IMG/VR virus record: IMGVR_UViG_3300005582_000079
Location: 1 to 27,535 of that record
DNA: 27,535 bases
Source: a virus
Strand: one strand, 5' to 3'
The translations under genes and the position numbers were made by a program. Below, piece by piece: positions 1 to 27,535 of the stretch (the stretch's first letter is position 1; every line of letters begins with the position of its first letter). The notes beneath the pieces are model-generated. The model ran no database searches, had not been told where the DNA came from, and was given only the letters and a program-made list of their open reading frames with translations.

Positions 1-888
1 GGTCAAGATGAATTTATTTCTGCGGGCAGCTACACTTGGATTTGTCCTGATGATGTAACTTCTATATCTGTAGTATGCGTCGGCGGAGGTGGTGGCGGAG
101 ATGCAGGATCTGATTTAGTTGGCGTGGGTGGCGGTGGCGGCGGCGGCGCGCTCGCATATAGAAATAACGTAACAGTAATTCCAAGACAACAATATACAAT
201 TGTCGTAGGTGCAGGTGGTATGGGGCAGGTTACAGTTGCAAGGACAACAACACAAGCAAGTACAGCCGGTGGGCAAACTAATGCATTTTCTTGTATTGCA
301 GGTGGTGGATCAAACGGCTCACGGGGAACCGCACAAATTGTTATTGGTAGCTCAAATGCAGCAGGCGGACAAATTGCTGGAGTATATGATGGAGGATCAG
401 CCGGCGGTTTTGGTGGAACAATAGATACATCTACAGAAGGATTTAGACCACCGGGCGGGGGCGGTGCTGCAGGATATGCAGGTTTAGGTGGATATGGTGG
501 CAGAGGTAAAAGACCTACAGGATCGCTTGCATCAGCTGCAAGTTTATCAGGTGATACAGCCGCACCAAATAGCGGCGGAGGTGGGGGCGGCGGCGCAGGA
601 TATACTAGTGACACCTTAAGAGTTGTAGTTGGTGCCAATGGCGGCGGAGTAGGTATATATGGTAAAGGGGTTGATGGCGTAGGTGGCTCTGGCGGCAATT
701 CAATAAATATTGCTGAAAACGGTGGCGATGGCTCATCTAATTATGGCGGAATTATGGCCGGCTCAGGCGGCGGCGGAGGCGTTGGTGGCGATAATAGATC
801 AGCTGCAAATGGAAGTGACGGTGCGGTTAGAATCATATGGCCAGGCCAATTAAGACAATTCCCATTAACAGGTACACAAAATGCTTGA
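1..888 (+). CDS. Glycine-rich tail-fibre-type protein, 5' truncated
   Basis: The frame is open from the first base, so the true start lies upstream; the GTG at 124 is only an internal codon. The first residues (FISAGSYTWICPDDVTSISV) match the short beta-type lead-in that often precedes glycine-rich domains in phage tail fibres and adhesins. The rest is almost wholly Gly-rich, with runs of 5-8 glycines separated by short Ala/Ser/Asn stretches. Such domains are known from polyglycine sandwich receptor-binding tips of T4-like phages; adhesin function here is inference. The stop overlaps the start of the protease gene by 8 bases (ATGCTTGA), so the two are probably translationally coupled. Confidence 0.8.
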   Translation, partial: GQDEFISAGSYTWICPDDVTSISVVCVGGGGGGDAGSDLVGVGGGGGGGALAYRNNVTVIPRQQYTIVVGAGGMGQVTVARTTTQASTAGGQTNAFSCIAGGGSNGSRGTAQIVIGSSNAAGGQIAGVYDGGSAGGFGGTIDTSTEGFRPPGGGGAAGYAGLGGYGGRGKRPTGSLASAASLSGDTAAPNSGGGGGGGAGYTSDTLRVVVGANGGGVGIYGKGVDGVGGSGGNSINIAENGGDGSSNYGGIMAGSGGGGGVGGDNRSAANGSDGAVRIIWPGQLRQFPLTGTQNA

Positions 889-2473
889 GCGCGAATATAT
901 TGTGAGTTTAAACAAAGGAGTAGACTACGACTCCTTTTGGCAAGAAATGGAATCCAATACAAATGGGTTGCAATTTGTTCCGGACAGAAGAGTAGACATC
1001 GTCAATAATAGAGATGGTAGCCTTCGTAGTTGCCATTATTCATTAACTGATGATGAAGCTAAAATACTACAAGATGACTCCAGAGTTTATTCTGTTGAGA
1101 TACCATTAAAAGACAGAGACGATGTCATAATGGTATTAAGAGGTAGACAAATTGATGACTTTACTAAAAGTTCTTCATCAACAGGCTCAAGAGTAAACTG
1201 GGGTCTTAATAGAATCAATAGTGCTATAAACAATTATGGTGCAAATACTACAACCACATCTAATTATGATTACATATTAGATGGCACAGGTGTTGATGTT
1301 GTCATACAAGATAGTGGCATTGAAGTTAACCATCCTGAGTTTCGAGATAACAATGGCGCCACAAGAGTACAACAGATAAATTGGTATACTGAATCTGGTA
1401 TAGGTGGTACTCAAAGTGTAAACCATTACAGAGATTATGATGGTCACGGAACACACGTTGCGGGCATTGCTGCAGGCAGAACATTTGGCTGGGCAAAGAA
1501 TGCCAGGATATATTCTTTGAAGGTCAATGGACTTGAAGGCACAGGCGATTCGGGTACAGGCATTTCAGTTACAGATTGCTTTGACGTTGTCAAACTATGG
1601 CATAGAAATAAACCAAGAGACCCCGTAACAGGATTTAAAAGACCAACCATTGTTAATATGAGTTGGGGCTATAGTTTAAACTATACTACTGTATCATCAA
1701 TAACATATAGGGGCATTACATATAATGATGCAAATACTACAGGTAATGCTAGCTATCGCTGGGCAAACTATGGCTTAGTCAATTTGACAAATGGTGCAGA
1801 CTTTGTTACAAATTTTCGTCAAGGGCAGGTAGATGTAGACATTCAAGAAATGATAGATGACGGTATTCATGTTATCATTGCCGCAGGCAACAATTACCAT
1901 AAAATAGATACTCCAGCTGGCGCAGATTATAATAACTATGTTACTTTTGGTGGAACTGATTATTACTATCACAGAGGCTCTAGTCCTTTAGATGACCAAG
2001 CGATAAAAGTTGGTAGTATTGATAACAAGGTTTTTGCGGCAAATTTAGATCAGGTATCAAACTTTAGCGAAAAAGGTCCGGGCGTTGATGTATGGGCACC
2101 TGGCTCAAATGTTATGAGCGCTTGTAGTAACACCAACGATTTCAGCGCAGTTTCTTATTCCAAAGATTCCGGATTTAAACAAGTTAGTATTAGCGGCAGT
2201 TCAATGGCAGCTCCACAAGTATGTGGTGTAGGTGCGTTATATTTGCAAATGAATCCTGGTATAAAACCAGAACAAATGAAGACGTGGTTCACTAACGTAA
2301 CGGCAGTTACAAATGTTATATATACTACAAATACGTCAAATGATTATACAACCACAAGATCTTTATTGGGAGCTCCCAATAAATTTTTATATAATCCTTT
2401 TGGTATAGAGTCGGACGGTGATATGTCTGGTGCAGTTACATTAATAAACGGGGCATTTACCTTAACACAATAA
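881..2473 (+). CDS. Subtilisin-family (S8) serine protease
   Basis: A 530-residue subtilase with the full catalytic set: Asp144 in VIQDSGIEVNHPEF, His189 in DGHGTHVAGIAAG, the oxyanion Asn337 in IIAAGNN, and nucleophile Ser441 in SGSSMAAP. Residues 1-100 resemble an inhibitor or propeptide-like lead rather than a signal peptide; no export signal is visible. A large insert (about 215-330) separates the His and Asn blocks. It overlaps the glycine-rich tail-fibre-type gene by 8 bases and is followed 4 bases later by the next gene. Context suggests a virion-associated or structural-maturation protease, but that is inferred; it is not the usual T4 prohead protease family (gp21). Confidence 0.9.
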   Translation: MLEREYIVSLNKGVDYDSFWQEMESNTNGLQFVPDRRVDIVNNRDGSLRSCHYSLTDDEAKILQDDSRVYSVEIPLKDRDDVIMVLRGRQIDDFTKSSSSTGSRVNWGLNRINSAINNYGANTTTTSNYDYILDGTGVDVVIQDSGIEVNHPEFRDNNGATRVQQINWYTESGIGGTQSVNHYRDYDGHGTHVAGIAAGRTFGWAKNARIYSLKVNGLEGTGDSGTGISVTDCFDVVKLWHRNKPRDPVTGFKRPTIVNMSWGYSLNYTTVSSITYRGITYNDANTTGNASYRWANYGLVNLTNGADFVTNFRQGQVDVDIQEMIDDGIHVIIAAGNNYHKIDTPAGADYNNYVTFGGTDYYYHRGSSPLDDQAIKVGSIDNKVFAANLDQVSNFSEKGPGVDVWAPGSNVMSACSNTNDFSAVSYSKDSGFKQVSISGSSMAAPQVCGVGALYLQMNPGIKPEQMKTWFTNVTAVTNVIYTTNTSNDYTTTRSLLGAPNKFLYNPFGIESDGDMSGAVTLINGAFTLTQ

Positions 2474-2477
2474 GAAT

Positions 2478-2867
2478 ATGAATTTTGAATTGACTGAAGA
2501 AAATTTTACCATGTTTGCAGTAAAGAATTATGATAATCCTTCTTGCAAAGGCATGGATGAGTTTCTCGATGATCTTAAAAGATTTAAGTATATTAAAAGA
2601 CTTTTGAGAAAACACAACGTAGGTAAAGAATTAAAAGAACGATTGATACTCAATCATATAATTGTACTTGGTAACTTATTTGGCATTGAAGCCACAACAA
2701 AAATGTTGTTCTTTAAATTGGAAGAAAACTTCTGGCCTCAAATAAAAGCATTTTTGGTATTTTTAAATTATATGCCAATCAAGGTAATTGTGCCGCCAGG
2801 TGTTGAAATACTTGATACGGAAATACCAATAGACGAAAAAATTTTAGAAGATTTAAAAAAGATATAA
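2478..2867 (+). CDS. Conserved phage protein of unknown function (129 aa)
   Basis: Begins MNFELTEENFTMFAVKNYDN and contains a basic helical middle (DLKRFKYIKRLLRKHNVG) followed by a mostly alpha-helical hydrophobic part and an acidic/lysine tail. The pattern resembles a family of small proteins common in aquatic T4-like phages (it recalls a DUF7207-type family from memory; unverified). No catalytic motif is seen. It lies 4 bases after the protease and 1 base before the next gene, so it is part of the same transcript. Confidence 0.8.
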   Translation: MNFELTEENFTMFAVKNYDNPSCKGMDEFLDDLKRFKYIKRLLRKHNVGKELKERLILNHIIVLGNLFGIEATTKMLFFKLEENFWPQIKAFLVFLNYMPIKVIVPPGVEILDTEIPIDEKILEDLKKI

Positions 2868-2868
2868 A

Positions 2869-3432
2869 ATGGGAAAATTTGTAGATTCACTTATAACATT
2901 CAGAATTTTAAATATGCTTGTTACTCCGTTTGAAAATACGGAGGCTTTTCGTCTTGGCATTATAGATGCAAAAGGCAAAGAAATAAAGCGTATGAGAGAT
3001 TTGAATACTGTTGAAGAAAGAGATGCGTATACTTTATTGCATCGTTTAGTATTCAGATTGAAAAGAATCATAAACAAAGTACCAATCGAAAATAAAAAAT
3101 TAGTATCCTTGGCTGCCGCTTATTCTTTAGTTAGAGAAGAATTAAATAACGGTAAAGAGTCTATAAATCTTGAAGAAAAATTCTTGAAGAGGCTAGATGA
3201 GGATTTAACAAAAGAACTTCAGGAAATAAATGAAGCTATGGATAAGAGTAAAATTTTCACATTCAAACAATTCAATGAAGAAATTGGTGCCGGCCCAGCA
3301 GCTGCTGCCAATAATGCAATGGCTACCGCAGGTGTAGCTGGTCTAGATACAGATCCTCCAGTAAGCAAGAAGGGTCAAAAGAAATGGACTGTAGTTAACG
3401 CCATGTTTAAACGAGGGAAAACAAATGGTTGA
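2869..3432 (+). CDS. Phage protein of unknown function (187 aa)
   Basis: The first 125 residues are mixed helical and charged. A change to the segment FKQFNEEIGAGPAAAANNAM follows, then a small Ala/Gly/Pro linker and a basic end (KKGQKKWTVVNAMFKRGK). The basic C-terminal tail after a flexible linker is typical of small virion-associated or core proteins in aquatic T4-like phages, but no function can be assigned. The stop overlaps the start of the next gene by 8 bases. Confidence 0.75.
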   Translation: MGKFVDSLITFRILNMLVTPFENTEAFRLGIIDAKGKEIKRMRDLNTVEERDAYTLLHRLVFRLKRIINKVPIENKKLVSLAAAYSLVREELNNGKESINLEEKFLKRLDEDLTKELQEINEAMDKSKIFTFKQFNEEIGAGPAAAANNAMATAGVAGLDTDPPVSKKGQKKWTVVNAMFKRGKTNG

Positions 3433-3787
3433 ATCTACAACTACAACTAAAAGAGACCTAGACACCGACATTCGCGTATCCGTTTTGGAAACACAAGTTA
3501 CATCCATTACTAGTAGTCTAGAAAAAATAGAACAACGAATAGATGAGAATTATGCTACATTGCACCATAGAATAAGCGATATGAGAGATGACTTGCATAA
3601 AGACATAGAAGCAAAACATGATAAAGTTATTGAGAAATTAGACGCTCAAAATAAAGCTAGCACGGAACAACATAAAGCAATTGCCGAAAAAATTACCACA
3701 ATCGAAAAATGGCGCTGGATGATAATGGGCGGCGCTATTGTTATTGGTTATGTTTTGGCTCACTTGAAATTAGAAAAATTATTCTAA
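3425..3787 (+). CDS. Coiled-coil protein with C-terminal membrane helix (XhlA-like)
   Basis: A 120-residue protein. Residues 15-90 are a charged heptad-like coiled coil (VLETQVTSITSSLEKIEQRI and following), and residues about 97-113 form one hydrophobic helix (WMIMGGAIVIGYVLAHL) with a basic end. This layout resembles the hemolysin XhlA/holin-associated family of phage lysis-region proteins. The lysis role is a guess: spanins lie 3 kb away and a holin-like gene 10 kb away. Last gene of the first operon; a strong promoter follows 5 bases after its stop. Confidence 0.75.
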   Translation: MVESTTTTKRDLDTDIRVSVLETQVTSITSSLEKIEQRIDENYATLHHRISDMRDDLHKDIEAKHDKVIEKLDAQNKASTEQHKAIAEKITTIEKWRWMIMGGAIVIGYVLAHLKLEKLF

Positions 3788-3791
3788 ATGC

Positions 3792-3820
3792 TTGACATCT
3801 AGTCAAAAGTATATTATAAT
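3792..3820 (+). promoter_or_regulatory. Sigma70-like promoter for primase operon
   Basis: TTGACA at 3792-3797, 17-base spacer and TATAAT at 3815-3820: both hexamers are perfect. The -35 lies in the palindrome TTGAC-ATCTA-GTCAA (3792-3806), which could be an operator. Start of transcription is expected near 3827, giving a leader of about 17 bases before the primase GTG. Confidence 0.85.
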
Positions 3821-3843
3821 TAAGGCTTCGTACAGGAGTCTTT

Positions 3844-4866
3844 GTGTCTTTATTTACTGACCTAAAATATTTAAAATTAATTAGCAATCGTTTACCGCAA
3901 TTCAAACAAAAAAGTGAACGGCTGTATAATTGCAGATGTATCATTTGCGGCGATTCGTCAAAAAAGCAAAATAAAACGCGAGGCTATTTCTATGCCTCCA
4001 AAAATGAGTTATATTACAAATGCCATAATTGTAGTGCATCTATGCACTTTGGTTCATTCTTAAAACAATTAGATGGTTCTCAATATAATCAATATGTGAT
4101 GGAAAGATATAATGAAGGCTTGCCCACAAATAAACCCCATCAAAAGATTGAAGACAAATTTAGAATGAAAGAACCAGTGTTTGAAAAGAAAGAGGAAACT
4201 CTTCTTGATAAAATATTGGATAGACTTGATACCTTACCCGAAGACAATGAAGCAGTTCAATTCTGTTTAAAGCGAAAAATCCCCAGAGAAAAATTTAATA
4301 GACTGTATTTCATTAAGAATATCAAAGACATATCACAACTTAATGAGAAGTATAGAGAGAATGTTAAAGGTGAAGAACCCCGTTTGATTATTCCATTTTA
4401 TAATTTAGATGGTCAATTGGCAGGCGTTACTTGTAGAGCATTGCGGGGTGAGAGTTTAAGATATGTCACTATTAAAATTAAAGAAGATGATTTATTAATT
4501 TTTGGGCTTGCAGACGTAGATAAAACAAAACCGATTTATGTAGTTGAGGGTCCTATTGATAGCTTATTCCTACCAAATTCAATTGCAGTCGGTGGTACTA
4601 CATTTGGTAAACTTGATTCATTATCTTTACCAAAAGATAAATTAATTGTCGCAATGGACAATCAACCTAGGAACAAAGAAGTTTGCAAAATACTTGACAA
4701 GATCATTGAAAGACAATATAATGTAGTTATATGGCCACAGACAATTGACGAAAAAGATATAAATGATATGGTGTTAAATAACCGTGACCCGTTTAAAATC
4801 ATATCTAAAAATATTTTTTCGGGGTTACAGGCAAAAGTTAAATTTACAGAATGGAAGAGGTGCTAA
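3844..4866 (+). CDS. 61: DNA primase, T4 gp61 family
   Basis: Synthesises RNA primers for lagging-strand replication. At 340 residues it matches the length of T4 gp61 (about 340). An N-terminal zinc ribbon is formed by C32/C35 (CIICGDSS) and C60/C63 (YKCHNC). A Toprim core follows: the acidic VVEGPIDSLF block with E235, and AMDNQ with D272. The start is GTG at 3844, supported by AGGAG at 3834-3838, six to ten bases upstream. It is the first gene after the strong promoter at 3792 and ends directly against the next gene (ATG at 4867). Confidence 0.92.
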   Translation: MSLFTDLKYLKLISNRLPQFKQKSERLYNCRCIICGDSSKKQNKTRGYFYASKNELYYKCHNCSASMHFGSFLKQLDGSQYNQYVMERYNEGLPTNKPHQKIEDKFRMKEPVFEKKEETLLDKILDRLDTLPEDNEAVQFCLKRKIPREKFNRLYFIKNIKDISQLNEKYRENVKGEEPRLIIPFYNLDGQLAGVTCRALRGESLRYVTIKIKEDDLLIFGLADVDKTKPIYVVEGPIDSLFLPNSIAVGGTTFGKLDSLSLPKDKLIVAMDNQPRNKEVCKILDKIIERQYNVVIWPQTIDEKDINDMVLNNRDPFKIISKNIFSGLQAKVKFTEWKRC

Positions 4867-5289
4867 ATGAAAAAAATTATTACACTTGTAAATGACGAAG
4901 ATGGCAATTTGGTTTTGCCTTTGAGTGATGACATATTAAAAGAAGTTGGTTGGGATGTAGGTGATGTAATTGATTGGGTCGATAATAAGGATGGAAGCTG
5001 GACTATGAAAAAAGTTAAAACACAACTTGTACTTGTTGAGTGTATATCAATGTTCCGTCAACGATACGTTGTTGAGGTACCTGCAGGCAAATCTGAATGG
5101 GCACTTGATACAGTTGTAATGCAAGAAGCTAAAGAATTTAGCCAAGAACATATCGGTGAAAATATTATTTCTCACAGAGTTATGAATAAAGAAGAAGTTC
5201 TTGCGTTATGCGATATTGATAATGATTACGCAAAACGCTGGAGCGATGATTATAAATTTGATACATTTGTAACAAAGGTTAAAGAATGA
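4867..5289 (+). CDS. AbrB/MazE-like N-terminal domain protein
   Basis: Residues 15-50 (LVLPLSDDILKEVGWDVGDV then IDWVDN...) carry the looping pattern of swapped-hairpin AbrB/MazE/SpoVT DNA-binding domains. Residues 55-140 form a separate acidic alpha/beta segment starting VLVECISMFRQRYVVEVPAG. Proteins of this composite type are frequent in aquatic phages; a transcription-regulator or antitoxin-like role is possible but not shown. It follows the primase stop with no gap and overlaps the next gene by 4 bases (ATGA). Confidence 0.75.
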   Translation: MKKIITLVNDEDGNLVLPLSDDILKEVGWDVGDVIDWVDNKDGSWTMKKVKTQLVLVECISMFRQRYVVEVPAGKSEWALDTVVMQEAKEFSQEHIGENIISHRVMNKEEVLALCDIDNDYAKRWSDDYKFDTFVTKVKE

Positions 5290-5918
5290 AAGTTTATATA
5301 AACAAATACAAGTATCATTGGATCAGTCCATATACTATATTAAAATTTGTCTGTTTTTGGGAAAAAAACGACGACATATTTTACAATCACAAAAATGAAC
5401 CCAATCCACCATATGAAAAATGGGTTGATCGTTTACAACCTATTTGCGAAGGCATTCAAACAGTTCTTGATTTTATTAATCCTAAGATCAATTATGTTAA
5501 GATTGACAAATGGGATACATGGAGTATGGATTATACTCTTTCTCATATTGTCGTTCCAATGCTTAAACAACTTCAAGAAACAAAGCATGGCGCTCCAGGT
5601 GTAGATGATGAGGATGTTCCTGTTGAACTTCGTAGCACCTCTGCACCAGCAAAAGAAAATGATTATGATATTGATGACAACCATTTCAAACGATGGGATT
5701 GGGTTTTGAATGAGATGATTTGGGCATTTGAACAAAATTTAGATACAAAAAGCGAAGAAAAGTTCTTTGATCATTCCGATGTTGAAAAAATAAATCATGA
5801 TTTTTTAGGTCAATTGGAAAAAATTAAAATTGACCATGTGGGTTTAGACGCCCATCAATCTAGAAAGGCAAATGGATTCCGTTTGTTTGGTAAATATTAT
5901 CAAGGACTATGGGATTGA
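5286..5918 (+). CDS. Conserved phage protein of unknown function (210 aa)
   Basis: Rich in Trp and acidic residues. Notable stretches are VKIDKWDTWSMDYTLSHIV, KHGAPGVDDEDVPVELR and RWDWVLNEMIWAFEQN, which I associate with a conserved unknown family of aquatic T4-like phages. No nucleotide-binding or catalytic motif is evident. It sits in the replication/nucleotide operon between an AbrB-like gene and thyX; both junctions are tight (4-base overlap upstream, 1-base gap downstream). Confidence 0.8.
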   Translation: MKVYINKYKYHWISPYTILKFVCFWEKNDDIFYNHKNEPNPPYEKWVDRLQPICEGIQTVLDFINPKINYVKIDKWDTWSMDYTLSHIVVPMLKQLQETKHGAPGVDDEDVPVELRSTSAPAKENDYDIDDNHFKRWDWVLNEMIWAFEQNLDTKSEEKFFDHSDVEKINHDFLGQLEKIKIDHVGLDAHQSRKANGFRLFGKYYQGLWD

Positions 5919-5919
5919 T

Positions 5920-6096
5920 ATGAAACCAGAAGATTACGAAACATTTAAAGCATGGTGGCTAGCCAGTAAATATAATCAAGTTGTTGTCCCTGCAGAAGGT
6001 TTGGAACAAATTGCAAAAGATGCTTGGGAAGCAGCAATTACATATGAACAAGATAAACCAATTAGAACATATAGATGGGATGGAGTTTTACGATGA
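5920..6096 (+). CDS. Small hypothetical protein upstream of thyX (58 aa)
   Basis: The chosen start is ATG at 5920, one base after the preceding stop, giving MKPEDYETFKAWWLASKYNQ. An upstream ATG at 5872 in the same frame lies inside the preceding gene and is less likely. Weak AAGGA at 5902. The protein looks like a short helical protein with a single small domain (FKAWW...EQIAKDAWEAA). Its stop overlaps the thyX start (ATGA). Confidence 0.65.
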   Translation: MKPEDYETFKAWWLASKYNQVVVPAEGLEQIAKDAWEAAITYEQDKPIRTYRWDGVLR

Positions 6097-6755
6097 AGGT
6101 TGAAGTTATTTCCTATTCACAACCCGCAGTATATTTTGCGGAAAATATGACGGAGCTCGTAGCATTTTGTGCTCGAGTTTCTAATCCATCTAATCAGACT
6201 AATAAAGATACATCAGAAAAATTAATTAAATATCTAATTAAAAATAAACACTGGTCTCCACTTGAGATGGTGTCATTGACTCTTGAGATTGAAACTACAA
6301 GAGACATTGCAAGGCAAATGTTGAGACACAGAAGTTTTTCATTCCAAGAGTTCAGCCAGCGGTATGCTGATCCTACACAGGAATTGGATTTTAATATCAG
6401 GGAGGCTAGAATGCAGGATACTGCAAATAGACAAAACTCTATTGATCTAGATCTAACTAATGCTGACAATATAGAATTGAATAATATGTGGGTTGAAAAG
6501 CAACAAGATATGATTAAACTTGCAAAACAAACATATACCTGGGCTGTTACTAATGGTATTGCAAAAGAACAAGCCAGAGCAGTCTTGCCCGAAGGTCTAA
6601 CAGTTTCTAGACTGTACATGGCTGGCACTTTGAGAAGTTGGATACACTATATTCAACTAAGATCAGAAAATGGCACACAAAAAGAACATATTGATATTGC
6701 AAAAGCCTGTGCAAAGGTTATATCTGAAGTATTTCCCCTAGCTAAAGAATTGTAA
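6093..6755 (+). CDS. thyX: Flavin-dependent thymidylate synthase ThyX
   Basis: Converts dUMP to dTMP with FAD, NADPH and methylenetetrahydrofolate. The signature RHR-X7-S is present at R78-H79-R80 to S88 (RHRSFSFQEFS), and the C-terminal block RAVLPEGLTVSRLYMAGTLRS matches the family. At 220 residues the length is normal. The start at 6093 overlaps the preceding stop by 4 bases; an in-frame upstream ATG at 6075 would add six residues but lies inside the previous gene. With nrdA, nrdB and dCMP deaminase nearby this forms a dNTP supply module. Confidence 0.95.
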   Translation: MKVEVISYSQPAVYFAENMTELVAFCARVSNPSNQTNKDTSEKLIKYLIKNKHWSPLEMVSLTLEIETTRDIARQMLRHRSFSFQEFSQRYADPTQELDFNIREARMQDTANRQNSIDLDLTNADNIELNNMWVEKQQDMIKLAKQTYTWAVTNGIAKEQARAVLPEGLTVSRLYMAGTLRSWIHYIQLRSENGTQKEHIDIAKACAKVISEVFPLAKEL

Positions 6756-6766
6756 GAGTTGTCTAT

Positions 6767-6775
6767 TAATAAATA
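6767..6775 (+). promoter_or_regulatory. Possible T4-type late promoter before spanins
   Basis: TAATAAATA at 6767-6775 differs by one base from the T4 late consensus TATAAATA over its last eight bases. It lies in the only gap of the operon (6756-6802), about 28 bases before the inner spanin start, which fits late expression of a lysis gene. In AT-rich DNA a one-mismatch match is weak evidence. Confidence 0.4.
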
Positions 6776-6802
6776 AAAGACAAACACCAATCGAGCTATC
6801 AT

Positions 6803-7231
6803 ATGTGGATATTTACTTTTTTACCAACTTGGGTTTTTCATGCTATTCTCGGTGCAGGCATTCTCGCATTGCTTGCGGGAATGTTCTTCAGCTTTATTCC
6901 CCTTATCTCAAAATATAACATACCCGTTAAGGTACTAGGTTATACGCTAGTAGCGTTTGGCCTATTCCTCGAAGGTGGATTGAATGCTAATATGGTATGG
7001 CAAGCTAGAATTGCTGAGATGGAATTAAAAGTCGCGGCGGCTGAAGTTGAAAGTGCAAAAGAAAATACTAAGATAGTAGAAAAAGTTGTTAAGAAAACTG
7101 AATACATTAAAACAAGGGGTAAAGATGTTGTTCAATATATTGATAGGGAAGTTACCAAGTATGACAACACTTGTATAATCCCCAAAGAATTTGTTAAAGC
7201 ACATAATGATGCTGCGGAGATGGCAAAATGA
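6803..7231 (+). CDS. Inner-membrane spanin-like protein (Rz-like)
   Basis: A 142-residue protein with two hydrophobic segments (about 9-31 and 41-60), then a charged coiled-coil stretch (ARIAEMELKVAAAEVESAKE) and a periplasmic tail ending IPKEFVKAHNDAAEMAK. Its 3' end overlaps the start of a lipoprotein gene by 4 bases, the classic layout of Rz/Rz1-type spanin pairs that fuse the inner and outer membranes at the end of lysis. Two membrane segments instead of one are unusual for an i-spanin. The start ATG at 6803 has only a weak ribosome site. Confidence 0.75.
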   Translation: MWIFTFLPTWVFHAILGAGILALLAGMFFSFIPLISKYNIPVKVLGYTLVAFGLFLEGGLNANMVWQARIAEMELKVAAAEVESAKENTKIVEKVVKKTEYIKTRGKDVVQYIDREVTKYDNTCIIPKEFVKAHNDAAEMAK

Positions 7232-7494
7232 AATATATTTTATTAGTTATAGCACTTCTTCTAACCGGTTGCTCAACAACCGTTCCTGTTAGAGCAAAAT
7301 TCCCAGAGGTCTCGCAGTTATTAATGGCACCTTGTCCTGATTTAGAAAAACTAAAAGAGGATGAAAAGGCATTGAGTGCTGTAGCAAAAACAGTAACAAG
7401 CAATTATACTACGTATTACGAGTGCGCAGTAAAGCAAGACGCTTGGATTAAATGGTATCAAGTACAAAAAAGTATTTTTGAGTCTGTAAAATAA
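7228..7494 (+). CDS. Outer-membrane lipoprotein spanin (Rz1-like)
   Basis: An 88-residue lipoprotein: MKYILLVIALLLTGC has a short hydrophobic signal with lipobox LTGC, placing the lipidated Cys at residue 15, followed by STT, consistent with outer-membrane sorting. The mature part contains paired Cys (CPDLEK and YECAVK) and Trp-rich helical ends. It starts inside the last codons of the inner spanin gene (ATGA). Together they form a spanin pair. Rz1 proteins are usually Pro-rich; this one is not, so it is closer to the T4 PseT.2-like type. Confidence 0.8.
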   Translation: MKYILLVIALLLTGCSTTVPVRAKFPEVSQLLMAPCPDLEKLKEDEKALSAVAKTVTSNYTTYYECAVKQDAWIKWYQVQKSIFESVK

Positions 7495-7512
7495 TTAAAA
7501 ATTGGAGTAAAG

Positions 7513-9312
7513 ATGACTAAAGATGTAGTCCATGGGATCAATGTCGACTATGCTAGAGATAGTTTGTTTGATGAATTGGGAATTAAAAGATTAAAAGAAA
7601 GTTACATGAAGGATGAGGAACAATCCCCGCAAGAGAGATTTGCATTCGTTTCTAAGGCATTCGGCTCCAATAAGGAGCACTCGCAAAGATTATATGAGTA
7701 TTCTTCTAGACATTGGTTGTCTTATTCTACTCCTGTTCTCAGTTTTGGGCGTAGTAAGCGTGGCCTTCCTGTATCATGTTTTTTACCTTATCTCGACGAT
7801 AGTGCTGAAGGTTTGGTCAATACTTTATCGGAAGTAAATTGGTTATCAATGTTAGGAGGCGGTGTTGGACTTGGAATTGGAATTCGTTCGGCTGATGATA
7901 AGTCTGTTGGTGTTATGCCTCATCTTCGCACCTATGACGCATCATCGCTTGCTTATAGACAAGGTAGGACTCGTCGCGGTTCATACGCTGCTTATTTGGA
8001 CATTAGTCACCCTGATATTCTCATATTTTTAGAAATGAGAAAACCAACAGGTGATCCTAATATGCGAGCATTGAACTTGCATCATGGTATTAATGTTACT
8101 GATGAGTTTATGTTATTGGTTGAGAAATGTATGTTAGACAAAGATGCAGATGATACATGGGAATTAAAAGACCCATCATCAGGTGTTGTCAGAGACACAG
8201 TACCTGCTAGAGAATTATGGCAACGTATTATTGAAATGCGTATGCAAACAGGTGAACCATACCTACACTTCATAGATACAAGCAATCGAATGATGCCAGA
8301 GTTTCAAAAGAAATTGGGACTAAGCATTAAACAATCCAATTTGTGCTCTGAAATTATTTTACCTACAGATAAAGATCGTACTGCGGTATGTTGCTTATCT
8401 TCTTTGAACTTGGAGTACTATGATGTCTGGAAAGACGATCCTCTTTTCCTTCGTGATGTTGCAGAAATGCTTGACAATGTTCTTCAGTATTTTATTGATA
8501 ATGCACCTCCCACCATCTCGCGAGCAAAATATTCCGCAATGCGTGAAAGAAGTATCGGCATCGGTGCGCTGGGTTGGCATGCCTACTTGCAGAAAAACAA
8601 TCTCCCATGGGAATCCGCAATGGCAGTCGGAGCCAATCACAAAATTTTCAGCAAAATTAGAAAAGAGCTAAACAATGCAAATCTTGAATTGGGTAAAGAA
8701 AGAGGCGAAGCACCTGATGCGACAGGTACTGGACGCCGCTTCTCTCATATGCTTGCTATTGCTCCAAACGCTTCTTCTTCTATCATTATGGGTAATACTT
8801 CCCCTTCTGTTGAGCCCCTTCGTGCGAACGCATATAGACAGGATACTCTGTCGGGTTCAATGCTCAACAAAAACAAATGGCTAGACGCAATCATTAATGA
8901 AGAAGCAAAGACACGTAAGGAAGATTGGTATAATGAAGTATGGTCTAGCATCATTGCTAATGACGGATCAGTACAGCATTTAGACTGGTTGTCTGATTGG
9001 AACAAAGATGTTTTTAAAACATCTATGGAAATTGACCAGCGTTGGGTTATTCAACACGCTGCCGATAGACAACAATATATAGATCAAGCGCAGTCTATTA
9101 ATTTATTCTTCAGACCAGATTCGAATATTAAGTATTTGCATGCTGTTCATTTCATGGCATGGAAACAAGGATTGAAAACACTTTACTATTGCCGCTCAGA
9201 AAAAATCGGTAAAGCTGATAAAGTATCTAAAAAGATTGAGAGAGAAGTTATTAAAGAGTTGGATATGAAAGCTATAATTGAGGGTGATACCTGTTTAGCG
9301 TGTGAAGGTTAA
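7513..9312 (+). CDS. nrdA: Class Ia ribonucleotide reductase large subunit
   Basis: Reduces ribonucleoside diphosphates to deoxy forms with the NrdB radical subunit. Key residues are in order: Cys89 (PVSCFL), N276-C278-E280 in SNLCSEI (thiyl radical and acid), Cys293 in VCCLSSLNL (redox partner of Cys89), radical-path tyrosines Y558-Y559 (TLYYCRSEKIG), and the C-terminal swinging pair C594/C597 (DTCLACEG). At 599 residues it is much shorter than E. coli or T4 NrdA (about 750-760) and begins near the catalytic barrel, so the N-terminal ATP-cone activity site is missing. Ribosome site GGAG at 7504. Confidence 0.95.
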   Translation: MTKDVVHGINVDYARDSLFDELGIKRLKESYMKDEEQSPQERFAFVSKAFGSNKEHSQRLYEYSSRHWLSYSTPVLSFGRSKRGLPVSCFLPYLDDSAEGLVNTLSEVNWLSMLGGGVGLGIGIRSADDKSVGVMPHLRTYDASSLAYRQGRTRRGSYAAYLDISHPDILIFLEMRKPTGDPNMRALNLHHGINVTDEFMLLVEKCMLDKDADDTWELKDPSSGVVRDTVPARELWQRIIEMRMQTGEPYLHFIDTSNRMMPEFQKKLGLSIKQSNLCSEIILPTDKDRTAVCCLSSLNLEYYDVWKDDPLFLRDVAEMLDNVLQYFIDNAPPTISRAKYSAMRERSIGIGALGWHAYLQKNNLPWESAMAVGANHKIFSKIRKELNNANLELGKERGEAPDATGTGRRFSHMLAIAPNASSSIIMGNTSPSVEPLRANAYRQDTLSGSMLNKNKWLDAIINEEAKTRKEDWYNEVWSSIIANDGSVQHLDWLSDWNKDVFKTSMEIDQRWVIQHAADRQQYIDQAQSINLFFRPDSNIKYLHAVHFMAWKQGLKTLYYCRSEKIGKADKVSKKIEREVIKELDMKAIIEGDTCLACEG

Positions 9313-9326
9313 TAAAGGAAACAAAT

Positions 9327-9491
9327 ATGTCAGAACAATTTCTACACGAAAGATATATACGTTACAAATGCAAGTGTGGCTGTGAACAACATTGCAATAA
9401 AAGATGTTTAACTGAAGGTTGTGATTGTATAAAATGTAAATGCAACAAGTGTGAAGAAAAGAACGAAAATGTACAAAAAGGTTACAACTAA
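9327..9491 (+). CDS. Cysteine-rich mini-protein between nrdA and nrdB (54 aa)
   Basis: ATG at 9327 with upstream AAAGGAAAC; stop at 9489-9491, directly against the nrdB start at 9492. Ten of 54 residues are Cys (positions 15, 17, 19, 23, 27, 32, 34, 37, 39, 42), packed as CxCxC, CxxxC and CxC repeats with Lys around them. This looks like a small metal-binding or metallothionein-like protein, or a redox carrier. It is too short to resemble glutaredoxin or NrdH and has no CPYC motif. Its place between the two reductase subunits suggests a link to ribonucleotide reductase (metal loading or electron delivery); this is inference. Confidence 0.8.
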   Translation: MSEQFLHERYIRYKCKCGCEQHCNKRCLTEGCDCIKCKCNKCEEKNENVQKGYN

Positions 9492-10478
9492 ATGGAAAAA
9501 ATTAAATCAAGACTGACTGACGAACGTAATTCGTTTAAACCATTTAATTACCCCTGGGCATATGATGCTTGGTTAAAACACGAACAAAGTCATTGGCTTC
9601 ACACAGAAGTACCAATGCTTGAAGATGTAAAAGATTGGAAGAAACAATTAACAAATGAAGAAAAACAATTCCTTACACATATTTTCAGGTTCTTTACTCA
9701 AGGAGACATTGATGTTGCTGGTGGGTATGTTAACAATTACTTACCTTATTTTCCGCAGCCTGAAGTACGCATGATGCTATTGGGATTTGCGGCACGCGAA
9801 GCTTTACACATTGCAGCATATTCACACTTGATTGAGACATTGGGATTGCCTGATACAACTTACAATCAATTCCTTGAGTATCAAGAAATGAAAGACAAAC
9901 ATGACTACTTGTTAAACTTGTCTTCACAAAATTCCACATTGGAGTCTACAGCAGCACACATTGCCGCCTTTTCTGCCTTCACTGAGGGTATGCAATTGTT
10001 TAGTTCTTTCATTATGTTATTGAATTTTCCTCGTCATGGTAAAATGAAAGGCATGGGACAAATTGTTACTTGGTCTATTGTTGACGAAACTCAGCACGCC
10101 GAAGCTATGATTAAATTATTCCGTACATACGTAGAAGAAAACAAGGAGATATGGAACGATGACCTTAAAGGGAAGATCTACACGATTGCGGAGAAGATGG
10201 TGGATTTGGAAGATAAATTTATTTCATTGTCTTTTCAGACTGGGGCAATCACAGGCTTATCTGAACACGAAGTAAAAGAATACATTAGATACATTGCCGA
10301 TAGACGTCTAATTAGTCTTGGTCTTAAAGGCATCTTTAAGCGTAAAAAGAATCCATTGCCTTGGGTTGAAACAATGATTAATGCACCGACACATACCAAT
10401 TTCTTTGAGAACAGATCAACAGATTATGCCAAGGCAGCATCAACCGGATCATGGGGAGATGTATGGGGCAAGGCGTGA
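9492..10478 (+). CDS. nrdB: Class Ia ribonucleotide reductase small subunit
   Basis: A 328-residue diiron tyrosyl-radical subunit. All metal ligands are visible: D72 (QGDIDVAGG), E103 and H106 in REALHIAAYSH, E165 (FTEGMQLF), E199 and H202 in VDETQHAEA. The radical tyrosine is Y110, four residues after H106 as in E. coli Y122. The start ATG immediately follows the Cys-rich gene stop. The C-terminal end (STGSWGDVWGKA) differs from the usual NrdA-binding tail of E. coli but is normal for shorter NrdB. GTG of the next gene overlaps its stop. Confidence 0.96.
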   Translation: MEKIKSRLTDERNSFKPFNYPWAYDAWLKHEQSHWLHTEVPMLEDVKDWKKQLTNEEKQFLTHIFRFFTQGDIDVAGGYVNNYLPYFPQPEVRMMLLGFAAREALHIAAYSHLIETLGLPDTTYNQFLEYQEMKDKHDYLLNLSSQNSTLESTAAHIAAFSAFTEGMQLFSSFIMLLNFPRHGKMKGMGQIVTWSIVDETQHAEAMIKLFRTYVEENKEIWNDDLKGKIYTIAEKMVDLEDKFISLSFQTGAITGLSEHEVKEYIRYIADRRLISLGLKGIFKRKKNPLPWVETMINAPTHTNFFENRSTDYAKAASTGSWGDVWGKA

Positions 10479-10684
10479 AAAACTTTAAAGAATTAAGAGA
10501 GCGAAAATATCCTGACGGTACACCGATTCCTAAAAATCTGCCACCGTTATATGATAAAGCCAAGACAGATAAAAATTGTGCAAATTGTAATGCTTATGTT
10601 CCAGGTACAAAAAATTGTAAGACCTGGGACGCTAAAGTGAAACCTAATTATTGGTGCAAAAAATGGATAGCAATACAGAAATAA
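10475..10684 (+). CDS. Small four-cysteine (HiPIP-like) protein (69 aa)
   Basis: The most likely start is the GTG at 10475 overlapping the nrdB stop (GTGA), giving VKNFKELRERKYPDG. The second half has C35-x2-C38-x9-C48-x12-C61 in CANCNAYVPGTKNC...NYWCKKW, the spacing and aromatic context of high-potential iron-sulfur proteins. An Fe4S4 or zinc site is possible. Proteins of this type are found in aquatic phages with no known function; the position after nrdB would suit an electron carrier, which is inference. It overlaps the next gene by 22 bases. Confidence 0.7.
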   Translation: MKNFKELRERKYPDGTPIPKNLPPLYDKAKTDKNCANCNAYVPGTKNCKTWDAKVKPNYWCKKWIAIQK

Positions 10685-10851
10685 AAATTGCATTTTACGA
10701 TAAGCGTCGAGCAATCTGCAATTCTTGCGAACACCTAACAACTTATGTGGGCATCAAAGCATGTAGTAAATGCGGTTGTGCTATTTGGGGTAAGACTTTG
10801 ATGAGGGGACAAAAATGTCCTGAAGGGAAATGGAATGCAGAACAAGATTGA
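10663..10851 (+). CDS. Small zinc-ribbon-like protein (62 aa)
   Basis: Start chosen at ATG 10663, inside the 3' end of the preceding gene. The protein has C19-x2-C22 and C34-x2-C37-x-C39 (ICNSCEHLTT, CSKCGCAIWGK) with a last C52 (KCPEGKW). This resembles a family of short zinc-ribbon proteins common in aquatic phages, ending in a conserved CPxGKW. Function unknown. It overlaps the deaminase start by 17 bases. Confidence 0.75.
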   Translation: MDSNTEIKIAFYDKRRAICNSCEHLTTYVGIKACSKCGCAIWGKTLMRGQKCPEGKWNAEQD

Positions 10852-11302
10852 TCATGCACATATGAAAGCGGCAGAAGGATATGCTGAACTATCCTCTTCT
10901 AGAAGATTGAAGGTTGGTTCTATTATTACAAAAGATAATAGAATTATTTCAATAGGTTATAATGGAACCCCCGCTGGCTGGGATAATAATTGCGAGGATG
11001 AAATACATGAAGAATCTGAATATGTGATTGACATGGGTGGGCCAGTTCATACTTTGGGTTCAATCAGATGGAAAACAAAACCAGAGGTTATTCATGCTGA
11101 AATGAATGCTATTGGTAAGTTGGCAAAGTCTAATGAATCAGGACTAAATGCTACAATATACATCACTCATGCACCTTGTTTTGATTGTGCTAAGTTGTTA
11201 CACATAGCAGGCATAAATAAAGTATTCTATAGAAATACCTACAGGAATACTGATGGTATAGAATTTTTAAATAAGTGTAATATTGAAGTGGAGAAAATAT
11301 GA
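10835..11302 (+). CDS. cd: dCMP deaminase
   Basis: A 155-residue member of the cytidine/deoxycytidylate deaminase superfamily. Catalytic block: H87-A-E89 (VIHAEMNAIG), then C115-x2-C118 (APCFDCAK), which together bind zinc. An N-terminal zinc-independent lead (SSRRLKVGSIITKDNRIIS) and GYNGTPAGWDNNCED match the dCMP deaminase type, making dUMP from dCMP for ThyX. Start overlaps the preceding zinc-ribbon gene; the stop overlaps the next gene by 4 bases. Part of the dNTP module. Confidence 0.93.
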   Translation: MQNKIDHAHMKAAEGYAELSSSRRLKVGSIITKDNRIISIGYNGTPAGWDNNCEDEIHEESEYVIDMGGPVHTLGSIRWKTKPEVIHAEMNAIGKLAKSNESGLNATIYITHAPCFDCAKLLHIAGINKVFYRNTYRNTDGIEFLNKCNIEVEKI

Positions 11303-11793
11303 AAATTACAAAACGAGTGGGAATAACTTGTTCTACATTTGATCTGTTCCATGCAGGTCATGTAATCATGTTGGAAGAAGCAAAGCGTCAATGCGATTAC
11401 CTAATTGCTGCGATTCAAGTTGATCCAACACTTGATAGACAAACCAAGAACAAACCTGTACAGTCAATCATTGAAAGACAAATTCAGGTATCAGCTTGCA
11501 AGCACGTTGATGAGATTATTGTTTATTCAACAGAAAAAGAATTAGAAGATATCTTTATGGCTTTACCAATTGATGTTCGCATCTTAGGAGAAGAATATAA
11601 AGATACAGAATATACAGGCAAAGAGATTTGCATGAAACGAGGAATAGAATTATACTTTAATAAGCGAGATCACTTTTTCAGTTCATCTGATCTTCGTTTA
11701 AGAGTATTTGATGCAGAAGCTAAAAAGAGAGGACAATCATGGCAAAGAGACAGCACAACGAATGCGTCGAATGCGACGCTGTCTTCAAGATAA
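11299..11793 (+). CDS. Cytidylyltransferase-like nucleotidyltransferase
   Basis: A 164-residue HxGH-superfamily nucleotidyltransferase: GITCSTFDLFHAGHVIMLEE with H18 and H21, then conserved LGEEYKDTEYTG and a C-terminal SSSDLRLRV block (variant of RTxGISTT). Closest by eye to glycerol-3-phosphate cytidylyltransferase (TagD-like) or adenylyltransferases of unknown substrate. The last 18 residues lie in the 55-base overlap with the next zinc-ribbon gene in a different frame and are low complexity (STTNASNATLSS), probably selected mainly for the other frame. The phage role is not known. Confidence 0.85.
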   Translation: MKITKRVGITCSTFDLFHAGHVIMLEEAKRQCDYLIAAIQVDPTLDRQTKNKPVQSIIERQIQVSACKHVDEIIVYSTEKELEDIFMALPIDVRILGEEYKDTEYTGKEICMKRGIELYFNKRDHFFSSSDLRLRVFDAEAKKRGQSWQRDSTTNASNATLSSR

Positions 11794-11918
11794 ATTACGA
11801 TCTTGATGACAAGTATTACAAGGTAGGATATTGTCCTTTCTGCGGTTCAGCTATGGAAGAGGAACACAAGGATGCCCAATACGAAGACCTCGATAACTAC
11901 GACGAAGACGTGTCCTAA
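11739..11918 (+). CDS. Small zinc-ribbon protein overlapping two genes (59 aa)
   Basis: ATG at 11739, stop at 11916-11918. Begins MAKRQHNECVECDAVFKINY, with C9-x2-C12 and C32-x2-C35 (YCPFCGS) forming a zinc ribbon, then a very acidic tail (YEDLDNYDEDVS). The upstream AGAGAGGA serves as ribosome site. It overlaps the cytidylyltransferase gene by 55 bases and the next gene by 47 bases. Such short CxxC...CPFCG proteins are common in aquatic phages; the clear zinc motif supports reality in spite of the overlap. Confidence 0.75.
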   Translation: MAKRQHNECVECDAVFKINYDLDDKYYKVGYCPFCGSAMEEEHKDAQYEDLDNYDEDVS

Positions 11919-12240
11919 ATGCGGGACACTCCACGGCAAACCTGGGACTTATTGTTCCCGGGCTTGTGCCAATTCAAGGCAATGGACAGAGGAACAGAAA
12001 CAAGTATTCTCTGAAAAGCAAAAAAAATATATGTCCACGGAAGAGTCTGAAGGACACAGATATAAAAAATCTATTCAGACTACGATGTTACACAAAACAG
12101 GACAAATGGGTAACGGGCTTGCCACAGAAAGAATCGAGGACGTAATGACTGATCCTGACGATTACTTTCTAGTACCTCCCAGAAACGAACCAAATAAATT
12201 TATATCAGGTGGAGATATTTGGGAGATTGTCGAACAATAA
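11872..12240 (+). CDS. Zinc-finger protein, nuclease-associated type (122 aa)
   Basis: Residues 12-36 form a four-Cys finger: C14-x2-C17 (TCPKCGTL) and C28-x3-C32 (YCSRACANSR), the type often found at the end of phage HNH/homing nucleases and other DNA-binding proteins. The rest lacks an HNH motif, is basic at 40-75 and ends acidic. It may be a remnant of a mobile nuclease or a DNA-binding protein; no catalytic residues are seen. Starts within the preceding gene and is followed by a 26-base gap. Confidence 0.7.
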   Translation: MPNTKTSITTTKTCPKCGTLHGKPGTYCSRACANSRQWTEEQKQVFSEKQKKYMSTEESEGHRYKKSIQTTMLHKTGQMGNGLATERIEDVMTDPDDYFLVPPRNEPNKFISGGDIWEIVEQ

Positions 12241-12243
12241 ATA
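12236..12243 (+). promoter_or_regulatory. Weak candidate late promoter before GIY-YIG gene
   Basis: AATAAATA at 12236-12243 is one mismatch from TATAAATA and lies 24 bases before the ATG at 12267. It overlaps the preceding stop codon. Low confidence because AT-rich DNA gives such matches by chance. Confidence 0.25.
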
Positions 12244-12266
12244 CTAATTTAATATTGGTATTTAAA

Positions 12267-12668
12267 ATGTGGTTATACAATAATGCAGAGTTAGAAGTAA
12301 TACCTGAAGATGCATATGGATTTGTTTATTTAATTACAAACAATGTGACGGGTCGTAAGTACATAGGCAAAAAGCTATTTTGGTTTCGTAAGACCAAAAT
12401 GGTAAAGGGTAAGAAAAAACGCCTCAAAGTCGAGTCAGACTGGCGTGATTATTGGTCGTCATCTGAAGAGGTTAGAACAGATGTGCAAAACCACGGTGAG
12501 GATAAGTTTATCAGAGAGATACTACACATATGCCCTAACAAAGGACTATGTAATTATTTAGAAGCAAGAGAACAAATGGATAGACGAGTTTTAGAAACAG
12601 AAGATTACTACAATGGGCAAGTACAATGCCGTGTACATAAAACTCATATCAAGAATTTAAAGGTATAA
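12267..12668 (+). CDS. GIY-YIG nuclease-domain protein (133 aa)
   Basis: The GIY-YIG core is read as GFVYLITNNVTGRKYIGKKLF (split pattern of F/Y-V-Y and K-Y-I-G), followed by RKTKMVKGKKKRLKVESDWRD and a helical LCNYLEAREQM. This is the Seg-like small endonuclease family that is frequent in T4-like phages. Start at ATG 12267 (MWLYNNAELEVIPEDAYGFV) is preferred over an upstream in-frame ATG at 12219 that lies inside the preceding gene. Free-standing and single-domain, so it may be a structural or repair nuclease, not a homing enzyme. Confidence 0.85.
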   Translation: MWLYNNAELEVIPEDAYGFVYLITNNVTGRKYIGKKLFWFRKTKMVKGKKKRLKVESDWRDYWSSSEEVRTDVQNHGEDKFIREILHICPNKGLCNYLEAREQMDRRVLETEDYYNGQVQCRVHKTHIKNLKV

Positions 12669-12709
12669 AATGCCAGCTACATCAAGATTCGGACATTAAG
12701 GAAAACAAA

Positions 12710-12808
12710 ATGGAATTTTCAGGCGGCGCGAACGCTAGTATCGGCGAATGGTTCATGTATGGTAGCGCAAATGTTGTATTGAGTTCCAATATACTATTAA
12801 CTCTGTAA
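12710..12808 (+). CDS. Possible 32-residue peptide
   Basis: ATG at 12710 preceded by AAGGAAAAC, stop at 12806-12808. The product (MEFSGGANASIGEWFMYGSA then a hydrophobic end) has Gly/Ser character. The ribosome site is reasonable but the frame is short, so coding is uncertain. It fills most of the 12669-12850 gap. A still smaller frame (12670-12699, 9 residues, MPATSRFGH) lies just before it. Confidence 0.4.
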   Translation: MEFSGGANASIGEWFMYGSANVVLSSNILLTL

Positions 12809-12835
12809 TTTTGGATAAAACAAGGTGTCAGAGTA

Positions 12836-12843
12836 TATAAATA
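12836..12843 (+). promoter_or_regulatory. T4-type late promoter
   Basis: Exact TATAAATA at 12836-12843, the T4 late consensus -10 element recognised by the gp55-type sigma factor. The next gene starts only 7 bases downstream, so transcription should begin at or just before its ATG. The following virion-type gene (13079) is a sensible late target. Confidence 0.65.
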
Positions 12844-12850
12844 ACAGAGT

Positions 12851-13066
12851 ATGCAAACAACAATAGCAGATTTCGTCTTAAGTAATCCGGCCAATATAAC
12901 CGCTGATATTTTAGGTACAAGCGACCCTGCCCTTGCTAAGCAAGCATTTGAAGGTCGTATTACTTTTGACGATATAACAACAGATGCAAATCCAACTATG
13001 ATCTACATCAAAAACAACTTAATCATTGCCTGGTATGAAAAAGATGCCATGGTAGGTTTTATTTAA
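12851..13066 (+). CDS. Small hypothetical protein (71 aa) with late promoter
   Basis: Begins MQTTIADFVLSNPANITADI, with ADILGTSDPALAKQAFEGRI in the middle and FDDITTDANPTMIYIKNNLI at the end. No recognised motif. The late promoter TATAAATA ends 7 bases before the start, so the mRNA may have almost no leader; no ribosome site is seen before the ATG beyond GAG at 12847-12849. Directly followed by a strong AGGAGGG site for the next gene. Confidence 0.7.
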   Translation: MQTTIADFVLSNPANITADILGTSDPALAKQAFEGRITFDDITTDANPTMIYIKNNLIIAWYEKDAMVGFI

Positions 13067-13078
13067 AGGAGGGTAAAA

Positions 13079-13474
13079 ATGGCACATTTTGCTAAAGTAG
13101 AGAACGGCATCGTATCACAAGTCATCGTTGCTGAACAAGATTTTATTAATTCGGGTGCAGTTGGCGATCCATCATCATGGGTTCAAACTAGCTACAATAC
13201 ATACGCTGGCGTGCATAGAAATGGCGGTACACCGTTGCGCAAAAATTATGCAGGCATCGGTTCCGTATATGATGCAGGCAGAGATGCATTTTATGCGCCA
13301 ATGCCTTATCCAAGTTGGTCATTAAATGAAGACACTTGCGTTTGGGGTGCACCGGTGGCACAACCAGAGGCAGTGCCACCAACAGAAACAACAACTGGAA
13401 CAAGATATGAATGGGATGAGTCCATTATAAATTGGAAAGCTGTTGAAGTACCTGCCTTAGGTACACCGGCCTAA
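13079..13474 (+). CDS. Conserved phage virion-type protein (131 aa)
   Basis: Begins MAHFAKVENGIVSQVIVAEQDF, followed by VGDPSSWVQTSYNTYAGVHR, LRKNYAGIGSVYDAGRDAFY and PSWSLNEDTCVWGAPV. I recognise this as a short beta-rich protein family found widely in aquatic myophages and associated with tail or virion structural clusters. Its C-terminal third is Pro/Thr-rich and lower in complexity. Strong ribosome site AGGAGGG at 13067-13073. Last gene of the late segment: the next feature is a terminator about 12 bases after the stop. Confidence 0.85.
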   Translation: MAHFAKVENGIVSQVIVAEQDFINSGAVGDPSSWVQTSYNTYAGVHRNGGTPLRKNYAGIGSVYDAGRDAFYAPMPYPSWSLNEDTCVWGAPVAQPEAVPPTETTTGTRYEWDESIINWKAVEVPALGTPA

Positions 13475-13485
13475 TAAGTTTCGGC

Positions 13486-13515
13486 AAAAAGACCCGGCAC
13501 CTGATCGGGTTTTTA
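13486..13515 (+). terminator. Rho-independent terminator
   Basis: Hairpin ACCCG (13492-13496) and CGGGT (13506-13510) with a 9-base loop, preceded by a run of A and followed by TTTTATT. It ends the late segment and its T-run touches the next promoter. Confidence 0.85.
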
Positions 13516-13544
13516 TTGACTTCTAGAGTCAATTCATATATAAT
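13516..13544 (+). promoter_or_regulatory. Sigma70-like promoter, wall-hydrolase operon
   Basis: TTGACT at 13516-13521, 17-base spacer, TATAAT at 13539-13544. The -35 lies in the palindrome TTGACT-TCTAG-AGTCAA (13516-13532), an operator-like dyad similar to that at 3792. Starts directly at the terminator T-run. A leader of about 85 bases runs to the SleB-type gene. Confidence 0.85.
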
Positions 13545-13637
13545 TAGCATGTGATTAACAAAAATCCCCAAAGAACAGTGCTATTAATTCACTCGTTTTC
13601 TTAGTTTTTAAGAGGGGAAAACCTATAGGAGTAAACT

Positions 13638-14222
13638 ATGAAAATTAGTTTAAAACCGAAATCCTCGGTGTTCATCAATGTACCTGCAAAAATATTAAAG
13701 GTAGTTGGCCTTTCACTAGTACTATGGGCGGTAGCTCATGTGTGCTTTCAGAAATTAAATTATCTAAAGCAAAACAGAATTGGCCTTGGTGCTAATTATG
13801 TGACGGCCGCAGAAAAGACAAAGCAATTAGAATGTTTGACAAAGAACATTTATTGGGAAGCGGCATCAGAACCATTTGAAGGCAAAGTTGGTGTAGCGCA
13901 AGTTACAATGAACCGAGTAGCATCAGGCAAATTCGCCAGTTCAGTATGTGGAGTAGTACATCAGAAGAATATTGTATATGAAAAAGTCATTTGCCAATTT
14001 AGTTGGTATTGTGAAAGTGTAAGTAAAGTAAGACCAATACATAGAGAGCTGTGGAAAGAAAGTGAAGAAGTAGCAAAGAAAGTTTTGCTTGAGAATTTTA
14101 GATTACCCTCATTAAAGAATGCGCTATACTATCATGCAGACTATGTGAGCCCAGGTTGGAAACTGCCTCGAATTGAAAAAATAGGCAGACATATTTTTTA
14201 CGGAGATAAAAATGCAATTTAA
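13638..14222 (+). CDS. SleB-type cell-wall hydrolase with N-terminal membrane helix
   Basis: A 194-residue protein: a hydrophobic segment at about 19-37 (ILKVVGLSLVLWAVAHVC) then a SleB/Hydrolase_2 fold: NIYWEAASEPFEGKVGVAQV with catalytic Glu74, VTMNRVASGKFASSVCGVV and CQFSWYC at 119-125. These peptidoglycan hydrolases (lytic transglycosylase-like) include phage endolysins. The N-terminal segment suggests a membrane-tethered or signal-arrest-release enzyme. Ribosome site TAGGAG at 13627. Overlaps the next gene by 11 bases. Confidence 0.88.
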   Translation: MKISLKPKSSVFINVPAKILKVVGLSLVLWAVAHVCFQKLNYLKQNRIGLGANYVTAAEKTKQLECLTKNIYWEAASEPFEGKVGVAQVTMNRVASGKFASSVCGVVHQKNIVYEKVICQFSWYCESVSKVRPIHRELWKESEEVAKKVLLENFRLPSLKNALYYHADYVSPGWKLPRIEKIGRHIFYGDKNAI

Positions 14223-14514
14223 TATCGAATCGGTAAAAACATTTTTTGATGTGCATCTGCATAAAATATCTGCAGATACATTAGGGTGGCTGGCAGCTAT
14301 TGTTTTACATTGTGCAACCCTGCCGTCACTATTAGCATTGATGACTGGATTGAGTGATAATACTCCCAGTATTGATATTGTTCTTTTGTTATGGGCCGGC
14401 TTGGTATTATTGTTTGTAAAAGCAATAGTATTGAAAGATTCTCTTAACATTATTACAATTGGAGTGGGATTTATTGCGCAAGCAGTAATAATGTCTTTAC
14501 TTTTATTTAAATGA
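14212..14514 (+). CDS. Small membrane protein, holin-like (100 aa)
   Basis: Three hydrophobic segments (about 22-44, 53-70, 77-99) with a short charged N-terminus (MQFNIESVKTFFDVHLHKIS). Its size, membrane count and 11-base overlap with the SleB-type gene fit a holin or a membrane partner of the wall hydrolase. A family of this shape (HKISADTLGWLAAIVLH) recurs next to lysis genes of aquatic phages by my recollection. No dual-start motif is evident. Confidence 0.7.
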   Translation: MQFNIESVKTFFDVHLHKISADTLGWLAAIVLHCATLPSLLALMTGLSDNTPSIDIVLLLWAGLVLLFVKAIVLKDSLNIITIGVGFIAQAVIMSLLLFK

Positions 14515-14518
14515 TACT

Positions 14519-14737
14519 ATGTCTAAACTTGCATTATCTAATAGAATTTATGTAGTATTTGATGTTAAAAATAAACTACATCGTAAATGGTTTGCCGATT
14601 TTAATGAAACTCGTACATGGGCAAAATGTCCTGTTAGATTTGTAATTGATAATGATGCAGGCGACCTTGTCACTATGATTCAAAGATCGCTAATACAATA
14701 TTATGTTGATAGAGAATTTAAGAAAAGAACGAAATGA
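14519..14737 (+). CDS. Hypothetical protein (72 aa)
   Basis: Begins MSKLALSNRIYVVFDVKNKL. A short alpha/beta domain with a basic end (YYVDREFKKRTK). No known motif; sits 4 bases after the holin-like gene and overlaps the phosphoesterase by 4 bases, so it belongs to the same operon. Confidence 0.7.
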   Translation: MSKLALSNRIYVVFDVKNKLHRKWFADFNETRTWAKCPVRFVIDNDAGDLVTMIQRSLIQYYVDREFKKRTK

Positions 14738-15657
14738 AAATTGCACTAACATCTGATATCCATTTAGAATTTGGAGATTGGTATCCTGTTAATCCTGAAA
14801 ATGCTGATGTATTAATCCTTGGTGGTGACATTATGTTAGCCAATGAGGTCGAGACTGCTCTGGGCGACACCAATCAAATTATAGAATACAAGGGTCACAG
14901 ATTCATCGAGTTCCTACATAACTGTAAGAAAGAATACAAAGATGTAATTTATATCATGGGCAACCATGAGCATTATCATGGTGATTTTGCTGTGTCGCCT
15001 AAATTTCTTGGCGAAGCTTGTGAAAAAGCCGGAGTTCATTTTCTAGATAAAGATAGTGTTAAAATTGATGACATTACCTTTATTGGTGGTACGCTATGGA
15101 CGGACATGAATAATGAAGATTCTGATACTCTGAGTAATGTAAACGGTATGATGAACGATTTTCAGATTGTCAAAAACGGAAACAAAACAGGGTATAGACA
15201 GTTCAAAGTCTACAAAAAGAATTTGGAAGGCGAATATATTTTGGACGACCAAGGCCGAATGATACAAGAAGGTACTAAAACTACTGAATATGTTCCGCTA
15301 TTTTCAACTCAAGATGCACTTGAAGACCACAAGAAAATGATGCATTATATTGATAGTGTTGTATATAATAAATTCGATGAGAAGTTTGTCGTTGTAGGAC
15401 ATCATGCTCCTAGCAAACAATCTACACATCCTAGATATAAAGATGATACTATAATGAACGGTGCGTATAGTTCTGATCTAACAAAATTTATTCTAAAGAA
15501 TCCTCAGATTAAGGCATGGACACACGGTCACACGCATAATCAATTTGATTATATGGTTGGATCGACTCGTGTACTATGTAATCCAAGGGGTTATGTAAGG
15601 TATGAAAGAGAATCTAATGATAAAGATCCATACTTTGCAAAGGTATTTGAAGTATGA
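14734..15657 (+). CDS. Calcineurin-like metallophosphoesterase
   Basis: Carries the full family signature: D8-x-H10 (TSDIHLEFG), GGD at 30-32 (ILGGDIM), GNHEH at 76-80, VGHHAPSKQ, and HGHTHNQF toward the end, all two-metal ligands. At 307 residues it is longer than the minimal fold because of an insert near residues 140-190 (NKTGYRQFKVYKKNLEGEYI and on). Substrate unknown: phage members may cleave nucleotides, RNA ends or signalling nucleotides. The stop overlaps the next gene by 4 bases. Confidence 0.88.
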   Translation: MKIALTSDIHLEFGDWYPVNPENADVLILGGDIMLANEVETALGDTNQIIEYKGHRFIEFLHNCKKEYKDVIYIMGNHEHYHGDFAVSPKFLGEACEKAGVHFLDKDSVKIDDITFIGGTLWTDMNNEDSDTLSNVNGMMNDFQIVKNGNKTGYRQFKVYKKNLEGEYILDDQGRMIQEGTKTTEYVPLFSTQDALEDHKKMMHYIDSVVYNKFDEKFVVVGHHAPSKQSTHPRYKDDTIMNGAYSSDLTKFILKNPQIKAWTHGHTHNQFDYMVGSTRVLCNPRGYVRYERESNDKDPYFAKVFEV

Positions 15658-15797
15658 CAGACGAAGAAGCTATACAATTATATGATGAAGTAAAATTATA
15701 CTGGGGTGATAAGTTACCTGATCCAGAGGTTTATCCAAAGCAGTTCACTTATTACTTTAAATTGTATCGTTATTATAAAAGCAGGGATATGCTATGA
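15654..15797 (+). CDS. Small hypothetical protein (47 aa)
   Basis: ATG at 15654 inside the phosphoesterase stop (ATGA); stop 15795-15797 overlaps the next ATG. Sequence begins MTDEEAIQLYDEVKLYWGDK and ends VYPKQFTYYFKLYRYYKSRD. Small Tyr-rich proteins of this pattern (PxxFxYYxKLY) recur in aquatic T4-like phages. Function unknown. Confidence 0.75.
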   Translation: MTDEEAIQLYDEVKLYWGDKLPDPEVYPKQFTYYFKLYRYYKSRDML

Positions 15798-16603
15798 AGT
15801 ATATCCTTGCTCTATTGTTACTTGTAACTCAAACAGTATATGCTCAAAAAGGAGCGTATGTTTTATATGATTATGATTTAGATAGATCGCAGGTTGCATA
15901 TAATGTAGATGATGTTAGATCAATTGCTAGTATTACTAAGCTATTCACAGCAATAGTTGTTTTGCGTAGTGGCGTAGAATTAGATGAGAAAGTTAAGGTA
16001 CAGGGTAAAAGTCGAGGTAAATTTTCAAAAGGAATGATGATCTCTCGCAATAATCTTATGCGAGCTATGCTTATTAATTCAGACAATTTAGCCGCAGAAA
16101 CATTAGCTAATACATATCCCGGCGGCTTTGTTAAGTTCATATTGGATGCAAATGAATATGCTAGAGGTATGGGATTAATTAATACTAAGATTGTAGATAG
16201 CTCTGGTCTATTAGAAGGTAATACTAGTACTGCATCAGATCTAATTACATTCTTATGGAAGATTAGAGATAACGAAGTAATTAGAAATATTTCTAAAGAA
16301 CGTAATGATCATATATCTGTACCAAAAGGTAAAAAGAATATTACTGTCAATTTGCGAAACACCAATCCTAGTCTTTTTGTCTTTGATAACATTTTAATAT
16401 CTAAAACAGGATTTACTAACCCCGCAGGGCGTTGTGTCATTATGTTAGTTGAAAAGAATAACTCATTACATGGCATTGTTATACTTGGACAAAAGAATGT
16501 GAAAGACAGATCACAAATTGCAAATAATTTGATTACGGCAAAAGCACTAGAACATAAAAAAGAACAAGTGTTTGAGCCAATAGTGTTTGAATTCCCCATG
16601 TAG
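15794..16603 (+). CDS. S11-family DD-peptidase (PbpG/DacA-like), secreted
   Basis: A 269-residue serine peptidase with a signal peptide MKYILALLLLVTQTVYAQ (cleavage near 18). The three S11 motifs are present in order: SxxK as S46-I-T-K49, SxN as S96-D-N98, and KTG as K204-T-G206. Members act on D-Ala-D-Ala termini or on D-Ala-mDAP crosslinks. Phage-encoded S11 enzymes are unusual. Possible roles are wall remodelling, lysis or exclusion of other phages. It ends the operon that includes the SleB-type hydrolase. Confidence 0.88.
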   Translation: MKYILALLLLVTQTVYAQKGAYVLYDYDLDRSQVAYNVDDVRSIASITKLFTAIVVLRSGVELDEKVKVQGKSRGKFSKGMMISRNNLMRAMLINSDNLAAETLANTYPGGFVKFILDANEYARGMGLINTKIVDSSGLLEGNTSTASDLITFLWKIRDNEVIRNISKERNDHISVPKGKKNITVNLRNTNPSLFVFDNILISKTGFTNPAGRCVIMLVEKNNSLHGIVILGQKNVKDRSQIANNLITAKALEHKKEQVFEPIVFEFPM

Positions 16604-16616
16604 TATGCCGTTTCTG

Positions 16617-16645
16617 TTGACACAGAGACGATTAGTTTATATAAT
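16617..16645 (+). promoter_or_regulatory. Sigma70-like promoter
   Basis: TTGACA at 16617-16622, 17-base spacer, TATAAT at 16640-16645; both perfect. Ten bases after the S11 stop. Drives the small-gene run starting at 16663. Its spacer differs from the shared spacer of the promoters at 18298-25741. Confidence 0.85.
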
Positions 16646-16662
16646 ATAATTTTAGGATTGTT

Positions 16663-16893
16663 ATGAGTATTCATATTGATAATTTAACTGAAGAGCAAGT
16701 TGAAATGCTAGACATTATGTGGTCTTTTGAAATGCTAGATGAACTTGAAGAATGGCAAGCTACTCTAAGCTTGCGGCGTCGTCGTATGAGCGAACAATTG
16801 ATGAGCCTGGTATTGATTGAAAGCCTCGATCAAGTATTAGCAGAGCAAAAAGAATTCCCTGAAGTAAAAGCATTACTATCAAAATTCTGTTGA
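16663..16893 (+). CDS. Hypothetical protein (76 aa)
   Basis: A short, helical, acidic/Leu-rich protein: LTEEQVEMLDIMWSFEMLDE, then RRRRMSEQLMSLVLIESLD. Start ATG at 16663 with GGATTG upstream (weak). Similar short proteins (VEMLDIMWS) recur in aquatic T4-like phages by my recollection. Function unknown. First gene after its own promoter. Confidence 0.7.
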   Translation: MSIHIDNLTEEQVEMLDIMWSFEMLDELEEWQATLSLRRRRMSEQLMSLVLIESLDQVLAEQKEFPEVKALLSKFC

Positions 16894-16902
16894 AAGAATA
16901 TA

Positions 16903-17172
16903 ATGGCAACAAGAGAAAAATCTAAAAGGTGTGCGGTCTGCCTTAAAGCAATAGACCCAAACTGCGACTGGAAACAAGGTCGTTGTCCCCATCTTCCTGC
17001 TATGATTGAAATACAGCCAAAAGACACAAGCAAGGGGCATTTCTATGTTAGCCTTGTTAAGAGTGCAATTCGAATCATAGCAGGTGTTGCTCTAATAAAT
17101 GGTGAGTTTATCATTGCAGGTGGATTACTAATTCTAGCAGAAATACTAGGTGTAGTCGAGGAGTTGGTGTAA
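16903..17172 (+). CDS. Cys-rich protein with membrane helix (89 aa)
   Basis: N-terminal metal site: C10-x2-C13 (RCAVC), C21, C28 and H30 (GRCPHLP). The second half is hydrophobic (VKSAIRIIAGVALINGEFII and AGGLLILAEILGVVEELV), one long or two membrane helices. The stop overlaps the next ATG by 1 base. A zinc-tethered small membrane protein; function unknown. Confidence 0.72.
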   Translation: MATREKSKRCAVCLKAIDPNCDWKQGRCPHLPAMIEIQPKDTSKGHFYVSLVKSAIRIIAGVALINGEFIIAGGLLILAEILGVVEELV

Positions 17173-17450
17173 TGGATGCGGTAAAATTTAATGATATAGG
17201 CAGAGGGGCATATCTTGTTAGACGTTCACCTCAAGAATTCATTCATGCAGCAGGAATGTTAAATCCTGCAGACCATATGATTTTAGAAAAAATGATTATG
17301 TCTGTGGTTGATGCTTGCATTGAAGCAGTTAAGAATACACCTACTGATAATTGCTACACTAGCCATGATCTTGCAATGGCTGACGGTACCATATATCGTA
17401 GTATTCAGACAATTAAAAAGACATTTGATAATGGCGACCAAAGTAAATAA
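17172..17450 (+). CDS. Hypothetical protein (92 aa)
   Basis: ATG at 17172 overlapping the preceding stop. Sequence FNDIGRGAYLVRRSPQEFIH, then helical IMSVVDACIEAVKNTPTDN and a lysine end. No recognised motif. The next gene begins in another frame at 17431, within this one. Confidence 0.65.
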   Translation: MDAVKFNDIGRGAYLVRRSPQEFIHAAGMLNPADHMILEKMIMSVVDACIEAVKNTPTDNCYTSHDLAMADGTIYRSIQTIKKTFDNGDQSK

Positions 17451-17634
17451 AGATGCTTTCTTTCAAATTGATGTGAAAATGCATGGCGGATTTAAGTTTA
17501 AAATACCCACAATGGGATATGGACTTAAATCATTATTAGAGTTTCAAAAAACCTTGCTTTATGTTGAGAAATATTCTTTCAAGGAAATAACCGAAAAAGA
17601 ATATAAAAAGTTAATAGGTAATAAAAATGAATAA
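17431..17634 (+). CDS. Hypothetical protein (67 aa)
   Basis: Start ATG at 17431 (MATKVNKDAFFQIDVKMHGG), overlapping the previous gene by 20 bases; an in-frame upstream ATG at 17308 would give an unlikely extension into that gene. Lys-rich, mixed alpha/beta: FKFKIPTMGYGLKSLLEF. The stop overlaps the next gene by 8 bases. Function unknown. Confidence 0.65.
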   Translation: MATKVNKDAFFQIDVKMHGGFKFKIPTMGYGLKSLLEFQKTLLYVEKYSFKEITEKEYKKLIGNKNE

Positions 17635-18274
17635 ACTTGATATTTTTTATTCATTTTTTGATAGTGCTATTCCTTGTAGGGCACCTGTTGAGTTATATAA
17701 TACCTGTATTGATTTATCAAATAGTAACGGGATTGCGTTAGATATTGGAGCCGATTTATGCGAAGGATTAACGCAAAGTCTATTAGATAAAAAATGGGAC
17801 GGGAAAATTATTGCGTCAGATTTATGGTCTATCAGAGAGCCTAGTAAAGTAGAATCAATTACTTACATAAAAGGGGATGCGCCTGTTGTAATGCGAGAAT
17901 TTTTATCAACTACACTAGATCCAATTAATATCGTGGAAATTGATCTTAGGAGTATATATTCCGAATTATACAAAGATGACCAAAGATTAGATTTTGAAAT
18001 GTCTAAAACCGGAGATGTACTTGATTCATGTATTAATAATTTAGTTGAAGGAAGTATTATAATAATTAAAGAATTTCATACACATTCTGCAAGTTGTTCT
18101 TATTTATTTCATGTTGACGCAAAATCTCTTTCCAAGTTTTTATCAAAATTAAATTTTGATTATAAGTGTATTGCATACGGTGAAAACTTTCCAATGAGCG
18201 CCTGGCAATTATATCCAATTGGGACACAATTACATGGTAACGATCTTGAAAATTTAATTACATTGTTGACATAA
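17627..18274 (+). CDS. Methyltransferase-like protein of unknown substrate
   Basis: A 215-residue protein with a Rossmann-like start: IALDIGADLCEG at 36-47 resembles motif I of class I SAM methyltransferases, IIASDLW at 61-67 fits motif II with Asp65, and INIVEIDL at 100-107 fits motif IV. The glycine pattern of motif I is degenerate and the loop after it has Cys in place of the usual Gly, so activity is uncertain. It could be an inactive homologue. Long leader-free junction from the preceding gene (8-base overlap). Followed by a promoter. Confidence 0.6.
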   Translation: MNKLDIFYSFFDSAIPCRAPVELYNTCIDLSNSNGIALDIGADLCEGLTQSLLDKKWDGKIIASDLWSIREPSKVESITYIKGDAPVVMREFLSTTLDPINIVEIDLRSIYSELYKDDQRLDFEMSKTGDVLDSCINNLVEGSIIIIKEFHTHSASCSYLFHVDAKSLSKFLSKLNFDYKCIAYGENFPMSAWQLYPIGTQLHGNDLENLITLLT

Positions 18275-18297
18275 ATCTAGATACTCAAAAAAAGTGC

Positions 18298-18326
18298 TTG
18301 ACAACTTGTCCAAAAGCATATATAAT
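18298..18326 (+). promoter_or_regulatory. Sigma70-like promoter, start at the ATG
   Basis: TTGACA at 18298-18303, 17-base spacer containing GTCCAAAA, TATAAT at 18321-18326. Transcription is expected near 18333, exactly at the ATG of the GIY-YIG gene, suggesting a leaderless mRNA or start further downstream. Confidence 0.85.
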
Positions 18327-18332
18327 TATGAC

Positions 18333-18638
18333 ATGATAAGGAAAAAACGATCTGACCGCAAACACATAGTGTATTGCCTTACCAATGTTGTTACTGGCGA
18401 TTTCTACATTGGTATCACCCAGGGCTTTCGAAAGCGAGACCTAAGAGTGCGTGTGCAAAAGCACATTCGTAGAGCATTGACTGAAGGCAAAGCCTGGCTA
18501 CTATGCGACGCTATCAGGTCCTACGGGGCGGAATCATTCGTTGCACAGGAACTTGCCATTGTTCGCGGCAAGGTCGGTGCTCACAATCTAGAGCGTCAAT
18601 TAATTGGTGAACACACCCCGTCGCTTAACTCTCAATAA
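18333..18638 (+). CDS. GIY-YIG endonuclease, probably mobile-type
   Basis: A 101-residue protein from ATG 18333 (MIRKKRSDRKHIVYCLTNVV). GIY-YIG motif in IVYCLTNVVTGDFYIGIT, followed by RKRDLRVRVQKHIRRALTEG and a C-terminal E (LERQLIGEHTP) expected for the metal site. An alternative start at 18294 would lie within the promoter and is rejected. It ends 14 bases into the oppositely directed HNH gene, so the two stop codons overlap convergently. Less AT-rich than the neighbours, which fits transfer. Confidence 0.85.
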   Translation: MIRKKRSDRKHIVYCLTNVVTGDFYIGITQGFRKRDLRVRVQKHIRRALTEGKAWLLCDAIRSYGAESFVAQELAIVRGKVGAHNLERQLIGEHTPSLNSQ

Positions 18639-19008
18639 TCTTTGGTTTTTTTGGCTTAGGCATACCTTTATGAGCATTAGAAATTTTTTGCTTGGTTTCA
18701 TCGGAACGAGTTCGTCCTTTGAGTGACTCTGCAATCTTTTTCTTATGCTCTTCGCTAAGAGTTTTACCTTTAGATTTTTCGTGTGGTTTTAATAATCTTA
18801 TAGCTATCAAACGACATGCAGGATAATCACCTTGTGCATAATGAAGGTCGAAATGTTCTTTTAAAGAAAGTGCTACAAGATTTGTTGGGTCACTATTGGT
18901 ACGATCTCCATCGATATGATGAATGTCGTAAGATCTTCCAAACTCGTCTTTTGGAATCGGGCCGTTATGCTTTACGTAAATTGACCGATACAAGTGATAA
19001 ATATTCAT
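18625..19008 (-). CDS. HNH homing-type endonuclease with NUMOD-like repeats
   Basis: The only gene on the - strand: 127 residues from ATG complementary to 19006-19008, with GGAG ribosome site just upstream. HNH core: SYDIHHIDGDRTNSDPTNLVAL, then LKEHFDLHYAQG. The C-terminal part has a NUMOD3-type repeat (GKTLSEEHKKKIAESLKG and TRSDETKQKISNAHKGM), which gives DNA contacts in homing nucleases. Further upstream in-frame codons (to 19176) are not used. A - strand late promoter lies at 19071-19078. Likely a free-standing selfish nuclease inserted between host genes. Confidence 0.88.
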   Translation of the reverse strand: MNIYHLYRSIYVKHNGPIPKDEFGRSYDIHHIDGDRTNSDPTNLVALSLKEHFDLHYAQGDYPACRLIAIRLLKPHEKSKGKTLSEEHKKKIAESLKGRTRSDETKQKISNAHKGMPKPKKPKIIES

Positions 19009-19070
19009 GCTGATTACTCCTTTACAGTTATTAGAGCGGGTGGATGTTGACGCATCGCGACTCGCACAAA

Positions 19071-19078
19071 TATTTATA
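19071..19078 (-). promoter_or_regulatory. T4-type late promoter for the HNH gene
   Basis: TATTTATA at 19071-19078 on the + strand reads TATAAATA on the - strand, exact T4 late consensus, about 62 bases before the HNH start. It gives the nuclease late expression independent of neighbours. Confidence 0.65.
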
Positions 19079-19134
19079 AGTTTTAATGCCAATGTAGGTA
19101 AAATGTTAGTGCTTACCAACATTGAACACACAAT

Positions 19135-19157
19135 AACCCTTTCTTGTAAAGGGTTTT
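19135..19157 (+). terminator. Hairpin terminator
   Basis: AACCCTTT (19135-19142) pairs with AAAGGGTT (19148-19155) around a 5-base loop, followed by T-rich TTTTGTCTT. Directly before the next promoter. Confidence 0.7.
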
Positions 19158-19160
19158 GTC

Positions 19161-19189
19161 TTGACAAGATATCCAAAATGTGCTATAAT
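19161..19189 (+). promoter_or_regulatory. Sigma70-like promoter, shared-spacer family
   Basis: TTGACA at 19161-19166, 17-base spacer, TATAAT at 19184-19189, followed by AAGACAT. The spacer end TCCAAAATGTGC is nearly identical to those at 23671 and 25741. Confidence 0.88.
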
Positions 19190-19219
19190 AAGACATAGTA
19201 ACACAGAAAGGCCCATAAA

Positions 19220-19453
19220 ATGCGTACATTAACTGAAGCAGAATCTGAACTGATTAACAATTCTGTACATACTGTAGACTACAGCGATGTAGCTGAAGAA
19301 ATGGATGAAGAATATTGTCAAGATCAATTTGAAGACCACATTGCTGGTAAGTATGACGACCAAGAGGATCTCGGTGGCTTGACAGTTTACTTCAAAGATG
19401 ATAAACTCGTAGCGTTTTATGATTACGAACAATTTGTCGGCACAATATTTTAA
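19220..19453 (+). CDS. Acidic hypothetical protein (77 aa)
   Basis: Begins MRTLTEAESELINNSVHTVD. Strongly acidic throughout (AEEMDEEYCQDQFEDHIAGK, then KYDDQED) with a short hydrophobic beta end (LVAFYDYEQFVGTIF). No motif recognised. First gene after the promoter at 19161, leader about 23 bases, weak AAAGG ribosome site. Charge pattern resembles DNA mimics, but this is only a possibility. Confidence 0.7.
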   Translation: MRTLTEAESELINNSVHTVDYSDVAEEMDEEYCQDQFEDHIAGKYDDQEDLGGLTVYFKDDKLVAFYDYEQFVGTIF

Positions 19454-19462
19454 GGAGCTAGT

Positions 19463-19672
19463 ATGATGCAAGAAAAAGAACTACCGCCAGTTTCAAAAGA
19501 TGAGGCACGTCGTTTATCTGAAGAAGCTTTTGCTAATTTTATGGCCGCAGGTGGCGCAGTGCAATTGATCAAAGGTAGAAAGAATCCTAAGCCAGTATCG
19601 GCAAGGGGCAAATCAAATTCAGGTATGAAGGTTCGCTCAGATCCTACAGCACGATTCCCTAAGAAAGATTAA
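19463..19672 (+). CDS. Hypothetical protein (69 aa)
   Basis: AAGGAG at 19452-19457; two adjacent ATG codons at 19463 and 19466, the second better spaced. Helical start (EARRLSEEAFANFMAAGGAV) and a basic, Arg/Lys-rich end. Function unknown. Confidence 0.7.
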   Translation: MMQEKELPPVSKDEARRLSEEAFANFMAAGGAVQLIKGRKNPKPVSARGKSNSGMKVRSDPTARFPKKD

Positions 19673-19673
19673 T

Positions 19674-19844
19674 ATGTCTGAACAAGATTTTATGGATATG
19701 CTAAATGATACGTATCCTGCGGTTGATCTAGCAGGTATCGAATATTCTTTTGGTTACATGCTAAAAGAAATCGATCCAATTCGATTTGATGTATGGTACA
19801 ATGACTATTGTTCATCACTTGAAGAAGAGGAAGAATATGCTTGA
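19674..19844 (+). CDS. Small acidic hypothetical protein (56 aa)
   Basis: ATG at 19674, one base after the previous stop; product begins MSEQDFMDMLNDTYPAVDLA and ends acidic (SSLEEEEEYA). Short proteins of this pattern (DFxDMLxxxYPxVxxAG) are frequent in aquatic phages by my recollection. It overlaps the next gene by 8 bases. Function unknown. Confidence 0.75.
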   Translation: MSEQDFMDMLNDTYPAVDLAGIEYSFGYMLKEIDPIRFDVWYNDYCSSLEEEEEYA

Positions 19845-20010
19845 TAATTTAATTGACGAATATACTACAATACTTGATAGAGATCCTTTAGATCATTCGG
19901 AATCAACCGATGTTATTTTACTCGAATTTGCGAATAAAGTTATTCAAGCAACGATCAATGATCTCGGTCAATCAAATTATTACAAGCCAGCAACTGTGAC
20001 ATTAAAATGA
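19837..20010 (+). CDS. Hypothetical protein (57 aa)
   Basis: Start ATG at 19837, overlapping the preceding stop region. MLDNLIDEYTTILDRDPLDH, helical and acidic. A longer in-frame reading from 19786 is less likely as it overlaps the preceding gene more. Stop overlaps the next ATG by 4 bases. No motif. Confidence 0.65.
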   Translation: MLDNLIDEYTTILDRDPLDHSESTDVILLEFANKVIQATINDLGQSNYYKPATVTLK

Positions 20011-20282
20011 CAATGAGAACATCTACTCAAGTATCTCTTAGAGTGTTCGAGTATGCTCGAGAACGAAAATGCTTGACATCTCCATCTAAAAATTTTAGAG
20101 GTGGGTTTCCTATATCGTTATCGGTAACATCTCATCACACTGAAGAGACAGTACAGTTTAGTCCAGTTCAACCAGGTGATCCTTTGTTTTGCGAAGATGG
20201 CTGGGATGGTGAACAGCAAATTTACCGACCAATCAAAGCAATAAAGAATGTCGAATACTTAGTTATTCATCACGGGGAATAA
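20007..20282 (+). CDS. Hypothetical protein (91 aa)
   Basis: Starts MTMRTSTQVSLRVFEYARER at ATGA overlap. Beta-rich (GGFPISLSVTSHHTEETVQF) with a conserved-looking CEDGWDGEQQI near the end. Function unknown. One base before the next gene. Confidence 0.7.
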   Translation: MTMRTSTQVSLRVFEYARERKCLTSPSKNFRGGFPISLSVTSHHTEETVQFSPVQPGDPLFCEDGWDGEQQIYRPIKAIKNVEYLVIHHGE

Positions 20283-20283
20283 A

Positions 20284-20688
20284 ATGGCTATTTGGCAACT
20301 AAGCACAAAGCATAAGAAGTCTGCTGAGACTCACACCTTCATGAATAAAGATGGTGTTAGGATTAATGTCATCGAAGGATTTCGTTGGGGTAAAGTATTA
20401 CTAACTACAGATGGAGACACTAAACCTGTAGTTGATTTAAGTAATCCTCATGGCGTAAACACTATTGAAATTCCTGATACTGAATGGGATTTAGACACAT
20501 TCGACGATGGCTGGTATAGTGACATTCAAGTTGTCGAAGGTGAACTAACAGAAGAAGAGTTAGATGAACTAATAGAATTGTTTGGTGACGGTGGCATTTA
20601 TCTTCTTGAAGACAATGGTTGGCAAGATGAAAGTGAATGCGAGTGGTGGTTTTATGGTCCATTAGAATTGGAGAAAATAGATGATTAG
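20284..20688 (+). CDS. Acidic hypothetical protein (134 aa)
   Basis: Begins MAIWQLSTKHKKSAETHTFM. The C-terminal half is very acidic (VVEGELTEEELDELIELFGD, then DESECEWWFYGPLELEKIDD), with many Trp. Possible protein-interaction module; no catalytic motif. Overlaps the next gene by 8 bases. Confidence 0.7.
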   Translation: MAIWQLSTKHKKSAETHTFMNKDGVRINVIEGFRWGKVLLTTDGDTKPVVDLSNPHGVNTIEIPDTEWDLDTFDDGWYSDIQVVEGELTEEELDELIELFGDGGIYLLEDNGWQDESECEWWFYGPLELEKIDD

Positions 20689-20905
20689 TGCAAGAGATAT
20701 TATTGATGAGGTAGGTACAGATGTAAGCGGTAAATGGATGGCTGTGGATAAGTTGGAAGAGTTTGCTAAAAAGATTATGCCACAACCATTAGATGAAAAT
20801 CGCTTAGATGAATATCTGCCTGCCTGGGCATATTTAGAAATGACTGAAGGCATGCGAAAAGAAATTGTAGAAGTTATTCAACGACAACTAGGAGTAATTG
20901 AATGA
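20681..20905 (+). CDS. Hypothetical protein (74 aa)
   Basis: Begins MISARDIIDEVGTDVSGKWM. Helical, mixed charge, ending MTEGMRKEIVEVIQRQLGVI. An exact DnaA-box 9-mer (TGTGGATAA) occurs inside the coding frame at 20743-20751, probably by chance. No recognised family. Confidence 0.65.
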   Translation: MISARDIIDEVGTDVSGKWMAVDKLEEFAKKIMPQPLDENRLDEYLPAWAYLEMTEGMRKEIVEVIQRQLGVIE

Positions 20906-21108
20906 GTGATTTTGAAGTACATCCAATTGGTACTGCTAATGAGATTAAATTATCTCGAGAATTAGCTAATGCTGTTGCTAAGCAAATTGAAAAAGAAGAT
21001 AATCCACATTCATCGTGGGATGCAACTAAATTACCTAACGATATTAGAGAAATATATTATCGATTATATAATCAATATCAAATCGATATTCAATCAGGTA
21101 ATATCTAA
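20902..21108 (+). CDS. Hypothetical protein (68 aa)
   Basis: ATGA overlap with the previous gene. MSDFEVHPIGTANEIKLSRE, then LPNDIREIYYRLYNQYQIDI. Helical; no motif. Its stop shares a base with the next ATG at 21108. Confidence 0.65.
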   Translation: MSDFEVHPIGTANEIKLSRELANAVAKQIEKEDNPHSSWDATKLPNDIREIYYRLYNQYQIDIQSGNI

Positions 21109-21221
21109 TGATTAAATCATTAATGTGGGTAATAGTTTATCTATTATGTCTTTGCGCATTTTCAATAGAAGCTGAATATACCGATGGGACATATATCTCA
21201 CTAAAGGGCTGGTTAACATAA
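21108..21221 (+). CDS. Small membrane or secreted peptide (37 aa)
   Basis: MIKSLMWVIVYLLCLCAFSI is a signal or membrane helix with a short polar end (EAEYTDGTYISLKGWLT). Overlaps the preceding stop by one base. Short for certainty but well placed in an operon; ends 12 bases before a - strand promoter. Confidence 0.6.
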   Translation: MIKSLMWVIVYLLCLCAFSIEAEYTDGTYISLKGWLT

Positions 21222-21233
21222 TCCCAAGGCGCG

Positions 21234-21262
21234 ATTATAACATCTTTCTAGTATCCTGTCAA
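21234..21262 (-). promoter_or_regulatory. Promoter on the - strand (divergent cassette 1)
   Basis: On the - strand TTGACA is the complement of 21257-21262, the spacer is 17 bases and TATAAT is the complement of 21234-21239. Both hexamers are exact. It reads into the antisense of the genes at 20902-21221; no credible - strand gene begins nearby. Confidence 0.7.
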
Positions 21263-21269
21263 GGCCTGC

Positions 21270-21299
21270 CAAAGTACCCGAGTACTTTGCCGGGTCTTT
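21270..21299 (+). terminator. Hairpin terminator between divergent promoters
   Basis: CAAAGTAC (21270-21277) pairs with GTACTTTG (21282-21289) around CCGA. An alternative ACCCG/CGGGT pair (21276-21280 with 21291-21295) overlaps it. T-rich DNA follows to the next promoter. Confidence 0.65.
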
Positions 21300-21302
21300 G
21301 CT

Positions 21303-21331
21303 TTGACTTTTTTTCCATATGGTGTTATAAT
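21303..21331 (+). promoter_or_regulatory. Sigma70-like promoter
   Basis: TTGACT at 21303-21308, 17-base spacer ending GGTGT, TATAAT at 21326-21331, then AAAGCATG, where an in-frame ATG at 21337 sits about at the expected transcription start. Confidence 0.85.
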
Positions 21332-21363
21332 AAAGCATGAACAGCACAAAAAGGACTTATAAG

Positions 21364-21624
21364 ATGACACAGTATCAGCGAGAAATTCAGATGTACGGTA
21401 TGACAACAGATGACATTCGTTCGCAGTATATGGAAAGCATCACTGCTAAAATGTCAGGGTTGGAGATGGTCGTAGCAGGCATCTTGTCAGATGTGCAAGA
21501 ACTCACAGCATATCAGCATGCCGCAGACGTTAACAGCAAGGCGTCAAAAGAATTGATTCGTAAGCAATTGAATGTAGCAAAGTTTATCATTTTTGAAATG
21601 ATGGATCAAAAGGAAACAGTATGA
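21364..21624 (+). CDS. Hypothetical helical protein (86 aa)
   Basis: Start chosen at ATG 21364 behind AAAAAGGAC; the in-frame ATG at 21337 would be leaderless (adds MNSTKRTYK). MTQYQREIQMYGMTTDDIRS followed by long helices (ESITAKMSGLEMVVAGILSD). Function unknown. The stop overlaps the next ATG by 4 bases. Confidence 0.72.
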   Translation: MTQYQREIQMYGMTTDDIRSQYMESITAKMSGLEMVVAGILSDVQELTAYQHAADVNSKASKELIRKQLNVAKFIIFEMMDQKETV

Positions 21625-21773
21625 TAATTTACAAAGTTGTTAAGTCTTTTACTGAGACCCGGAGAGGTCGTCTTGTACCAGTTTGGCATGTCGTTGATGT
21701 TGCTGATGGTTTTGTTTATGATGCATTTGACCTGAAGCGCGATGCATTAGATTGGATTTTGAAAACCGGTTAA
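21621..21773 (+). CDS. Small hypothetical protein (50 aa)
   Basis: ATGATAA overlap with the previous stop; MIIYKVVKSFTETRRGRLVP then VWHVVDVADGFVYDAF and a helical end. Beta-rich small domain. No motif recognised. Confidence 0.65.
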   Translation: MIIYKVVKSFTETRRGRLVPVWHVVDVADGFVYDAFDLKRDALDWILKTG

Positions 21774-21821
21774 TTTTCAAATAAGAAAATTTTTATTATT
21801 GATGTATTTTTGGAGAACAAT

Positions 21822-21998
21822 ATGAGTGTTATGAAAAGTCTATATGCAGAGCTCTTGGAGTGCGTAGAAATGGGTCTTAGCGATTTGGCAATTGCGAAGA
21901 TCACCGGTCTCCCCAAAGAGGCGGTTGCGATCGTGATCGAGCAGATTGAGCGAGATCAAATGGCAAAAGATTTTGAAACCGAGTACCCTTATCAGTAA
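21822..21998 (+). CDS. Small HTH-like protein (58 aa)
   Basis: Start ATG 21822 behind TTGGAGAAC. A helix-turn-helix-like stretch is visible at about 18-43 (MGLSDLAIAKITGLPKEAVA then IVIEQIE), followed by an acidic tail (KDFETEYPYQ). A transcription regulator of the early region is a reasonable guess, not shown. The gene's 3' end contains the left arm of the next terminator hairpin. Confidence 0.65.
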   Translation: MSVMKSLYAELLECVEMGLSDLAIAKITGLPKEAVAIVIEQIERDQMAKDFETEYPYQ

Positions 21999-22012
21999 AA
22001 GGGTATTTGACT
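21984..22012 (+). terminator. Hairpin terminator overlapping gene end
   Basis: TACCCTT (21984-21990) pairs with AAGGGTA (21999-22005), 8-base loop, followed by TTTGACTTTTT. The T-run contains the -35 of the next promoter (22007). Confidence 0.75.
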
Positions 22013-22035
22013 TTTTGTCCAAACGGTGTTATAAT
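22007..22035 (+). promoter_or_regulatory. Sigma70-like promoter, shared-spacer family
   Basis: TTGACT at 22007-22012, 17-base spacer with GTCCAAA and GGTGT, TATAAT at 22030-22035, then AAGACATAGTAA like the promoter at 19161. Confidence 0.88.
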
Positions 22036-22066
22036 AAGACATAGTAAGATAGGAAAAGGAAAGAAA

Positions 22067-22378
22067 ATGGCTAAATTATTGATCACTACACAGGTTTATG
22101 AGAACTACGGCGCCCATGATTGGGACGGCAAAGGCGAGTGTCCTAGTTACTGGAAGGCCAAGGGCGGCTCAGACTATGTGGTCAAGAAGATCAATGTCAA
22201 CAAAGTTACAGAGACTGTGATGGCTCTGCGCTCACAGATTGAGCAGGACAATGAACACTTTCGTGAGTATATCATTGGTTGGGAAGTGGTGGCCAACGAC
22301 TACCTTACAGAGTTCGAGCAAAATCAGTTGGACTACGAAGGTCAGATTCGTTTCCCAGCAAAAGAGTTGGCTTGGTAA
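22067..22378 (+). CDS. Conserved phage protein (103 aa)
   Basis: Start ATG 22067 behind AGGAAAAGGAAAG; the upstream frame from 22007 lies in the promoter. MAKLLITTQVYENYGAHDWD then KGECPSYWKAKGGSDYVVKK, a pattern I recall in many phage and plasmid proteins of unknown function. Alpha/beta; no catalytic motif identified. GC content is higher than its neighbours. Confidence 0.78.
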   Translation: MAKLLITTQVYENYGAHDWDGKGECPSYWKAKGGSDYVVKKINVNKVTETVMALRSQIEQDNEHFREYIIGWEVVANDYLTEFEQNQLDYEGQIRFPAKELAW

Positions 22379-22387
22379 GGAGAAAAT

Positions 22388-22609
22388 ATGATTAAAGAAC
22401 AAACTAGATATGATGAACGACATGGTGGTCCATATGATCGTGGTACAGCAGATTCTTACTATGGTCGTGATTATTGGCCACACTATTTCGTAGGCGACAC
22501 TCACAATTCACGTCGTGTCGATATGGCACAGATGAGCCCAGCAGAGATTGTGGCTTACACTGCAGGCTATAACGACAACGAAGCTGATGGTAACAAAAAG
22601 GAATATTGA
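22388..22609 (+). CDS. Conserved hypothetical protein (73 aa)
   Basis: AAGGAG before ATG 22388. Sequence RYDERHGGPYDRGTADSYYG, then HYFVGDTHNSRRV and AEIVAYTAGYNDNEADGNKK: Tyr/Gly/Asp-rich, a repeating family in phages by my recollection. Function unknown. Confidence 0.75.
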   Translation: MIKEQTRYDERHGGPYDRGTADSYYGRDYWPHYFVGDTHNSRRVDMAQMSPAEIVAYTAGYNDNEADGNKKEY

Positions 22610-22611
22610 TA

Positions 22612-22767
22612 ATGCGAGACGAGATATTAGAAAAATTGGCAGAAATAGAAGCTATGCTAGAAAAGGCTACTTGCGATGGAGAACTGTTATCAGAGCTAGA
22701 ATGCTTTGAAGATGTAACTAGCGCAGTAAACACTTTGACAGAGCAAGTTGATTACTATGTTGATTAA
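22612..22767 (+). CDS. Small acidic helical protein (51 aa)
   Basis: ATG 22612 two bases after the preceding stop; MRDEILEKLAEIEAMLEKAT then LLSELECFEDVTSAVNTLTE. Long amphipathic helices and negative charge; may be an oligomeric or binding protein. No motif. Confidence 0.65.
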   Translation: MRDEILEKLAEIEAMLEKATCDGELLSELECFEDVTSAVNTLTEQVDYYVD

Positions 22768-22776
22768 GGAATTGTA

Positions 22777-23046
22777 ATGCGTACTAAGACATTGATTCAT
22801 GGATTTAAGAACTCGCAAAAGATCAGAGTGATTATAGATGGGTTTGGCATATATACTACGGTCGGTAGTATATTTAATGTATATGCTCATCATAGTTTGA
22901 AGCAGGCCGCATTTGATGGGTTGTTGCGTTTGAGTAGCGAGCGTTATTTTGCTGAAAGAGCAAACAAAGAATTACCAACAATGGTTAGTATGACTAGTAT
23001 GAATACTACTCAAATTGGTAAGCAAGTACAAATTGATTTGGTTTAA
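22777..23046 (+). CDS. Hypothetical protein (89 aa)
   Basis: MRTKTLIHGFKNSQKIRVII, then IFNVYAHHSLKQAAFDGLLR and a polar end. A small alpha/beta protein. AAGGAATT before the ATG. Function unknown. Confidence 0.7.
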   Translation: MRTKTLIHGFKNSQKIRVIIDGFGIYTTVGSIFNVYAHHSLKQAAFDGLLRLSSERYFAERANKELPTMVSMTSMNTTQIGKQVQIDLV

Positions 23047-23055
23047 GGAATAGAT

Positions 23056-23607
23056 ATGCCTAATTGGTGCAATAATACAGTTCGTCTCACTCATAGAGAC
23101 CCAGCTATGATTATCCGAGCGCGCAACGCTTTGACTGAAGGTAGATTCTTTTCAGAGTTTGTCCCAGTACCGAAAGAACTATCTGAGACAGTAGCATCAT
23201 CTCAGACAGACGAAGCATTGACAAATGCAAACCTAGCAAAATTTGGTTATGTTTCTTGGTATGATTTTTGCGTGAATGAATGGGGAACGAAGTGGGATAC
23301 GGAATGTCATAGCGTCGACACCTATGAAGATTTCCCTGATACAATTGATGCAGTATTTGATACAGCATGGGCACCACCAATTGCTTTTTATGAGAAGCTC
23401 GAGAAAATGGGATTTCTGGTTGAAGCAAAATACTATGAGTCAGGTATGTGCTTTGCTGGAATTTACACTGAAGGCCTCGACAATTTTTACGAGTTGTCTG
23501 GTATGTCAGCGGCCGAAGTTGAGCAAAAGATTCCTGAAGAACTTGATGCAGAGTTTTGCATCAGCGAGAATATGTACGAATGGGAAGCTGAGAATACTGA
23601 GGAGTGA
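23056..23607 (+). CDS. YubB ferredoxin-like / DUF1281-type protein (183 aa)
   Basis: Opens with the typical MPNWCNNTVRLTHRDPAMII and has the paired features of the Api92/YubB-type domain: YVSWYDFCVNEWGTKWD and VFDTAWAPPIAFYEKLEKMG. The acidic end (VEQKIPEELDAEFCISE) is normal. The fold is ferredoxin-like; the role is unknown in both plasmids and phages. Its final codons overlap the - strand -10 element of the second divergent cassette. Confidence 0.85.
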   Translation: MPNWCNNTVRLTHRDPAMIIRARNALTEGRFFSEFVPVPKELSETVASSQTDEALTNANLAKFGYVSWYDFCVNEWGTKWDTECHSVDTYEDFPDTIDAVFDTAWAPPIAFYEKLEKMGFLVEAKYYESGMCFAGIYTEGLDNFYELSGMSAAEVEQKIPEELDAEFCISENMYEWEAENTEE

Positions 23608-23635
23608 TTTTAACATCTTTCGAGTGTTTTGTCAA
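23607..23635 (-). promoter_or_regulatory. Promoter on the - strand (divergent cassette 2)
   Basis: On the - strand TTGACA is the complement of 23630-23635, spacer 17, TAAAAT is the complement of 23607-23612. The spacer shares CTnGAAAGATGT with the - promoter at 21234. It points antisense into the DUF1281-type gene. Confidence 0.6.
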
Positions 23636-23670
23636 TACCCCAGCTCCCCGAAGGGTTACTAAACTTTAGG

Positions 23671-23699
23671 TTGACAGGGTGTCCAAAATGTGCTATAAT
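23671..23699 (+). promoter_or_regulatory. Sigma70-like promoter, shared-spacer family
   Basis: TTGACA at 23671-23676, spacer of 17 with GTCCAAAATGTGC, TATAAT at 23694-23699 and AGAGGCAT after. A weak TACCC/GGGTTA hairpin (23636-23658) lies upstream. Confidence 0.88.
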
Positions 23700-23724
23700 A
23701 GAGGCATATTAAGAAAGAAACAAA

Positions 23725-23910
23725 ATGGAAAAAGAAATCACCGTCTCTGTTCAGTTAAATGCTCAACAAATCTCTATGCTTTTAGGCGTCTTATTCGAAG
23801 CCAATAATGCTGGTCTAATATGTTCTGAGGATATTCAATTATTTGCTGAAACTCAGGAGATAATCGAAACTGCTGAGAATAATATTTTCTCTCAATATTA
23901 CCCCTCATAA
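23725..23910 (+). CDS. Hypothetical protein (61 aa)
   Basis: ATG 23725 about 19 bases after the expected transcript start. MEKEITVSVQLNAQQISMLL then acidic helical AETQEIIETAENN. First gene of its operon. No motif. Confidence 0.65.
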   Translation: MEKEITVSVQLNAQQISMLLGVLFEANNAGLICSEDIQLFAETQEIIETAENNIFSQYYPS

Positions 23911-23918
23911 GGATTATT

Positions 23919-24131
23919 ATGTCTAATAATGTAGTTATTCCAGAATATGGAATGTTCACCGAAGAAGGTGATTATGAAGTATTCAGAATCGTCGATTTAG
24001 CTAAGCGTGCGAGATTAACCTGGAATCAGGTAAAAGGATTATTGCAACAATTATCCAGCACTGAAGGCTTCGAAGAAGCAATGGATACGGTTGTACGAGA
24101 AAGAGTTTGGGAAGAATTAAAATATGAATAA
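23919..24131 (+). CDS. Hypothetical protein, possible winged-HTH (70 aa)
   Basis: AAGGATT before ATG 23919. Residues 25-48 (IVDLAKRARLTWNQVKGLLQ) could form a helix-turn-helix; the end is acidic. Overlaps the next gene by 8 bases. A DNA-binding function is a weak inference. Confidence 0.62.
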   Translation: MSNNVVIPEYGMFTEEGDYEVFRIVDLAKRARLTWNQVKGLLQQLSSTEGFEEAMDTVVRERVWEELKYE

Positions 24132-24321
24132 CAAATTAAAAGCAGTATTATACACAGCAATGGCAGTAATTGCTATCATTGCTATATCGTTCGTGGTAAC
24201 AGCAACCTCTGAGATTATGGGTATTGCGCTTATGGTTCAGATCATGGGAATGTCTATTCTAATCTTTGTGATGTACTTGATGTTCCTGGCACAAATAGAA
24301 TCAAATAAAGATAATGAATAA
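24124..24321 (+). CDS. Small two-helix membrane protein (65 aa)
   Basis: Two hydrophobic segments at about 7-27 and 31-56 (AMAVIAIIAISFVVTATSEI, IMGMSILIFVMYLMFLA), basic N-terminus and acidic C-terminus (ESNKDNE), giving inside-facing ends. Overlaps genes on both sides (8 bases each). Possibly an inner-membrane host-interaction protein. Confidence 0.72.
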   Translation: MNNKLKAVLYTAMAVIAIIAISFVVTATSEIMGIALMVQIMGMSILIFVMYLMFLAQIESNKDNE

Positions 24322-24586
24322 CGAGTTAGAGCCGGGTTGCCTGGCGGTTATCATCGAATCAGTATTTGGTCAATCAATTGGTCAGATCGTACAATGTATT
24401 CGAATAAAAGGTAATCACTCAGAGCACGGCACAATATGGACAGTTAGAGCCCAGCACGAATTAGTATCGGAGTTTGGGGGTAAAGGTCATGTAATGGATA
24501 GTCCGGCCAAATGGTTAAAGAAGATTAACCCAGACGACAAAGAAGACAATACCAACGAGAAACGAGATTATGAAATCAGTTTTTAA
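24314..24586 (+). CDS. Hypothetical protein (90 aa)
   Basis: MNNELEPGCLAVIIESVFGQ, then IVQCIRIKGNHSEHGTIWTV, beta-rich, with a charged tail (NPDDKEDNTNEKRDY). It resembles short SH3-like phage domains by layout only. Overlaps the next gene by 17 bases. Confidence 0.68.
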   Translation: MNNELEPGCLAVIIESVFGQSIGQIVQCIRIKGNHSEHGTIWTVRAQHELVSEFGGKGHVMDSPAKWLKKINPDDKEDNTNEKRDYEISF

Positions 24587-24839
24587 ACTAACAGACGAAG
24601 ATCTAGAATCCTGTGTGGATGGTACTACTAATATCGATTTACTCTGGGAGATTCTGCATAAACCCAGTGTAGTTGTAAATGGTGTGGTAAATCCAGATCA
24701 ATTTGCATCATGGTTTGGCCATGCTCTAGAAGGTTATATCGACGCTGAATCAGAGGAAGAATTTAATGAATCCAACAAGAGTAATCTGGAATGGGGATTT
24801 GCCATTGCTGACAATATCAACGATTTAATCTTGGGATAA
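24570..24839 (+). CDS. Hypothetical protein (89 aa)
   Basis: ATG at 24570 in the 3' end of the previous gene. MKSVFKLTDEDLESCVDGTT, then FASWFGHALEGYIDAESEEE and an acidic end. No recognised motif. Confidence 0.68.
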   Translation: MKSVFKLTDEDLESCVDGTTNIDLLWEILHKPSVVVNGVVNPDQFASWFGHALEGYIDAESEEEFNESNKSNLEWGFAIADNINDLILG

Positions 24840-24842
24840 GCA

Positions 24843-24968
24843 ATGGCCATTATAGCATATATTGCAACAGTAATCTTCGCAATAACCTCCCTGGCTACGC
24901 AAGATGTGTATTACCTAATTCTGGCTATAATAGCAACAATAGTTGGAATATTAGCAGGAAAAGACTAA
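24843..24968 (+). CDS. Small membrane protein (41 aa)
   Basis: MAIIAYIATVIFAITSLATQ then VYYLILAIIATIVGILAGKD: two hydrophobic helices with a Lys-Asp end. Starts 4 bases after the previous stop; stop overlaps the next start. Confidence 0.6.
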   Translation: MAIIAYIATVIFAITSLATQDVYYLILAIIATIVGILAGKD

Positions 24969-25045
24969 TGCCAGGCTTCGCAATTATTTTACTCATAGCA
25001 TTACTCGTAGTAATAGTCTTAACAGATCAGGATCCACATGATTAG
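24968..25045 (+). CDS. Membrane mini-protein (25 aa)
   Basis: MPGFAIILLIALLVVIVLTD, a single membrane helix with an acidic end (QDPHD). Its ATG overlaps the previous stop by one base; it runs into the start of the next gene (25038). Translation is plausible but unproven. Confidence 0.5.
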   Translation: MPGFAIILLIALLVVIVLTDQDPHD

Positions 25046-25430
25046 AAATAAAAAATACATCGTAGCAGGTAATTACGATCAATATGCAGCGTATGTTAAT
25101 AATAAGCGTAAAGATATAAGCAATAGTAATACAGAGTATATCTACGTAAATAGCGCAAAAAATTTAGTAGGTATAGTGAATATAGAGGGATTCTATATAG
25201 GAACGTATTATGAGCGTAAAGATATAAGCGATATTCAAGATAGAATAGCAATATCTAAGCGAATGCTGGCTACTGAATTAGAGATTAATCAGCTAACAGA
25301 CCGAATAAACGCTAATAAAGAAGTAGATAATAAAAACGAATATAGCGTAGAGCAGTATACGCCAGCAGAAGATTCAGTATATGGTAATGTAACGGGATAT
25401 AAGCGTAAGCATACAGATCTAATAGAATAA
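25038..25430 (+). CDS. Hypothetical protein (130 aa)
   Basis: MIRNKKYIVAGNYDQYAAYV, then YVNSAKNLVGIVNIEGFYIG and a coiled charged tail. The N-terminal half resembles a short phage family with a VxLVGxxNxxGFYIG-type core that I recall in T4-like phages. Overlaps the mini-protein by 8 bases. The stop precedes a non-coding stretch with DnaA-box-like sites. Confidence 0.72.
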   Translation: MIRNKKYIVAGNYDQYAAYVNNKRKDISNSNTEYIYVNSAKNLVGIVNIEGFYIGTYYERKDISDIQDRIAISKRMLATELEINQLTDRINANKEVDNKNEYSVEQYTPAEDSVYGNVTGYKRKHTDLIE

Positions 25431-25432
25431 AT

Positions 25433-25452
25433 CGGGGATAACCTGTGGATAA
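25433..25452 (-). other. Tandem DnaA-box-like sites
   Basis: On the - strand the 9-mer TTATCCACA (complement of 25444-25452) matches the consensus DnaA box exactly, and TTATCCCCG (complement of 25433-25441) lies 11 bases away in the same direction with 7 of 9 matches. They sit in an 88-base non-coding gap. A host DnaA-binding or origin function is inference. Confidence 0.45.
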
Positions 25453-25456
25453 ATCG

Positions 25457-25478
25457 AGCCTAAACAAAAGGCTATTTA
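25457..25478 (+). terminator. Weak hairpin terminator
   Basis: AGCCT (25457-25461) and AGGCT (25469-25473) with a short loop and ATTTAT after. Closes the operon of 23725-25430. The T-run is weak. Confidence 0.45.
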
Positions 25479-25518
25479 TGTTGGCTAAAAGTGTGTGAAT
25501 CAGGGAGATAGAAACAAA

Positions 25519-25662
25519 ATGACTATGACGATTATCTTTTATATTATTTCTTTTATTGCTGGGGTATTATCTCTTATTATCTCTATGCCTGCTATGCTGG
25601 GAGTATCTATTATCTCTACGCTATTAGCGATTATCACAGAGAGAGTATCTAATATGGATTAA
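25519..25662 (+). CDS. Small membrane protein (47 aa)
   Basis: AGGGAG before ATG 25519. MTMTIIFYIISFIAGVLSLI and MLGVSIISTLLAIITERVS form two membrane helices with a polar end. Lies between a terminator and the next promoter. No recognised family. Confidence 0.6.
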   Translation: MTMTIIFYIISFIAGVLSLIISMPAMLGVSIISTLLAIITERVSNMD

Positions 25663-25703
25663 CGATTTACTAGACGGGTCTATTATATTTGCTAGGTCAG
25701 TCT

Positions 25704-25730
25704 AGTAACCCTTCAGGGCGATTGGGTACT
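25704..25730 (+). terminator. Imperfect hairpin before promoter
   Basis: AGTAACCC (25704-25711) pairs with GGGTACT (25724-25730), one bulged A. No good T-run, so termination is uncertain. The same imperfect hairpin (AGTAACCC/GGGTACT) recurs at 26814-26840. Confidence 0.4.
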
Positions 25731-25740
25731 ATAGAAAGAT

Positions 25741-25769
25741 TTGACAAGATGTCCAAAATGTGCTATAAT
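25741..25769 (+). promoter_or_regulatory. Sigma70-like promoter, shared-spacer family
   Basis: TTGACA at 25741-25746, spacer with GTCCAAAATGTGC, TATAAT at 25764-25769, then AAGGCAT. Drives the structured leader at 25775-25938. Confidence 0.9.
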
Positions 25770-25774
25770 AAGGC

Positions 25775-25938
25775 ATGTTAAAGAAAAAAGGTTGTTGAAG
25801 GAAAGAGCATTTAGGCCCGCTTGAGGAACAGCGGTAAAGCCCCAGAGCACCGGGGCACCTAGATGGGACAACGGTTAAATTGAGGTTACTCCAAAACGCG
25901 AGACACGCGAAAGCAAAAAGTCAAGCAAGGAGTATTAA
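25775..25938 (+). ncRNA. Structured leader or small RNA
   Basis: A 160-base untranslated stretch starting at the promoter. Core fold: outer stem TTTAGG (25810-25815) with CCTAGA (25858-25863), enclosing two hairpins, CCGCT/AGCGG (25817-25821, 25830-25834) and GCCCC/GGGGC (25839-25843, 25852-25856), so a three-way junction. A further hairpin CGCG/CGCG (25897-25900, 25906-25909) precedes the AAGGAG site at 25927-25932. Noncoding: the only ATG-led frame at the 5' end is 7 codons (25775). It might be a riboswitch or regulatory RNA; no known class fits. Confidence 0.55.
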
Positions 25939-26253
25939 ATGAGATTGTATCTCAGCCAATCTTTCTATAAAGGACTTGGAATGAAGGAAATCAAAATGTC
26001 AGCATTAAAAAAGTATCTGGATCGCAAAAACGCATACGCTACAATCTTTGGTGCCAAAGCACTTACATTGGATAGTGCAGTTGACCGTCAAAAGATTGCC
26101 GATAGTATTGATTCAGATTTGAGCCCCGAGAATTTGACTTGCGATGGCGAACTGCCCCGTAGTCTTGTTCAAGCCCGTTACAAGGAATTGACTAATTCGG
26201 CACGTGAATTACAAAAGTTGGACCCATCTGTTAAGTTTTACGAATTTGCTTAA
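25939..26253 (+). CDS. Hypothetical protein (104 aa)
   Basis: ATG 25939 behind AAGGAG (25927-25932). MRLYLSQSFYKGLGMKEIKM then helical, charged segments (KALTLDSAVDRQKIADSIDS; VQARYKELTNSARELQKLDP). Downstream of the structured leader, so its translation may be controlled by it. Function unknown. Confidence 0.72.
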   Translation: MRLYLSQSFYKGLGMKEIKMSALKKYLDRKNAYATIFGAKALTLDSAVDRQKIADSIDSDLSPENLTCDGELPRSLVQARYKELTNSARELQKLDPSVKFYEFA

Positions 26254-26262
26254 GGAGTAGAC

Positions 26263-26439
26263 ATGAAAATTTCCACAGCAATTTCCGTATTACAAAAAGA
26301 CGCAGACTTTCTAGGTATGGCGTTTTTTGACTTCATTGCTTTTGTCAAACAGAACCCATTGGCCCAGACTCAAAAGACTATTGAGGCTTATGCAATCTTC
26401 GCAATGGAAAGCAAGAAGGCATGGGACAAGGTAGCATGA
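26263..26439 (+). CDS. Small hypothetical protein (58 aa)
   Basis: TAAGGAG before ATG 26263. MKISTAISVLQKDADFLGMA and FFDFIAFVKQNPLAQTQKTI: amphipathic, helical. Stop overlaps the next ATG by 4 bases. Confidence 0.7.
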   Translation: MKISTAISVLQKDADFLGMAFFDFIAFVKQNPLAQTQKTIEAYAIFAMESKKAWDKVA

Positions 26440-26735
26440 GCGATGCTAGAAAAGACTACTTAGTTAAAGAGATCTGGGAAGACGGATCTGAGACTTTTTA
26501 TGTTGCTAGAGAGCATCAGCGAGAAGACGCTATTGCCAGAGTCAAAGTACGCTGGGACTCTATGGCACACGTATACGGAGCACACGGCACCGTTATAACA
26601 AGACCAGTATCATACGAGCATGCGAATTTTGACGATAAGAAAATGTACTGGCACCCGGCATCAAGCATCAGCTCACTTGTTAAACGAGTTTATCTACTAG
26701 ACGAAATGGAACACTACTATGAATACACTGCTTAA
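26436..26735 (+). CDS. Hypothetical protein (99 aa)
   Basis: Start ATG 26436 at the ATGA overlap; an upstream ATG at 26421 is inside the previous gene. MSDARKDYLVKEIWEDGSET, then REHQREDAIARVKVRWDSMA. Alpha/beta, charged. No motif. Confidence 0.7.
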   Translation: MSDARKDYLVKEIWEDGSETFYVAREHQREDAIARVKVRWDSMAHVYGAHGTVITRPVSYEHANFDDKKMYWHPASSISSLVKRVYLLDEMEHYYEYTA

Positions 26736-26814
26736 AGAACTAGCACAAGCCGCGCTATTTGTATTGGTTGCATTTGGCCCCTTCTTCTACTACTTCTACA
26801 CAATGACACCCTAA
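26719..26814 (+). CDS. Membrane mini-protein (31 aa)
   Basis: MNTLLKELAQAALFVLVAFG then PFFYYFYTMTP: one membrane helix with an aromatic end. Starts inside the preceding gene and ends just before a hairpin and promoter. Translation is plausible. Confidence 0.5.
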   Translation: MNTLLKELAQAALFVLVAFGPFFYYFYTMTP

Positions 26815-26826
26815 GTAACCCGTTAT

Positions 26827-26855
26827 TTGACAAGGGTACTTAAAGGTGTTATAAT
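26827..26855 (+). promoter_or_regulatory. Sigma70-like promoter with embedded hairpin
   Basis: TTGACA at 26827-26832, 17-base spacer ending GGTGT, TATAAT at 26850-26855. AGTAACCC (26814-26821) and GGGTACT (26834-26840) can pair around the -35. The expected start is near an in-frame ATG at 26862. Confidence 0.87.
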
Positions 26856-26885
26856 ATAGACATGATGCAGCAAAAAGGAAACAAA

Positions 26886-27535
26886 ATGGAAGCAGTAGTA
26901 AAGTTCAACAAGCAAAAGGCCCGTTTCGAAGGTTTCGTAGACGGCAAGATGGTAGCTCGTTCAAAGCATGAAGGTTATGTCAAAGAGACCATTTCAAAGA
27001 TGGGTTTCGTAATCGGCACACAAAGCAACGATGTCAGCGCCAAGGCTTCTGAATTTGGTATCAACGAGCGCTTTCAGTTCGTAGAACAAATGGTCAACAT
27101 GGTGGCTAAGAAGACCATCGCATCAGCAATTATCACAGGCCAGGGCGGTCTGGGTAAGACGCACACAGTGTTGAAAGCTCTTAAGTCACACGGCATGCAA
27201 GACACCACAGATCTGTCACAGTTCGAAGTGGGTGCTCGTATCAACACCCCGAAAGCATTCCGCTTGATCAAAGGCTTCAGCACAGCAAAAGGCCTCTACA
27301 GAACTCTGTTCGAGGGTAACGGTCAAGTCTTAGTATTCGACGACTGCGATAGCGTGCTCAAAGACCCAGTAGCTCTGAATTTGCTCAAGGGTGCATTAGA
27401 CTCATACGGCGATCGTTGGATCTCCTGGAATGCAGACTTCAAAGATGACGATCTGCCAAAGACATTCAAATTCACAGGCACCATCGTGTTCATCAGCAAC
27501 ATGGATCTTGATCGTGTAGACCAAGCAGTTAAGAG
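26886..27535 (+). CDS. AAA-type P-loop ATPase, 3' truncated
   Basis: Open through the last base of the window. Start at ATG 26886 behind AAAAAGGAAAC; the in-frame ATG at 26862 would be leaderless. Walker A is GQGGLGKTH with K91, Walker B is VLVFDDCDS with D152-D153, and IVFISNMD fits sensor 1. Low similarity to ATP-dependent helicases; it resembles phage AAA ATPases of unknown role. GC content and codon use (GGC, GTC, CTG) are higher than in the small-gene region. Confidence 0.85.
   Translation, partial: MEAVVKFNKQKARFEGFVDGKMVARSKHEGYVKETISKMGFVIGTQSNDVSAKASEFGINERFQFVEQMVNMVAKKTIASAIITGQGGLGKTHTVLKALKSHGMQDTTDLSQFEVGARINTPKAFRLIKGFSTAKGLYRTLFEGNGQVLVFDDCDSVLKDPVALNLLKGALDSYGDRWISWNADFKDDDLPKTFKFTGTIVFISNMDLDRVDQAVK

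Follow-up and report, generated by a model that had tools for sequence, protein, structure and literature searches.

Near the right end of this 27.5-kb viral fragment (the window, meaning the whole stretch of 27,535 nucleotides analysed) a promoter is followed by a leader with no evident gene, raising the question of whether the leader is a functional RNA and, if so, of what kind. This leader opens a transcript of a large freshwater bacteriophage and comprises two folded RNA modules, M1 and M2 (Table 1). The preliminary description had placed a promoter at 25741, and a full-consensus sigma-70 element does begin there; since this promoter is present the RNA is probably made, with its start at about 25776. 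Comparison with relatives shows that a tandem of conserved modules, M1 followed by M2, with structures predicted from sequence, forms the 5' part of the transcription unit.

The genes of the window include those for ribonucleotide reductase, DNA primase, ThyX, dCMP deaminase, a subtilase (881-2473) and homing-type endonucleases. The latter comprise a GIY-YIG (SegE-like) gene at 12219-12668 (+) and an HNH/NUMOD3 gene at 18625-19176 (-), on the opposite strand to most genes. Along with the subtilase, this phage genome carries a D-alanyl-D-alanine carboxypeptidase-like protein (15794-16603). L084, the relative whose neighbourhood is most similar, shares an identical promoter with a different gene directly behind it, and is without M1, M2, the leader RNA and gene A. 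Because of this arrangement M1-M2-gene A looks like a cassette that was set behind an existing promoter, or else was lost from L084. A second copy of the leader in the window was rejected, as the only candidate was a 12-base chance match.

Table 1. Positions of the leader features and of the gene behind them, in window coordinates
Feature	Position	Strand	Basis or remark
Sigma-70 promoter, TTGACA-17 nt-TATAAT, TG before second hexamer	25741..25769	+	12/12 consensus
RNA module M1	25788..25873	+	Homologues in other contigs, covariation
M1 outer helix	25791-25796/25867-25872	+	Absent from the helices of the preliminary description
M1 three-way junction closing helix	25808-25815/25858-25865	+	Encloses 25817-25834 and 25839-25856
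M1 hairpin 1	25817-25821/25830-25834	+	Loop UGAGGAAC
M1 hairpin 2	25839-25843/25852-25856	+	
RNA module M2, second three-way junction	25884..25957	+	21 distinct sequences aligned, covariation
M2 P1	25884-25886/25955-25957	+	
M2 P2	25887-25892/25929-25934	+	
M2 inner helices	25898-25899/25925-25926 and 25902-25904/25920-25922	+	
M2 GNRA hairpin	25907-25914	+	
M2 junction UUAAA	25935-25939	+	
M2 P3 hairpin	25940-25954	+	
ATG called gene start by the preliminary description	25939..25941	+	Within M2 junction/P3 hairpin; probably not a start codon
Probable ribosome site AAGGA of gene A	25984..25988	+	Sequence; relatives have a site at the same place
Gene A, 85 aa, presumed passenger 3' of leader RNA	25996..26253	+	154 viral relatives

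Two conserved folds in the leader

The preliminary description took 25775-25938 to be a structured non-coding leader of raised GC content. The GC content of the junction is indeed 0.57 against 0.37 for the window, a value reached by 0.8% of equal-sized stretches, and the minimum-energy fold includes the three-way junction that had been described. Folding energy by itself is weak evidence for structure, with z of -1.7 for 25775-25945 (12 of 200 shuffles fold equally well), -2.2 for 25776-25995 and -3.3 for the opposite strand. Conservation and covariation decide over this modest energy and lead us to regard the structure as real: homologues from uncultured viral contigs keep both the M1 and the M2 fold through compensatory changes, the evidence to which the preliminary description had looked. 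The leader is also non-coding, in that no frame is conserved over approximately 25776-25995 in the window and length differences between homologues break any open frame across it, while the proposed end at 25938 falls, M2 running to 25957. Chance folding of a GC-rich spacer that holds no functional RNA would accord with an energy only modestly better than that of shuffles. Against it, homologues of the modules keep their pairing through compensatory changes in surroundings that are unrelated, and models built independently detect each other's elements (see below); barring an alignment artefact in the counts, the covariation already refutes it, and we consider it extremely improbable.

M1 is the three-way junction with two enclosed hairpins that had been recognised from the window, here extended by an outer helix. 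Homologues occur in L171, L259, L266/L271, L276, L277, L279/L281 and L280, and the 8 distinct sequences have in common the outer helix, the three-way junction and a conserved GGAAC loop. Across them 98.9% of pair cells are paired, with 4 pairs (6 cells) double-changed so that every one of the four helices has one such pair; these double-change values are matched by 3-5 of 500 shuffles. The M1 fold is therefore supported by modest covariation, less strongly than that of M2. The module was also recovered independently in L171 (98 bits), which lay outside the training set. A separate three-way-junction RNA 3' of M2 in L246 (2942-3005) and L258 (664-728) has the CCGCUGAGGAACAGUGG hairpin in common with M1 and is otherwise unlike it; considered as a possible M1 homologue, it scores only 14 and 11 bits.

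M2 had been half seen, in that a fold near the gene was noted, and this stands; the CGCG hairpin proposed near the ribosome site (CGCGAGACACGCG) and an end before 25939 do not. The CGCG hairpin was rejected, since it can form in 1 of the 21 M2 sequences, and the conserved fold at its site consists of GC/GC, GAC/GTC and a GC-GAAA-GC tetraloop hairpin. In the alignment of 21 distinct sequences (24 pairs) 98.3% of pair cells are paired, versus 18-38% for slid versions, and 9 pairs are double-changed in 41 cells against a shuffled mean of 9.8, a count reached by 0 of 500 shuffles. P2 varies as TACTCC/GGAGTA, TGTTCC/GGAACA, TCGTTC/GAACGA and TGCTCC/GGAGCA, and the inner helix as GAC/GTC and GCC/GGC. 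The first M2-like string, in L067, reads GGTTACTCC..AACGC ... GGAGTATTAAAT-hairpin-AGCC, with a hairpin that differs from that of the window by compensatory changes. Extended forms of M2 in L067, L188, L192, L197 and L226 were independently recovered at 54-64 bits, outside the training sets. In L067 (231-343) and similar ones a second ATTAAA-hairpin-AGCC unit is nested within the extended form, as though a copy of the junction had been inserted into the junction.

A related element, B, is 100% paired across 12 sequences, with 3 pairs double-changed. Model R1, built from M2, picks up element B at numerous loci (E 0.001-0.025 in 477 kb), and model R3, built from B only, recovers the M2 of the window (25878-25964, 35.6 bits, E 1.4e-6 in 273 kb) along with eleven further M2 copies at E 0.001 or better; this reciprocal detection places B and M2 in one wider family. 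Common to both are a GG-/-CC closing helix, P2, a GNRA-type hairpin followed by AAAAA, and the 3' hairpin of the three-way junction, and the family as a whole displays the three-way junction with covarying P2 and P3, the inner helix and the GNRA-type hairpin. Between B or M2 and the next promoter some contigs have larger, apparently structured RNAs without an evident gene that start GGTTACC... (L175 approximately 3890-4130, L174 approximately 1650-1900, L183 approximately 7610-7870, and L275 after 3542 on the minus strand); those in L175, L183 and L275 have no Rfam match.

A search of Rfam had been proposed as a route to a known family, and none matched the leader. The Rfam 15 covariance models gave 0 matches in the window at the gathering score, permissive searches of 25660-26000 returned nothing credible up to E 10, and relatives yielded tRNA only. 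Nucleotide searches of 50,697 phage records with the leaders of the window, L246 and L259 gave only short matches in the promoter region and hence neither an isolate nor a host, and two exact patterns had no match in GTDB genome contigs. By comparison, then, M1 and M2 are shown to belong to phage RNA families, as defined by their sequences, that are absent from Rfam.

By setting, the nearest analogues are RNAs C and D of phage T4 (species 1 and 2), small stable RNAs annotated in the phage tRNA cluster, which M1 and M2 resemble where they lie in tRNA arrays. Homology was rejected, the best score against the M1/M2 models being 9.9 bits with filters off. To our knowledge T4 RNAs C and D have no known function, and we know of no case in which they serve as an mRNA leader. 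GOLLD and ROOL are structured phage RNAs of unknown function that are often near tRNA islands; both assemble into RNA nanocages, and lengths above 800 nt are common for GOLLD (PMC12286853). M1 and M2 have the phage tRNA-island setting in common with them but are 75-90 nt long and match no Rfam model. The manA and wcaG motifs, leader-type structured RNAs in phages and marine metagenomes that are associated with metabolism genes (PMC2864571), are alike in their leader-type position, and the window matches neither in Rfam.

The gene behind the leader

The gene start proposed at 25939 is an ATG inside M2. The frame from this ATG is 3-30 codons long in 13 of the 15 M2 loci examined, and extended M2 forms read ATTAAATC at the site. 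Nearly all of the gene A relatives that were read have a promoter and a leader of approximately 30 nt directly before the codon equivalent to ATG 25996, and in tblastn searches with the 85-aa form the alignment begins at residue 1 in those relatives that were checked, mostly leader loci; 25939 is therefore not a conserved start, and relatives start at the codon equivalent to 25996. In IMG/VR at least 154 viral sequences are related to gene A, two of them in one 524-kb contig (L024, L030); the gene belongs to no Pfam or PHROG family and has no match in the phage record collection.

Distribution and neighbours of the modules

The modules are present in dozens of other uncultured phages, behind strong promoters and before unrelated genes or tRNA clusters. 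Exact pattern scans of IMG/VR catch close members only and their counts are thus lower bounds: M1 matches in nine contigs, eight of them real (the ninth, L278, lacks M1 and matched by chance), window-like M2 in more than 20, element B in 17, and extended M2 in L067/L167/L172/L177, L188, L192, L197 and L226. M1 without M2 and M2 without M1 both occur. In 32 viral contigs (up to 171 kb) M1 never occurs more than once, and a second M2 is seen in L246 alone, where the two stand in tandem; each of 11 contigs has one element B. As contigs are fragments, a phage may carry more copies than the one counted per contig.

Wherever an adjoining promoter was recognised the module starts 17-32 nt past the -10 box, and what follows varies. 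Gene A lies 3' of the module in the window, L254 and L265 and after B in L168, a B58 homologue in L279 and L281, other genes in L259, L276, L280, L188 and L197, and tRNAs in L277, L268, L266/L271, L226 and L067. In the window, L259, L276, L280, L254, L265 and L279/L281 a ribosome site follows 12-26 nt after the module. In L171, M1 has its own promoter and a new promoter comes 31 nt further on, and in L266/L271 the module sits between tRNAs, behind tRNA-Asp, without an adjacent promoter. One viral contig with tRNAs, L192, also has an ARAGORN tmRNA call (3588-3991, tag ANASNDEIFALAA).

An rrn-boxA-like sequence, GTTC[TGA]TTAA, lies 3' of the module at 3-5 or approximately 163 nt in 13 of 13 tRNA-array loci tabulated, several of which are near-identical contigs and hence fewer independent cases. 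The background rate is approximately 0.006 per 165 nt, and the mRNA-leader loci all lack the sequence. It is absent behind the module in L067 and L226 (single tRNA, extended M2) and in the array copies of L271 and L192. Sites of this kind (GTTC[TGA]TTAAAAATT) head tRNA arrays, directly behind the M1/M2 modules, in L247 (744), L256 (3093), L274 (7072), L277 (10074), L268 (104), L246 (2849) and others. These sequences suggest Nus-factor antitermination of phage tRNA operons and perhaps hint at a betaproteobacterial host.

What the modules may do

We favour, at an even chance, the reading that M1 and M2 form a stable, probably processed phage RNA that acts in trans, with the downstream gene as a passenger. 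Host RNA polymerase would start at the consensus promoter and transcribe M1-M2 together with gene A; M1 and M2 would fold as soon as made, nuclease cleavage in the linkers would separate them from the mRNA, and they would persist as stable RNA acting on a host or phage component. In other phages the modules would be transcribed with tRNA arrays and cut free along with the tRNAs, and the passenger gene would differ from phage to phage. Processing and trans action are suggested by the genomic context; in the window no clear terminator or processing site was seen 3' of M1/M2. Unrelated neighbours, the tRNA arrays, the double promoter of L171 and the gene-like dosage point to an RNA gene and away from a switch dedicated to one gene. 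The preliminary description gave three options, a riboswitch, a translation-control leader and a stand-alone small RNA; the best fit is the last of them, transcribed jointly with the gene.

A cis-acting leader would equally be expected to lie close to the promoter, as the modules do in nearly all cases, and together with the boxA neighbours this position means that a cis role in transcription may still apply. In the main rival, which we think possible and on balance unlikely, nascent M1/M2 RNA, in the manner of HK022 put or lambda nut RNA, binds elongating host RNA polymerase or Nus factors and so enables polymerase to withstand pausing or termination. The put RNA of HK022 binds polymerase and suppresses pausing and termination (PMC9378689), and like M1 and M2 is a structured phage RNA at a transcript start, from which they differ in being three-way junctions present once per contig. 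The distance of 17-32 nt from the -10 box in nearly all non-array loci is that of a promoter-proximal RNA in cis, M1, M2 and B occupy the same place, downstream content is arbitrary, and the boxA-like site is confined to the tabulated tRNA-array loci. However, many strong promoters in these phages lack a module while each contig has one copy, the M1 of L171 is followed so soon by a fresh promoter, the L266/L271 copy is inside a tRNA array, and the boxA sites could serve the tRNA arrays on their own.

Quite unlikely, in our estimate, is a 5' leader that protects or regulates the downstream mRNA as a stability cap or through translation control by its fold. The module is the 5' untranslated region at all loci listed above with a following ribosome site, but downstream genes are unrelated, and at roughly half of the loci tRNAs or other RNAs take the place of a gene. 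Translation control through a hidden ribosome site is likewise unsupported: sequestration by the Shine-Dalgarno-like GGAGT of M2 was rejected because relatives read GAACG, GAAAC or GGAAC, and the ribosome site of gene A itself, AAGGA, is outside the M2 fold. A metabolite riboswitch for gene A is very improbable. It would suit such a switch that the three-way junctions have unpaired, conserved bases and lie immediately upstream of a gene, yet no gene or pathway is consistently downstream: the modules precede gene A, a B58 homologue, unrelated genes, tRNA arrays and, in L171, a promoter, no gene there belonging to the module. None of the riboswitch families in Rfam matches, and no conserved alternative terminator or sequestration hairpin is present.

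As 75-90 nt, modular and promoter-adjacent elements, M1 and M2 allow cis and trans action to be distinguished by simple reporters and probing. A bolder proposal, and a rather unlikely one, is that they are RNA-only antitermination modules, placeable behind a promoter, that act directly on host RNA polymerase and Nus factors; if so, with an rrn-like boxA they would drive tRNA arrays and selected early genes in the manner of host rRNA operons. Recognising the modules moves the start of a gene to its proper place and accounts for a type of leader that recurs among the genomes of uncultured phages. As two small families of RNA, unmatched in Rfam and strongly conserved in structure across uncultured aquatic phages, they offer a compact target for learning which uses phages make of non-coding RNA other than tRNAs, the same question that T4 RNAs C and D, GOLLD and ROOL pose.
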